This document shows positions 1 to 64,000 of a stretch of DNA of 64,000 bases, piece after piece. Source of the DNA: an uncultured Pelagibacteraceae bacterium (GTDB taxonomy: Bacteria; Pseudomonadota; Alphaproteobacteria; Pelagibacterales; Pelagibacteraceae); NCBI GenBank assembly GCA_902594335.1, contig CACJLY010000005.1:1-64000 (forward strand), in the 5' to 3' direction. The notes beneath the pieces are model-generated. The model made no database searches and was not told the DNA's origin. It saw nothing but the letters and a program-made list of their open reading frames with translations. Made by a program: the position numbers and the translations under genes. Each line of letters begins with the position of its first letter. Position 1 is the first letter of the stretch.

Positions 1-2
1 TA

Positions 3-686
3 ATGTTTTTGTCTAGAGTATTTACGTTGTATCCTGAATATTTTCCTGGTTATTTGAGTAAAGGCCTTTTTGGAAAGTCAAAAGGAAAAGAATGGGATTT
101 AGAAACAGTAAACATAAGAGATTATGCTTTAGATAAACATAAAACTGTTGACGACACTCCTTATGGTGGCGGAAATGGAATGATTATGAAAGCAGATGTT
201 TTGGCAAATTCATTAGATGCAAATATCAAGGCTAAAGAAAAGACCCTTTATTTAAGTCCAAGAGGAAAAGTTTTTAATTCTAAACTTGCAAGAGAGTTTT
301 CGAGTGAAAAAACAATCAATTTAATTTGTGGACACTTCGAAGGAGTAGATGAGAGAATACTAGAAAGTAGAGATATTGAGGAGATTAGCATTGGTGACTT
401 TATATTGTCAGGGGGTGAGGTTGCTGCATTTGTTGTAACAGACTCTATTTTAAGATTTATTCCAGGAATTCTAGGTAATATTAATTCCTCAAGAGATGAG
501 AGTTTTGAGAATGGCCTTCTTGAATATCCACAATTCACAAAACCTCAAGTTTGGGAGGAAAAAAAGGTCCCAAATGTGCTAATTTCAGGTGATCACGCCA
601 AAATTAAAGACTGGCGTTTATCCCAATCTGAGTCTATAACACGCGACCGAAGACCAGACTTGTGGCAAAAATATAAGAAAAATTAA
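3..686 (+). CDS. trmD: tRNA (guanine-N1-)-methyltransferase TrmD
   Basis: TrmD transfers a methyl group from SAM to N1 of G37 in tRNAs with a G at position 36, which prevents +1 frameshifting. The SPOUT trefoil-knot motifs are visible: [10 protein letters not shown] (51-60), LSPRGK (84-89), [10 protein letters not shown] (110-119) and [10 protein letters not shown] (130-139), with the usual C-terminal RRPDLW. The length of 227 aa is normal. The ATG overlaps a TAA (TAATG) at the very start of the window, presumably the stop of an upstream gene; rimM is expected from the usual rpsP-rimM-trmD-rplS order, but it is not in the window. rplS follows after one base. Confidence 0.96.
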
Positions 687-687
687 A

Positions 688-1257
688 ATGAAAAATATTG
701 AAGAAATAAACAGATCAAATTTAAACAAGATTATTTCTGAGAGAAAACATCCTGATTTTTTTCCTGGAGACATCGTTAAAGTTGGGGTTAGGATAACAGA
801 AGGTAAAAGAGACAGAATTCAATATTTTGAAGGTGTATGTATTGCAAAAAAGAGTAGAGACATCAATTCATCTTTTACTGTTAGAAAAATTTCTTTTGGT
901 GAGGGAGTAGAAAGAACTTTTGCATTATACAGCCCAATTGTAGATACAATAAAAGTTGTAAGATCAGGAAAAGTAAGAAGAGCAAAATTATACTATCTAA
1001 GAGATAGAACGGGTAAATCTGCTAGAATAGCTGAAAAAATTAAGAAGACTATTGGTATAGATTTAGAAACTAAAATTAATGAAGTTACTGAGGAAAACGT
1101 AATGCCATCAACTGATCCTCAAACAGAAGCTCCTAAAGAAGAAGTGAAAGCAGAAGCTCCTAAAGAAGAGGTTAAAGCAGAAGCTCCTAAAGAAGAAGTT
1201 AAAGCAGAGACTGTAAAAACAGAAGAACCGAAAGAAAATCAAGAACAGAAAAAATAA
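688..1257 (+). CDS. rplS: 50S ribosomal protein L19 with long repetitive charged tail
   Basis: Large-subunit protein at the 30S-50S interface. Residues 1 to about 120 are a standard L19 core ([47 protein letters not shown]). The protein has 189 residues, where 115-130 is usual. The extra ~70 residues are Glu/Lys/Ala/Pro-rich and contain three near-perfect copies of EAPKEEVKA plus a degenerate fourth. The tail is probably disordered, and its function is unknown. The gene is translationally close to trmD (1-base gap), as in most bacteria. Confidence 0.96.
1126..1206 (+). repeat. 27-bp tandem repeat, three copies, inside rplS
   Basis: Copies at 1126-1152, 1153-1179 and 1180-1206 encode EAPKEEVKA in frame. 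Copy 3 differs from copy 1 and from copy 2 by one base each, both at silent third positions. Such near-identity suggests recent duplication or strand slippage, so copy number may vary between strains. Confidence 0.95.
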
Positions 1258-1268
1258 TTTTTTTCTAA

Positions 1269-2672
1269 ATGCCTTTTACAACTTACGATAAAATTTGGAA
1301 CGATCATCTAGTTGATGAACAACCTGACGGTACATCACTTTTGTTTGTAGATAGACATTTAATTCATGAAGTTACAAGCCCTCAAGCATTTGAAGGCTTA
1401 AGAAATTCAAACAGAAAAGTAAGACACCCTAAACTAACTCTTGCTGTTGCAGATCATAATGTTCCGACAACTGACAGGTCAAAAGGTATCGCAGATGAAG
1501 ACTCGAGAATTCAAGTTGAAACTTTAAACAAAAACTGTAAGGAATTTGGAGTAGAGATTTTTGGAATGGATGATAAAAGACAAGGCATTGTCCATATCAT
1601 AGGACCTGAACAAGGTTTTACACAGCCTGGAAACATTATTGTTTGTGGTGATAGTCATACTGCAACTCATGGAGCATTTGGAGCTTTAGCTTTTGGAATT
1701 GGAACTTCAGAAGTAGAACACGTTTTAGCAACACAAACTTTAGTTCAAAAAAAATCAAAAAACTTTAGAATTAGCGTAAATGGTTCATTAGCTATTGGCG
1801 TAACATCAAAGGATGTCATCCTGCAGATAATTGGAAAAATAGGAACGGCTGGTGGTACTGGTTATGTGATTGAGTATGCCGGTAACCTTATATCTAATCT
1901 AAGTGTTGAACAAAGAATGACGATTTGCAACATGACGATTGAAGGTGGGGCAAGAGCAGGACTAATTCAACCAGATGAAAAGATATTTCAATATTTAAAA
2001 GGTAAACCAATGTCACCAAAAGGAGAAAACTGGGAAAAAGCTTTGGAATATTGGCATACATTGAAATCTGATAAGGACGCAAACTTTGATAAAGAATTAA
2101 CGTTAGATGGATCTCAAATTAAACCAATGGTAACCTGGGGAACATCTCCCCAGGATGTGGTTGAAATAGACGGTAAAGTTCCCAATCCTGAAAGTGAAAC
2201 TGACCCAGATAGAAAAAATTCAATTAACAGATCATTAAATTATATGGGATTAAAACCAAATACGAATATTCAAGATATTAAGATTGATAAAGTTTTTATA
2301 GGAAGCTGCACTAACGGGAGAATAGAAGATATAAGAGAGGCAGCTAAAATATTAAAAGATAAAAAAGTTGCATCACATGTACATGCAATGATTGTTCCAG
2401 GTTCTGGTTTAGTTAAAGAACAAGCAGAGCAAGAGGGTCTGGATAAAATATTTTTACAATCAGGCTTTGAATGGAGAGAACCAGGCTGTTCAATGTGTCT
2501 AGCAATGAATGCGGATAAGCTTAAACCTGAAGAAAGATGTGCATCTACTTCTAATAGAAATTTTGAGGGTAGACAGGGAAGAGGTGGTAGAACACATTTA
2601 GTTAGTCCAGCAATGGCTGCAGCAGCTGCAATTTCTGGAAACTTAGATGATGTTAGAAAATACCAAAATTAA
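1269..2672 (+). CDS. leuC: 3-isopropylmalate dehydratase large subunit LeuC
   Basis: Catalytic subunit of isopropylmalate isomerase in leucine synthesis; it works with LeuD. The three [4Fe-4S] ligands are present: C347 in GSCTNGR, and C407 and C410 in CSMC. The aconitase-family signature [20 protein letters not shown] and the motif [16 protein letters not shown] are intact. The length of 467 aa is typical. leuD starts at the next base after the stop codon, and leuB overlaps leuD, so leuCDB is one translational unit. No leuA is present in the window. Confidence 0.97.
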
Positions 2673-3278
2673 ATGAATAAATTTATCTCAATAAAAAGTG
2701 TTCCAGCTTATCTACCTATAGTCAATATAGATACAGACATGATAATTCCAAAACAGTTTTTAAAAACCATAAAAAGAACTGGACTAGGAAAAAATTTATT
2801 TTTTGAAATGAGATACGACCAAAGTGGTAAAGAGATAGATGACTTTATTTTAAATAATAGTCCATATAATAATTCTAAAATTTTAATTGCAGGAAAGAAT
2901 TTTGGATGTGGCTCTTCAAGAGAACATGCTCCTTGGGCTTTAATGGATTTTGGAATAACTTGTGTAATTAGTTCAAGTTATGCAGATATATTTTATAATA
3001 ACTGTTTTAAGAATGGGATTCTCCCAATTACAATTTCAGAGGATCAAATCAAAGAAATTTCAGAGTACTCGAATAGAAAAGAGGAAATTTCTGTAAATTT
3101 GCCTGAGCAAACAATAAGTTTTGGTAATAAAGAAATAAAATTTGAAATAGATCAATTTAAGAAAAAATGTCTAATAGAGGGATTAGATGACATTGCGTTA
3201 TCTCTAGAAAAATCTGAAAAAATAGTTTCATACGAAAATAAAATTAAAGAGGCAAAACCTTGGATATTTAATGATTAA
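2673..3278 (+). CDS. leuD: 3-isopropylmalate dehydratase small subunit LeuD
   Basis: Swivelling-domain partner of LeuC. It shows the diagnostic [15 protein letters not shown] near the N-terminus and [17 protein letters not shown] (about 75-91), whose serine and arginine contribute to the active site. At 201 aa it is the usual size. It abuts leuC directly and overlaps the start of leuB by 8 bases. Confidence 0.97.
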
Positions 3279-4377
3279 AATTAAAAAAAGAAAAATTTTA
3301 TTATTACCAGGGGATGGTATTGGGCCTGAGGTAATTGCTGAAGTCAAAAAAATAATTGAATGGTTCAACTCAAATAAATCCTTGGATTTTGAAATTGACC
3401 AAGATTTGGTTGGAGGTGCTGCTTATGATAAACATGGAACTCCAATAACTGATGAAGCTTTTTATAAGGCACAAGAAAGTGCTGCAGTAATATTGGGTGC
3501 TGTTGGTGGACCAAAATGGGATAATATTGATTTTTCAAAAAAACCAGAGAGAGCTCTATTAAAATTAAGAAAAGAATTAAAATTATTTGCAAATTTGAGA
3601 CCTGCAATTTGTTTCAAACAACTTGTTGATGCCTCAAGTTTAAAGCCTGAATTTGTTTCTAATTTAGATATACTTTTTGTTAGAGAATTAACGGGTGGGA
3701 TTTATTTTGGTGAACCTAGAGGGATAAAACCAATAGACAATGGTGAAAGAAAAGGAATTAATACTCATGTCTATACTACTAGTGAAATTGAGAGAGTAGC
3801 TCGAGTTGCATTCGATCTAGCTAGAAAAAGAAATAATAAAGTCACCTCTTGTGAAAAGTCGAATGTCATGGAGGCAGGTCAATTATGGAAAGAAGAAGTT
3901 CAAGCAATTCATGAAAAAGAATATAGTGATGTAGAATTAAATCATATGCTAGCAGATAATTGTGCAATGCAGTTAGTTAGAAATCCCAAACAATTTGATG
4001 TGATAGTAACAGATAATCTTTTTGGTGATATGTTATCAGATGAAGCTGCAATGTTGACTGGTTCTCTAGGGCTTTTGCCATCTGCGTCCCTTGGAGCCAA
4101 AGATAAAAACGGTAATATGAGATCTTTATATGAGCCAGTTCATGGATCAGCACCTGATATAGCAGGTCAAGGTATTGCTAATCCAATAGCAACAATACTG
4201 AGTTTTGCAATGGCTTTAAGATATTCTTTAGACCTAGATAAAGAGGCAGATAGTTTAGAAAAAGCTGTTCAAGGTGTGCTTGATGAGGGTCTTAGAACTA
4301 AAGATATTATTTCTAAGGGAATGAAAGAAGTATCAACATCAGTGATGGGAGATGCGATAATTTCAAAATTGCAATAA
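3271..4377 (+). CDS. leuB: 3-isopropylmalate dehydrogenase LeuB
   Basis: NAD-dependent oxidative decarboxylation of 3-isopropylmalate, the third leucine-specific step. Family motifs include [11 protein letters not shown] at the N-terminus, [25 protein letters not shown], and [22 protein letters not shown] with the metal-binding aspartates, followed by [19 protein letters not shown]. Its 368 aa are normal. The ATG lies inside the end of leuD (8-base overlap), which fixes the start. Confidence 0.97.
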
Positions 4378-4403
4378 TTAAACATTTATTCTAAAGTATA
4401 TCT

Positions 4404-6167
4404 ATGCCAACTTATAATGCACCAGTAGATGACATGATGTTTCTCTTTGATAAATTGAGGAACAATAAAAAATATAATGAAATTGAAAAATATAAAGAAG
4501 TTAACACAGAATTAGTTAAAGATATTTTAGATGAAGCAGCAAAAATTACTCAAAATTTAATCTTACCTCTTGCAAAAAATGGAGATGAAACGCCAGCTGT
4601 TTTAGAAAATGGCGTGGTTAGAACACCTCCAGGATATAAGGAAGCTTATCAAAAATTTATAGAAGATGGATGGATTTCTTTATCTTGTGATCCGAAATAT
4701 GGTGGTCAAGGAATGCCTAAAACAGTAAGCACTTTCTTTGATGAAATGTTATCATCTGCAAGTTTATCTTTTAAACTTTACAGTGAATTGACTATTGGAG
4801 CATATAACTGTTTGTTAAGGCACGCTGATGATGAAATAAAAAATACTTATTTACCTAAAATGGTCGAGGGTAAATGGAGCGGCACAATGTGTTTAACTGA
4901 ACCAGTATGTGGAACAGACTTAGGTCTTCTAAAAACTAAAGCAGTTGATCAAAATGATGGAACTTACAAAATCAGTGGTCAAAAAATTTTTATTACTTCA
5001 GGTGATCAAGATTTAACAGAAAATATTATTCATTTAGTATTAGCTCGATCAACAGACTCACCAGCAGGAACAAAAGGTATCAGTTTATTTTTAGTTCCAA
5101 AATTTGTTTTAAATAAAGATGGATCTGTTGGGCCAAGAAACGGAGTTTCAACAGGTTCAATAGAAAACAAAATGGGCATTAAAGGATCTGCAACATGCGT
5201 GTTAAATTTTGATGATGCTGTTGGTTATATGATTGGACCTAAAAACAAAGGCCTTAACTCTATGTTCACAATGATGAATTTAGAGAGAATTATTGTTGGG
5301 ATTCAAGGTTTAGGCATTTCTGAAATTGCATACCAAAATTCTCTTACTTATGCCAAAGAAAGAAAACAAGGTAAGGCATTTAATTCAAAATCAAATAATG
5401 GTGCAGATTTTATTATTGATCACGTTGATATTAGACGGTCACTTTTGAGCATGAAGTCTATGATAGAGGGACAAAGAGCCTTGAGTTTCTGGTTATCTCA
5501 ACAAATTGAAGTTAGCTTAAATCATTCTGATGAAAAAATAAAACAAGAAGCTTCAGATCTTGTTTCATTAATGACCCCAGTTGTTAAATCACTTTTCACG
5601 GATAATGCAATGGAAATAACAAGTGAAGCAATGCAAATTCATGGAGGATATGGATTTACGAAAGATCAAGGTATTGAACAATTTTACAGAGACAATAGAA
5701 TTACACCAATTTATGAGGGAACAAATTCAGTTCAGGCTGCTGACTTAGTCTTCAGAAAATTAATTAACAAAAATGGTGATATTATTGAAAACTATCTAAA
5801 CTTAGTTAAAGATGAGATTAAAATTACTGACAAAAAAGCCGAGCCTTTTGTAAAACAACTTAACTATCATCTTGATATTTTGTCAAAATTTACTGATTGG
5901 ATGAAGGAAAAAATAAAAAATTCTCCAGAAGACGCAAGTGGAGCATGTAATGATTATTTAAAAGTTCTTGGTTTAGTTGCAACTGGGCATGCTTGGTTAA
6001 AAGTTCTAGAAGTTTCCTTCAAAGAATATGAAAGCAATAAAGATTTTTATGAGGATAAAATCCAAACTGCAAACTTTTTCTTTAATAGAGTACTTCCTAG
6101 GATAGAAAGTAGTTACATTACCGCAACTACTGGAAGTAATTATATTATGAATTACAAATTTAATTAG
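4404..6167 (+). CDS. dmdC: Acyl-CoA dehydrogenase, probable methylmercaptopropionyl-CoA dehydrogenase DmdC
   Basis: FAD enzyme of the acyl-CoA dehydrogenase superfamily. Its 587 aa fit the long DmdC/FadE-like form with an extra C-terminal domain rather than the ~380-aa short-chain enzymes. Visible are CLTEPVCGTDLGLLKTKA (FAD/substrate region), MQIHGGYGFTKDQGIEQFYRD and IYEGTNSVQAADL with the likely catalytic Glu438. DmdC oxidises 3-methylmercaptopropionyl-CoA to methylthioacryloyl-CoA in DMSP demethylation. The substrate assignment is inferred from the position directly before dmdB and dmdA; sequence alone would only give a broad-range acyl-CoA dehydrogenase. dmdB follows after one base. Confidence 0.85.
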   Translation: MPTYNAPVDDMMFLFDKLRNNKKYNEIEKYKEVNTELVKDILDEAAKITQNLILPLAKNGDETPAVLENGVVRTPPGYKEAYQKFIEDGWISLSCDPKYGGQGMPKTVSTFFDEMLSSASLSFKLYSELTIGAYNCLLRHADDEIKNTYLPKMVEGKWSGTMCLTEPVCGTDLGLLKTKAVDQNDGTYKISGQKIFITSGDQDLTENIIHLVLARSTDSPAGTKGISLFLVPKFVLNKDGSVGPRNGVSTGSIENKMGIKGSATCVLNFDDAVGYMIGPKNKGLNSMFTMMNLERIIVGIQGLGISEIAYQNSLTYAKERKQGKAFNSKSNNGADFIIDHVDIRRSLLSMKSMIEGQRALSFWLSQQIEVSLNHSDEKIKQEASDLVSLMTPVVKSLFTDNAMEITSEAMQIHGGYGFTKDQGIEQFYRDNRITPIYEGTNSVQAADLVFRKLINKNGDIIENYLNLVKDEIKITDKKAEPFVKQLNYHLDILSKFTDWMKEKIKNSPEDASGACNDYLKVLGLVATGHAWLKVLEVSFKEYESNKDFYEDKIQTANFFFNRVLPRIESSYITATTGSNYIMNYKFN

Positions 6168-6168
6168 A

Positions 6169-7797
6169 ATGAATCCTTATGAAACAAATTTGGATAAAAA
6201 CGATGCCAATTATGTTCCATTAACCCCTTTATCATTTCTAGAAAGAGCAAAAGATATTTATCCAAACTACGAAGCAGTAGTTTATGAAAGTAGGAAATAC
6301 ACTTGGAGTGAAGTTTACAAAAGATGTATTAAGTTTGCTAGTGCATTAGATAAATTAGGAATTAAAACAGGTGATACGGTATCTGTTTTGGCTTTTAACA
6401 CACCTGAAATATTCGAAGCGCATTATTCAATACCTATGGTTGGAGCAGTTATTAATGCTATTAATACAAGACTAGACTCAAAAACAATTAGTTACATTTT
6501 AAATCACAGTGAAGCAAAAGTGCTAATTGTAGATAGACAATTTCATGATGTAGTAAAAAAAGCTTTAGAGGAAGTTAGTTCGAAAATTACTATAATTGAT
6601 ATAGATGATAAAGATGCAAACCTAACCGACTCAAAAAATATAGGATCTTTGGAATATGAGGAGTTTTTAAATTCTGGAGATGAAAATTTTAAATGGAAAA
6701 TGCCAAAAGATGAGTGGCAAGCTATAGCATTAGGTTATACATCTGGAACAACTGGTAATCCAAAAGGAGTTGTTTATCATCATAGAGGATCATATTTAAT
6801 GGCAACTGGAAGTGCAGTTGCATGGAATATGCCTAATCAATTAAATTTTTTATACACAGTACCAATGTTTCATTGCAATGGATGGTGTTATCCTTGGACA
6901 ATGTCAATGATACATGGTCGAGTAATTTGTTTAAGAAATATTGATGTAAAAAAAATATTTGAATTAATTGATAAGTATGAAGTTACTCATTTTGGTGGAG
7001 CACCAATAGTTTTAAATATGTTAGCTAATGCACCTCAGGATCAGCAAAAAGAATTAAAAAGAAAGGTGTATGTATTAACAGCAGGCGCCCCTCCTCCGAG
7101 TATAATTTTTGAAAAAATGCAAAAGTTAGGCTTTGAAGTAATGCATGTTTATGGTCTTACAGAAACCTATGGTCATATTTTGCAGTGTGCATGGAATGAA
7201 GAATGGGATGAATTAGATCAAAATAATCAAAACGAAATTAGAGCAAGACAAGGAGTAAGGTATCCTAATACAGAGGGTGTTATTGTAATGGACCCTGAAA
7301 CCATGAAGCCTGTTCCCCATGATGGTAAAACAATGGGTGAAATAATGATTAAAGGAAATGTTGTAATGAAAGGTTATTTTAAAGACAAAGAAGCAACAGA
7401 AAAATCAATGGATGGAGGTTGGTTTCATTCTGGAGATTTAGCTGTAACTCACCCAAGTGGTTACATAAAAATTCAAGACAGATCAAAAGATATTATAATT
7501 TCAGGTGGGGAAAATATTTCATCTATTGAGATAGAAAATACTATATCAAAACATCCCGCCGTATCACTGGCAGCTGTTGTGGCAAAACCTGATGAGAAAT
7601 GGGGTGAAACACCTTGTGCTTTTGTTGAATTAATCGAAGGTAAATCAAGCTCAGAAGAGGAAATTATTACGTTTTGTCGGGAAACTCTTGCTGGATTTAA
7701 ACTTCCTAAAAAAGTCGTGTTTGCTCCTCTACCAAAAACATCCACTGGAAAGATTCAAAAGTTTGAGCTGAGAAAACAAGCTAAGGAATTAAACTAA
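6169..7797 (+). CDS. dmdB: Acyl-CoA ligase, probable methylmercaptopropionate-CoA ligase DmdB
   Basis: ANL-superfamily ligase that activates an acid to acyl-AMP and then acyl-CoA. Motifs: the P-loop YTSGTTGNPKGVVYHHRG (from residue 190), the adenylate-binding VYGLTETYG, GWFHSGDLAV with the ribose-binding Asp, the hinge region IQDRSKDIIISGGENISS, and the catalytic Lys528 in TSTGKIQK. At 542 aa it has DmdB size. Its place between dmdC and dmdA makes 3-methylmercaptopropionate (the product of DmdA) the expected substrate. Medium-chain fatty acids cannot be excluded by eye. The start is one base after the dmdC stop. Confidence 0.87.
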   Translation: MNPYETNLDKNDANYVPLTPLSFLERAKDIYPNYEAVVYESRKYTWSEVYKRCIKFASALDKLGIKTGDTVSVLAFNTPEIFEAHYSIPMVGAVINAINTRLDSKTISYILNHSEAKVLIVDRQFHDVVKKALEEVSSKITIIDIDDKDANLTDSKNIGSLEYEEFLNSGDENFKWKMPKDEWQAIALGYTSGTTGNPKGVVYHHRGSYLMATGSAVAWNMPNQLNFLYTVPMFHCNGWCYPWTMSMIHGRVICLRNIDVKKIFELIDKYEVTHFGGAPIVLNMLANAPQDQQKELKRKVYVLTAGAPPPSIIFEKMQKLGFEVMHVYGLTETYGHILQCAWNEEWDELDQNNQNEIRARQGVRYPNTEGVIVMDPETMKPVPHDGKTMGEIMIKGNVVMKGYFKDKEATEKSMDGGWFHSGDLAVTHPSGYIKIQDRSKDIIISGGENISSIEIENTISKHPAVSLAAVVAKPDEKWGETPCAFVELIEGKSSSEEEIITFCRETLAGFKLPKKVVFAPLPKTSTGKIQKFELRKQAKELN

Positions 7798-7847
7798 TAT
7801 AGTTTCTTTACAAAAATCAAATAAGATGGCAGTAATGCTCAAAAAAA

Positions 7848-8957
7848 ATGAAAACTTTTTTAATAGCAAAATCAAGAAGACTTAGAGGTACACCGTACAC
7901 CTCTAGAATTGAAAAACAAGGTGTAACTGCCTATAGTATTTATAATCATATGTTACTCCCAGCAGCATTTGGCTCAATAGAAGATTCTTATCATCACTTA
8001 AAAGAAAATGTTCAAATTTGGGATGTGGCTGCTGAAAGGCAAGTTGAAATCACTGGAAAAGATTCTGCAAAATTAGTTCAGTTAATGACTTGTAGAGATT
8101 TATCAAAATCAAAAGAGGGAAGATGTTATTATTGTCCAATAATAGATGATAATGCTGGCTTGATTAATGATCCAGTTGTTTTAAAGTTTAATGAAAATAA
8201 ATGGTGGATTTCGATAGCTGATACAGATGTAATATTATTTGCAAAAGGATTAGCAATTGGAAAAAATTTTGATGTTAAAATTATTGAACCTGATATTGAT
8301 ATTATGGCAGTGCAAGGTCCAAAGTCATTTAAATTAATGGAAAAAGTTTTTGGAGAAAAAATTGCAAATCTTAAATTTTTTGGTTTTGATTATTTTGAAT
8401 TCGGCGGTGATAAGCATTTAATTGCGAGATCTGGTTGGTCTAAACAAGGTGGTTATGAAATTTACGTTGAACATAATGACTCCGGTTTAAAATTATACGA
8501 TCATCTATTTGAAATTGGTAAAGAATTTAATGTTCGGCCAGGAGGCCCCAACTTAATCGAACGTATTGAAAGTGGTTTACTCTCACATGGAAATGATATG
8601 GATAATGGAGATAATCCATATGAGTGTGGTTTTGATAAGTATGTAAATATAGATAGTGATGTTGATTTCTTAGGTAAAGAAAAACTTAAAATAATTAAAG
8701 CTGAAGGAATTAAAAAAAAACTTATGGGAGTAAAAATTGATGCCAAGGAAATAAGTGTTAATGGCTCAATGGATTTAGTAGATGAAGATAATAATGTAAT
8801 CGGAGAATTAAGATCTGGTTGTTACAATCCGACTTTTAAACAAGTAATTGGGATTGCAATGATTAACAAACCACATTTTGAGACTTCGAAATCCTTTAAA
8901 ATCAATATAAATGGCTCTGATTTTGATGGAAAAGTTTGTGATTTACCTTTCATTTAG
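7848..8957 (+). CDS. dmdA: Dimethylsulfoniopropionate demethylase DmdA
   Basis: DmdA removes one methyl group from DMSP and gives it to tetrahydrofolate, leaving methylmercaptopropionate. The protein has a GcvT/aminomethyltransferase fold (369 aa), but the N-terminus ([20 protein letters not shown]) and segments such as [11 protein letters not shown]-like [39 protein letters not shown] and [17 protein letters not shown] match what I recall of the Pelagibacter DmdA far better than GcvT. SAR11 cells depend on reduced organic sulfur, so this is a key enzyme for them. A 50-base gap separates it from dmdB; no riboswitch was recognised there. asd follows 19 bases downstream. Confidence 0.94.
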
Positions 8958-8976
8958 TATAAAACTTTAAAATATC

Positions 8977-9987
8977 ATGAATATAGCAATAGTAGGAGCG
9001 ACAGGAAACGTAGGTCGAAAATTAATAGAAGTTTTGGAAAAAAAAAAATTTCCAATAACAGAGGCTTATTTAGTTGCGTCTTCAAATAGTGAAGGAAAAA
9101 AAATTAATTTTTTAGGAAAAGAGCTTACTGTTAGTAATTTAGAACAATTTGATTTCTCAAAAGTAAAAATTGCTTTTTTTGCAGCTGGTTCTTCAATTGC
9201 TGAAAAATGGGCACCGATTGCAGCTGAAAAAACAATTGTAATTGATAATTCGAAATTCTTTAGAAAAGATCCAGAAATTCCTTTAATTGTTCCAGAGGTA
9301 AATTCCAAAGAATTACCTAAATTTAAAAATAAGAATATTATAGCAAATGCCAATTGTTCAGTAATACCAATAGTTGTAGCTCTTAAACCATTACATGATT
9401 TGTATAATGTAAAAAGAATAGTTGCATCAACTTATCAATCAGTTTCTGGTGCAGGCAAAGCTGGTATGGATGAGCTTATATCTCAAACAAAAGAAGTATT
9501 AGAAAATAAAAATGTGGAGTCTAAAAATTTTACTAAGCAGATTGCTTTTAACGCTATACCACACATAGATAGTTTTGTTGAGAATGGAAGCACTAAAGAA
9601 GAGCAAAAAAATCATGATGAAGTAAAAAAAATTTTAGACCCTAAAATCAACATAACTTCTACTTGTGTGAGAATTCCTGTTCTTGTTTCCCACTCTATAA
9701 GTGTAAATGTTGAATTTTATAAGCAACATGACTTAGTAGAAATAAGAAATGTTTTATCATCATCACCAGGATGCAAGGTAGTTGATGAGCAAAAAGATGG
9801 AGGATATATTACTCCTGTTGAAGCTGAGGATAAATTTGAAACGTTTATATCAAGAATTCGTGAAGACTCTTCTCAGCCAAATTCTATTAATTTATGGGTA
9901 GTATCTGATAATTTATTAAAAGGTGCTGCTTTAAATGCAGTTGAAATTGCTGAGGCTTTGGTAGAAAAAGATTTTTATGGAAAATAA
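8977..9987 (+). CDS. asd: Aspartate-semialdehyde dehydrogenase
   Basis: Reduces aspartyl phosphate to aspartate semialdehyde, the branch point to lysine/DAP, threonine and methionine. It has a Rossmann start IVGATGNVGRKLIEVL, DNSKFFRKDPEIPLIVPEVN, the catalytic Cys127 in ANANCSVIPIV (the family usually has NPNC followed by S/T and T; the Pro and Thr are replaced here), and RIPVLVSHS. Its 336 aa are normal. The 3' end overlaps sdhC by 11 bases. Confidence 0.95.
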   Translation: MNIAIVGATGNVGRKLIEVLEKKKFPITEAYLVASSNSEGKKINFLGKELTVSNLEQFDFSKVKIAFFAAGSSIAEKWAPIAAEKTIVIDNSKFFRKDPEIPLIVPEVNSKELPKFKNKNIIANANCSVIPIVVALKPLHDLYNVKRIVASTYQSVSGAGKAGMDELISQTKEVLENKNVESKNFTKQIAFNAIPHIDSFVENGSTKEEQKNHDEVKKILDPKINITSTCVRIPVLVSHSISVNVEFYKQHDLVEIRNVLSSSPGCKVVDEQKDGGYITPVEAEDKFETFISRIREDSSQPNSINLWVVSDNLLKGAALNAVEIAEALVEKDFYGK

Positions 9988-10360
9988 AAATCCCATATCT
10001 CCTCATATACAAATTTATAACTGGCACATCTCTTCGTTGGTTTCAATATCACACAGAGTAACTGGTATAATAAACTTTATTACAGTAACTTTGATAGGTA
10101 TTTGGATAGCATCTTTATTACTAGGAGAGGAAAGTTATGTATTTACTAATTTTTTCTTATCGTCTTTCGTTGGTAAATTTGTTTGTTTAGGAGTTATTTG
10201 GTCTTTTACATTTCAAATGCTCAGCGAAATAAGGCATTTAATCATGGATTTAGGATACGGATTTGAGCAAAAAACTACAAAAGTAACTGGATTAATAGTT
10301 CTGATAGGATCATTTCCTCTTACTGTTATAATTTTTATTGTAGGAAGGCACTTAATTTAA
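9977..10360 (+). CDS. sdhC: Succinate dehydrogenase cytochrome b556 subunit SdhC, lacking the heme-ligand His
   Basis: Membrane anchor of complex II with three predicted helices (about 30-50, 60-85, 103-125). The N-terminus SPHIQIYNWHISSLVSISHRVTG is typical of alphaproteobacteria. By ungapped comparison with E. coli SdhC (constant offset of 4), the quinone-site residues S27 and R31 are kept as Ser23 and Arg27, and IRHxxMD is kept at 85-91. The heme b ligand H84 is replaced by Gln80. The gene overlaps asd by 11 bases and shares one base with sdhD. Gln could at best be a weak axial ligand. Confidence 0.93.
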   Translation: MENKNPISPHIQIYNWHISSLVSISHRVTGIINFITVTLIGIWIASLLLGEESYVFTNFFLSSFVGKFVCLGVIWSFTFQMLSEIRHLIMDLGYGFEQKTTKVTGLIVLIGSFPLTVIIFIVGRHLI

Positions 10361-10683
10361 TGGGTTTTGTAACGAAGAAATGGATATTTTTAAAAGTAAG
10401 TTCTGCAATTTTACTTCCATTAATGCTATGGTTTTCTATAAATTTGGCTTCTGTTTATGACAAAGGCTATAATGAATTACTTTTATTCATAACATCTCAA
10501 CCGTCTAAGTTCTTATTTAGTCTTTTTTTGATTTTTGCATATTTTTTCTCAGCTTTAAGCATTAGTGAGGTTTTTGAGGATTATATTGAGGACGAAAAAA
10601 TCAAAAATGCCGCAAATAAATCATTAAATATCTTTGCTATAGTATTTCCATTATTAATAATTATCTTAATATTTAAATTATAG
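10360..10683 (+). CDS. sdhD: Succinate dehydrogenase membrane anchor SdhD, with no histidine
   Basis: Second membrane anchor of complex II: 107 aa with three hydrophobic segments (about 11-31, 50-70, 87-106). The identity comes from the position between sdhC and sdhA, the topology, and the EDYIED motif, where Asp74-Tyr75 match the quinone-site D82-Y83 of E. coli. The residue equivalent to heme ligand H71, eleven positions before that Asp, is Phe63, and the entire protein contains no histidine. Together with Gln80 in SdhC this predicts an anchor without the usual bis-His heme b. sdhA starts two bases after the stop. Confidence 0.9.
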
Positions 10684-10685
10684 CT

Positions 10686-12461
10686 ATGAGTGCATACAAA
10701 ATTATTGACCATGAATATGATGTAGTTGTTTTAGGTGCAGGTGGATCTGGACTAAGAGCAGCTGTTGGCCTAAGTGAGGCCGGTCTAAAAACGGCATGTG
10801 TATCAAAAGTATTCCCAACACGAAGTCATACATCTGCAGCACAAGGAGGTATTTCGGCAGCACTTGGAAATATGGGAGAAGATGACTGGAGATGGCATAT
10901 GTATGATACTGTCAAAGGTGCTGATTGGTTAGGTGACCAGGATTCCATCGAATATCTATGTAAAGAAGCACCAGCTGCAGTTCTTGAATTAGAAAAGTAT
11001 GGTGTTCCATTTAGTAGAACTGAAGAAGGAAAAATTTATCAAAGACCTTTTGGGGGTATGACAAAAAACTACGGAAATGAAACAGTTCAAAGAACATGTG
11101 CAGCAGCAGATAGAACTGGACATGCAATACTTCACACATTGTATGGACAAGCTTTAAAACATAATACCGAATTTTTTATTGAATATTTTGCGTTAGATTT
11201 AATAATGAAAGACGGAGCATGCAAAGGTATAATTGCTTGGAACCTCAATGATGGAACAATTCACAGATTTAGATCCCACACAACTATTATAGCGACAGGG
11301 GGTTATGGAAAAGTATATTACTCAGCTACTTCAGCTCATACTTGCACCGGAGATGGTAATGCTATGGCTTTAAGAGCTGGATTGCCTTTACAAGACATGG
11401 AATTTGTACAGTTTCATCCAACAGGAATATATGGTCATGGAACTTTAATTTCAGAGGGTGTAAGAGGAGAAGGTGGTTATCTAGTAAATTCAAAAGGAGA
11501 AAGATTTATGGAGCGTTATGCTCCTAAAGCAAAAGATTTAGCATCAAGAGATGTTGTAAGTAGATCAATTGCAGTAGAAATAAATGAAGGTAGAGGTATT
11601 GGAAAAGAACAAGATCATGTTCATCTCCATATTGATCATTTGGATCCAAAAGTAATTGATGAAAGATTACCAGGAATCTCAGAGGCTTCAAAATTATTTG
11701 CCAATGTAGATGTAACCAAGGAACCTATACCAGTGGTACCAACAGTTCATTATAACATGGGTGGAATACCAACAAATTACAAAGCAGAGGTTCTTACAGT
11801 AAACGGATCGGAGAAAACTGTGCCTGGGTTAATGGCTATTGGAGAGGCAGCATGTGTTTCTGTTCATGGTGCGAATAGATTAGGTTCGAACTCATTAATA
11901 GATTTAGTGGTTTTTGGAAGAGCTGCAGCAAAAAGAGCAGCAGAGTTAGTAAAACCCGGAATGAAGCATGATGAAATTGATAAAAATGAAACGGATAGAT
12001 GTTTAGATAGATTTGACAAATTAAGAAACTCAGAAGGTTCAAACCCAACATCTGAACTTAGACTTTCGATGCAAAAGACAATGCAATCTAAGTGTGCTGT
12101 ATTTAGATCAGAGAAAACTTTAAAAGAAGGTGTTAATGAAATTAGAAAACCTTATGATGGAATGGACTCTCTTTCTGTAAAAGATAAGTCATTAATATTT
12201 AATACTGACTTAGTTGAAACCCTGGAATTTGATAATTTAATAAGACAAGCAATAACCACTATGGACTCTGCATATCATAGAAAAGAAAGCAGAGGAGCTC
12301 ATGCAAGAGAAGATTTTCCAAATAGAGACGATGAGAATTATATGCAGCACACTCTATCTTGGTGCAGTGGTTCAAAAACTAAAATTAATTATAGACCTGT
12401 TCACAGATCAACGCTAACAAATGATGTACAATATTTTCCTCCGCAGGAAAGAGTATATTAA
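10686..12461 (+). CDS. sdhA: Succinate dehydrogenase flavoprotein subunit SdhA
   Basis: Oxidises succinate to fumarate with covalently bound [13 protein letters not shown] (about 17-26) binds the ADP part of FAD. His48 in [11 protein letters not shown] is the expected FAD-attachment residue. [25 protein letters not shown] and [18 protein letters not shown] are the active-site and C-terminal signatures. Its 591 aa are typical. The stop overlaps the start of sdhB by one base (TAATG). It feeds electrons to SdhB and then to quinone at the SdhC/D interface. Confidence 0.98.
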
Positions 12462-13231
12462 TGGTTCAATTAAGTTTACCTACAAATTCAAAGGTAGAAA
12501 AAGGTCAATACTATAAAGATAAAACAGGGTCAAAAAATATTAGAAAAGTAAATGTTTATAGATGGGATCCATCTAAAAACGAAAATCCAAGACTTGATAC
12601 CTATGAAGTTGATATGGACAACTGTTCATCAAAAGTCCTTGATATTTTAAATAAAATTAAAAACGAAATTGATCCTTCTGTAGCTTACAGAAGATCTTGT
12701 GCTCATGGAGTTTGTGGATCTTGTGCGATGAATATGAATGGAAAAAATGGTTTAGCATGTACAAAAGCCCATACTGAATTGGATGGAGATATTGATATTT
12801 ATCCTCTACCACATCTAAAAGTCTTAAAAGATTTAATCGGTGATTTAAGCACATTATATAAACAATATGAGTCTGTTGAACCTTGGTTAAAAACATCAAA
12901 GGTAAATGATAAAGAAAATATTCAATCTAAAGGCGACAGAGCAAAATTAGATGGATTATATGAATGTATTATGTGTGCATGTTGTTCAACTTCTTGCCCA
13001 AGTTATTGGTGGAACGGTGAAAAATATTTAGGTCCAGCTGTATTACTTCAGGCTTATAGGTGGATAATTGATAGTAGAGATGAAGATAGAAAAGAAAGAC
13101 TTAAAAAAGTAGCTGATGAATTAAAGCTCTATCGATGCCATACTATCTTGAATTGTACAAATGCTTGCCCGAAGGGCTTAAATCCTGCAAAAGCTATTGC
13201 AGAGATAAAGAAAATGCTTGCAACGGCCTAA
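12461..13231 (+). CDS. sdhB: Succinate dehydrogenase iron-sulfur subunit SdhB
   Basis: Electron-transfer subunit between SdhA and the membrane anchors. All cluster ligands are visible: [2Fe-2S] C80, C85, C88 and C100; the CxxCxxC-type run C169, C172, C175 and C179 for [4Fe-4S] and part of [3Fe-4S]; and [17 protein letters not shown] for the rest. SYWWNG is the expected segment near the quinone site. In the [2Fe-2S] motif the usual CREGICGSC reads CAHGVCGSC. Its length of 256 aa is normal, and it is the last gene of sdhCDAB. Confidence 0.97.
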
Positions 13232-13255
13232 TTACTTAATTAAATAATTTCACTC

Positions 13256-14749
13256 ATGAATATAATCAAACATTTCGTTGGTGGAAAAGTAATAGATGGT
13301 ACTTCAGAAAGAAAGGGCCAAGTTTTTAATCCTGCTACTGGAGAGCAAGAATCGGAAGTTATTTTGGCTGCTAAATCAGATTTAGATAAAACAGTTGAAA
13401 TTGCTAAGAAAGCCTTTGAGACATGGTCACTTAAGCCTGCACTTCAAAGAGCTAGGATAATGTTTAAGTTTAAAGAACTTATAGAAAAAAATTTTGATGA
13501 ATTAACAAAGTTAATTGTCTCCGAACATGGAAAAGTTTATGAGGATGCAAAAGGATCATTAATAAGAGGATTGGAAGTTGTCGAGTTTGCATGTGGAATT
13601 CCTCATGTGCTTAAAGGTGAATTTTCTGAGAATGTTGGGACAAATGTTGATAGTTATTCCATGCGACAGCCTTTAGGAGTAGCTGCTGGAATAACACCTT
13701 TTAATTTTCCTGCAATGGTGCCAATGTGGATGTTTCCATTAGCTATAGCATGTGGAAATACTTTTATTCTTAAACCATCAGAAAAAGATCCCTCATGTCC
13801 GATGAGATTAGCCGAATTACTTCACGAAGCTGGTCTTCCTGCTGGAGTTTTCAATGTTGTTAACGGCGATAAAGAAGTTGTAGACGCTATACTTTCAAAC
13901 AATGATATTAAAGCTGTAAGCTTTGTTGGATCAACACCTATAGCTAAATATATATATGAGAATGCTGCCAAAAATGAAAAAAGAGTTCAAGCATTAGGCG
14001 GAGCTAAAAATCATTTAGTGGTGATGCCTGATTGTGATTTAGAAGGAGCTGTAAATGGTCTAATGGGTGCTGCATATGGATCTGCAGGTGAAAGATGTAT
14101 GGCTCAGTCTGTTGCTGTAGCAGTTGGTGATATTGGTGATGAGTTAGTATCTAGGTTAGTAAAAAAAGCTGAAGCATTAAAAATTGGTCCTGGTATGGAT
14201 AAATCCTCAGAGATGGGTCCTCTTGTTACAAAACAACATTTAGAAAAAGTAAAAGGATATGTTGATTTAGGAGTTAAAGAGGGAGCTAAATTAGCTCTTG
14301 ATGGTAGAGATTTAAAACTTCAAGGGTATGAAAATGGTTTTTATATAGGTGGATGTTTGTTTGATCATGTAACTACTGATATGAGAATTTATAAAGAAGA
14401 GATTTTTGGTCCTGTTCTATCAGTGGTAAGAGTAAAAACTTTTGAAGAAGCAACAAAAATGATAAATGAGCATGAGTATGGAAACGGTGTAAGTATTTAT
14501 ACTAGAGATGGTGATGCAGGAAGAACTTTTGCAAGTAAAATCCAAGTTGGAATGGTTGGAATAAATGTTCCAATACCAGTTCCTATGGCATTTCATAGTT
14601 TTGGTGGATGGAAAAGATCATTGTTTGGTGATAGTGGGATGCATGGCATGGAGGGAATAAAATTTTATACCAAATTAAAAACTATTACCTCTAGATGGCC
14701 TTCAGGCATAAGGTCAAATCCTGAATTTATTATGCCAACTATGGAATAA
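13256..14749 (+). CDS. mmsA: Methylmalonate-semialdehyde dehydrogenase (CoA-acylating)
   Basis: Aldehyde dehydrogenase superfamily member that converts methylmalonate or malonate semialdehyde plus CoA to propionyl- or acetyl-CoA, in valine, inositol or beta-alanine breakdown. Visible are TPFNFPAMVPMWMFPLAIACGNTFILKPSE, GSAGERCMAQSVAV with catalytic Cys281, the NHLVVMPD segment typical of MmsA, and the C-terminal FHSFGGWKRSLFGD. The 497 aa match MmsA. It sits between sdhB and mdh, so acetyl- or propionyl-CoA production next to the TCA genes makes sense. The substrate range cannot be read from the sequence. Confidence 0.9.
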   Translation: MNIIKHFVGGKVIDGTSERKGQVFNPATGEQESEVILAAKSDLDKTVEIAKKAFETWSLKPALQRARIMFKFKELIEKNFDELTKLIVSEHGKVYEDAKGSLIRGLEVVEFACGIPHVLKGEFSENVGTNVDSYSMRQPLGVAAGITPFNFPAMVPMWMFPLAIACGNTFILKPSEKDPSCPMRLAELLHEAGLPAGVFNVVNGDKEVVDAILSNNDIKAVSFVGSTPIAKYIYENAAKNEKRVQALGGAKNHLVVMPDCDLEGAVNGLMGAAYGSAGERCMAQSVAVAVGDIGDELVSRLVKKAEALKIGPGMDKSSEMGPLVTKQHLEKVKGYVDLGVKEGAKLALDGRDLKLQGYENGFYIGGCLFDHVTTDMRIYKEEIFGPVLSVVRVKTFEEATKMINEHEYGNGVSIYTRDGDAGRTFASKIQVGMVGINVPIPVPMAFHSFGGWKRSLFGDSGMHGMEGIKFYTKLKTITSRWPSGIRSNPEFIMPTME

Positions 14750-15718
<969 letters not shown>

Positions 15719-16879
15719 ATGAATATTCACGAGCACCAAGCAAAACAAATTCTAAAAAAGTATGGAGCGAATGTACCCGAGGGAGTATTTGCATTTAATG
15801 TATCCGATCTTTTGCAAAAAACTAAAGAATTGAAAACTGATAAGTATGTCCTTAAAGCTCAAATTCATGCTGGTGGAAGAGGTAAGGCTGGCGGAGTAAA
15901 AATTGTAGAAAATTTAGAAAATTTAGAAAAAGAAGCAAATATTTTGCTTGGCAAAAACCTAGTTACTCATCAAACAGGACCTTTAGGTAGAGAAGTAAAA
16001 AGACTATATGTTGAGGAGGTATCTAATATTAGTAAAGAATTTTATCTTTCATGCCTAGTTGATAGAGCAAGTTCAAAAATTGCATTTATTTCAAGTGATC
16101 AAGGAGGAATGAATATTGAAGAAGTTGCCCAAAAAACACCTGAAAAAATTTTAACAACTAAAGTCGATTTTAACCAAGAAATTTCCGAGGTTGATTGTAA
16201 GAAAATTATAAATGTTTTTGAATTAGATGATAATGCCAGTTTTGAAGCTATAAGCTTAATAAAAGCAATTTATAAATTGTTCATAGAAAATGATGCTAAT
16301 TTAGTAGAAATAAACCCACTTATTTTAACGAGAGAAAATAAAGTAGTTTGTCTTGATGCAAAAATGACATTTGATGAAAATGCATTATTTAAACATCCTG
16401 AAATACAAGAACTAAGAGACTATAATGAGGAAGAAGCCACTGAAATTGAAGCAAGCAAACATGACTTAGCATATATAAAATTAGATGGAAGTATAGGATG
16501 TATGGTAAACGGTGCAGGATTAGCAATGGCTACAATGGATATCATAAAGCTTTATGGTGAAGAGCCGGCAAATTTTTTAGATGTAGGAGGTGGAGCATCA
16601 AAAGAAAAAGTTTCTGCTGCATTCAAAATTATTTTATCCGATAAAAATGTTAAAGGAATATTGATAAATATTTTTGGTGGAATTATGAGATGTGATGTAC
16701 TTGCTCAAGGTGTTGTAGATGCAGCAAAAGAAATTAAAATTGAAGTTCCGTTAGTAGTAAGATTAGCAGGAACAAACTTTGAAGAAGGAAAAAAGATATT
16801 AGAGAATTCTGGTTTAAAAATTATATCTGCAAACGACTTATCAGATGCTGCAAAAAAAGTTGTAGAGGCAATAAAATAA
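15719..16879 (+). CDS. sucC: Succinyl-CoA synthetase beta subunit
   Basis: The ATP-grasp subunit of succinyl-CoA synthetase, which makes ATP or GTP from succinyl-CoA. Typical sequences are [20 protein letters not shown] at the start, [15 protein letters not shown] (nucleotide-binding), VEINPLIL with the Mg-binding Asn, and [17 protein letters not shown] near the C-terminus. Its 386 aa are normal. The stop overlaps the start of sucD by one base. Confidence 0.98.
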
Positions 16880-17754
16880 TGTCAGTATTAATTGATAAAA
16901 ATACAAAAGTAATTTGCCAAGGTTTTACAGGATCCCATGGTACTTTTCACTCTGAACAATCTATTAAATATGGAACAAATTTAGTTGGGGGCGTAACACC
17001 AAAAAAAGGTGGACAAATTCACTTAGAAAGACCAGTGTTTAACACAGTTAAAGAAGCAAAAGATGCCACTGGTGCTGATGCAACAATGATATATGTGCCT
17101 GCAAAGTTTGCTTCATCAGCCATCATTGAAGCCATCGATGCATCTATTCAATTAATTGTTTGTATTAGCGAAGGAATACCAATTCTAGATATGTTAAAAG
17201 TAAAAAAAAAATTACAAAATTCTAAATCCAGATTAATTGGTCCAAACTGTCCAGGAATAATTACACCTAATGAATGTAAAATTGGAATAATGCCAGGTAA
17301 TATTCATAAAAAAGGTTCAGTTGGAATTGTATCTAGATCAGGAACACTAACCTATGAGGCAGTTGCTCAAACAACCGAGAACAATCTTGGTCAATCAACA
17401 TGTATAGGAATTGGTGGGGATCCAATTAATGGAACTAATTTCATTGATTGCCTTGATTTATTTTTAAATGACGATCAAACAGAGTCTATACTAATGATTG
17501 GTGAAATAGGTGGAACTGCCGAGGAAGAGGCCGCAGAGTTTGTCAAAAATCACAAAATAAAAAAACCAATTGTTGGATTTATAGCTGGAGTAACTGCTCC
17601 GCCAGGAAGAAGAATGGGACATGCTGGAGCTATTATTTCAGGTGGCAAAGGAAATGCTGAAGAAAAGATAAAAAAAATGCAAGATTGCGGTATTACTGTT
17701 GCAAATTCTCCCTCTGATATTGGAAAAACGCTACTAAATAAATTGTCTAATTGA
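16879..17754 (+). CDS. sucD: Succinyl-CoA synthetase alpha subunit
   Basis: CoA-binding subunit, phosphorylated on histidine during catalysis. Motifs: [16 protein letters not shown] (CoA-binding), [24 protein letters not shown], and [16 protein letters not shown] with the phospho-His. The length of 291 aa is typical. It is tightly coupled to sucC by a one-base overlap. A 35-base gap precedes sucA. Confidence 0.98.
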
Positions 17755-17768
17755 TAACATTTTGTTTG

Positions 17769-17774
17769 TATAAT
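17769..17774 (+). promoter_or_regulatory. Possible -10 element before sucA
   Basis: A perfect TATAAT lies 15 bases before the sucA ATG in the only gap of the mdh-lpdA block. I see no good -35 hexamer at 16-18 bases (the region reads through the end of sucD), so an internal promoter is only a possibility. Confidence 0.25.
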
Positions 17775-17789
17775 ATTTAAAGAATAAAT

Positions 17790-20669
17790 ATGTCAGCTTC
17801 CAAAAATCTTGAGTACAAAAAAACTTCATTTTTAAATAAGTCAAACAATGCATTTATTGAGCAAATGTATGTAAAGTTTATAAATAAAGATCCTAGTTTG
17901 CCAGAGGGTTGGAAAGAGTATTTTCTCGATATAAGTGAGGATTTAGAATCAGTTGTTAGAGAAATAAAGGGTCCCTCATGGGGTCCTAAAAAAGTAAAAA
18001 TTAAAGAAAATATAGAATTTAAAAAAGAAAATTCTGGCCTAAAAGTTAATCAAGCTGATGTAATAGCTGGTAATAGTAATTCAATAAGAGCAGTTTCACT
18101 TATTAGATCTTATAGACAAAGAGGACATCTACTTTCTAAACTAGACCCACTAGAAATAAGAGAAAGTGAATATTTAGATGAATTGCACCCAGAAAATTAT
18201 GGTTTTAATAAAGAAGATTACGATAAGCAAATATATTTAGATGGTGTTTTAAATAAAGAGTATTCAAACATAAAAGAAATTTTATCTATACTTAGAAAAA
18301 CTTATTGTGGATCAGTTGGTTATGAATACATGCACATATCAAATCCAACAGAGAGAAAATGGTTTAGGGACAGAGTAGAAAAAGATGAAAATGCATTAAA
18401 ATTTACTGAAAATGGTAAAAGTGCAATTTTAAACAAATTAATCCAAGCTGAGGGATTCGAGAAATTTTTGCATACTAAATATGTTGGTTCTAAAAGATTT
18501 GGTTTAGATGGTGGTGAAAGTTTAATTCCAGGTTTAGAACAAATTATAAAAATTGGAGGTCAATCAAAGATTAAAGAGGTTAAAATTGGGATGTCTCACA
18601 GAGGAAGACTAAATGTTTTAGCTAACGTTTTACAAAAATCTTATAAAAGAATATTTAATGAATTTGCTGGTGAATTAAATAATACCGATGAAGACAGTGC
18701 TGGCGATGTGAAATATCATCTGGGAGCTTCATCTGATAGAGAATTTGATGGAAATTCTGTTCATGTAAGTTTAACTGATAATCCTTCACATTTGGAAGCA
18801 GTTAATCCAGTAGTATTGGGTCAGACTAGAGCAAAACAATTTTTTCATAAAGATACTGAGAGAAATAAAGTAATTCCGATTTTAATACATGGTGATGCTG
18901 CTTTTGCAGGACAAGGTATTGTTGCTGAATGTTTTGCAATGTCGGGTTTACCTGGACACAATACAGGTGGAACTATCCATATAATAGTGAATAATCAAAT
19001 AGGATTTACCACAAGCCCAAGGTTTGCAAGATCTTCACCTCACCCATCAGATATTGCGAAAATGGTTGATGCGCCTATCATCCATGTTAATGGAGATGAC
19101 CCAGAAGCTGTTGTTTATGGCTCAAGAATTGCAACTGAATTTAGATTAAAGTTCAATAGAGATGTAGTTATCGACTTAGTTTGTTACAGACGATTTGGAC
19201 ATAATGAGGGAGATGAACCATCATTCACTCAACCATTGATGTATAAAAAAATTAGATCACATCAATCAACAGCAAATATATATGGATCTAAGCTTATTAA
19301 TGAAAATTTAATATCTAAAGAAGGTTTAAATGATCAAATAAAAAAATTTAAAGATCTTTTAGATGATCAATTTAAGACAGCTAAAGATTATAATCCTAAA
19401 ATTGAATGGTTTGAGGGAGCATGGTCCAGCTATAAACCTAAAAAAGGGAAAGATAAAAGAGGAATTACCGGAGCAGATGAAAAAATACTTAAAAATATTT
19501 CAGATAAAATAAATGTCGTTCCATCCGAAATAAGTATTCACAAAACTATAAACAAAATTTTGCAAAGTAGAAAAAAATCTGTCGACGATGGTTTAAATAT
19601 TGACTGGTCTACTGCTGAATCATTAGCTTTTGGTTCATTATTAGATGAGGGATTTCCAGTTCGATTTGTAGGGCAAGATTCTGGAAGAGGAACATTCAGT
19701 CAGAGACATTCAGTTTTAAGAGACCAAACGAATAACTCTAGATATATTCCATTAAATAATATTTCAAAACATCAAAAAAAATTTGAAATTGTTGATAGTT
19801 TTTTGTCGGAACTTGCGGTTTTAGGATTTGAATATGGATATAGTTTAGTAGAACCAAATACTCTTACTCTTTGGGAAGCTCAATTTGGTGATTTTGCTAA
19901 TGGTGCACAAGTGATAATCGATCAATTTATCTCTTCTGGTGAAAGAAAATGGCAAAGAGCTTCAGGTTTGGTTATGTTATTACCTCATGGCTATGAAGGT
20001 CAGGGACCAGAACATTCTTCTGCTAGACTTGAAAGATTTTTACAATTGTGTGCAAATGATAATCTCCAAGTTATGAATTGTACAACTCCAGCAAATTATT
20101 TTCATGCTTTACGTAGACAAATACACCGTGATTTTAGAAAACCACTTGTAATTATGACGCCTAAATCTTTGTTAAGAAACAAATTTTGTGTGTCAACCAT
20201 TGATGATTTTAGTAAACAAACATCATTTCACCGAATAATGTGGGATCATGCATTAAGCGATCAATCCGAAAATTTTATTAAATTAAAAAAATCTAGTGAA
20301 ATCAAAAAAGTTATAATTTGTTCAGGAAAAGTGTACTTCGATCTTTTAAATGCTAGGGAAAAGTTAAAAAGAGATGATGTGGTAATGTTTAGAATAGAGC
20401 AACTTTATCCTTTTCCAGCAAAGAGTTTGGTAAAAGAACTTAAACCATATGCAAAAAATGCTAATTTTTATTGGTGTCAGGAAGAGCCAAAAAATATGGG
20501 TGCATGGTTTTCAGTAAGAGATTATATACAATGGACATTGGATACCATTAAAGCTAAAAATAACGAAGTTTCTTATATTGGAAGAAGTCCTGATGCATCA
20601 CCAGCCACTGGATATGCTAAAAGGCATCAACTTGAGCAACAAGAAATTATAAATGAAGTATTTAATTAA
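17790..20669 (+). CDS. sucA: 2-Oxoglutarate dehydrogenase E1 component
   Basis: Thiamine-diphosphate E1 subunit that decarboxylates 2-oxoglutarate and transfers the succinyl group to the lipoyl arm of SucB. Motifs: the N-terminal [20 protein letters not shown] peptide that contacts E2, [33 protein letters not shown], the ThDP motif starting [13 protein letters not shown] and ending in NNQIGFTT, and [20 protein letters not shown]. The 959 aa are normal. sucB begins at the last base of the stop codon (TAATG). Confidence 0.98.
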
Positions 20670-21991
20670 TGAGTGAAAAAATTTTAGTACCTACTTTAGG
20701 TGAAAGTATTACAGAAGCAACAGTTTCTAAATGGTTGAAAAAAGAAGGTGAAACAGTTCAGGCGGATGAAGCAATAGTTGAACTGGAAACTGATAAAGTA
20801 AATTTAGAAGTTCCTTCACCTATTAGTGGGACATTATCAGAGATTAGTTTTAGAGATGGAGATACAGTTGAAGTTGGAGCTGTTTTGGGCTCAATTTCTG
20901 AGGGGAATGTTGATATTAAAAATGTACCCGAAAGCAAAAAAAAACTTGAGGATAATGAAGAGAAAGAATTTAAAGATCAGAAAAGCAATGTAATTAATTT
21001 AGATATAGAAAAAAAACCTCAAACTAAGTTAGAAGAACCATTAGTATTAACTGAAGATAATTCAATGGAGCTGTTAGAGGAAGAGCCTTTGCTTTTGACT
21101 GAGGAAGTAGAAACAGAGGAAACCTCACAACAACCAATTATTCTTTCACCTGCAGTTAGAAAAATGGTTGCAGAAAAAAATATCAACCTAGATAATGTAA
21201 AGGGAACAGGTAAGGCAGGAAGAATTTTAAAAGGTGATCTAATTACTATGATGGGAGCCAACCCACAACCCAACCAGAGAAGAATTCAATACGGTGAAGA
21301 AGAAAGAATTAAAATGACTCGTTTAAGACAAACGATTGCAAAAAGATTAAAACAAGCTCAAGAAAATGCAGCAATGTTAACTACTTTTAATGAAGTAGAT
21401 ATGTCTGCGATTATGGCAATGAGAAAAGACAACCAAGAAGATTTCAAAAGCAGATACGGAATAAAGCTAGGTCTAATGTCATTTTTTGTTAAAGCTTGTG
21501 TCGTTGGACTAAAATTATTTCCAGCAATTAACGCTGAGATTGAAGATCAAGACATAATATATAAAAATTATTATAATATTAGTTTCGCTGTTGGAACTGA
21601 AAAAGGTTTAGTAGTTCCAGTGCTTAGAAATGCAGATGAGATGTCATTTGCTCAAATAGAAAAAGAAATAAAAAAATTATCTGAAAAAGCAAACACAGGT
21701 AGTTTAACAATTGAGGACTTACAAGGAGGTACGTTTACAATTAGCAATGGAGGTGTATATGGTTCCATGCTTTCAACACCAATATTAAACCCTCCTCAAT
21801 CAGGTGTATTAGGAATGCACAATATTGTTGAAAGACCAGTAAATGATAATGGTGAGATAAAAATAAAACCAATAATGTACTTAGCCTTGTCTTATGATCA
21901 TAGAATTATTGATGGAAAGGAATCCGTGTCGTTCTTAAAAACTGTTAAAGAAAATTTAGAAGACCCTAGAAGATTGTTTTTAAATATCTAA
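20669..21991 (+). CDS. sucB: Dihydrolipoyl succinyltransferase, E2 of 2-oxoglutarate dehydrogenase
   Basis: Core enzyme of the complex. Domains in order: one lipoyl domain (1-75) with the lipoylated Lys in [12 protein letters not shown]; a long acidic linker (about 80-155) with two copies of an EEPL(V/L)LTE motif; a peripheral-subunit-binding domain (about 160-195, [13 protein letters not shown] to GRILKGDL); and the catalytic domain ending in [16 protein letters not shown] with the active-site His and Asp. The 440 aa are normal. It overlaps both sucA and lpdA by one base each. Confidence 0.97.
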
Positions 21992-23385
21992 TGGCTGAAA
22001 AATTTGATGTCACTGTAATTGGGGGAGGACCTGCAGGATATGTTTGTGCGATTAGATTATCACAATTGGGATTAAAAACTGCATGTATCGAGTCTAGAGG
22101 ATCTTTAGGAGGCACTTGTCTTAATATAGGATGTATTCCATCTAAAAGCCTATTAAATATGTCAGAAAGTTTTCATAGAGCTAAAAACTTCTCTGATATT
22201 GGAATCGAAACCGGGGAAATTAAGCTTAATCTAAAAAAAATGATGAGTAATAAAGAAAGTTCAGTTTCAACACTTACAAAAGGAGTAGAGTTTTTATTTA
22301 AAAAAAACAAAGTTACTTACATTAAAGGAGTAGGATCTTTTAGTGAAAAAAATGAAATTTTAGTCAAAAATGATAAATCAGAAATAAAAATTAAAACTGA
22401 TAAAACCATAATAAGTACAGGATCAGAACCTTTATCTCTTCCAGGCATAGATTTTGATGAAGAAAAAATTCTTTCATCTACAGGAGCTCTAAATATTTCT
22501 AAGCTTCCAAAAAAAATGGTTGTAGTTGGTGGCGGTTATATTGGATTGGAGATGGGTTCTGTTTGGTCAAGATTAGGAACTGAGGTTCATGTTATAGAAT
22601 ATTTAGACCACATAACACCAGGACTTGATAAAGAAATTTCAAATGAATTTATGAAAATATTAAAAAAACAGAATATTAAATTTGAATTAAATACTAAAGT
22701 TGAAAAAATTTCTAAAAATGATCAAGGAGTAATAATTGAAACCTCTAATAAAAACTCAAAAAACAAAATTGAAGCTGATGTAGTTTTAATTTCTGTTGGA
22801 AGAAAACCTTACACTGATAAATTAAATTTAGAAAAAATCGGTGTAAATCTAGATAAAAAAGGAAAAATCACAGTTAATAAAAAATTTGAGACTAATGTTA
22901 AAAATGTTTATGCAATAGGAGACGTCATAGATGGTCCAATGTTGGCTCATAAAGCCGAGGAGGAAGGAATAGCAGTAGCAGAGTTAATTGCTGGACAGTC
23001 TGGTCATGTAAATTATGATATTATACCTGGAGTAATTTATACTTCACCCGAGGTAGCTTATGTTGGAAAAAATGAGGAAGAATTAAAAGAAAAAAAAATA
23101 AACTACAAGGTAGGTAAATTTCCGTTTATGGCAAACTCAAGAGCTAAAGCAATAAATGAGCCAGAGGGATTCGTCAAAATATTAGCTGAAAGTACAACTG
23201 ATAGAGTATTGGGAGTACATATAATCGGACCTCATGCTGGAGAAATGATTGCAGAAATGTCGGTAGCAATGGAATTCGGCGCAAGTTCTGAAGATATTGC
23301 AAGAACATGTCATGCTCATCCTACCTTTTCAGAAGCGATAAAAGAAGCTGCTTTATCTGTAGATAAAAGACAAATTCACTCTTAA
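21991..23385 (+). CDS. lpdA: Dihydrolipoamide dehydrogenase (E3)
   Basis: FAD/NAD disulfide oxidoreductase that re-oxidises the lipoyl arm of SucB, and possibly also serves pyruvate dehydrogenase or the glycine cleavage system. Features: GGGPAGYVCAIRLSQLG (FAD), the redox pair in GGTCLNIGCIPSKSLL, VVGGGYIGLEMGSVWSRLG (NAD), YAIGDVIDGPMLAHKAEEEG, and HAHPTFSEAIKEA with the catalytic His-Glu dyad. The length is 464 aa. As the third gene of sucAB-lpdA its main role is expected in 2-oxoglutarate dehydrogenase. Confidence 0.96.
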   Translation: MAEKFDVTVIGGGPAGYVCAIRLSQLGLKTACIESRGSLGGTCLNIGCIPSKSLLNMSESFHRAKNFSDIGIETGEIKLNLKKMMSNKESSVSTLTKGVEFLFKKNKVTYIKGVGSFSEKNEILVKNDKSEIKIKTDKTIISTGSEPLSLPGIDFDEEKILSSTGALNISKLPKKMVVVGGGYIGLEMGSVWSRLGTEVHVIEYLDHITPGLDKEISNEFMKILKKQNIKFELNTKVEKISKNDQGVIIETSNKNSKNKIEADVVLISVGRKPYTDKLNLEKIGVNLDKKGKITVNKKFETNVKNVYAIGDVIDGPMLAHKAEEEGIAVAELIAGQSGHVNYDIIPGVIYTSPEVAYVGKNEEELKEKKINYKVGKFPFMANSRAKAINEPEGFVKILAESTTDRVLGVHIIGPHAGEMIAEMSVAMEFGASSEDIARTCHAHPTFSEAIKEAALSVDKRQIHS

Positions 23386-23404
23386 TATATTTCATAATTT
23401 ATTT

Positions 23405-25360
23405 ATGAAATATCCTGTCCTAATACCTAATATATTTAACTTCCCTTTTACATATGAAAGTGACTTAGATCTTAAAGTAGGAGATTATGTTTGTGTTCCC
23501 TTTGGAAAATCAAAAATAACAGGAGTTGTATGGAATGAATTTGAAAAAAAAAATAACAAAAATTTTCAGATAAAAAAAATTCTTAAAAAAATAGAAATTG
23601 AACCACTTAAAAAAGAAATTATAAACTTTTTGAATTGGTTTTCTGAATATAACTTAGTACCAAAAGGAATGTGTTTAAAACTACATTTACTTAGTGGAGA
23701 AGCAATCACTAATTATGAAGATGAAAATTATCTATCCTATAATAAACAAAAGTTTGTAAATAAGTTTACCCTGTCTTCAGATCAAAGAGAAATATTTGAG
23801 GAAATGTCAAAAAAAAATAATAAATTTAGAGTCCATCTTTTACAAGGGACTACAGGTTCAGGAAAAACAATTGTTTATTTTAAGCATATAAAACAATTGT
23901 TAGAAAAAGGCTATCAAGCAATGATTCTACTACCTGAAATTGGTTTAACCGCAGAATTTGAAAATAAATTTGAGGAATTTTTTGGTTTCAGTGCTGCAGT
24001 GTGGCACTCTGGAATAACACCAAAAAAAAAGAAAATAATCTGGAGTGGAGTATCATCAGGAAAAATTAATGCAATTATTGGAGCTCGTTCCTCATTATTT
24101 TTACCATTTAAAAATCTTGGAATTATAGTTGTAGATGAAGAGCACGATCAATCATTCAAACAAGACGAAGGAGTAATTTATAATGCAAGAGACATGGCAA
24201 TTGCTAGAGCTAATTTTGAAAATATCCCTATCAATCTTGTTACTGCTGTACCCTCAATAGAAACATATGCAAATATTAAGAAAAAGAAATACTCTCTTTC
24301 ACGTTTAACTAAAAGATATGAAGATGCAAATTTACCCACATATAAAATAATAGACTTAAACAAAAATAAGTTAGATAAACAATCATGGATTGCTAATAAA
24401 ACTTTAGAAAAGGTAAATAATCACTTAAAAAAAAATGACCAAGTATTATTTTTTATTAATAGAAGAGGTTTTGCTCCATATGCTCTTTGTAAGAAATGTT
24501 TAAATGTTTATTCCTGTCCAAATTGTTCGATAAATTTAGTATATCACAAACATAAAAATAAATTACTTTGTCATTATTGTGGTTTTCAATCTCAGTTAAG
24601 CAGGAATTGTAAGAAAGGTGAAGTATGTGATTTTGTTTTTAGTGGCCCTGGGGTAGAGAGAATTTCTGAAGAGGTTAAACTCAAATTCCCAAATAATAAA
24701 ATATCAATTTTTTCAAGTGATACCATGAATAAAAAATCTTCTAAAAAAAAATTAGAAGATATAGTTAAAGGAAAAATTGATATACTTATTGGAACACAAT
24801 TAATTTCTAAAGGTTTTCATTTTCCAAAATTAAACTGCATTGTTATTTTAGATATTGATCTTAATTCAAATGGACATGACTTAAGAACTGCGGAAAAAAA
24901 CTTACAGCTCTATCACCAATTATCTGGACGGGCTGGTAGAACTGGTAAACCAGCTACAGTATATTTTCAAACATACAACTCAAACCAAAGTATTATTAAT
25001 CAAATAACAAATCCTGATCCTTTTATTTTTTTAGAAAATGAATTGAAATTAAGAGAGAAAAATAATCTACCACCTTATGAAAGATTTGTTTCATTAATAC
25101 TCACCTCTTCAAATGAAAGAAGTTTAGAAAAAGAGTCAATGGACATAAAAAAAATGTTATCAGAATCCTTAAACGACAAAATTTTGGGACCTGTTAATGC
25201 ACCTATATATCGAGTTAGACGAAAGTATAGACAGAGACTTTTGATAAGATCTAAAAAGGGTTCTAATATTCAAAAAAGATTGAGTGAAATCTTAATTACA
25301 TACAAATTACCTAAAGAAATAAAACTAACAGTTGATGTTGACCCAATAACCTTTAATTAA
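23405..25360 (+). CDS. priA: Primosomal protein N' (PriA helicase) with altered zinc and motif III residues
   Basis: 3'-5' superfamily 2 helicase that restarts stalled replication forks. Visible: the N-terminal 3'-DNA-binding domain; Walker A GTTGSGKT (148-155); DEEH; and GTQLISKGFHFP and QLSGRAGRTG (motifs V and VI). Two deviations stand out. Motif III reads TAVPS (280-284) instead of the usual SATPS. The zinc region has C362, C365, C371, C374, C389, C392 and C402, but Gly405 in place of the eighth Cys, with a Cys three residues later (C408). At 651 aa it is shorter than E. coli PriA (732). In many alphaproteobacteria priA also lies just before atpH. Confidence 0.94.
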   Translation: MKYPVLIPNIFNFPFTYESDLDLKVGDYVCVPFGKSKITGVVWNEFEKKNNKNFQIKKILKKIEIEPLKKEIINFLNWFSEYNLVPKGMCLKLHLLSGEAITNYEDENYLSYNKQKFVNKFTLSSDQREIFEEMSKKNNKFRVHLLQGTTGSGKTIVYFKHIKQLLEKGYQAMILLPEIGLTAEFENKFEEFFGFSAAVWHSGITPKKKKIIWSGVSSGKINAIIGARSSLFLPFKNLGIIVVDEEHDQSFKQDEGVIYNARDMAIARANFENIPINLVTAVPSIETYANIKKKKYSLSRLTKRYEDANLPTYKIIDLNKNKLDKQSWIANKTLEKVNNHLKKNDQVLFFINRRGFAPYALCKKCLNVYSCPNCSINLVYHKHKNKLLCHYCGFQSQLSRNCKKGEVCDFVFSGPGVERISEEVKLKFPNNKISIFSSDTMNKKSSKKKLEDIVKGKIDILIGTQLISKGFHFPKLNCIVILDIDLNSNGHDLRTAEKNLQLYHQLSGRAGRTGKPATVYFQTYNSNQSIINQITNPDPFIFLENELKLREKNNLPPYERFVSLILTSSNERSLEKESMDIKKMLSESLNDKILGPVNAPIYRVRRKYRQRLLIRSKKGSNIQKRLSEILITYKLPKEIKLTVDVDPITFN

Positions 25361-25457
25361 TGGACAAATTTTGCACTATTTAGTCAATCTGTTACTTGAA
25401 GACACCAAACTCATATGCTACTTAATCCAAAAAATCTTCTAAAATAAAGAGTTAAAA

Positions 25458-26015
25458 TTGAGCAAAAATAACAGTTTTTCAGCAACTACAGCAAGTAGGT
25501 ATTCTTTAGCACTATATGAACTAGCTAATGAAAATAATTCAATAGATGAGGTTGAAAAACAATCAATATCTTTTTTAAGATTAATAGATGAAAGCAAAGA
25601 TTTTAGTTCATTAATAAAAGATCCAACTAACTCTGTAAATGAACTTCAGGATGTAATTAACAAAATTGCTGAAAATTATAAATTAAACTCTTTAATGTCA
25701 AAATTTTTAGGTTTTCTAATATCTAAAAGAAGATTTTTTTATGTAAGAACAATTCTTCAAGATTTTGTAGATACTTGTTCGAAAAAAAGAGGAGAAGTAA
25801 AAGCTGAACTAATTTCCTCTAAAGAATTATCAGGAGAACAAGTAAATAAAATAAAAGACGAACTTTCTCAAAATTTTGACGCAAAAATAAAATTAGACTA
25901 TAAATATGACAAAAGTTTAATTGGAGGTTTAGTAATACAAGTTGGTAGTATTATGGTAGATACCTCTATTAAAAATAAATTACAACTAATTGAAAATATA
26001 ATGATAGAGGCTTAA
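25458..26015 (+). CDS. atpH: ATP synthase delta subunit
   Basis: Peripheral-stalk subunit that joins F1 to the b subunits. The sequence SATTASRYSLALYELANENNS is the usual delta N-terminus, and the C-terminal GGLVIQVGSIMVDTSIKNKLQ is diagnostic. It has 185 aa. The best start is a TTG at 25458, because it gives the normal N-terminus and no ATG lies nearby in frame. The 97-base gap after priA (25361-25457) has no gene, hairpin or strong promoter that I can support. atpA follows with no gap. Confidence 0.93.
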   Translation: MSKNNSFSATTASRYSLALYELANENNSIDEVEKQSISFLRLIDESKDFSSLIKDPTNSVNELQDVINKIAENYKLNSLMSKFLGFLISKRRFFYVRTILQDFVDTCSKKRGEVKAELISSKELSGEQVNKIKDELSQNFDAKIKLDYKYDKSLIGGLVIQVGSIMVDTSIKNKLQLIENIMIEA

Positions 26016-27551
26016 ATGGAAATAAATCCTTCAGAAGTAACAAAAATATTAAAAGAACAAATTAAAAAGTTTGGAGATAAAGCTGAGGTTACAGAGGTTG
26101 GTCAAGTTTTATCAGTAGGTGATGGTATAGCAAGAATATATGGATTAGATAATGTTCAAGCTGGAGAAATGGTAGAATTTTCTGACGGCTCGAAAGGAAT
26201 GGCATTAAACCTAGAAAGTGAAAATGTAGGTGTAGTAATTTTTGGTGATGATAGAGCAGTTAAAGAAGGTGATACTGTAAAAAGAACTGGTGCAATTGTT
26301 GATACACCAGTTGGGAAAGAATTGCTTGGTAGAGTGGTTGATGGTTTAGGAAACCCAATTGATGGAAAAGGTGCGTTAGATAAAAGTTTAAGAAGAAGTA
26401 GGGTTGAGGTTAAAGCTCCTGGCATAATTCCACGTAAATCTGTAAGTGAACCAATGCAGACTGGTCTTAAATCAATTGATAGTCTAGTTCCAATTGGAAG
26501 AGGACAAAGAGAATTAATTATTGGTGACAGACAAACAGGCAAAACAGCAGTTGCAATTGATGCTATAATAAACCAGAAAAAAATTAACGAGTCAGGCGAT
26601 GAGAAGAAAAAATTGTATTGTATTTATGTGGCCGTAGGCCAAAAGAGATCTACAGTTAGACAGATTGAAAAAACACTAGAAGAAGCTGGTGCGATGGAAT
26701 ACACAACAATAGTTGCAGCAACTGCATCAGATGCAGCACCTTTACAATTTTTAGCCCCTTATACCGGATGTACTATGGGTGAGTATTTTAGAGATAATGG
26801 GATGCATGCCTTGATAATATATGATGATTTGTCAAAACAAGCTGTTGCATATAGACAAATGTCACTTCTATTAAGAAGACCTCCCGGAAGAGAAGCATAT
26901 CCTGGAGATGTGTTTTACTTACATAGTAGATTACTTGAAAGGGCTGCAAAATTAAGTGACGAGCATGGTGGAGGATCATTAACCGCTCTTCCAATAATCG
27001 AAACCCAAGGTGGTGATGTCTCCGCATTTATACCAACAAATGTTATTTCAATTACTGATGGTCAAATATTTCTTGAAACTGAACTTTTTAACCAAGGTAT
27101 AAGACCTGCCATAAATGTTGGATTATCCGTATCAAGAGTTGGATCATCTGCTCAAACTAAAGCGATGAAGAAAGTTTCAGGGTCCATGAAATTGGAGCTC
27201 GCGCAATATCGTGAAATGGCTGCGTTTGCACAATTTGGTTCAGACCTTGATGCGTCTACTCAGAAATTACTTAACAGAGGATCAAAGTTAACTGAACTTT
27301 TAAAGCAAAATCAATATTCTCCCATGACAGTTGCAGAACAAGTCATTTCGGTATTTTGTGGAGTTAGAGGACATCTTGATGATATTGAACAAAAGGATAT
27401 TTCAAGTTTTGAGAGTAAAATTATTGAAAAATGTAAATCTGAAAAGCCAGATATTATTGAGTCAATAACAGCTTCAGGAAAACTTGAAGATGATAAAGAA
27501 AAAGAATTAAATGAAATTATTTTACAACTTAAGAAAGATTTTAACTCATAA
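26016..27551 (+). CDS. atpA: ATP synthase alpha subunit
   Basis: Non-catalytic nucleotide-binding subunit of F1. Walker [10 protein letters not shown] is at 170-178; [39 protein letters not shown] and the arginine-finger region [10 protein letters not shown] are intact. The N-terminus (ISxIL-like [10 protein letters not shown]) is typical. The length is 511 aa. The start is the base after the atpH stop. The a, b and c subunit genes of the Fo part are not in the window, as is usual for alphaproteobacteria with a split operon. Confidence 0.98.
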
Positions 27552-27557
27552 AAAATA

Positions 27558-29853
<2,296 letters not shown>

Positions 29854-29854
<1 letters not shown>

Positions 29855-30246
29855 TGAGCGAAGAATATTCTGTAGAAATAGTAAACCCTGAAAAATCATT
29901 TTTATCAAAAAATGATGTCACCGAGGTAGTTGTCCCTGCATTTGAAGGTGAGATAGGGATTTTGAAAGACCATATTTCTATTATTTCTTTTTTAAAACCA
30001 GGAATAATTAAAATATTTTCAAAGTCTGGCGAGGAAAGTTTTTATGTAAATGATGGAATAATTGAATTTAAAGATAATAATCTTTCTATACTTACAAGTC
30101 TTATTTTAAATTTAAAAGACATTGATAAAGAAAAAATTTCAGAAATTCAGAAATCTGCTGAGGAAGAACTTAACAAGTCTGATATAAATGATCAGGAAAA
30201 ATATTTGCTTGATCAAAAACTTGAAGTATTAAAATCAATTAACTAA
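29854..30246 (+). CDS. atpC: ATP synthase epsilon subunit
   Basis: Rotor-stalk subunit with an N-terminal beta-sandwich (VEIVNPEKSFLSKNDVTEVVVPAFEGEIGILKDH) and a short C-terminal helical region (about 90-130). Its 130 aa are usual. This is the last gene of the 30-kb plus-strand block. Its 3' end overlaps the end of rppH on the other strand by 12 bases, so no separate terminator fits between them. Confidence 0.95.
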
Positions 30247-30714
30247 AATTTTTTTTACTTCTTCTTGAATTTTTTCGTATACATGTAGTTTAAATTCTAC
30301 CACAAGTTCAGTAATTTTATCTGGATCTACCCATCTCCATTCAAGAAATTCTGGATGTTTTGTATTAATATTAATTTCTTTTTCTTCACCATTAAATCTC
30401 ATTATATACCATTGTTGTTTTTGACCTTTAAATTTACCTTTCCAAATAATTCCTAATAATTCATTTGGTAAGTGGTAGGTAAGTAAGCCATCAATTTTTT
30501 TAATTAAACTTACTGATTTAATACTAGTTTCTTCTTTTAATTCTCTAATTGCAGCTTCATAAAAGTCTTCACCCTTATCAACCCCACCTTGTGGCATTTG
30601 CCAAAAGTTTTTTTTATTATCTATTCTTTTTGCAACAAAAATTTTATTTTCTTTATTTAAAACAACTATCCCAACACCACTTCTAAGTGGTAAATTTTTA
30701 TATCTCTCTTTCAT
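30235..30714 (-). CDS. rppH: RNA pyrophosphohydrolase RppH (Nudix)
   Basis: Removes pyrophosphate from 5'-triphosphorylated RNA and so starts 5'-end-dependent mRNA decay; the family is also known as NudH/IalA (Ap4A hydrolase). The Nudix box GGVDKGEDFYEAAIRELKEETS follows GX5EX7REUXEE, with the final Gly replaced by Ser. LPLRSGVGIVVLNKENKIFVAKR and WQMPQGG are typical of RppH. It has 159 aa. It lies one base after ctpA at the end of the rplU operon and converges on atpC. Confidence 0.92.
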   Translation of the reverse strand: MKERYKNLPLRSGVGIVVLNKENKIFVAKRIDNKKNFWQMPQGGVDKGEDFYEAAIRELKEETSIKSVSLIKKIDGLLTYHLPNELLGIIWKGKFKGQKQQWYIMRFNGEEKEININTKHPEFLEWRWVDPDKITELVVEFKLHVYEKIQEEVKKILVN

Positions 30715-30715
30715 T

Positions 30716-31861
30716 TTAGCCGTTTAAAAGCTCTAAAGCGAATTGAAGTTGATTGTCTGTATCAGTATTAAACCTAAAGTCATCAGATCCTTCAGCTACC
30801 TCAATATCAGGCGAGACACCTATTTCTGATATAGATTTTCCTGATGGAAGATAATATTTAGATACAGTCAATCTTATTGCACCTTTATTTTTGAGAGGAA
30901 TGATTGATTGTACAGAGCCTTTACCATAGCTATTTTCTCCAATTATTATTGCTCTTTTGTGATCCTTTAGCGCCCCTGCTACAATTTCAGATGCAGATGC
31001 TGAACCATAATTTATTAGGACAATAATTGTATCTCCATCTAATATATCACCTTTTCTTGCAAAGAATTTTCTACTTTCATATTTTCTTTTACTTTTTGTT
31101 GAAACAATTTCTCCACTATCTATAAAAAAATCTGTAATTTTAATTGCCTGAGAAAGTAGTCCACCAGGATTATTTCTTAAATCTAAAATATAATTTTTAA
31201 CATTTTCATTTTTTTTAAACTCTTTAATTTTGTCTCTAATTTGACCACTACTGTTTTCATTAAAAGAAGTAAGTCTTAAATAACCAGTTTGATCATCTAA
31301 TATCTCAGATTTTACTGATGAAACTTTAATTTTTTCTCTAGTAATTTTAAAAACTAATGCCTTTCGTTCACCCCTTCTTCTAACTGTGATTTCAATATCT
31401 GATCCAACAGGACCCCTCATTATGTCAACTGCTTCACTTAAAGATTTACCTTGAACCTGAATATCATTAATTCTTACTATATAATCACCAGCTTTAACTC
31501 CAGCTTCAGCCGCAGGTGAATCATCCATTGGTGTTATTACCTTTATTACCCCAGCTTCCATGCTCACTTCAATTCCTAGTCCTCCAAATTCCCCACTCGT
31601 TTCTGTTTGCATACTTTGATAAGAATCTGGTGACATATAAGCAGAATAAGGATCTAAGGATTGAAGAACACCATTGATTGCAGCATCCATTGCATCACTT
31701 TGGTTTACCTCATCAACAAATTCTTTATTAATTTTATCTAAGACTTCTGAAAAAACATCTATTTTTTTATAAATATCATTCTCTTCTGATACGGCAAAAA
31801 TACTAGTTACAAAAAAATAAATAAATAATGACAAAAAGTATGTTTTAGGTTTTTTCATCAT
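30716..31861 (-). CDS. ctpA: Carboxy-terminal processing protease CtpA (S41 family)
   Basis: Periplasmic serine protease that trims C-termini of envelope proteins or degrades cell-wall hydrolases. The N-terminus is a signal peptide or anchor (basic MMKKPK, then a hydrophobic stretch 8-23). A PDZ domain spans about 90-165 (GEFGGLGIEV to TVRRRG). The catalytic dyad is visible as the serine region GSASAS (286-291) and Lys314 in YGKGSVQ. Its 381 aa are on the short side. The start overlaps the end of rsfS by 4 bases (ATGA). Confidence 0.93.
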   Translation of the reverse strand: MMKKPKTYFLSLFIYFFVTSIFAVSEENDIYKKIDVFSEVLDKINKEFVDEVNQSDAMDAAINGVLQSLDPYSAYMSPDSYQSMQTETSGEFGGLGIEVSMEAGVIKVITPMDDSPAAEAGVKAGDYIVRINDIQVQGKSLSEAVDIMRGPVGSDIEITVRRRGERKALVFKITREKIKVSSVKSEILDDQTGYLRLTSFNENSSGQIRDKIKEFKKNENVKNYILDLRNNPGGLLSQAIKITDFFIDSGEIVSTKSKRKYESRKFFARKGDILDGDTIIVLINYGSASASEIVAGALKDHKRAIIIGENSYGKGSVQSIIPLKNKGAIRLTVSKYYLPSGKSISEIGVSPDIEVAEGSDDFRFNTDTDNQLQFALELLNG

Positions 31862-32208
31862 ATAATTACTTTTTCTTTAGGAATTAATTCAGACCATATT
31901 TTTTCTAATTCATAAAATTTTCTTTTTTCAGGATTGAAAATATGAATAATAAGATCAATTCCATCTACAAGTTTCCAATCACTACTTTCTCTTCCTTCAA
32001 TTTTACAATTACTTACACCATTTTTTTTTAAGTATTCATATACTTGCTCTGATAAAGCTTGGATATGTCTTGAAGACGTCCCGCTAGCGATTATCATTTG
32101 ATCCGCTATTGATGATTTTCCATCTAAATCTATTGAAACAATATTTAGGGCTTTATTTGCATCTAAGAGATTGACCACATCTTTGTGAAGAGTAGAGATT
32201 TTGTCCAT
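31858..32208 (-). CDS. rsfS: Ribosome silencing factor RsfS
   Basis: Binds L14 and blocks subunit joining when nutrients are scarce. Recognisable RsfS/Iojap sequence: VSIDLDGKSSIADQMIIASGTSSRHIQALSEQV, then EGRESSDWKLVDGIDLIIHIF and FYELEKIWS. It has 116 aa. It sits between nadD and ctpA, and the nadD-rsfS pairing is conserved in many bacteria. Confidence 0.95.
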   Translation of the reverse strand: MDKISTLHKDVVNLLDANKALNIVSIDLDGKSSIADQMIIASGTSSRHIQALSEQVYEYLKKNGVSNCKIEGRESSDWKLVDGIDLIIHIFNPEKRKFYELEKIWSELIPKEKVII

Positions 32209-32225
32209 TAATTATAAAAAGAGTA

Positions 32226-32771
32226 TCAAATTTTTCTTAATTTAGAAGATGAAATATTGACCTTATTAAATTTTATAAATTTTAAGCTTTTCTTACTATA
32301 CTTTTTAAAGCTTCTAGAACTTAATGATTTAGCCTTATATCTGTCTCTATCAAATACTAGAATGTTACAAATAGATGAAATTAAATCAGAGTTTTTCCAT
32401 TTATGAAAATTAATCAAACTATCTGCCCCCATTATGAAATAAATATCAGTCTTTTTATTATTTTTTTTAATATGTTTTATCAGGTCAATTGTTCTATTTG
32501 ATTTAATTTTATCCTCAAAATATTTTACTTTAATAAATGAATTTTTTTTAGAAATTTTTTTTGCAAAATTTATTCTTTTATCTAAACTTAAACTACTTTT
32601 CTCTTTAAATGGATTTTTTTTGGTAACCGCCCAAATAATCTTATCAATATCGTATCTTTTTTTTGCCTCTTTAGAGATACTTAAATGTCCTTTATGTGCT
32701 GGATCAAAGGTGCCTCCAAGAATACCAATTTTTTTTTTATTTTCTTGTTTGTCCAGATCCATATATCTCAT
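32226..32771 (-). CDS. nadD: Nicotinate-nucleotide adenylyltransferase NadD
   Basis: Makes nicotinic acid adenine dinucleotide for NAD synthesis. It has the nucleotidyltransferase motif IGILGGTFDPAHKGHLSI, WAVTKKNPFK, FIMGADSLINFHKW, and NISSSKLRKI, the counterpart of the ISSTxIR motif. The protein stops right after this last motif (181 aa), so the usual final 10-25 residues are absent. The first ATG (32771) overlaps proA by 35 bases; an ATG at 32762 gives a 26-base overlap and is equally plausible. Confidence 0.9.
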   Translation of the reverse strand: MRYMDLDKQENKKKIGILGGTFDPAHKGHLSISKEAKKRYDIDKIIWAVTKKNPFKEKSSLSLDKRINFAKKISKKNSFIKVKYFEDKIKSNRTIDLIKHIKKNNKKTDIYFIMGADSLINFHKWKNSDLISSICNILVFDRDRYKAKSLSSRSFKKYSKKSLKFIKFNKVNISSSKLRKI

Positions 32772-33980
32772 ATTTGTAACTAACTAGCTGGTTTAGTCCA
32801 ACAGGACCTCTTGGTGGAAGTTTGTTTGTTGAAATTCCAACTTCACCTCCAAAACCAAATTCTCCTCCATCAGCATACTGAGTTGAAGAATTGTGAATAG
32901 CGATCGAACTTTTAATATTTTTTATAAAAAATTTTGCAGAAATTTTATTATTTGTAATTATCGCATCAGTATGCATTGTTCCATATTTATTGATATGATT
33001 TACTGCATCATTAATATTATTTACTAGTTTTACAGAAATTTTTGCAGATAAATGTTCCTTCGACCATGTTTTATTATTTGCTAATTTTGAATTTCCGTTA
33101 AACAATTTAGAAATTTTTCTATCAGCATAAATAGAACAATCTCTCTTAGTGAGTTCATTTAATATCTCATTTACATTTTTTGATTTATTTTTATGTATTA
33201 AAAGTGTCTCGGTAGCTCCACAAATACTAGTATTACGTAATTTAGCATTGATTAATATTTTTTTTGCCATTGAAAGATTTGCATCTTTATCAATATAAGT
33301 ATGACACATACCTTCAAGGTGTCCAATGACAGGAACAGAGGATAAATCTTGAACTTTTTTTACAAGACTTTTTCCACCTCTTGGAATAATAACATCTATA
33401 TATTTTGACATTTTTGACAGCATGTAGTCGACCAGTTTTCTATTTTTATTCTCTATAAACTGAACAAAATTCTTATTTATTTTGTATTTTTCTAATGATT
33501 TTCTAAAAAGATTAGCTAAAATTTTATTACTAAAGTAAGACTCTGATCCTCCTCTTAATATTACGCAGTTCCCAGATTTAAAACAAAGTGTAGATACGTC
33601 CGAAGTTACATTTGGTCTACTTTCATAAATTACACCAATAATACCAATCGGAATTGATACTTTCTTTATTTTTAAACCGTTTGGTCTTTTCCAGGTTTCT
33701 ATATCAACATCTACTGGATCCTTAAATTTTGCAATAGTTTCAATTGATTTAATAATTGAGCTTATTTTGTCATTATTAAGAGCAAGCCTTTTAATTAAAT
33801 TTTCTTTAAGTTTTTTAGATTTGGCTATTTTTATATCTTTTGTGTTTTCGATTAAAATTTTATTTTGGTTTTTTTTAATAAGTTGAATGTAATAATTTAA
33901 TACTTTATTTTTTTTTTTATTACTTATTTTGTTTTGAAAAGCAATTTTCGCATTTGTACCAATTTTTTCTAAGTTTTTAC

Positions 33981-33984
<4 letters not shown>
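32737..33984 (-). CDS. proA: Gamma-glutamyl phosphate reductase ProA
   Basis: Second step of proline synthesis: reduces gamma-glutamyl phosphate to glutamate semialdehyde. An aldehyde-dehydrogenase-like fold with IPIGIIGVIYESRPNVTSD, LRGGSES, DVIIPRGGKSLV, catalytic Cys in the segment NTSICGATETLLIH, and GGEFGFGGEVGISTNKLPPRGPVGL near the C-terminus. It has 415 aa. It overlaps proB by 4 bases at its start and nadD at its end, so proBA form one unit. Confidence 0.96.
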
Positions 33985-36075
<2,091 letters not shown>

Positions 36076-36076
36076 T

Positions 36077-36097
36077 TAATTAGCTGTCTACTAATTA
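36077..36097 (-). other. Hairpin over the rpmA stop codon
   Basis: On the minus strand a perfect 7-bp stem TAATTAG/CTAATTA with a 7-base loop covers the rpmA stop codon in the short rpmA-obgE gap. No T-run follows, so it does not look like a terminator. It may stabilise or delimit an mRNA segment, or be chance in AT-rich DNA. Confidence 0.4.
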
Positions 36098-36345
36098 GGC
36101 TTTACTGATACGTAAGTTCTGTCTGATTTGCTTTTTTTAAAAACAACTTTTCCTCTAACAACAGAAAAAATTGAATGGTCTTTACCCATTCCAACATTTT
36201 CTCCAGGAAAAATTTTAGTGCCTCTTTGTCTTACAATAATATTTCCAGGTATTACTAATTCACCACCATATTTTTTTACACCTAGTCTACGGCCTGCACT
36301 ATCTCTTCCATTTCTCGATGATCCACCTGCTTTTTTTGTTGCCAT
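36091..36345 (-). CDS. rpmA: 50S ribosomal protein L27
   Basis: Ribosomal protein whose N-terminal arm reaches the peptidyl-transferase centre. [28 protein letters not shown] and [25 protein letters not shown] are diagnostic. It has 84 aa with no N-terminal pro-sequence of the Firmicute type. It follows rplU by 11 bases. Confidence 0.98.
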
Positions 36346-36356
36346 AAATTACCTAT

Positions 36357-36767
36357 TTATTTTGAAGCCTCAATTTTTTCTTCTTTAGCTTCTTTAACTA
36401 CAACTTCCTTTTTTTTCATCTTTTCAGCCTCTGATAAAACTTTACCATCTTTTGAAAAAATTTTGTTAATTCTTATAAGTGAATACTGTTGTCTGTGCCC
36501 GTTTTTACGTCTTGAATTTTTTCTTCTTCTTTTTTTAAAAATAAGAACAGTTCTCTCTTTGCCGTTTTTTAATAATTCAGCTTCAACTTTCGCACCATCC
36601 ACAGTTGGTGTACCTAATTCAATACTTTTATCATCTCCATAAGCTAAAATTTCTTTAAATTCTACTTTAGAGGCTGGATTTGATTCAGCTAATTTTTCTA
36701 CTTTTATTATTTCACCAGCTGAGACTTTGTACTGTTTTCCACCTGTTTGTATTACTGCGTATGACAT
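36357..36767 (-). CDS. rplU: 50S ribosomal protein L21 with charged tail
   Basis: First gene of the rplU-rpmA-obgE-proBA-nadD-rsfS-ctpA-rppH series. The core has MSYAVIQTGGKQYKVSAGEI and the basic KKRRRKNSRRKNGHRQQYSLIRI. The protein is 136 aa, about 30 longer than the usual L21. The extra C-terminal part (from about 112) is Lys/Glu-rich (KMKKKEVVVKEAKEEKIEASK-type), a second case beside L19 of an appended charged tail. A clear promoter precedes it. Confidence 0.97.
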   Translation of the reverse strand: MSYAVIQTGGKQYKVSAGEIIKVEKLAESNPASKVEFKEILAYGDDKSIELGTPTVDGAKVEAELLKNGKERTVLIFKKRRRKNSRRKNGHRQQYSLIRINKIFSKDGKVLSEAEKMKKKEVVVKEAKEEKIEASK

Positions 36768-36794
36768 TAACGATCCTAATTTTTAATTATCAGC

Positions 36795-36822
36795 AATATA
36801 GTCAGGGCCTTATTTTAGTCAA
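36795..36822 (-). promoter_or_regulatory. Promoter of the rplU operon
   Basis: On the minus strand TTGACT (36822-36817) and TATATT (36800-36795) are separated by 16 bases. Transcription should start near 36788, about 20 bases before the rplU ATG. It is the only good promoter pair seen between 30235 and 36832, so it probably drives all nine genes. Confidence 0.7.
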
Positions 36823-36832
36823 GCTGAATAAG

Positions 36833-37552
36833 TTAGAAATTATCCTTTAAATCTCTCAATTTTGAAAAGTTTTTAACGTTTTTTGATCTTAAAAAAATAT
36901 TGGTTTGTAGTTCTTCTTCAAGAGTTGAGGGTATAGTTGGTATTCCTTTTGCTAACTTATTTTTTACTGTCTCAATTTTTGAAATTAGTCTCTTGTTATC
37001 TGAATCATACTTTAAACAAAAATCCGAATTTTTTAATGTATATTCATGTCCACAATAAATTTCTGTATCTAAAGGTAAACTCTTTATTAACTGTAAGGAA
37101 TTAAACATTTCTTCATGAGTGCCCTCAAATACTCTTCCACAACCTAATGAAAACAATGTATCTCCAGAAAATAATGCATGCTCTTTGAAAAAATAAAAAC
37201 ATACATGACCTAAAGTATGTCCTGGAATATGAAAAACTTTTGCTTCAAATATACCATCTTTCCAAATTTCATTATTTTTTACCAATATATCTATTTCAGG
37301 TATTCTGTGTTTGTCCTGATCAAAACCAATGACTTTGGCATTATATAATTTTTTAAGCTCTTTATTGCCTCCAACATGATCATAATGATGGTGAGTGTTC
37401 ATTATAAATTTTAATTTTAAGTTGAGACTTTCAATTTTATTGATTACAGGCTCTGCTTCGCTTGGATCTATCACAACAGCAGATCTATTAATTTCATCAA
37501 TTAATAAATATGAAAAATTATCCTCTAAACATTTTATTATTTCTATTTTCAT
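36833..37552 (-). CDS. gloB: Hydroxyacylglutathione hydrolase (glyoxalase II)
   Basis: Metallo-beta-lactamase-fold enzyme that hydrolyses S-lactoylglutathione in methylglyoxal detoxification. THHHYDHVGGNKEL (about 52-65) holds the binuclear metal ligands; HIPGHTLGHVCFY, LFSGDTLFSLGCGRVFEGT and YCGHEYT supply the rest. It has 239 aa. It is the last gene of metX-metW-gloB, one base after metW. Confidence 0.94.
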   Translation of the reverse strand: MKIEIIKCLEDNFSYLLIDEINRSAVVIDPSEAEPVINKIESLNLKLKFIMNTHHHYDHVGGNKELKKLYNAKVIGFDQDKHRIPEIDILVKNNEIWKDGIFEAKVFHIPGHTLGHVCFYFFKEHALFSGDTLFSLGCGRVFEGTHEEMFNSLQLIKSLPLDTEIYCGHEYTLKNSDFCLKYDSDNKRLISKIETVKNKLAKGIPTIPSTLEEELQTNIFLRSKNVKNFSKLRDLKDNF

Positions 37553-37553
37553 A

Positions 37554-38150
37554 TTATTTCTCGAGTAAAAAAATACCTAACTCAGATATTAGGTTTTTAA
37601 ATTTCAAATTTGAAGATGTAATTTTTGAAGTTTTTTGTCCATTTAAAGAAATTGTTTTAAAAATATTGATCCCTTTATTATTACAAAAATTATAAAAGTC
37701 TTGAATTGTACACATATGTAAATTTGGAGTATTATACCATTCATAAGGCAAATTCTTAGTAATTGGCATTTCTCCTTTAAAAAGTAAATCTAATCTAACT
37801 TTCCAGTGTCCAAAATTTGGAATGGTTACAATAACTTTTTTTCCCACTCTTAATAAATCTTTAATTACATTCTCAGGACTCATAAAAGCTTGTAGTGTTT
37901 GACTTAGAATCACATAATCAAAAGATAAATCTGGAAATTGTTTTAAGTCATACTCTGCATCGCCTTCAACTACAGCTAGTCCATTAGATAAACATTTTTT
38001 GACTTTTTCCTTGGAAATTTCAAGTCCTCTTACATCTACCACTTTATTTTTTGACAAATACTCCATCAAAATCCCATCACCACAGCCGACGTCTAGTACT
38101 CTTGATTTTTCATCAATTAATTCTGATATGACTTTAAATTCTTCTTTCAT
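37554..38150 (-). CDS. metW: MetW, methionine biosynthesis protein
   Basis: SAM-methyltransferase-like protein that works with MetX in homoserine acylation. VLDVGCGDGILMEYLSKNK is the nucleotide-binding motif; FDYVILSQTLQAFMSPENVI and VTIPNFGHWKVRLDLLFKGEMPITKNLPYEWYNTPNLHMCT are characteristic of MetW. It has 198 aa. The start overlaps metX by 17 bases, the usual metX-metW arrangement of proteobacteria. Confidence 0.95.
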   Translation of the reverse strand: MKEEFKVISELIDEKSRVLDVGCGDGILMEYLSKNKVVDVRGLEISKEKVKKCLSNGLAVVEGDAEYDLKQFPDLSFDYVILSQTLQAFMSPENVIKDLLRVGKKVIVTIPNFGHWKVRLDLLFKGEMPITKNLPYEWYNTPNLHMCTIQDFYNFCNNKGINIFKTISLNGQKTSKITSSNLKFKNLISELGIFLLEK

Positions 38151-39267
38151 CTATATTTAAATAAGTAGTGTTTAAGTAGTTTTTAATAGTGCTTAAAAAA
38201 TCTGGCACATCTAATAAAAATGAGTCATGACCTTTGTCAGTTTTAATTTCTACAAAACCAACATCAGATCCTATAGCATTTAGTGCTATTACAATGTCTT
38301 TATTTTCAGAAGTTGGATATAACCAATCTGAAGTAAATGAAATAATGAAAAATTTTGTCTTACTATCTTTAAAAGCTCTAGAAAGATTCCCACCATATTG
38401 TTTTGTCAAATCAAAGTAGTCCATTGCTCTTGTAATATATAAGTAACTATTTGCATCAAATCTATCCACAAAAACTGAGCCTTGATATCTTAAATAACTC
38501 TCAATTTGAAAGTCAGCATCGAAACCAAACTTTAAATCAGATCTTTCTTGTAGATTTCGACCAAATTTTTCTTGTAATCCTTTTTTTGATAAATATGTAA
38601 TATGTGCTGCCATTCTAGCTACAGCCAAACCTTTGTCTGGATTAAATGTTTTTCCATCATATAAACCATTTTTCCAGTTAATATCAGACATAATTGCTTG
38701 TCTTCCAAGTTCATTGAAAGCAATATTTTGTGCTGAGTGACTAGCTGTACAAGCAATTGGCAAGGCAACCTTAGCCTTGTTCGGAAAATTTGATACAAAT
38801 TGTAATACTTGCATACCACCCATTGAACCACCAGCAACTGCAAATAATTTTTCTATTTTAAAGTGATCCAAAAGTTTATATTGAGCATTAACCATATCGT
38901 TTATTGTAATAACTGGAAAATTTGTTCCTATAGGTTTGTTAGTTACCGGATCAATAGTTCCTGGTCCGTATGACCCCATACAACCACCAATGACATTTGC
39001 ACAAATCACGAAAAATTTTTCAGTATCAAACGCTTTGCCTGGGCCAACTGCATAATTCCACCAACCTTCTTTATTTGTCACAGGGTTTATGTCCGAAGCA
39101 AACTGGTCTCCTGTTAGCGCATGAAAAATTAATATGGCATTGTCTTTTTTTTCATTAAGATTTCCGTAAGTCTCATAAGCTAATGGAAAATTTGATATTT
39201 CTTTTCCACAATCAAGTTTAAGAGATTGTTGAATTATTAAACTTTTCATTTTATCAAAATTACTCAT
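38134..39267 (-). CDS. metX: Homoserine O-acetyltransferase MetX
   Basis: Alpha/beta-hydrolase-fold acyltransferase that activates homoserine for methionine synthesis. FHALTGDQFASD, GWWNYAVGPGKAFDT, NVIGGCMGSYGPGTIDP, and the nucleophile Ser148 in AGGSMGGMQVLQF are diagnostic. The 377 aa are normal. The acyl donor (acetyl- or succinyl-CoA) cannot be told by eye. The ATG at 39267 is preferred; an in-frame ATG 18 bases later (39249) is possible. No strong Shine-Dalgarno is seen. A SAM-II riboswitch and a consensus promoter lie just upstream. Confidence 0.95.
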   Translation of the reverse strand: MSNFDKMKSLIIQQSLKLDCGKEISNFPLAYETYGNLNEKKDNAILIFHALTGDQFASDINPVTNKEGWWNYAVGPGKAFDTEKFFVICANVIGGCMGSYGPGTIDPVTNKPIGTNFPVITINDMVNAQYKLLDHFKIEKLFAVAGGSMGGMQVLQFVSNFPNKAKVALPIACTASHSAQNIAFNELGRQAIMSDINWKNGLYDGKTFNPDKGLAVARMAAHITYLSKKGLQEKFGRNLQERSDLKFGFDADFQIESYLRYQGSVFVDRFDANSYLYITRAMDYFDLTKQYGGNLSRAFKDSKTKFFIISFTSDWLYPTSENKDIVIALNAIGSDVGFVEIKTDKGHDSFLLDVPDFLSTIKNYLNTTYLNIDERRI

Positions 39268-39282
39268 AATATTTTGCTGAAT

Positions 39283-39334
39283 GAATTGTGAGAAAAAAAC
39301 TTATTTAGCAGGTTTTTTATAGCGCTCGCAATTC
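39283..39334 (-). other. Potential anti-aptamer helix between the SAM-II aptamer and the metX start region
   Basis: The segment GAATTGCGAG (minus strand, 39334-39325) includes the conserved ATTGC core and the first two bases of the 3' strand of P1. It is complementary at 9 of 10 positions to CTCACAATTC (39292-39283), which lies 15 bases before the metX ATG. This helix cannot coexist with the folded aptamer, so it is a candidate expression platform. The direction of control is not clear from the sequence. Confidence 0.5.
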
Positions 39335-39350
39335 AGATAAATCAGCGCAA
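39300..39350 (-). promoter_or_regulatory. SAM-II riboswitch aptamer upstream of metX
   Basis: On the minus strand the conserved blocks of the SAM-II (metA-type) aptamer occur in order: GCGCTGATTTA, ATTGC, AGCGC, ATAAA and TGCTAAA. P1 is formed by GCGCT (39348-39344) with AGCGC (39326-39322), and the TGCTAAA tail (39310-39304) forms the pseudoknot side. SAM-II elements are known from alphaproteobacterial metA/metX/metC leaders and marine metagenomes. S-adenosylmethionine is expected to reduce metX-metW expression. Confidence 0.9.
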
Positions 39351-39354
39351 AAAG

Positions 39355-39383
39355 CTTTTATAAGATAGCTTTTTAGATGTCAA
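39355..39383 (-). promoter_or_regulatory. Promoter of metX-metW-gloB
   Basis: A consensus -35 TTGACA (minus strand, 39383-39378) is followed after 17 bases by TAAAAG (39360-39355); TATAAA at 15 bases overlaps it. The predicted start is about 39348, i.e. exactly at the first paired base of the SAM-II aptamer, so the mRNA would begin with the riboswitch. Confidence 0.75.
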
Positions 39384-39447
39384 TTTTTTTAGAATTATTG
39401 ATTGTATTATCTAATTATCTGACTATTTATTAATAAAATTAAGCATC

Positions 39448-40533
39448 ATGAATACTCCATTATTTAGAAAATTAAACCTAGAGGCGTACAAGCCTGGAAG
39501 ATCCTTCTTAAATAAAAAAAAAAGTATAATAAAACTATCAGCCAATGAATCAGCTTTAGGCATGAGTAAAAATGCTAATAAAGCAATAATAAAATCCAAA
39601 AATAATATATCAAAGTATCCAGATGGAAAATTTAAAGAATTAACATCCACAATTTCAAAAAAATATAATTGTAAGCAAAATCAGATTATCTGTGGATCTG
39701 GATCTGACGAAATTATTCAAATGCTATGCCAGTTATTTTTGAACAAAGGAGATGAAGTAGTTGTGCCAGAGTACAGTTTTTTAATGTACAGAATTTATGC
39801 AATAATAGTAGGAGCAAAAGTTATATTTTCTAAAGAAAAAAATTTTAAAGTATCAAATGATGAAATTATAAAAAAAACAACTAAAAGAACTAAAATTGTA
39901 TTTATAGCTAATCCAAATAATCCTACAGGAACATACATTTCTAAAAATCAGTTATTAGATCTAAGAAAGCGTTTAAATAAAAAAATTTTACTTGTTGTTG
40001 ATGATGCTTATTTTGAATACATGCTAAACAAAGATTACAAATCAGGTTTAGAGATTTTTAAAAATAAAAGTAATGTATTTATATTGAGAACATTTTCTAA
40101 AATTTATGGACTCGCTTCTTTAAGAGTTGGATGGGGATATGGAAGTAAAAAAATAGTAGAAGCTCTGTATAAAATCAAACCACCATTTAATGTTAATAAA
40201 ATAGCCCAGGCATGTGCTATTGAATCTTTAAAAGATCAAAGTTTTATAAAAAAGTCTGTAAAACATAATTTAGATTGGGCAAAAAAAATACAAAAGACAT
40301 TGAATTTATATAATATTAAGACAAACGATATCGGGCCAAATTTTTTTCTTTTAGATTTTAAAAATTGTAAACTTTCGGCTAACTTTGTAGAAAAAAAACT
40401 TGAAGCTTCAGGAATAATTTTAAGGGAGATGAATTCATATGGAATTAAAAATTGCCTGAGACTTACTATAGGAAATAATCATGAAAATAAAATATTACTC
40501 AATAAACTAAAAAATATTTTCAAAAATGTTTAA
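39448..40533 (+). CDS. hisC: Histidinol-phosphate aminotransferase HisC family
   Basis: PLP-dependent class I/II aminotransferase. SANESALGMS (31-40), GSGSDEIIQ, ANPNNPTGTYIS (154-165), VDDAYFEY and RTFSKIYGLASLRVGWGYG with the PLP Lys218 are characteristic of HisC. The length is 361 aa. It may serve histidine synthesis, or phenylalanine/tyrosine formation, because it overlaps the prephenate dehydrogenase gene by 8 bases and lies apart from other his genes. Upstream (39384-39447) a weak TTGTAT-16-TATTTA pair is the best promoter candidate I found. Confidence 0.9.
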   Translation: MNTPLFRKLNLEAYKPGRSFLNKKKSIIKLSANESALGMSKNANKAIIKSKNNISKYPDGKFKELTSTISKKYNCKQNQIICGSGSDEIIQMLCQLFLNKGDEVVVPEYSFLMYRIYAIIVGAKVIFSKEKNFKVSNDEIIKKTTKRTKIVFIANPNNPTGTYISKNQLLDLRKRLNKKILLVVDDAYFEYMLNKDYKSGLEIFKNKSNVFILRTFSKIYGLASLRVGWGYGSKKIVEALYKIKPPFNVNKIAQACAIESLKDQSFIKKSVKHNLDWAKKIQKTLNLYNIKTNDIGPNFFLLDFKNCKLSANFVEKKLEASGIILREMNSYGIKNCLRLTIGNNHENKILLNKLKNIFKNV

Positions 40534-41425
40534 AAAAATTTTAATTATTGGTTGTGGACTTATAGGGTCTTCAATATTGAGAGGCTCTATAACTAAAAAA
40601 ATTTCTAAACATTATTTTGTTTTCGAAAAATCAAAAAAAAATATTCGAAAAATAAAAAAAATTGATAATAAAATAAGAATTATTAAAAAACTGGATGATA
40701 AATTAACTGATTTAGATCTTGTGGTGTTATCAACTCCGATGAGTGAATATGAGAAAATTATTCCTAATTTAAATAAGTATTTAAATAAAAATTGCTTAAT
40801 TACTGATGTGGGCTCAACTAAAGAAAATATATTAAAACTTAAAAATAAAAAACTATCAAAATCTCTTGATTGGATAACTAGTCACCCAATATCAGGTTCA
40901 GAAGTAAGTGGACCTGAGCATGGAACTAAAAATCTCTTTGTAAATAAATGGTGTGTTGTAGTAAGTGATAAAAATAAAATAAAACAAAGCAAATTATTGA
41001 AATTTTGGAAAAAATTAGGTTCAAATGTAATTATTATGGATGCAAAAATTCATGATAAAATTTTTTCAATAACAAGTCATTTGCCTCATTTAATCGCTTA
41101 TAACCTGATTAAAACTGCACAAGACTTTCAAAAAAAACAAAAAAAGGATGTCATAAAGTTTAGTGCTGGAGGATTAAGAGATTTTTCAAGAATAGCTGCA
41201 TCCAATGAAATAATGTGGAGAGATATATTTTTCAATAATAAAAGAAATATAGTCAGTGCAATAAACTTATTTATTAATAATTTAAATTCATTTAAAAAAA
41301 ACATAGAAAAACTAGATGATAAAACATTAAGAAAAAAATTAATTAATTCAAAAAAGGTAAGGCAACAGATATTAAGTTTAAAACAAGATATAGCAAAACC
41401 AGATTTTGGAAGAGATCAAGATTAA
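40526..41425 (+). CDS. tyrA: Prephenate (or cyclohexadienyl) dehydrogenase
   Basis: NAD(P)-dependent step in tyrosine synthesis. IIGCGLIGSSILRG is the Rossmann motif; LVVLSTPMSEYEKI, DVGSTKENI, SHPISGSEVSGPEHG and SITSHLPHLIAYNL are the family signatures, including the active-site His residues. It has 299 aa and no chorismate mutase or ACT domain. Its stop codon lies in the palindrome TTAA, whose other strand ends the next gene. Confidence 0.92.
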   Translation: MFKKILIIGCGLIGSSILRGSITKKISKHYFVFEKSKKNIRKIKKIDNKIRIIKKLDDKLTDLDLVVLSTPMSEYEKIIPNLNKYLNKNCLITDVGSTKENILKLKNKKLSKSLDWITSHPISGSEVSGPEHGTKNLFVNKWCVVVSDKNKIKQSKLLKFWKKLGSNVIIMDAKIHDKIFSITSHLPHLIAYNLIKTAQDFQKKQKKDVIKFSAGGLRDFSRIAASNEIMWRDIFFNNKRNIVSAINLFINNLNSFKKNIEKLDDKTLRKKLINSKKVRQQILSLKQDIAKPDFGRDQD

Positions 41426-42168
41426 ATTGATATAACTTTTGCTACTTTTAAATTTGCAGTTTTCTTAATTAATTTTATGGCCTGATTAATTGGCATGATT
41501 AATACCTTCTTTCTTGGTCCATATGCATGAATTAAATTCTTTGAATTTAAACAAATTGCGACATGTCCCTTCCAAAAAATAATATCTCCTTTTTTGAACT
41601 TTTTTTTTTTAATTGATCCATTTTTAATTTTTACTTGGTCAATTGTATCTCTAGGAAAAAATTTATTATTAAATTTATAAAATATTTGTAATAAAGCTGA
41701 GCAGTCAATACCATCAAAACTTTTCCCACCCCATTTATATTTGCAATTTAAAAAAAGTTTAAATATTTTTGTAAAATCTTTATTTTGTTTTTTTATAGTT
41801 TCTAATTCATTAAAGCTAATCCATTTGTTTTTTTCAAACATTACAAAATTATTATTTTTATTCAAAATTTCAATTTCTGATGAAAAAGGAAGGTATTTTT
41901 TTGTAATAAATTTACTTTTAGGTTTTGAATAAATTTTAGATTTTAATACACTAACTTTATACGTCTTATCTAATCTTTTTTTAAACTTTCCAACTTTTAT
42001 AAAACCAACATAATGATCAAAGTCAGTTTTGATCTTTAAAAAATTTTTATTTCTTTTGATTACTTTAAATTTTTCACCGTATAATAATTGAGTGCTTATA
42101 TTAGAGTTTTTTGATGCTAACTCATATACGTTCAAGTATGAATTACTGCAAAAAAAGCTATTTTGCAC
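41422..42168 (-). CDS. NlpC/P60 family cell-wall hydrolase with SH3-like N-terminus
   Basis: Cysteine peptidase of the type that cleaves peptide stems of peptidoglycan. The catalytic domain (about 130-248) shows Cys156 in GIDCSALLQ, His202 in WKGHVAICL and His214 in IHAYGPRK. The first ~120 residues look like one or two bacterial SH3 modules. No clear signal peptide is present, so it may act in the cytoplasm on recycled muropeptides. The start overlaps the AmpG-like permease gene by 11 bases, which supports that role. It ends convergently with tyrA (4-base overlap). Confidence 0.88.
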   Translation of the reverse strand: MQNSFFCSNSYLNVYELASKNSNISTQLLYGEKFKVIKRNKNFLKIKTDFDHYVGFIKVGKFKKRLDKTYKVSVLKSKIYSKPKSKFITKKYLPFSSEIEILNKNNNFVMFEKNKWISFNELETIKKQNKDFTKIFKLFLNCKYKWGGKSFDGIDCSALLQIFYKFNNKFFPRDTIDQVKIKNGSIKKKKFKKGDIIFWKGHVAICLNSKNLIHAYGPRKKVLIMPINQAIKLIKKTANLKVAKVISI

Positions 42169-43531
42169 CGATTTTTACTTTATTCCTTATAAACCATAGA
42201 CAAATTAGTGATGGTATCACCATAACAGTTGTTATTACGAAAAAAGTACCCCAGTCTCCATTTAACCAGTCTACCAATGTTCCTGACGATGAAGCAAGCG
42301 TTGTTCTTCCAGCTGTCCCAATTGATGCTAATAATGCATATTGAGTAGCTGTATAGGTTCTATCCACTAACAATGATATAAAGGCAACAAATGCAACAGT
42401 AGCAAATGCTGCAGTTATGTCATCTGCAATTACAGCTATTGCAAATAAAAGTTCAGATTTACCTGTCCAAGCTAAAACTGCAAAAATAAGATTTGTTAGA
42501 GCCATTAAAGCACCGGCAAAAAACATTGTTTTAATGGTTCCAGCTCGCATTGCCATTATTCCACCAAGTAAAGTGAAAACTACAGTAGTAATCCATCCTA
42601 ATCCTTTAGAATAAATAGCTATTTGACCTTTAGAAAAACCAATTTCCTTGTAAAAAACAATCGACATCCGACCTAAAAATGCTTCTCCGATCTTGAATAA
42701 AAATACAAAACCTAAAATTCCCAATGCAATTGCTAATCCATTTTTTTTGAAAAAACTAATTATTGGTCCACCAATCGTTCCTGTAATATAAGCAACAAAA
42801 TTTGTTATAATATTATTGGATCCAAGCTTATCTCTAATTATTTGATCTGTTGCTTTTTGATTATTTACTCTATTAAAATCAATTGTTTCGTGAACAAATA
42901 TCAAACCTATATTCATCAATATAATTAAAATTCCTAAAACTAAAAAAGTGGCCTGCCAATAATCTGCAACGCCCATGTTTTCAAAAAATTCTGCAGTAAA
43001 TAATGCTACAACACCTCCTAATTTATATCCTGTCCACCATCCAACAACTGCCATAGCAGCACCTGCGGCCATAGATTTTCCCTCATTTGAATTTATCTGT
43101 TCTATTCGTAGTGCATCAACAGTAATATCTTGAGTAGCAGAAGCAATTGCAATTATTAATCCAACACTAATCAAAAGCGCTAAGTTTTGAGTAGGATTTA
43201 TAAAACTCCAAACTATTAAGCTTAGTAAAATAATTAATTGCATTAAGACAATCCATCCGCGTCTATGCCCTAATTTTTTTGTTAAAAATGGAATTTGTAC
43301 TCTATCAATTATTGGAGCCCATAAATAATTAAATGCATACACACCAAATATTAATCCTGCCCAACCAATCGTTGATCTACTTAATCCCTCTTCCTTTAAC
43401 CAAAGACTTAAGCTACTTGCAATTAATACCCATGGAAAACCACTTATTGCTCCTAGAAGCAATATTCTTAGCATCCTAATATCTTTATAAACTAATAAGG
43501 AATCTACCCAACTTTGTTTTGTTTCAGACAT
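42158..43531 (-). CDS. ampG: AmpG-like muropeptide permease (MFS)
   Basis: Polytopic inner-membrane protein with about 12 segments, resembling AmpG, which imports anhydromuropeptides in peptidoglycan recycling. The N-terminus MLRILLLGAISGFPWVLIASSLSLWLKEEGLSRSTIGWAGLI and DITVDALRIEQ are AmpG-like. I start it at 43531, where ATG overlaps the trkH stop (TGATG); a frame up to 43546 exists but runs into trkH. From this start it has 457 aa. The neighbouring NlpC hydrolase fits recycling. Confidence 0.88.
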   Translation of the reverse strand: MSETKQSWVDSLLVYKDIRMLRILLLGAISGFPWVLIASSLSLWLKEEGLSRSTIGWAGLIFGVYAFNYLWAPIIDRVQIPFLTKKLGHRRGWIVLMQLIILLSLIVWSFINPTQNLALLISVGLIIAIASATQDITVDALRIEQINSNEGKSMAAGAAMAVVGWWTGYKLGGVVALFTAEFFENMGVADYWQATFLVLGILIILMNIGLIFVHETIDFNRVNNQKATDQIIRDKLGSNNIITNFVAYITGTIGGPIISFFKKNGLAIALGILGFVFLFKIGEAFLGRMSIVFYKEIGFSKGQIAIYSKGLGWITTVVFTLLGGIMAMRAGTIKTMFFAGALMALTNLIFAVLAWTGKSELLFAIAVIADDITAAFATVAFVAFISLLVDRTYTATQYALLASIGTAGRTTLASSSGTLVDWLNGDWGTFFVITTVMVIPSLICLWFIRNKVKIGAK

Positions 43532-44979
43532 CAATATTTTCTCCAAAATGACGGAATAAATAATACTAATACAGCAAATAATTCTAATCTACCTAAAATC
43601 ATCGCTAAACTCAAAACCCACTTCGAAAAATCAGATAAATTTGAAAAATTTCCATTTGGACCAATAATATCACCTAAACCAGGCCCTACATTTGATATCG
43701 ATGTTGCAGCAGCGGATATTGATGTAGTCAAATCTAATCCACTTGTTGATAAAAGAGCAGTTATCACAAAAAAAATTACAATATATAAAAATATAAAGGA
43801 AATAATTGATGCTAAAAACTTTTCATCAATATTATTATTTTCATATTTTATTTTAAATATACCCCTTGGATAAATTATTTTCTTAAGTTGAACAGATATA
43901 AACTGGAATAAAATTTGGACTCTAAATATTTTAATTCCACAAGCTGTAGAACCTGCACAACCGCCAATAAACATAAGAATTAGAAAATAAATTAATGGGA
44001 ATTCTCCCCAATCGCTAAAGTTTTGAGTTACATAACCAGTACCAGTTAAAATCGATATTACATTAAATACAACTGACCTTATGCTGGTATCAATAAAACT
44101 CTGATTTTTTATAACTAGATATAAATACATTAAGGCAATTGAAAAAATTACAATTTTTATAAAAGTTTTAATTTGAGTATCTTTAAAAAATATTTTTTTG
44201 TCTCCATTTAAGTATTTGACGTAGGCAATAAATGGAATACTTCCTAAAATAATAAATATTATTGATGTAAATTCTATTAAAGAATTATCAAAGAAACCAA
44301 TGGACTCATTATAATTTGAGAATCCTCCTGTCGCTATTGTTGTCATTGAGTGAACTATACTATCAAAAAAGTTCATCCCAAATATTTTATAAAATAATGC
44401 ACATATAATAGTTAATCCTGAGTATACTAAGATTAATCTCAATGCTATTTCTTTTGATCTTGGTAAAATTTTTTCTGGGGTATCGCTTGTAGATATAATA
44501 AACAGCTGCATTCCACCAATATTCATAAGTGGCATTAAAGTAATTGCCATAACGATAATACCAATTCCACCTAACCATTGTAGCATTCCCCTCCATAGCA
44601 ATATACTTTTAGGGGTCTCATTTAAATTGGTAATTATAGTTGATCCAGTTGTAGTAATACCTGACATACTTTCAAAAAAAGCGTCTGTAGCACTTAAATT
44701 TATCTCAGAAAATATAAATGGAAGTGACCCAAAAATAGCAATACTCAACCAAGATAACGCTGTTAAAAGAAAAGCCTGAGGCAGGCTAATTTTTTTATCA
44801 TGATCTAAATTTGATAATAAAAAGAGAATTCCAAATATAATAGTTACAATTCCAGAACCTATAAAACTAGAATCAAATTCATCATAAAAAAACTGCGTTA
44901 AAATTGGCGCAATCATCGATAAACCTAAAATAATTTGTAAAATTCCTAAAGTAAAAAAAACTGTTTTATAATTGGACAT
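43531..44979 (-). CDS. trkH: Trk potassium uptake system, membrane subunit TrkH
   Basis: K+ channel-like protein with four repeated pore motifs: MSGITTTGSTIITN, HSMTTIATGGFSNYN, SILTGTGYVTQNF and TSISNVGPGLGDI hold the filter glycines. It has 482 aa and many membrane segments. The regulatory TrkA subunit is not in the window. The preferred ATG is at 44979; a duplicated copy of the start region lies 13 bases upstream. The stop overlaps the ampG start by one base. Confidence 0.95.
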   Translation of the reverse strand: MSNYKTVFFTLGILQIILGLSMIAPILTQFFYDEFDSSFIGSGIVTIIFGILFLLSNLDHDKKISLPQAFLLTALSWLSIAIFGSLPFIFSEINLSATDAFFESMSGITTTGSTIITNLNETPKSILLWRGMLQWLGGIGIIVMAITLMPLMNIGGMQLFIISTSDTPEKILPRSKEIALRLILVYSGLTIICALFYKIFGMNFFDSIVHSMTTIATGGFSNYNESIGFFDNSLIEFTSIIFIILGSIPFIAYVKYLNGDKKIFFKDTQIKTFIKIVIFSIALMYLYLVIKNQSFIDTSIRSVVFNVISILTGTGYVTQNFSDWGEFPLIYFLILMFIGGCAGSTACGIKIFRVQILFQFISVQLKKIIYPRGIFKIKYENNNIDEKFLASIISFIFLYIVIFFVITALLSTSGLDLTTSISAAATSISNVGPGLGDIIGPNGNFSNLSDFSKWVLSLAMILGRLELFAVLVLFIPSFWRKY

Positions 44980-44992
44980 TTTGATTGGACAT
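44966..44992 (-). other. Possible 8-codon upstream ORF overlapping the trkH start
   Basis: A 10-bp direct repeat (44971-44980 and 44984-44993 on the plus strand) duplicates the trkH start region. The upstream copy supplies an ATG at 44992 that reads MSNQNVQL and stops with TAA at 44966, out of frame with trkH and across its ATG. If transcribed, it could affect trkH translation. Confidence 0.35.
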
Positions 44993-45016
44993 TATTTTAT
45001 GGTAAATAAATTTCAA
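44989..45016 (-). promoter_or_regulatory. Candidate trkH promoter
   Basis: TTGAAA (minus strand, 45016-45011) and TAATGT (44994-44989) with a 16-base spacer. The start would lie only a few bases before the trkH ATG, giving a nearly leaderless mRNA. The -10 overlaps the duplicated start-codon repeat. Confidence 0.4.
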
Positions 45017-45065
45017 CTCTATAAGAATTATTAAAAACATTATTTTATATGCTGATTAATTAAAA

Positions 45066-46634
45066 GTGATAGATAAAGCCAACATAGACAAAACAAACGC
45101 ATGGCCCTTTGTTGAAGCTAAAAAGCTTCTAAAAGAGAGAAAAAAAAATATTGAAAACAAGGGAAAAATTATTCTTCAAACAGGATATGGTCCCAGCGGC
45201 TTACCCCACATTGGTACTTTTGGAGAAGTGGCAAGAACCTCAATGATTGTTAATGCTTTAAATCATTTATCAGATCTCCCTAAAGAAATAATTACTTTTT
45301 CTGACGATATGGATGGACTAAGGAAAGTGCCCGAAAATATTCCTAATTCTGAAAAACTAACACAAAATCTTCATAAACCACTAACTCAAGTTCCAGATCC
45401 TTTTGGAAAATTTAATAGTTTTGGAGAGCACAACAATGAAATGTTAAAAAACTTTCTAAATAAATTTAATTTTAAATATAATTTTAAAAGTTCAACTCTT
45501 TTATATAAATCTGGTTCTTTTAATGACCCATTAAAATTAATTTTAGAAAATTATGATGGAATAATGAATATAGTTATTCCCACGCTTGGTAAAGAAAGAC
45601 AAAAAACATATTCTCCATTTTTACCAATATGTCCAGATACAGGGGTTGTATTAGAGATACCAGTCTTGGAATTAGATACCAAAAATTCAAAAATAATTTT
45701 TGACAATAAAGGTAAAAAATTAGAACAAAGTATCTTAGATGGTAATTGCAAATTACAATGGAAAGTAGATTGGGCAATGAGATGGTATGCTCTCGATGTA
45801 GATTTTGAAATGTATGGGAAAGATTTGATTGAGAGTGCAATTTTATCTACAAAAATCATAAAATTATTAGGTAAGTCAAATCCATCTGGCTTTGCATATG
45901 AGTTATTTTTAGATGAAAAAGGTGAAAAAATATCTAAATCAAAAGGAAATGGTATTACCATTGATCAATGGTTAGAGTATGCGTCACCTGAAAGTCTCTC
46001 CTTGTATATGTACCAAAATCCAAAAAGAGCAAAAAAACTTTATAGAGAAGTAGTACCAAAGGCTGTCGATGAATATCTTGATTTTATTGAAAAAGGTAAA
46101 ACTCAAAATGAACTTCAAAAACTAATGAACCCTGTTTGGCATGTTCATAATTCAGAGATACCAGAGGAAAATTCAATTATGTCTTTCTCAATGCTATTAA
46201 ATTTAGTTGAGACCAGCAATGCTGATAATAAAGAATTACTTTGGAAGTTTGTTAAGAAATACAAGAAAGATATTAATGAGGATATGCATCCAATTTTTGA
46301 CAATTTAATATCTTATGCAATTAAATATTTTAATGACGCTATAAAATCTAAAAAGATTTATAAAAAACCAAATGAAAGTGAAAAAATTGCTTTAGATGCT
46401 TTAGTAAGCTCTTTAGATAATTGCGATGACGCAATGAAACCAGAGGACATTCAGACTACAATTTATACAGTCGGCAAAGAAAATGGCTATCAAGAAAATT
46501 TGCGTGATTGGTTTAAGTTAATATATGAGGTAGTTTTTGGTGAAGAAAATGGACCGCGATTTGGTTTTTTTATAAGCTTTTTTGGAGTTCAAGAAACCAA
46601 AGAATTAATAAAAAGGAAATTAGAAAATGTTTAA
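45066..46634 (+). CDS. lysS: Lysyl-tRNA synthetase, class I
   Basis: Charges tRNA-Lys. It is the class I type (Rossmann-fold catalytic domain), found in archaea and most alphaproteobacteria, not the class II enzyme of E. coli. The class I signatures are HIGT at 48-51 (GPSGLPHIGTFGE) and KISKSKG at about 288-294. Also typical are TFSDDMDGLRKVPENIPN and CKLQWKVDWAMRW. It has 522 aa. The start is GTG at 45066, giving the normal N-terminus. pyrD overlaps its 3' end by 8 bases. Confidence 0.95.
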   Translation: MIDKANIDKTNAWPFVEAKKLLKERKKNIENKGKIILQTGYGPSGLPHIGTFGEVARTSMIVNALNHLSDLPKEIITFSDDMDGLRKVPENIPNSEKLTQNLHKPLTQVPDPFGKFNSFGEHNNEMLKNFLNKFNFKYNFKSSTLLYKSGSFNDPLKLILENYDGIMNIVIPTLGKERQKTYSPFLPICPDTGVVLEIPVLELDTKNSKIIFDNKGKKLEQSILDGNCKLQWKVDWAMRWYALDVDFEMYGKDLIESAILSTKIIKLLGKSNPSGFAYELFLDEKGEKISKSKGNGITIDQWLEYASPESLSLYMYQNPKRAKKLYREVVPKAVDEYLDFIEKGKTQNELQKLMNPVWHVHNSEIPEENSIMSFSMLLNLVETSNADNKELLWKFVKKYKKDINEDMHPIFDNLISYAIKYFNDAIKSKKIYKKPNESEKIALDALVSSLDNCDDAMKPEDIQTTIYTVGKENGYQENLRDWFKLIYEVVFGEENGPRFGFFISFFGVQETKELIKRKLENV

Positions 46635-47667
46635 TATTTTAAGACCATTAATCTTTAAATTTAGCCCTGAAGTAGCTCACTCTTTAGCAATAAAAGCACT
46701 AAAGTTAAATAATATTCCTTACACAAAACCTAAAGATAATCATATTTTAGAAACAACTTTTTGTGAAAAAAAATTATCTTCACCAATTGGTGTTGCTGCT
46801 GGATTTGATAAAAATGCTGAAGTATACAATCCACTGTTTAATCTTGGATTTGGTTTTGTTGAAGTAGGGACAATTACTCCAAAGCCTCAATTTGGTAACC
46901 CTAAACCAAGAGTTTTTAGACTTGAAGAAGATGAAGCTCTTATAAATAGATTAGGTTTTAACAACTCTGGTTCAGAACAAATTAGTCAAACAATTAAGGA
47001 AAATAATAAAAAGGGTTTTTTAGGAATAAATATTGGGCCAAATAAAGACTCTACTAATAGAATCGATGATTATTTAATTTGTTTTCGTAAATTTTATAAT
47101 TTAGCTGATTATATAACTATAAACATTTCCTCACCAAATACAGAAAATTTAAGAGACTTTCATAAACAGGATGAATTAAATTCATTGATTGACAAACTAA
47201 AAAATGAAAAAAAAGAATTGAATTCAAACATTCCATTAGCAATAAAAGTTTCACCTGATCTTAATGACGATCAAATTAATGAAGTATCTAAGATCATTTT
47301 GGAACAAGAAATAGGAATTATTATTGTTTCCAATACTACTGACAAGAATAGAGAAAATTTAAAAAATATAAATAAATTAGAAAAGGGTGGACTGTCAGGC
47401 AAACCAATTAAAAAGATTTCAAACGAGGTAATTTCTAAATTTTATAAAATTCTAAACGATAAAACAAAAATAATAGGAGTGGGAGGTATTAGTAATGGAC
47501 AAGATGCTTTTGAAAAAATTATTTCTGGCGCAACACTCGTTCAATTATATACTGGAATGGTTTATAGAGGTCCTCGAATAGCTTTAAAAATAAGTAAAGA
47601 ATTAATTGATTTATTAAAAAATAAGGGTTTTAAAAATGTTTCAGAGGCTATTGGAACTAAAAATTAA
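46627..47667 (+). CDS. pyrD: Dihydroorotate dehydrogenase (quinone), class 2
   Basis: FMN enzyme of pyrimidine synthesis that passes electrons to quinone. FNILRPLIFKFSPEVAHSLAIKAL is the class 2 membrane-associating N-terminal helix. SPIGVAAGFDKNAEVYNPL, GFVEVGTITPKPQFGNPKPRVFRL, NISSPNTENLRDF with the catalytic Ser, and IGVGGISNGQDAFEKI follow. Its length of 346 aa is normal. It overlaps lysS by 8 bases. Confidence 0.97.
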   Translation: MFNILRPLIFKFSPEVAHSLAIKALKLNNIPYTKPKDNHILETTFCEKKLSSPIGVAAGFDKNAEVYNPLFNLGFGFVEVGTITPKPQFGNPKPRVFRLEEDEALINRLGFNNSGSEQISQTIKENNKKGFLGINIGPNKDSTNRIDDYLICFRKFYNLADYITINISSPNTENLRDFHKQDELNSLIDKLKNEKKELNSNIPLAIKVSPDLNDDQINEVSKIILEQEIGIIIVSNTTDKNRENLKNINKLEKGGLSGKPIKKISNEVISKFYKILNDKTKIIGVGGISNGQDAFEKIISGATLVQLYTGMVYRGPRIALKISKELIDLLKNKGFKNVSEAIGTKN

Positions 47668-47669
47668 TC

Positions 47670-47698
47670 TTGACGCGATAAGATTCAGATCCTATACA
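47670..47698 (+). promoter_or_regulatory. Promoter of rpmB
   Basis: TTGACG (47670-47675) and TATACA (47693-47698) with an ideal 17-base spacer, located between pyrD and rpmB. The predicted start, about 47705, leaves only about 6 bases before the rpmB ATG. Confidence 0.75.
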
Positions 47699-47710
47699 GG
47701 CTCATAATTT

Positions 47711-47992
47711 ATGTCAAAAAAATGCGAACTTACTGGAAAAATCCCACTCAAGGGTCATAACGTTAGTCATGCTAACAATAAGACTAAAAGAAGATTTCTT
47801 CCAAATCTAAAAAAAGTTAAGTTTAAAAGTGAGTTACTTAAGAGAAGTTTAAGATTAACCGTTTCAAATGCCGGTGTTAGATCAGTTGATAAAAAAGGCA
47901 GTTTTGACCAATTTCTTATTTCAGCTAAGTCTAGAGATTTATCATTAAGACTAAAAAAATTAAAAAAATCCTTAGTTAGTAAATCAGCATAA
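47711..47992 (+). CDS. rpmB: 50S ribosomal protein L28
   Basis: Small basic ribosomal protein of the large subunit: [37 protein letters not shown] at the N-terminus, then [20 protein letters not shown]. It has 93 aa. It has its own good promoter. Its stop overlaps the start of the next gene by one base, so the transporter downstream is probably cotranscribed. Confidence 0.97.
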
Positions 47993-48540
47993 TGAATAGA
48001 GCATTTTTAACACTCTCATTTTTAATGGGATTGGTGGTCTTAGCATCTAATTATTTAGTCCAATTTCCAATTCAATATTATGGTCTTCAAGAAATTCTTA
48101 CATATGGAGCATTCAGTTATCCAGTAGCTTTTTTAATAACTGATCTAGCAAATAGATCTTTTGGTAAATTAGTTGCTAGAAAAATTGTATATATAGGATT
48201 TACAATAGGTATTTTGTTTACACTAATTTTCTCAACAAATTTTGCAGATTTAATCTCAGTAAGAATAGCAATTGGTTCGGGAACAGCATTTATTATTGCT
48301 CAATTACTGGATGTACAAATATTTGATCAATTAAGACAAAAAAAATGGTTTATTGCGCCACTTGCCTCTTCATTAATTGGTTCTACCGTTGATACATTTT
48401 TATTCTTTTCGATTTCATTTTATGGAACAGGAATACCTTGGGTGACACTGTCTTTAGGAGATTTAACGGTGAAGATTTTTGTAGCTTTAGTAATGTTGAT
48501 ACCTTTTAGATTATTATTAGGTACTTTAAAAGCTGCTTAA
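47992..48540 (+). CDS. Queuosine precursor transporter (YhhQ/VUT family)
   Basis: Inner-membrane protein with about six segments (182 aa). The motifs YGAFSYPVAFLITDLANRSFGKLVARKIVYIGF and the later IAQLLDVQIFDQLR with PLASSLIGSTVDTFLFFSISFYGTG match the vitamin uptake (VUT)/YhhQ family, which imports preQ0, preQ1 or queuine for tRNA modification. A salvage route would suit a small genome. No other queuosine gene is in the window. It ends one base before the convergent agmatine deiminase gene. Confidence 0.88.
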   Translation: MNRAFLTLSFLMGLVVLASNYLVQFPIQYYGLQEILTYGAFSYPVAFLITDLANRSFGKLVARKIVYIGFTIGILFTLIFSTNFADLISVRIAIGSGTAFIIAQLLDVQIFDQLRQKKWFIAPLASSLIGSTVDTFLFFSISFYGTGIPWVTLSLGDLTVKIFVALVMLIPFRLLLGTLKAA

Positions 48541-48541
48541 T

Positions 48542-49606
48542 TCAAATTTTTGGCTCTTGTTGTGTCATGCAATGAATGGCTCCAAAGCCCCAAATTAAAT
48601 CACTACAATCAATAGCAATAATTTTTCTATTTGTAAAAAATTTTCTAAAAATTTTTATTACCTTTTTGTCTTCTTTCACATTAAATACTGGAACCAAGAC
48701 TGTTTTATTACTTATGAAAAAATTTAAATAACTTGCTGGGACACGAGTTTTGTCTATGACAACTGGGCTTGGCATAGGAATCTTTATAATTGTAAATTTT
48801 TTCCCATTTTCATCGTAACTTTTACTTAATATTTTTAAATTTTCTTTAAGAGCTTTATAATTTTTATCTGATTTATTCTTTTCAACAGCTATCATAATCG
48901 TACTTTTTGAAACAAATCTTGCAATATCATCAATATGACCGTGTGTGTCATCTCCAACAATTCCTTTATTAAGCCAAATAAAATTTTTTGCATTTAAATA
49001 TTTTGAAAATAGATTCTCATAATCAATTTTTTTGAAGCCTTTATTTCTCTCTTGTTTTCTACTTAATAAGCACTCCTTTGTAAGCAATATGGAGCCTGAT
49101 CCATTGTTATCAAATGCACCTCCTTCCATCACTGCTCTTACAAATTTTTTTGAATTTAATTTTTTAGGCAGAATACTTTCAATATTTAAGTACCTACTAA
49201 TATAATTATTGATTTTGTTATCATTTCCGAAATTTTTATATTTTGACCAGGCATTAAATTTAAAATCAAGCATGGTCTTTTTTCGATTTTTCTTGTTGAC
49301 TAAAAATATTGGTCCAGAATCCCTTAGCCAAAGTCTGTCTGTCTTAAGTTTATGAAATTTAATTTTAGAAATATTACAACCTATTTTTTTTAAATGTATT
49401 CTTGTGGTATCAATACTTTTGTTATTATTGACTAATAAATCTATTCTTTGATCTTTTGTTAAATATTTTATTATTTTTCCAACTACATTTGGAATTTTTT
49501 CAAATAATCCAGGCCAATCATTTTTATTATGTGGCCACGCAATCCAAACTGATTTTTGAGGCTCCCATTCTGCTGGCATTCTAAATTCATCTATTTTTTT
49601 ACTCAT
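48542..49606 (-). CDS. aguA: Agmatine deiminase
   Basis: Hydrolyses agmatine to N-carbamoylputrescine and ammonia; pentein fold, peptidylarginine deiminase family. FRMPAEWEPQKSVWIAWPHNKNDWPG is the N-terminal signature; AVMEGGAFDNNGSG and GIVGDDTHGHIDDIARFV carry active-site residues; the nucleophile is Cys346 in GAIHCMTQQEP. It has 354 aa. It overlaps aguB by 8 bases and is the last gene of the polyamine operon. Confidence 0.93.
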   Translation of the reverse strand: MSKKIDEFRMPAEWEPQKSVWIAWPHNKNDWPGLFEKIPNVVGKIIKYLTKDQRIDLLVNNNKSIDTTRIHLKKIGCNISKIKFHKLKTDRLWLRDSGPIFLVNKKNRKKTMLDFKFNAWSKYKNFGNDNKINNYISRYLNIESILPKKLNSKKFVRAVMEGGAFDNNGSGSILLTKECLLSRKQERNKGFKKIDYENLFSKYLNAKNFIWLNKGIVGDDTHGHIDDIARFVSKSTIMIAVEKNKSDKNYKALKENLKILSKSYDENGKKFTIIKIPMPSPVVIDKTRVPASYLNFFISNKTVLVPVFNVKEDKKVIKIFRKFFTNRKIIAIDCSDLIWGFGAIHCMTQQEPKI

Positions 49607-50480
49607 CTTCAGGATTTTTGAGAATATCTTTATAAAATTCAGTTCTTCTATCTCTTAAAAAAGGCCAGTGTTGTCTAGCAGTGTCTATTTTTTTATAATC
49701 AACCTCACAAACTAAAATATCTTCTTTCTTATTTCCCGCTTTTGCAATTATTTTACCACTAGGGTCTATCACCATTGAATTACCCCAAAATTCAATTTTT
49801 TTCCTACCCTTCGTTTCTACCCCAACTCTATTTATAGCAGCCACATAAGTTCCATTAGCAATAGCATGAGATTTTTGCATTGTAATCCAAGATTCTAATT
49901 GAGATTTTCCAAACTTTCTTTTTTCTTTTGGATGCCATCCAATAGCAGTAGGATAAAAAATAATTTGAGCCCCTTTTAAAGCCGTTAATCTAGCTGCTTC
50001 GGGGAACCATTGATCCCAACATATAAGAGGACCTATCTTTCCAAATTTTGTCTTAACACTTTTAAATCCAAGGTCCCCAGGACTGAAATAAAATTTTTCA
50101 TAATAGCCTGGGTCATCAGGTATATGCATCTTACGATATTTAGACAAAATATTTCCATTTTCATTAATAATGATACTAGTGTTATGATAAAACCCAGATG
50201 TTTTTTTTTCAAACATCGTTATATTTAATACAACACCAAGCTCCTTTGCTAAATCACAAAATATTCTAGAGGTTGTTCCTGGAATTTTTTCTGCTAATTT
50301 AAAATTTGAATGACTTTCTGTTTGGCAAAAGTAATTAGTCAAAAATAGTTCAGGTAGACATATAATCTTTGCCTTTTTTTTTGCAGCTTTTTTAATATTT
50401 TTTATAGCTAAATCAATATTAGACTGAATTGTACCTAAGGATTTACTTTGTATTAAACCGATTTTGATTTTTTTGATCAT
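49599..50480 (-). CDS. aguB: N-carbamoylputrescine amidohydrolase
   Basis: Nitrilase-superfamily enzyme that releases putrescine, CO2 and ammonia from N-carbamoylputrescine. The catalytic triad is visible as Glu44 (LPELFLTNYFC), Lys117 (KYRKMHIPDD) and Cys154 (LICWDQWFPEAARL); the WDQWFPE form is typical of carbamoylputrescine hydrolases. The length is 293 aa. It works directly after AguA, whose gene overlaps it. Three bases separate it from the upstream gene. Confidence 0.94.
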   Translation of the reverse strand: MIKKIKIGLIQSKSLGTIQSNIDLAIKNIKKAAKKKAKIICLPELFLTNYFCQTESHSNFKLAEKIPGTTSRIFCDLAKELGVVLNITMFEKKTSGFYHNTSIIINENGNILSKYRKMHIPDDPGYYEKFYFSPGDLGFKSVKTKFGKIGPLICWDQWFPEAARLTALKGAQIIFYPTAIGWHPKEKRKFGKSQLESWITMQKSHAIANGTYVAAINRVGVETKGRKKIEFWGNSMVIDPSGKIIAKAGNKKEDILVCEVDYKKIDTARQHWPFLRDRRTEFYKDILKNPEDE

Positions 50481-50483
50481 TAA

Positions 50484-51524
50484 TCAAAATATCTTAGAGA
50501 AATTTTTTCTTTCTCTATTTTTCCATTCACCTTTATGATAGGCGTCACTTGCTATTAAGGGTAACACACTTGTTGCTTCTGCAAAAACCATTTGCTCTTT
50601 TGTAATATCTACTTTGCCCCATGAGCTTGCTTCTTTTAATGTTGAACTACTGCATGCTCCATCCCTAGAATCAGCAACTGTTATTTGAATTGCATATTTA
50701 TGCATATCTACATCTTTACCTAAAAGTTCAGCACATATGACTGTATCTTGAATGAAATTTTTAGGTACGCCTCCTCCAATCATAAAAAGACCTGATCCTT
50801 TAGATTGAATTTTAATTTCAGTTAATTCTCTAAACTCACGGACAGAATCGATCGTGATATGATTTTTTGGATTTCTCTCTTGATGCATTACAAGCCCAAA
50901 TCCTGCACTTGAGTCAGTAAACGCTGGACAGAAAATTGGAACGTCATTGTCATAGGCAACCTCTATCAATGAATTTTTCTTCTTTGCGTTAGTTTTAAGA
51001 TATTTACCAATCTCTTTTATAAATTCTCTTGATGTATAACTTTTGGGCTCTAATTGATCTGCAATTTCTCCAATAGTTTTATCGCACATCTGAAGCTCTT
51101 CTTCATCAATGTAAGTATCATATATTCTATCAACGTAGTTATTTCTTAACTCTGTATCATCTTGATATTGGGATCCCTGATAATGTTTAAAACCAAGTGC
51201 TTCAAAGAAATCCATATCAATAATTGAAGCTCCAGTTGCTACTATTGCATCTACCATATTATATTTAACTAAATCTCTATAAATATGCATACATCCTGCA
51301 GCAGATGTTGATCCTGCGAGTGTTAAAAATATTGTACAATTTTTATCTTTAATCATATCATTATAAATATTTGCAGCATTTGCAGTCTCTCTTGAAACGA
51401 AAGACATTTTTTCCATTGAAGAAACTATTTTTCTAGCATCGAAAGAAGTTATATCAATATGCTCTACTTCTTTACTAAGTAAGTCACTTTTTCTATTATT
51501 AGATTGGTTTTTATTATCTGACAT
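50484..51524 (-). CDS. Deoxyhypusine synthase-like protein, probable homospermidine synthase
   Basis: Resembles eukaryotic/archaeal deoxyhypusine synthase (346 aa): TIFLTLAGSTSAAG, DAIVATGASIIDMDFFEALG, PIFCPAFTDSSAGF, and SSWGKVD with Lys304 in place of the lysine that forms the covalent intermediate. Bacteria have no eIF5A, so these homologues are thought to act on free polyamines, e.g. two putrescines to homospermidine. The polyamine context supports this. The start overlaps the decarboxylase stop by one base. Confidence 0.88.
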   Translation of the reverse strand: MSDNKNQSNNRKSDLLSKEVEHIDITSFDARKIVSSMEKMSFVSRETANAANIYNDMIKDKNCTIFLTLAGSTSAAGCMHIYRDLVKYNMVDAIVATGASIIDMDFFEALGFKHYQGSQYQDDTELRNNYVDRIYDTYIDEEELQMCDKTIGEIADQLEPKSYTSREFIKEIGKYLKTNAKKKNSLIEVAYDNDVPIFCPAFTDSSAGFGLVMHQERNPKNHITIDSVREFRELTEIKIQSKGSGLFMIGGGVPKNFIQDTVICAELLGKDVDMHKYAIQITVADSRDGACSSSTLKEASSWGKVDITKEQMVFAEATSVLPLIASDAYHKGEWKNRERKNFSKIF

Positions 51525-52702
51525 TAAGCAACAAGAAACTCTTTATTTGCTTCTTTGTCATACATCGTCATGATTGGACTATCTTCAACTTCATAAATTT
51601 CATCAGAGTAAAATCCATTAAAATTAGTTCTAAAAGTTAATCCATATGCTCCAAGCTGTCCTAATTCTATATAATCATTTTCTTTTATATTATTTGGTAA
51701 AATAAAAGGACCTTTCATATAATCCATGCTATCACAAGTTGGGCCATAAAAATCGAAAGATGTTAATTTTTTAGAAATTACTCTTCCATCAGTTATCATT
51801 TTTGATGGGTAAACAATATTGGGAACACCTGCGTCAAACAAAGTTCCATATGTTCCATCATTTATATAAAGTTTCTGTTTTTTTCTTAAATCAACTCTTA
51901 CAATTGTTGAGCCACTTTCTGCAACAATCGCTCTTCCAGGTTCACATATAATTTCTGGGAGCTTATCCAATTTTAAATTACTTAAACCTTTTTTTATTTC
52001 ATTAAAGTACGCATCTAAAGATTGAGGAATAAGATCAGGGTAAACAGTAGGAAAGCCACCTCCAACATTAATTACATCAGGTATAATTTTAGTTTTTTTA
52101 ATTATATTACTGATTTCAAATATCCCTTTCGAATAAGATATAGGGTGCATGCATTGTGAACCAACATGAAAACTAAGTCCAATTTTTTTAGAATATTGTT
52201 TTGTTAATCTCATTAGTCCAGCTGCTTCATTATTGATAGCTCCAAATTTTTTTGATAAATCAATCTCTGCATGCTCATTAGACACAGAAACTCTAACAAA
52301 TAATTCTAAGTCTTTTGCGTAATTTGTACTTTCTAAAATTTTTATTAATTCATCTTTAGTATCCAAAGAAAAAGCCTTAACATTATATTTAAAATATGCC
52401 TCTTTAATACTTTCTCTATTTTTGACCGTATGCATATAAGAACAGTTCGCATCAGGACTTATTTTTCTTATGGCTTCTATTTCTCTGATAGATGCTACGT
52501 CAAAACGATTAATACCACTATCAACAATAGTTTTAAGAACTACTGGATTAGGGTTGGTTTTTAACGCATAAAGTATTTTTCCAGGGAAATTTTTTTGAAA
52601 GTATTTAGAAGCCAATTTGATTGACTCTTTTCTAATACAATAAACAGGTCCTGTCGGTCTCAGTTGATTAACTAATTCTTCAACTGACTTAAATTTTTGC
52701 AT
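51524..52702 (-). CDS. speC: Ornithine/lysine-type decarboxylase (fold type III, PLP)
   Basis: Alanine-racemase-fold decarboxylase (392 aa) that gives putrescine from ornithine, or cadaverine from lysine. PLP Lys48 is in YALKTNPNP; HVGSQC, NVGGGFPTVYP, CEPGRAIV, NDGTYGTLFDAG and the cross-subunit Cys323 in GPTCDSMD are all present. Exact substrate is uncertain: the operon also has agmatine-using AguA/AguB but no recognisable arginine decarboxylase. A good Shine-Dalgarno AGGGG (52714-52710) lies 7 bases before the ATG, unlike most genes here. A structured leader precedes it. Confidence 0.88.
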   Translation of the reverse strand: MQKFKSVEELVNQLRPTGPVYCIRKESIKLASKYFQKNFPGKILYALKTNPNPVVLKTIVDSGINRFDVASIREIEAIRKISPDANCSYMHTVKNRESIKEAYFKYNVKAFSLDTKDELIKILESTNYAKDLELFVRVSVSNEHAEIDLSKKFGAINNEAAGLMRLTKQYSKKIGLSFHVGSQCMHPISYSKGIFEISNIIKKTKIIPDVINVGGGFPTVYPDLIPQSLDAYFNEIKKGLSNLKLDKLPEIICEPGRAIVAESGSTIVRVDLRKKQKLYINDGTYGTLFDAGVPNIVYPSKMITDGRVISKKLTSFDFYGPTCDSMDYMKGPFILPNNIKENDYIELGQLGAYGLTFRTNFNGFYSDEIYEVEDSPIMTMYDKEANKEFLVA

Positions 52703-52770
52703 ATCTGCACCCCTAAAAAAAATTTACAAAAAAAACCTGCATATCACATATGCAAGTTTCATAGATGCAG
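52697..52770 (-). promoter_or_regulatory. Switching leader of the polyamine operon
   Basis: Four related elements occur on the minus strand: CTGCAT (52770-52765), CTTGCATAT (52756-52748), ATATGCAGG (52744-52736) and ATATGCAA (52704-52697), the last containing the speC ATG. The second element can pair with the third (terminator-like hairpin) or, over 8 perfect base pairs, with the start-codon element. CTGCAT can pair with ATGCAG inside the third. These pairings exclude one another, as in a riboswitch or attenuator. The ligand is unknown. Confidence 0.5.
52728..52756 (-). terminator. Terminator-like hairpin in the speC leader
   Basis: On the minus strand a 9-bp stem (CTTGCATAT with ATATGCAGG, one G-T wobble) with a GTG loop is followed at once by eight T residues (52735-52728). 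No minus-strand gene lies upstream that it could terminate, so it would act on the speC leader transcript itself. Confidence 0.5.
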
Positions 52771-52799
52771 CATTTATGGGAAATAATTAATAATGTAAA
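52771..52799 (-). promoter_or_regulatory. Candidate promoter of the polyamine operon
   Basis: TTTACA (minus strand, 52799-52794) and TAAATG (52776-52771) with a 17-base spacer. The -10 match is modest. A start near 52764 would include the terminator hairpin but leave out the CTGCAT element, so the true start matters for the leader model. Confidence 0.35.
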
Positions 52800-52812
52800 G
52801 TAAATAATGCTA

Positions 52813-52842
52813 TTGAAATATTAAAATTTACTTCCATATAAG
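52813..52842 (+). promoter_or_regulatory. Candidate promoter of the regA-like gene
   Basis: TTGAAA (52813-52818) and TATAAG (52837-52842) with an 18-base spacer. Transcription would start about at the ATG (52847), which suggests a leaderless mRNA or a different start site. Confidence 0.4.
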
Positions 52843-52846
52843 GGCT

Positions 52847-53410
52847 ATGATAAACCAACCAACACTTCAAAAATTGAGTGATTTTGAGGATAAATCGCTT
52901 TTGATCGTAGACGATGACAATCCATTTAGACAAAGATTGGCTAGAGCTATGGAAAAAAAAGGTTTTACAGTTACACAAGCTGAGAGTGTAAAAATTGGTA
53001 TTGAAACGGTAAAATCAAAAAGTCCAGCATTTGCTGTTGTGGATCTAAGATTAAATGATGGTAATGGACTAGAGGTAGTTAAAGAAATTCAAAAAGGTAA
53101 TATTAAAAGTAGGATTATTATGTTAACGGGATATGGTAATATCCCAACAGCAGTTGCTGCAATTAAAGAGGGAGCAATTGACTATATTGCTAAGCCAGCG
53201 GATGCAGATGATGTTGAAAAAGCACTTTTAGCTGATCCAAATCAAAAACCAGCCCCACCTGAAAACCCAATGTCAGCGGATAGAGTAAAATGGGAGCACA
53301 TACACAGAGTTTTTGAGTTATGCAACAGAAATGTCTCTGAAACTGCAAGAAGACTAAAAATGCATAGAAGAACTCTTCAGAGAATACTATCTAAAAGATC
53401 TCCTAGATAA
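52847..53410 (+). CDS. regA: Response regulator of the RegA/ActR/PrrA family
   Basis: Global redox/energy regulator of alphaproteobacteria. The receiver domain (about 16-130) has acidic DDD (22-24), the phosphorylation site Asp66 in VVDLRLNDGNG, Thr in MLTGYG, and Lys117 in AKPAD. A proline-rich linker (PNQKPAPPENPMSADRVKWEHI) leads to a Fis-type HTH (150-187: CNRNVSETARRLKMHRRTLQRILSKRSPR), the family hallmark. It has 187 aa. The cognate RegB kinase is not in the window. It is divergent from the polyamine operon and ends one base before the ABC gene on the other strand. Confidence 0.93.
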   Translation: MINQPTLQKLSDFEDKSLLIVDDDNPFRQRLARAMEKKGFTVTQAESVKIGIETVKSKSPAFAVVDLRLNDGNGLEVVKEIQKGNIKSRIIMLTGYGNIPTAVAAIKEGAIDYIAKPADADDVEKALLADPNQKPAPPENPMSADRVKWEHIHRVFELCNRNVSETARRLKMHRRTLQRILSKRSPR

Positions 53411-53411
53411 T

Positions 53412-54341
53412 TTAATTTTTTGTAAGTCTTAAAAATACATCTTCAAGATCTCCATCATCAGTTGAAATATCTTGTATTTTTATATCTTGTTTTTTTATTT
53501 CTGTAATGATCGAGTCGATGCTTAGTTTACTCTTTTCATAGGATAAAACTAACCTCTTCCCATCATTTGATAAAACTTTTAATGACTCAAAAGTGTTATC
53601 CTTAATATAAGTTTTTTTATCTGTAGTGACATATACAATTTTTGTTTGAATTCTTTCCAAGAGATTTTTAGTAGTATCCAAAGCAACTAATTTTCCTCCA
53701 CTTAGAATACCAATTCTATCACACATTTTTTCTGCTTCCTCAAGGTAATGAGTTGTTAGTATTGTTGTTACCCCTTGCTTATTTAAAGATTTCACGTTTT
53801 CCCACAATGTGTTTCTAAGCTCCACATCTACGCCTGCGGTAGGTTCATCTAAAATTATAATTGGAGGTTGATGCACCATCGCTTTTGCTACAAGCAATCT
53901 TCTTTTCATACCACCTGATAAAGCTCTAGCATAACTGTCAGCTTGTTCCTCTAATGACACCAATTTCAATATAGTATCTGTAATTCTATCTTTTTTTCTA
54001 ATTCCATATAGTCCTGCTTGAAGCTCTAAGAGTTTTCTGGGACTAAAAAATGGATCAAAGTTCACTTCTTGTGGAACAATTCCAATAGAGGCTCTCACTT
54101 GTCTAGGATTTTTATCTAAGTTAAAACCCCAAACATTTACTTCACCACCAGTTTTTATAACTGATCCACCTAATATGTTTATAAAAGTACTTTTTCCAGC
54201 GCCATTTGGTCCTAATAGACCAAAAATTTCACCTTCTTTCACTTCTAAGTTTAAATTATTAAGCGCATGCGTTTGTTTTGAGCCGTTTTTTGAATAAACT
54301 TTATTCAAGTTTTTAACAGTTAAGACGTTTTTTTTATTCAT
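53412..54341 (-). CDS. ABC transporter ATP-binding protein (ABC-2/YadG type)
   Basis: ATPase subunit of an exporter. Walker A GPNGAGKST is at 44-52; ARALSGGMKRRLLVAKAM is the signature and IIILDEPTAGVD the Walker B; ILTTHYLEEAEKMCDRIGIL is the switch-His region. A ~80-residue C-terminal domain follows. It resembles YadG-like ABC-2 exporter ATPases in its 309 aa. The membrane partner is not next to it: it stands alone between the regA-like gene and polA. The substrate is unknown. Confidence 0.9.
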   Translation of the reverse strand: MNKKNVLTVKNLNKVYSKNGSKQTHALNNLNLEVKEGEIFGLLGPNGAGKSTFINILGGSVIKTGGEVNVWGFNLDKNPRQVRASIGIVPQEVNFDPFFSPRKLLELQAGLYGIRKKDRITDTILKLVSLEEQADSYARALSGGMKRRLLVAKAMVHQPPIIILDEPTAGVDVELRNTLWENVKSLNKQGVTTILTTHYLEEAEKMCDRIGILSGGKLVALDTTKNLLERIQTKIVYVTTDKKTYIKDNTFESLKVLSNDGKRLVLSYEKSKLSIDSIITEIKKQDIKIQDISTDDGDLEDVFLRLTKN

Positions 54342-54391
54342 ATGAGGGCATACATTTATTACATTTATAAAAATTAAGATATCATTACATT

Positions 54392-57166
54392 ATGGAGAAA
54401 ATTAAAAAAAGTGACCATTTTTACTTAATAGATGGTTCGGGATACATTTTTAGAGCATATTATGCCCTTCCTCCTTTAACTAGAAAAAGTGATGGATTGC
54501 CAGTTGGTGCTGTCAGTGGTTTTTGTAATATGCTTTTTAAGTTATTAGAAGACTCTAAATCTGATGATAATTTAGAAAAACCTACACACTTTGCTGTAAT
54601 ATTTGATTCAGCAAGAAAAAATTTTAGAAATGAAATATATTCAGAGTATAAAGGAAATAGATCTGATGCACCTGACGATCTAATTCCTCAATTTGAATAC
54701 ATCAGGCAATCTGTAAAAGCCTTTAATTTACCTTCCATTGAGTTAATCAATTATGAGGCAGATGATTTAATTGCAACTTATGTAGAGAAAATTTTAGATT
54801 TAGGTGCAAAGGTAACAATTGTTTCTTCTGACAAAGATTTAATGCAGCTTTATAAAAAAGGAGTGAGAATTTATGATCCAATGAAGAATAAATTTATAAA
54901 TCAAGAAGATGTACATAATAAATTTGGAGTTACTCCAGAAAAAGTAATAGATGTCCAATCATTAGCTGGTGATAGCACAGATAACGTACCTGGTGTGCCT
55001 GGTATAGGAGTTAAAACTGCTGCTGAATTGATAAATCAATATGGAAGTTTAGAAAATTTATTAAAAAATGCATCAAAAATAAAACAAAATAAAAGAAGAG
55101 AAACTTTAATAGAAAACAAGGACGATGCAATTATTAGTAAAAAACTAGTTACATTAAAAAAAGACGTGCCTGTAAAAAATAAAATTGAAGAATTTATATT
55201 GAAAAGTGTTGATCAAAATAAGCTTTATACTTTTCTAAGAGAAATGGAATTTAATAGGCTATTGAGTTCTGCCATCTCAAAGTATGGGGGCACAAATAAT
55301 TCTGGAAATAAAGATTTTGAAAAAAATTCAGAAAAAACATCAGAAATTAAGAAAAAAAATTACCAATTAATTAAAAATGAGAAGGAAATTGAAGATTGGA
55401 TGAAACAATCTGAGGAAATGGGTGAATTTGCAATAGATACTGAAACAACTTCATTAGACCCTCACACAGCAAAGTTAGTGGGTATTTCAATTTCTAATAG
55501 AATTGGGAATGCATGTTATATCCCATTAAATCATGTCAGTGGCAATAATCTTAACGAAAAAAAAGTCTTAAGTGTTCTAAAAAATTATTTAGAAGATAAG
55601 AGTATTAAAAAAATAGGACAAAATATTAAGTTTGACTTCATTGTCTTTTATCACCGTGGAATAACTTTAAATTCTATGGAAGATACTATGCTTATGTCTT
55701 ACACACTAGATGCTGGTAAAAATAGGCATAATATGGATACTCTTTCCGAGATCCATCTAGGTCATAAAACTATAAAATTTAAAGATTTAGTTGGGACAGG
55801 GAAAAAACAACTTAATTTTTCTGAAGTTAGTATATCTGAGGCTAAAGATTATGCTGCTGAAGATGCAGATATTACATTTAGATTGTACAAGATTTTTTTA
55901 AAATCATTAAAAGCAGAAAAATTATTGAATATTTATGAGTTATTTGAAAAACCATTAATTAAAATACTAGCAGAGATGGAGATAAAAGGTATTAAACTTG
56001 ATAAATCTTCACTAAACAAACTGTCTTCAAAATTTGCATCTAAAATTGAAAAATTAGAAAAATCTATTTTTAAGATTTCAAAGAAAATATTTAACATTGG
56101 ATCAACTAAGCAACTTGGTGAAATAATGTACAACGATTTAAAAATAGCAGCTTTAAAAAAAACAAAAAAAGGAAGTTTTGCTACTAGTGCTTCAGTTTTA
56201 GAAGATTTAGCTTTTAAAGGTTATGAATTTCCAAAACTTATATTGGAATGGAGGCAAATTAGTAAGCTTAAAAATACTTACTCAGATGCATTGCCAGAAC
56301 ATATAAATCAAAATACTAAAAGAGTTCATACATCTTTTTTGTTAGCAGCTACTACAACAGGTAGACTTGCATCCAGTGATCCGAATCTACAAAATATTCC
56401 AATTAAATCAGATGATGGTAAGGATATTAGAAAAGCGTTTGTTTCTGAAAAAAACAACAAATTAATTTCAGCAGACTACAACCAAGTTGAGATGAGAATT
56501 TTGGCTGATCTAGCAGATGTAAAACAGCTAAAAAAGGCATTTTTAAACAATGAGGATATTCATACTTTGACAGCCAGTCAGGTTTTTGGAAAAGAAATTA
56601 ATAAAATTGATTCAGAAACAAGAAGAAAAGCAAAAGCAATCAACTTTGGAATAATCTATGGTATTTCTCAATATGGTCTAGCCAAACAAATCAATGTTTC
56701 AAATAATGAAGCAGAAGAATTTTTAAATTCTTATTTTAAAAAATTCCCAGAAATTAAAGATTATATGAAAACAACAGTGAATTTTTGCAGAAAAAGTGGC
56801 TATGTGAGTAATATATTTGGAAGAAAAACCCATCTCACAGGAATTAACGATAAAAATTTTAATATAAGAAATTTTCAGGAGAGAGCGGCGATAAATGCCC
56901 CAATTCAAGGGTCAGCATCAGAGATAATGAGATTAGCAATGATCAGGATAAATAAAGAAATCTCCAATAACAAAAATAATAGTTTAAAAATGTTGTTACA
57001 AATACACGATGAATTAATTTTTGAAGAAAGCTTAAAAGAAATAAAAAAAAGTACTAAATTAATTAAGGATTTGATGTTGAGTGTTAAGGATAGTGAACTT
57101 CACTCATTTTCAATACCTCTTTTAGTCGATGTGAATATTGGAGAAAATTGGGGTGAACTTCATTGA
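54392..57166 (+). CDS. polA: DNA polymerase I
   Basis: Gap-filling and Okazaki-fragment polymerase. The domains are a 5'-3' nuclease (1-295, with YEADDLIATY, SSDKDLMQL and GDSTDNVPGVPGIGVKTA), an intact 3'-5' exonuclease (FAIDTETTSL at about 347-356, AAEDADITFRLY), and the polymerase (RRKAKAINFGIIYGIS in the O helix at about 742-757, SADYNQVEMRIL, HDELIFEE near 872). Phe in the INFGIIYG helix is the usual residue that discriminates against ddNTPs. The protein has 924 aa. The 50-base gap to the divergent ABC gene has no promoter that I can defend. Confidence 0.97.
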   Translation: MEKIKKSDHFYLIDGSGYIFRAYYALPPLTRKSDGLPVGAVSGFCNMLFKLLEDSKSDDNLEKPTHFAVIFDSARKNFRNEIYSEYKGNRSDAPDDLIPQFEYIRQSVKAFNLPSIELINYEADDLIATYVEKILDLGAKVTIVSSDKDLMQLYKKGVRIYDPMKNKFINQEDVHNKFGVTPEKVIDVQSLAGDSTDNVPGVPGIGVKTAAELINQYGSLENLLKNASKIKQNKRRETLIENKDDAIISKKLVTLKKDVPVKNKIEEFILKSVDQNKLYTFLREMEFNRLLSSAISKYGGTNNSGNKDFEKNSEKTSEIKKKNYQLIKNEKEIEDWMKQSEEMGEFAIDTETTSLDPHTAKLVGISISNRIGNACYIPLNHVSGNNLNEKKVLSVLKNYLEDKSIKKIGQNIKFDFIVFYHRGITLNSMEDTMLMSYTLDAGKNRHNMDTLSEIHLGHKTIKFKDLVGTGKKQLNFSEVSISEAKDYAAEDADITFRLYKIFLKSLKAEKLLNIYELFEKPLIKILAEMEIKGIKLDKSSLNKLSSKFASKIEKLEKSIFKISKKIFNIGSTKQLGEIMYNDLKIAALKKTKKGSFATSASVLEDLAFKGYEFPKLILEWRQISKLKNTYSDALPEHINQNTKRVHTSFLLAATTTGRLASSDPNLQNIPIKSDDGKDIRKAFVSEKNNKLISADYNQVEMRILADLADVKQLKKAFLNNEDIHTLTASQVFGKEINKIDSETRRKAKAINFGIIYGISQYGLAKQINVSNNEAEEFLNSYFKKFPEIKDYMKTTVNFCRKSGYVSNIFGRKTHLTGINDKNFNIRNFQERAAINAPIQGSASEIMRLAMIRINKEISNNKNNSLKMLLQIHDELIFEESLKEIKKSTKLIKDLMLSVKDSELHSFSIPLLVDVNIGENWGELH

Positions 57167-57176
57167 AAACAAACAA

Positions 57177-57205
57177 TTGCCCTAATCTGAACAATTTAGT
57201 ATTTT
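57177..57205 (+). promoter_or_regulatory. Candidate promoter of chvI-chvG
   Basis: TTGCCC (57177-57182) and TATTTT (57200-57205) with a 17-base spacer, in the polA-chvI gap. The predicted start is about 5 bases before the ATG. Confidence 0.45.
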
Positions 57206-57216
57206 TAAACTAATTT

Positions 57217-57921
57217 ATGTCTCAAACAATTGCGTTAGTAGATGACGATAGAAATTTATTAACATCTGTACAAATGGCTTTAGAAAAGGAAGGTTTTAAA
57301 GTTCAAACTTATATTGATGGTGAAAATGCTCTTGTTGGATTATCAAGAACACCACCTGATCTTGCTGTGATTGATATTAAAATGCCAAGAATGGATGGCG
57401 AAGAACTTCTAAGAAAACTTAGAAAAAAAACTTCTATGCCAGTTATTTTTTTAACTTCTAAAGATGAAGTAACCGACGAGGTTAGTGGTTTAAAACTCGG
57501 TGCAGACGACTTTGTTGGCAAAACAGGAGGATTTTCAACTAAAGTTTTAGTTGAAAGAATTAAAGTACAATTAAGAAAAAAAGATAAGGACATCAATATA
57601 GAAGAAAATAAAAATGTAATTTCTCATGGTAAGTTAAAATTAGATCCTTCCCAACTCGAATGTGAGTGGGATGGTAAACAATTGCCTGATAAACTGACTA
57701 CAACTGAATTTAAAATTGTTGAGGAGCTAGCAAAAAGACCGGGAATGATTAAAGAGAGAGCCTTACTCATGGACGTAGCTTATCGAGAAGACACAGATAT
57801 AGAAGACAGGACTATTGATAGTCATGTTAAAAGAATAAGAAAAAAATTTAAAAAGGTAGATAGTGATTTTTCAGCAATTGAAACAAGATATGGAAGTGGA
57901 TATAGATGGAATGTTAAATAA
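57217..57921 (+). CDS. chvI: Response regulator ChvI-like (OmpR family)
   Basis: Two-component regulator paired with the ChvG-like kinase 5 bases downstream; in other alphaproteobacteria the pair controls envelope and acid responses. The receiver domain has Asp9-10, phospho-Asp53 in VIDIKMPRMDG, and Thr in FLTSKD. The lysine motif, normally KPF, reads KTGGF, without the conserved proline and with extra residues. The OmpR winged helix covers about 130-234 (LTTTEFKIVEELAKRPGMIKER, DRTIDSHVKRIRKKFK, RYGSGYRW). The length is 234 aa. Confidence 0.93.
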   Translation: MSQTIALVDDDRNLLTSVQMALEKEGFKVQTYIDGENALVGLSRTPPDLAVIDIKMPRMDGEELLRKLRKKTSMPVIFLTSKDEVTDEVSGLKLGADDFVGKTGGFSTKVLVERIKVQLRKKDKDINIEENKNVISHGKLKLDPSQLECEWDGKQLPDKLTTTEFKIVEELAKRPGMIKERALLMDVAYREDTDIEDRTIDSHVKRIRKKFKKVDSDFSAIETRYGSGYRWNVK

Positions 57922-57926
57922 TAATT

Positions 57927-59429
57927 ATGGGAAAAATACTAAAAAATCTCTCTATATTGCAGAAATTCCTTTTTATAAATCTAGTAGTCTTCATATTTAT
58001 AATAATAATCACTTTTTTTTACTTAAGTGCTATTCAAAAAAATTTGATTAATGAAAAACAAAAAAATCATACAGATATAATTTCTCAAACAATATTAAAT
58101 CTTGAAAAATCAAATATAAAATTAAATGAATACGGAATAAGCGAATTTTTATTTTCCAAAAAATCCCGATTTCCTTATTTTGAAAAACTAGATAGAGTAA
58201 TATTTTTTGACGATAAATTGAATTGGATTGGAGATACAAGATCTATTCCGTCTTCATTATTACTAATTGAAGAATTAACTGAACAATCGAGTGAGAATAA
58301 TTTTAGTAATCAAGAAAATAAAAATGAAACAATTTTTGATGAAGATCTTAATAAATATTATTTATCAGGATCTGAAAAATCTTTAACTAATTTAAAACAA
58401 ATGCAAGAACAGTTTTTTGTTTTTAGTATTAAGAGTGTTAATTATTTGAATAATAATGGCTATATTCTTATATCTGAAAATGCTGATAATATAATTGCAC
58501 AAATTGAAGAGAGAGAGAAATTTATAATTAGAACAGCTCTTGTGGTACTTTTGGTTATCATTATTTTTTCATATGTCTTAAATAGATATTTTTTAAATCC
58601 CATTAAAAATTTAGTTACTTATACAAAAATTATAAAAGACAAAAGTAACGAAAAAACAGATATAGAAAGAGTTAAGAAAAGAAATGATGAATTAGGAATA
58701 CTGTCAAAATCGCTTGATGAAATGACTAGTGAATTAAATAAAAGAATTGCAACCGCTGAAAATTATTCAACAGACCTACTTCATGAAATTAGAAATCCTC
58801 TTGCTTCATTAAAAAGTGCATCTGAGATAATTTCAGAAACAGAGGATAAAACTAAAAGAGAAAAATTAATTAATATCGTTTCTCATGATGTTGAGAGAAT
58901 AGAAAGATTAATTACTGATTATTCTCAAATGCTGAAAGATGAGGCAGTAATTTCAACAGAAAAAATGCAAAAAATTGATATAAAAGATATTGCAAAATCT
59001 GTGGTTGATGATTTTAATAATATTTATAATTCAAAGAGAAAAATACAAATAAGATTAAAGTCTAATGGATCTGAGAATTATTTTATACTTGGTATCAACA
59101 ATAGGATAGAACAAATTATTGCAAATTTACTTGAAAATTCAATTTCTTTTAGTGATGAGAATCAGGAAATTATAGTAGAGGTCAGTAAAGACAAAGAAGG
59201 TAAGCCAAGACTTGTCGTAATTGACGAGGGGACTGGTTTTAGTGAGAAGGATACCGCTAAAATTTTCAATAGATTTTATAGTAATAGACCTGAAAATTTT
59301 GGTGAGCACTCTGGTTTAGGCCTAAATATAGTGAAAAACTTAGTTGAATTACATAACGGACAAATTAAAGCTGAAAATAATAAAGAGAGGGGTGCAAAAG
59401 TTGAAATTATTTTCCCGGCGACCCAATGA
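57927..59429 (+). CDS. chvG: Sensor histidine kinase ChvG-like
   Basis: Membrane kinase for ChvI. Two transmembrane segments (about 13-34 and 195-215) flank a periplasmic sensor of ~160 residues. HAMP follows, then the H-box with His286 in LLHEIRNPLASLKSASEI, the N-box IEQIIANLLENSISFSD, the G1 box DEGTGFSEKD, and HSGLGLNIVKNLVELHNG. It has 500 aa. The gene order chvI-chvG is usual in alphaproteobacteria. Confidence 0.92.
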   Translation: MGKILKNLSILQKFLFINLVVFIFIIIITFFYLSAIQKNLINEKQKNHTDIISQTILNLEKSNIKLNEYGISEFLFSKKSRFPYFEKLDRVIFFDDKLNWIGDTRSIPSSLLLIEELTEQSSENNFSNQENKNETIFDEDLNKYYLSGSEKSLTNLKQMQEQFFVFSIKSVNYLNNNGYILISENADNIIAQIEEREKFIIRTALVVLLVIIIFSYVLNRYFLNPIKNLVTYTKIIKDKSNEKTDIERVKKRNDELGILSKSLDEMTSELNKRIATAENYSTDLLHEIRNPLASLKSASEIISETEDKTKREKLINIVSHDVERIERLITDYSQMLKDEAVISTEKMQKIDIKDIAKSVVDDFNNIYNSKRKIQIRLKSNGSENYFILGINNRIEQIIANLLENSISFSDENQEIIVEVSKDKEGKPRLVVIDEGTGFSEKDTAKIFNRFYSNRPENFGEHSGLGLNIVKNLVELHNGQIKAENNKERGAKVEIIFPATQ

Positions 59430-59471
59430 AAAGTTGATTAATATAAATAAAGTTGCTACAAGCCGTACCTT

Positions 59472-60758
59472 ATGACAGATTATAAAGTAAAAGATATTAA
59501 CGAAGCAGAATTTGGAAGAAAAGAAATCTCTCTAGCAGAGACTGAAATGCCAGGATTAATGGCAGTAAGAACCGAATATAAAGGCAAAAATCCACTAAAA
59601 GGTGCAAGAATTTTAGGTTGTCTTCATATGACAATTCAAACAGCAGTTTTGATTGAAACTCTTGTTGATTTAGGTGCAGAATGTAGATGGTCTTCATGCA
59701 ATATATTCTCAACACAAGATCATGCAGCAGCAGCAATTGCAAAAGCTGGTATCCCAGTATTTGCTTGGAAGGGTGAGACAGAGGAAGAATACTGGTGGTG
59801 TGTTAAACAAACAATTGAGGGTAAAAAAGACTGGATACCTAACATGATTTTAGATGATGGTGGTGATCTTACTGCTCTTATGCATAAAGATTATAAAGAT
59901 TTATTAAAAGGCATAAAAGGTTTAAGTGAAGAAACGACAACAGGTGTCTTGGCACTTAAAAAAATGGAAGAACAAGGTCAATTGTTAGTGCCAGCAATTA
60001 ATGTAAACGACTCAGTTACAAAATCAAAATTTGATAACCTATATGGATGTAGAGAAAGTTTAGTTGACGGAATTAAAAGAGCTACTGATGTAATGATGTC
60101 AGGAAAGGTTGCAATCGTTGCAGGCTTTGGTGATGTTGGAAAAGGGAGTGCAGCATCTTTAAGACAAAGTGGAGCAAGAGTGTTGGTAACTGAAACTGAT
60201 CCTATTTGTGCATTGCAAGCTGCTATGGAAGGTTACGAAGTAGTTTTAATGGATGAAATGATTGGTCAAGCAGATATTGTTGTAACTGCAACTGGAAATA
60301 AAGATGTAGTAACGGCAGATCATATGAGAGCTATGAAAGATAGATCTATTCTATGTAATATTGGACACTTTGATAACGAAATTCAAGTTGAGGCTTTGAA
60401 AAATTATAAATGGGATGAGGTAAAACCTCAGGTTCACGAAATAACATTCCCAGATGACAAAAGATTAATTTTGTTAGCTGAGGGGAGACTTGTAAATTTA
60501 GGTTGTGGAACTGGCCACCCAAGCTTTGTAATGAGTGCATCATTCACCAATCAGGTTATTGCTCAAATTGAGCTTTGGAACAATTCAGACAACTATGAAA
60601 ATAAAGTTTATGTGCTTCCTAAACACTTAGATGAAAAAGTGGCAAGACTCCACTTAGATAAAGTTGGTGCAAAATTAACACCATTATCAAAAGAACAAGC
60701 CGACTATATAAGTGTAACACCAGAGGGACCATACAAGCCTCATGCTTATCGCTACTAG
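59472..60758 (+). CDS. ahcY: Adenosylhomocysteinase
   Basis: NAD-dependent hydrolysis of S-adenosylhomocysteine to homocysteine and adenosine, which removes the inhibitor of methyltransferases. [55 protein letters not shown], and [21 protein letters not shown] (NAD) are diagnostic; the C-terminus KPHAYRY is typical. It has 428 aa. The 42-base upstream gap is too short for, and shows no sign of, an SAH riboswitch. Its 3' end overlaps tsaE by 17 bases. Confidence 0.97.
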
Positions 60759-61221
60759 AAGTGGCAAAATAAATATTTCTAAAGAAAAAGATACAAAAAT
60801 TGTAGCTGAAAGACTTTGTAAAGTTATCAATTTAGGTGATTTCATACTTTTAACTGGGGATTTAGGTGTAGGAAAAACTACTTTCATTAAATACATCATA
60901 AATTCTCTACAAAGAATAAATAGACAAGAAATATCAGAAGTTCCTAGTCCTACTTTTAATATTACTAATGAGTATCAGATAAAAAAAATTATAATAAAGC
61001 ACTACGATTTATACAGAATTAAAAATGAAAAAGAGCTTAATAACTTAGGAATCCAAGAAAATTTAAAAAAACAAATAACTCTAATTGAATGGCCCAAAAT
61101 AGCAAAAAAGCTCAAAATTAAAAATAGTATTAGTTTAATATTTAAATATAATAAAAGCTATACCGAGCGTTATCTATCAATAATTTCTAAAAACAAAAAA
61201 ATAATTAATGAATTTAAATAA
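60742..61221 (+). CDS. tsaE: tRNA threonylcarbamoyladenosine synthesis ATPase TsaE
   Basis: Needed with TsaB/TsaD for the t6A37 modification of ANN-decoding tRNAs. Walker [10 protein letters not shown] is at 39-47; [16 protein letters not shown] and LIEWP are family signatures. It has 159 aa. It starts within ahcY (17-base overlap) and overlaps the kinase gene downstream by 14 bases. The tsaE-amgK-murU order is common in alphaproteobacteria. Confidence 0.95.
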
Positions 61222-62158
61222 GTTAAAAAAACTAACTGGAGATGCATCATTTAGAAATTTTTATAGAGGAAAAAAAAATATTCTTGTTCATTGTGTAAAA
61301 AACAAAAAAAGTAATTTGCTAGAATATGATGCTGTCAATAAAATATTAATAAAAAAAAATATTTTAGCTCCAAGATTAATATCCCAGAATTACAAAAATA
61401 ATTATATTGAGATTGAGGATTTTGGTGATTTAACAGTTTTTAAAAAATTTCAAAAAAAATCAATAAATAAAAAAATTTACTATAAAAAAATTCTAAATTT
61501 ATTAATCAAAATTATAAATATTAAAATTAAGTATCAAAAAACATTTTTGAAAACAAATTATAAAGTGCCAGACTATTCATTAAAAAAATTATTAGATGAG
61601 TCTAATTTATTCTTAGACTGGTATTTACCAAAATTTGTTAAAAGAGGGAAAAATAAAATTTTAAAAATTAAACTTAATAAGATATTTAAAAAATTACTAA
61701 ATAATATCTATTATAAAAATAAAGTTTTTGTGCATCGAGATTTTCATATATCAAATTTAATGATAACTAAAAAAGGTTTAGCGCTGATAGATAGTCAAGA
61801 TGCAGTCTATGGTAACATTGCATATGATTTAGCTTCTCTTATCGATGATGTTAGGTTTAAAACAGACGTAAAGACTAAAAAATATATTTTTGATGAATTC
61901 ATAAAAAAAAATAAACAATTAAATCTTAAAAAGTTCAAAAATGACTTTGAGATCTTATCCGTCTTAAGGAATTTGAAAATAATTGGCATATTTACTAGAT
62001 TATCTGTGAGAGATAAAAAAAATAAATATCTTAAACTTATACCTCACGCATGGGAGTTAATCGATTACAGAACTTTGAATAATCCAATATTTAAAGACTT
62101 AAATTACCTTTTAAGTAAAAACTTTGATAGAAAAATTAGAAAATCTCATGAAAATTAA
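61208..62158 (+). CDS. amgK: N-acetylmuramate/N-acetylglucosamine kinase AmgK-like phosphotransferase
   Basis: Aminoglycoside-phosphotransferase-fold protein (316 aa). LTGDASFRNFYR near the N-terminus, the catalytic HRDFHISNLMI (from about 176) and the metal-binding IDSQDAVYGNIAYDLASLIDD are present. AmgK phosphorylates the anomeric position of MurNAc in the recycling bypass that leads through MurU to UDP-MurNAc. The assignment rests on the fold plus the overlapping murU-like gene. The gene is very Lys/Asn/Ile-rich even for this genome. Confidence 0.87.
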   Translation: MNLNKLKKLTGDASFRNFYRGKKNILVHCVKNKKSNLLEYDAVNKILIKKNILAPRLISQNYKNNYIEIEDFGDLTVFKKFQKKSINKKIYYKKILNLLIKIINIKIKYQKTFLKTNYKVPDYSLKKLLDESNLFLDWYLPKFVKRGKNKILKIKLNKIFKKLLNNIYYKNKVFVHRDFHISNLMITKKGLALIDSQDAVYGNIAYDLASLIDDVRFKTDVKTKKYIFDEFIKKNKQLNLKKFKNDFEILSVLRNLKIIGIFTRLSVRDKKNKYLKLIPHAWELIDYRTLNNPIFKDLNYLLSKNFDRKIRKSHEN

Positions 62159-62834
62159 AACTGCCCTAATACTCTGTGCTGGATTTGGCAAGAGAGTACA
62201 ACCGATAACAGACAGTTTGCCTAAGCCATTAATAGTTTATAAAAATGAAACTTTATTAGAAAATACAATTAATTTTCTTACAAAAATAAAAATCGAAAAA
62301 ATCAAAATTAATGTTTTTTATTTAAAAGAAAAGATTATTGATTTTATCAATAGTAAAAATTTCCCAATCAATATTGAAATTGTAGATGATGGTGAGACAA
62401 TCTTAGGTACAGGGGGTGGTACGCTAAATCTTATTAACAAATCTAATGAGGATGATGTTCTAGTCATCAATCCAGATACAATTTGGGATGATGGTTATAT
62501 CAACTCAATTCACGCTATGAAAAAAATTTACTTTGAAAGAAAAATGAAAAACATTTTATTAATTGTAAATAACTCAACATGTTTTGATAAAAGATTTAAT
62601 GGAGATTTTGAGATAAAAAATAATATACTTCTTAAAGAAAAAATAAATAATTTTAAATATACTGGATGTCAAATATTTAATAAGGAATTAATATCACATA
62701 AACAATTAAATTATTTTCCTATGTCTGAAATATGGGATGAACTTTTGAGAGAAAGTAAACTTTATGGTTTTGAGCATAAAGGTGAATTTAAGCATTTAAC
62801 TGATTTTGAAATATATGAAAAATTATTTATTTAG
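62148..62834 (+). CDS. murU: MurU-like sugar-1-phosphate nucleotidyltransferase
   Basis: Nucleotidyltransferase that would convert MurNAc-1-phosphate and UTP to UDP-MurNAc. ALILCAGFGKRVQPITDSLPKPLI is the nucleotide-binding signature; GTGGGTLNLI and VINPDTIWDDGY are the sugar and metal sites. I choose the ATG at 62148, just before this motif and overlapping amgK by 11 bases; a TTG at 62124 would only add eight unlikely residues. It has 228 aa from this start. It ends in a 4-base convergent overlap with gpmA. Confidence 0.88.
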   Translation: MKIKTALILCAGFGKRVQPITDSLPKPLIVYKNETLLENTINFLTKIKIEKIKINVFYLKEKIIDFINSKNFPINIEIVDDGETILGTGGGTLNLINKSNEDDVLVINPDTIWDDGYINSIHAMKKIYFERKMKNILLIVNNSTCFDKRFNGDFEIKNNILLKEKINNFKYTGCQIFNKELISHKQLNYFPMSEIWDELLRESKLYGFEHKGEFKHLTDFEIYEKLFI

Positions 62835-63541
62835 TAAACTAAAAGATCTTTTGCTCTATCTTTATCTAAATATCTAGCTTGTTTAATCTTTCCTTTTTCA
62901 GTTTCAATCAATAAAGGATTGCCAGTTGGTATTTCTAAGCTTGAAATCTTTTCATTATCTAAATTAAATAAATATTTACATAATGATCTAATCGAATTTC
63001 CATGGGCTGATACAATAATATTTTTATTTAATTTTGGTTCAATATTTTTTTTGTAAAAAGGTATTACCCTTTCATAAGTATTTTTTAATGACTCTGTATC
63101 TGGAATTTTATCTTTGGGAACATTTTTATATATGTCAATATTCGCTGGATGATACGGGCTTGTTTTTTTTAAAGGCTCTGGTGGGTTATCCCAAGATCTT
63201 CTAAAAGTATGAATTTTTTCTTCTCCATAAAGTTTTTTCATTTCATCTTTATTTAAACCTGTTAAAGCTCCATAGTGCCTTTCATTTAGTTCCCAAGCAT
63301 TAACAATATCCTGATCTTTAACTCTCATTGTATTGAGTATTAAATTTAGTGTCTCAATCGATCTTGTCTGTAAAGATGTATAAAAATAAGATAATTCAAG
63401 GTTTAATTCCTTAATTAATTCTCCTGCCTTACAAGCTTCAAGTTTGCCCTTAGCAGCTAAACCCACATCAACCCAGCCAGTAAAACGGTTTTCTAAGTTC
63501 CATTCGCTTTGTCCGTGTCTAACAAGTATTAAATTATTCAT
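62831..63541 (-). CDS. gpmA: 2,3-Bisphosphoglycerate-dependent phosphoglycerate mutase
   Basis: Interconverts 3- and 2-phosphoglycerate through a phosphohistidine. LVRHGQSEWNLENRFTGWVDVGL holds the catalytic His9; ELNERHYGALTGLNKDEM, HTFRRSWDNPPEP and VSAHGNSIRSLCKYL (second His) are typical of the cofactor-dependent type. It has 236 aa. It stands alone on the minus strand between murU and the zeta-inhibitor gene; a TATAAT lies upstream, but I see no matching -35. Confidence 0.95.
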   Translation of the reverse strand: MNNLILVRHGQSEWNLENRFTGWVDVGLAAKGKLEACKAGELIKELNLELSYFYTSLQTRSIETLNLILNTMRVKDQDIVNAWELNERHYGALTGLNKDEMKKLYGEEKIHTFRRSWDNPPEPLKKTSPYHPANIDIYKNVPKDKIPDTESLKNTYERVIPFYKKNIEPKLNKNIIVSAHGNSIRSLCKYLFNLDNEKISSLEIPTGNPLLIETEKGKIKQARYLDKDRAKDLLVY

Positions 63542-63571
63542 AAATTTAACACAAATATAAATTAAATTATA

Positions 63572-63599
63572 TTGACATAAAGCTAAATCTTTTTAATTT
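63572..63599 (+). promoter_or_regulatory. Candidate promoter of the zeta-inhibitor gene
   Basis: A consensus TTGACA (63572-63577) and a weaker TAATTT (63594-63599), 16 bases apart. The start would fall at about the ATG at 63606, suggesting a leaderless or near-leaderless mRNA. Confidence 0.4.
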
Positions 63600-63605
63600 G
63601 TTAAA

Positions 63606-63914
63606 ATGAGTTCATTTGAAGATAGAAAAAAAAGTTTTGAAAAGAAATTTGCTCACGATCAAGAGCTACAATTCAAAGTTAGTGCTAGAAGAAATAAATA
63701 TTTAGGAGAATGGGTATCTCAGATGCTAAATTTTAATCCAGATCAAGAAAAAGAATATATTCAATCAGTTATAAAAGCAGATTTTGCTGAAGCAGGTGAT
63801 CAAGATGTTTTTAGAAAAATTAAAGAGGATTTAAAAGAAAAAAACGTTCCCGATGAAGATCTACGAAAAAAAATGGACGAATTAAATGAAAAAGCAAAAA
63901 CTGATTTTAATTAG
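63606..63914 (+). CDS. ATP synthase inhibitor zeta subunit (DUF1476)
   Basis: Small alpha-helical protein (102 aa) matching the alphaproteobacterial DUF1476 family: SSFEDRKKSFEKKFAHDQELQFKVSARRNKYLGEWVSQ. In Paracoccus this family is the zeta subunit, which binds F1 and blocks ATP hydrolysis. The N-terminal helix with FEDR and FAHD is the inhibitory part there. It is encoded far from atpHAGDC (33 kb away here). Its last 29 bases overlap the next gene. Confidence 0.9.
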   Translation: MSSFEDRKKSFEKKFAHDQELQFKVSARRNKYLGEWVSQMLNFNPDQEKEYIQSVIKADFAEAGDQDVFRKIKEDLKEKNVPDEDLRKKMDELNEKAKTDFN

Positions 63915-64000
63915 TTTTTTTTTCTTAATATTTAATATCAATCACTTATTATCTTCAGAACAAAATTATTTATTAATTTCAGGTAAACCAAAAATTACAG
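63886..64000 (+). CDS. Start of a secreted or membrane-anchored protein, cut by the window end
   Basis: An open frame begins with ATG at 63886, inside the end of the zeta-inhibitor gene and in another frame, and continues to the last base of the window (38 codons). The N-terminus MKKQKLILISFFFLIFNINH followed by LLSSEQN is a typical signal peptide: basic start, hydrophobic core, and a possible cleavage before EQN. The family cannot be told from this fragment. Confidence 0.6.
   Translation, partial: MKKQKLILISFFFLIFNINHLLSSEQNYLLISGKPKIT

Follow-up and report, generated by a model that had tools for sequence, protein, structure and literature searches.

A SAR11 Succinate Dehydrogenase Lacking Both Heme b Ligands Is Very Probably Heme-Free

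Introduction

Class C of complex II is defined by the presence of one heme b (review PMC10238741), a cofactor whose role in this enzyme has been called highly ambiguous (PMC3290573). The sdhCDAB operon located in the window, that is, in the whole stretch of 64,000 nucleotides analysed here, raises the question of whether its product still binds this heme. Here, as in nearly all close relatives examined, both residues that hold the heme have been lost, apparently in a stepwise manner, and the sequences indicate that the enzyme is very probably heme-free. If this is right, the citric acid cycle of a very abundant group of respiring marine bacteria relies on a complex II for which textbooks show a heme.

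The sdhCDAB Operon and Its Membrane Anchors

The operon is intact (9977-13231) and lies directly 3' of a gene for aspartate-semialdehyde dehydrogenase. It contains the following genes:

sdhC, 9977..10360, + strand: anchor of 127 aa (TIGR02970, 111.6 bits, cut-off 52.3)
sdhD, 10360..10683, + strand: anchor of 107 aa (TIGR02968, 44.9 bits, cut-off 41.8)
sdhA, 10686..12461, + strand: flavoprotein (TIGR01816, 950.7 bits)
sdhB, 12461..13231, + strand: Fe–S subunit (PRK05950, 349.9 bits)

The aspartate-semialdehyde dehydrogenase gene (8977-9987) overlaps the start of sdhC by 11 bases, and sdhC and sdhD have one base in common. Two genes upstream of the operon, a DMSP demethylase is encoded (7848-8957; NF009133, 566.5 bits, cut-off 410), preceded by an acyl-CoA synthetase gene (6169-7797).

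SdhC and SdhD models (TIGR02970 and TIGR02968) are the only anchor families that score above cut-off, and the Frd anchor models gave no match to the window anchors at E up to 1, which argues against assignment to the FrdC/FrdD type (type D). The AF2 model of SdhC (pLDDT 88.7) contains long helices at residues 16-49, 64-94, and 98-126, and that of SdhD (pLDDT 94.1) at residues 3-32, 49-75, and 79-106, so that predicted folds and family models agree on two anchors with three transmembrane helices each, as in type C. Since phmmer found no match of SdhD among PDB chains at E up to 10, fold comparison was used instead: the SdhD model matches E. coli chain 2wdq_D with Z 13.3 and rmsd 1.9 over 105 aligned residues, and FrdD (1kf6_D) more weakly, with Z 9.5. 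SdhC matches E. coli SdhC with Z 12.7 and rmsd 6.0, although Z values below about 13 can reflect a common helical arrangement; the family models agree with the SdhC/SdhD identity.

The SdhD score barely exceeds the family cut-off, as might be expected if the anchors were decaying and the enzyme were a poor or non-functional quinone reductase. Nevertheless, dN/dS against loci L002-L004 is 0.07-0.10 for SdhC and 0.08-0.17 for SdhD, and the anchor genes are under purifying selection. The intact operon, the confident predicted folds, and the retention of SdhC Ser23 and Arg27 and of SdhD Asp74-Tyr75 in all 72 own-genus loci likewise make decay very improbable. A second complex II in the source genome (G000) was also considered and rejected, as only one SdhC match is found there; among the 265 genomes of the order in which SdhC was matched, only three (G226, G284, and G311) list two matches, so that a second enzyme does not generally take its place.

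The Ligand Columns and the Catalytic Residues

Three sites are central to the comparison with E. coli MG1655 (L321), which served as the residue reference:

SdhC Gln80 codon CAA, 10214..10216, + strand: column of the E. coli heme ligand His84
SdhD Phe63 codon TTC, 10546..10548, + strand: column of the E. coli heme ligand His71
SdhD Asp74-Tyr75, 10579..10584, + strand: quinone site, invariant in 36 aligned sequences

The sequence-only reading had placed Gln80 and Phe63 at the two ligand positions, with offsets to the E. coli numbering of 4 in SdhC and 8 in SdhD and with no gaps near either site. Both offsets hold, and the two replacements are confirmed by alignment and by the SdhD fold. The alignment of 36 SdhD sequences is free of gaps from the ligand column to Asp74-Tyr75; the only gap close to the site, in L179, lies just upstream of the ligand column. 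Moreover, residues 3-107 of the SdhD model align to residues 11-115 of 2wdq_D without a gap and, therefore, Phe63 corresponds to His71. Since the fold match of SdhC is looser (rmsd 6.0), its register was taken from the sequence block around Arg86-His87-Asp91. SdhD contains no histidine at all, just as had been claimed. Chance, assembly error, and a frameshift were rejected as sources of these replacements, because the SdhC Gln is present in every own-genus locus and the matches listed carry no internal stop.

The rest of the enzyme is of the familiar kind. The quinone-site residues SdhC Ser23 and Arg27 are kept, as are SdhC Asp91, Trp164 and His207 of E. coli SdhB (Trp184 and His227 in the window), and the FAD-binding His45 of E. 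coli SdhA (His48 in the window). The cluster ligands of SdhB are all Cys, including Cys88 at the position of E. coli Asp63. Thus, the FAD His, the ligands of three Fe–S clusters, and the ubiquinone-site residues of type C enzymes are all found in the sequence, and the earlier claim that they are retained stands for every residue compared. Type C enzymes hold one heme b by one His from each anchor, and Gln80 and Phe63 occupy these two places. Judged by its residues, the window enzyme is best classed as a relative of type C without heme ligands rather than as a full member.

Distribution within the Order

A total of 297 genomes of the order were drawn, and SdhC was found in 265 of them. Reading 118 loci of the order together with 56 named loci provided 165 unique SdhC+SdhD pairs within the order. 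L108 and L118 (stretches of about 100 bases) and L198 (SdhC not found) were dropped; L279 is without SdhD, SdhD of L299 is cut short, and L076 has no reading of the SdhD columns. L050 and L059, which repeat L015 and L031, were excluded from the 172-locus count and included in the group table. L289, L290, and L299-L320 are named loci outside the order.

The genus of the window (f1/g1) comprises 72 loci from 71 genomes, L050 being the repeat of L015. All 72 loci carry SdhC Gln together with Glu four residues past the ligand position (ligand+4), while SdhD has Phe in 63 and Tyr in nine. In g8 (11 loci) and g9 (one locus), SdhC retains its His and SdhD has Phe, and the SdhC Glu at ligand+4 is already present. 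Both His are kept in g5 (two loci), g6 (three), g7 (four), and g10 (one), all with Gly at both ligand+4 sites except for SdhD Ser (75) in g10. The SdhC ligand+4 site is thus Glu in 72/72 own-genus and 12/12 g8/g9 loci, and Gly in 10/10 loci of g5, g6, g7, and g10. The second family, f2, took another course: both His are kept where readable in g3 (six loci from five genomes, with L076 as the one lacking an SdhD reading), and SdhC Tyr is combined with SdhD His in g2 (17 loci) and g4 (one locus).

Among the 165 unique pairs, the SdhC/SdhD states are Gln/Phe (68), Gln/Tyr (24), His/His (22), His/Phe (19), Tyr/His (17), Gln/Asn (6), Gln/His (6), and Phe/Phe (1), with two pairs lacking an SdhD reading. 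The clade marked by the SdhC Glu (the Glu clade, 125 unique pairs) contains all cases within the order in which the SdhC His has become Gln or Phe: column 84 is Gln in 105 pairs, His in 19, and Phe in one. SdhD column 71 is Phe in 88 of its 124 readable pairs, Tyr in 24, Asn in six, and His in six. The scoring of both ligand columns across the order and other alphaproteobacteria that the sequence-only reading had proposed has thereby been carried out.

Residues around the Former Heme Site

Four further sites in the window bear on whether a heme could still be held:

SdhC Glu84 codon GAA, 10226..10228, + strand: aligned with E. coli Gly88 (ligand+4), suggested stand-in for a propionate
SdhD Lys12 codon AAA, 10393..10395, + strand: aligned with E. 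coli Arg20, suggested to pair with SdhC Glu84
SdhC His26 (E. coli His30), 10052..10054, + strand: candidate alternative ligand
SdhC His87 (E. coli His91, a propionate contact), 10235..10237, + strand: candidate alternative ligand

The Lys12 column is Lys in 123/123 readable unique pairs of the Glu clade. Lys at SdhD position 20 is also found with both His in f2 g3, L301, and L303-L305.

Heme b might still be bound through the pocket and its propionate contacts, with non-canonical axial ligation (for example by Gln80, water, or SdhC His26 or His87) or with none. The window retains Arg27 and His87, both of them propionate contacts; in the unique pairs of the Glu clade, His26 is conserved in 119/125 (otherwise Asn, Thr, or Gln) and His87 in 123/125 (Gln in two), and six pairs combine SdhC Gln with a His at the SdhD ligand position. 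Gln or Tyr could in principle ligate iron. In addition, E. coli axial-ligand mutants reportedly retain heme, going by the title of Maklashina 2001, so that lineages with one His may keep it. However, both ligands are gone in the window, and Phe does not ligate heme iron. Position 88 of SdhC, Gly in 115/119 loci sampled from the class, is Glu in the window. Neither His26 nor His87 is invariant in the clade, SdhD lacks any His in 85/125 of its pairs, and yeast has lost the heme with one His still present (PMC13066397). Moreover, the E. coli equivalents of these two residues, His30 and His91, contact the heme or its propionate and are not ligands (PMC3290573). Another conserved SdhC His with a partner in SdhD would have contradicted the sequence-only reading; His26 and His87 were considered for this role and are rated unlikely axial ligands, and a retained heme is improbable overall. 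In two SAR11-like loci, L261 (an isolate named Baikal-deep) and L277, SdhC His91 (E. coli numbering) has also become Gln.

The Order of Events

A combined tree was built from SdhC, SdhD, and SdhA with the five trait columns left out, using 47 representatives of the order chosen by SdhA identity and 16 other rows; the tree and the AU test omit 10 of these 63 rows (L151, L155, L162, L165, L167, L168, L170, L179, L301, and L321). The Glu clade (27 rows) has a support of 100/99, and its sister is g10 with both His. On this tree, SdhC His changed to Gln at least three times, namely in the group of the window, in L252, and in L264, and it became Phe in L278. L259 (His/Phe) sits among Gln rows at an unresolved fork, and its SdhC His may be a reversal. 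The fewest changes between His and any other state are six for SdhC and five for SdhD. On a tree of SdhA only, g10 falls inside the Glu clade, although the clade as one group is not rejected (AU p 0.255); this tree was considered too weak for ordering the groups.

Comparison among the groups shows that, in the SAR11 main line, the SdhD His was apparently lost first, together with the changes of SdhC Gly to Glu at ligand+4 and of SdhD Arg20 to Lys, and that SdhC His gave way to Gln later. In family f2, it is the SdhC His that was lost, being replaced by Tyr, and the SdhD His that was kept. The codons at SdhD column 71 form a chain of single-base steps (TTT-TAT-CAT/AAT), which fits drift at a released position; the His or Asn seen there in some Gln lineages looks as if the site were free to drift. 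Two Ser calls in 130 rows of the codon scan of this column were taken as misreads at a second Asp-Tyr pair, as the alignment shows no Ser. The SdhC Gln hardly varies within the Gln lineages and may, therefore, have a structural use. Since close relatives naturally carry two, one, or no ligand His, the role of the heme becomes testable without engineered damage.

Known Heme-Free Enzymes and a Proposed Mechanism

A close precedent is the complex II of S. cerevisiae, a natural heme-free four-subunit enzyme of type C in which a ligand His is replaced and the Gly four residues past the ligand has become Glu (PMC13066397). Sdh4 Tyr108 occupies the ligand position and is hydrogen-bonded directly to the His, in place of the His-heme-His link; Sdh4 Glu112, replacing a glycine, bridges to Sdh3 Arg97 at the former place of the propionate (PMC13066397). 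The yeast enzyme differs in that the SdhC-side His is kept, with Tyr on the SdhD side and Glu in Sdh4, whereas in the window both His are gone and the Glu lies in SdhC instead of SdhD, a pseudo-twofold mirror of the yeast arrangement, with Lys12 opposite by homology. A pseudo-twofold axis is known from E. coli, where SdhD Arg20 mirrors SdhC Arg31 (PMC3290573).

The enzyme of E. coli (SdhCDAB, type C) resembles that of the window in operon order, fold, and quinone-site and Fe–S residues. Its heme lies off the path from the [3Fe–4S] cluster to ubiquinone and is not needed for catalysis (PMC3290573). The differences are that the E. coli wild type has a bis-His heme b and that its heme-free form is engineered; in that form, about half of the activity is lost, and growth on succinate is still supported (PMC3290573), in agreement with the earlier remark that engineered heme-free variants remain active. 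E. coli FrdABCD (type D) also has two heme-less anchors (PMC10238741), and FrdD is the weaker fold match to the SdhD model noted above, whereas above cut-off the window anchors match SdhC/SdhD family models only. In ciliates, SDHC and SDHD are strongly reduced (PMC10060162) and the complex is described as heme-less (PMC13066397), but it contains extra lineage-specific subunits, one of them with heme c (PMC10060162). Heme loss has been cited for the complexes of Tetrahymena and Perkinsus as well (PMC13066397).

Natural heme loss in complex II is, according to this literature, not new in itself. The loss in a classical four-subunit complex that the sequence-only reading called worth documenting now has a natural precedent in the S. 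cerevisiae enzyme, shown to be heme-free by the cryo-EM work of 2026 (PMC13066397). For SAR11 or other bacterial SdhCDAB, no report of natural heme loss was found in the full-text literature, a body from which subscription papers are mostly absent, and the available parts of PMC8879329 and PMC4013037 hold nothing on it.

The absence of both ligands, the retention of the other residues, purifying selection, and the ordered, repeated loss together argue that the complex II encoded in the window is a working ubiquinone reductase of the type C kind and no longer binds heme b, with a probability of roughly 0.8; heme can be inferred to be absent from the site. The working complex II without bis-His heme b proposed in the sequence-only reading is well supported in these four respects; the same reading is supported only in part as a whole, since its iron-saving reason and the rarity of such a loss do not stand as worded. 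In such an enzyme, electrons from succinate would enter at FAD, cross three Fe–S clusters, and reach ubiquinone directly at the SdhB/C/D site, and the heme, off the electron path in E. coli, would simply be gone. SdhC Glu84 may pair with SdhD Lys12 across the former heme cleft, a suggestion made more weakly, from homology. Such a bridge would replace the bridging role of the propionate, as a pseudo-twofold mirror of the yeast Glu112-Arg97 pair.

Losses Elsewhere in the Alphaproteobacteria

The sample of the class consists of 119 loci (120 sought) from 109 families, read from the 194 genomes with a match among 240; it is made up of the 30 best matches, 30 of the weakest, and 60 others mostly taken one per family, and leaves aside the 46 genomes without a match. 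Both His are kept in 114/119 loci. Single ligand losses occur in 4/109 of these families outside the order, a rate that is not a census because the sample is enriched for weak matches. SdhC Tyr with SdhD Glu at ligand+4 is found in L165 (f137), L167 (f87), and L179 and L180 (f112); in L170 (f140), SdhC retains its His, and SdhD has Tyr in the ligand column and Ser at position 75. The second locus of f137, L209, keeps both His, and this family is still counted as lost. A residue other than Gly at a ligand+4 site is present in 4/4 families with a loss versus 1/105 without (Fisher 9e-7). A further 30 loci chosen mostly for weak scores, of which eight belong to the class and 22 to other parts of the phylum, have His wherever a ligand column could be read (28 in SdhC and 29 in SdhD). 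The SdhC-Tyr/SdhD-His pairs of f2 and of the class look like mirror images of the His-Tyr pair of yeast.

The change of Gly to Glu was rejected as a strict marker, as L155 and L352 have residues other than Gly with both His, and g10 has Ser at SdhD 75 with both His. Moreover, since both the Lys at SdhD 20 and a possible charge pair in L352 occur with both His, the mark is no proof of heme loss. L352 (f24) has SdhC Arg88 opposite SdhD Glu75, possibly forming this pair in the heme region, and L155 (f34) combines SdhC Asp88 with SdhD Ser75, perhaps an early stage of loss. The anchors of L179 and L180 (f112) are very divergent, with SdhC Tyr84, Glu at both ligand+4 sites, and an SdhD below the family cut-off.

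A more general proposal can be put forward tentatively, at somewhat less than even odds: the heme b of type C complex II would be dispensable and would have been shed at least six times by small-genome alphaproteobacteria along a predictable path. One ligand His would change (to Tyr, or to Phe in the SAR11 main line), the Gly at ligand+4 would become Glu or another residue that bridges the empty cleft, and the second His would then be free to drift, so that a large share of surface-ocean succinate dehydrogenase would be without heme.

Iron Saving or Relaxed Selection

A need to save iron and heme in the open ocean could have been the selective force behind the loss. The class losses are found in small genomes: the five loci come from genomes of 1.4, 1.4, 1.4, 1.5, and 2.0 Mb, whereas the genomes of the 114 intact loci have a median size of 3.0 Mb. 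Four of the five (one per family) differ from the intact loci with a Mann-Whitney p of 0.0066. However, small genome size does not amount to iron limitation, and the weak-scoring loci of the sample were also drawn from small genomes. Both His are kept in 37/42 loci from genomes of 2.0 Mb or less, and the lost state persists in L261, the isolate named Baikal-deep. Ferrochelatase and cytochrome b are still encoded in the source genome, so heme is still made, and giving up one heme iron would spare little next to the nine irons of the Fe–S clusters. G000 gave no match to the COX1 family, from which nothing follows, as the assembly is 84% complete; a search of the iron-related literature yielded no paper that addresses this question. 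The data are equally well explained by relaxed selection on a cofactor that the enzyme can do without, and a drive to save iron is rather doubtful; iron saving, streamlining, and plain relaxation all fit the pattern of losses.
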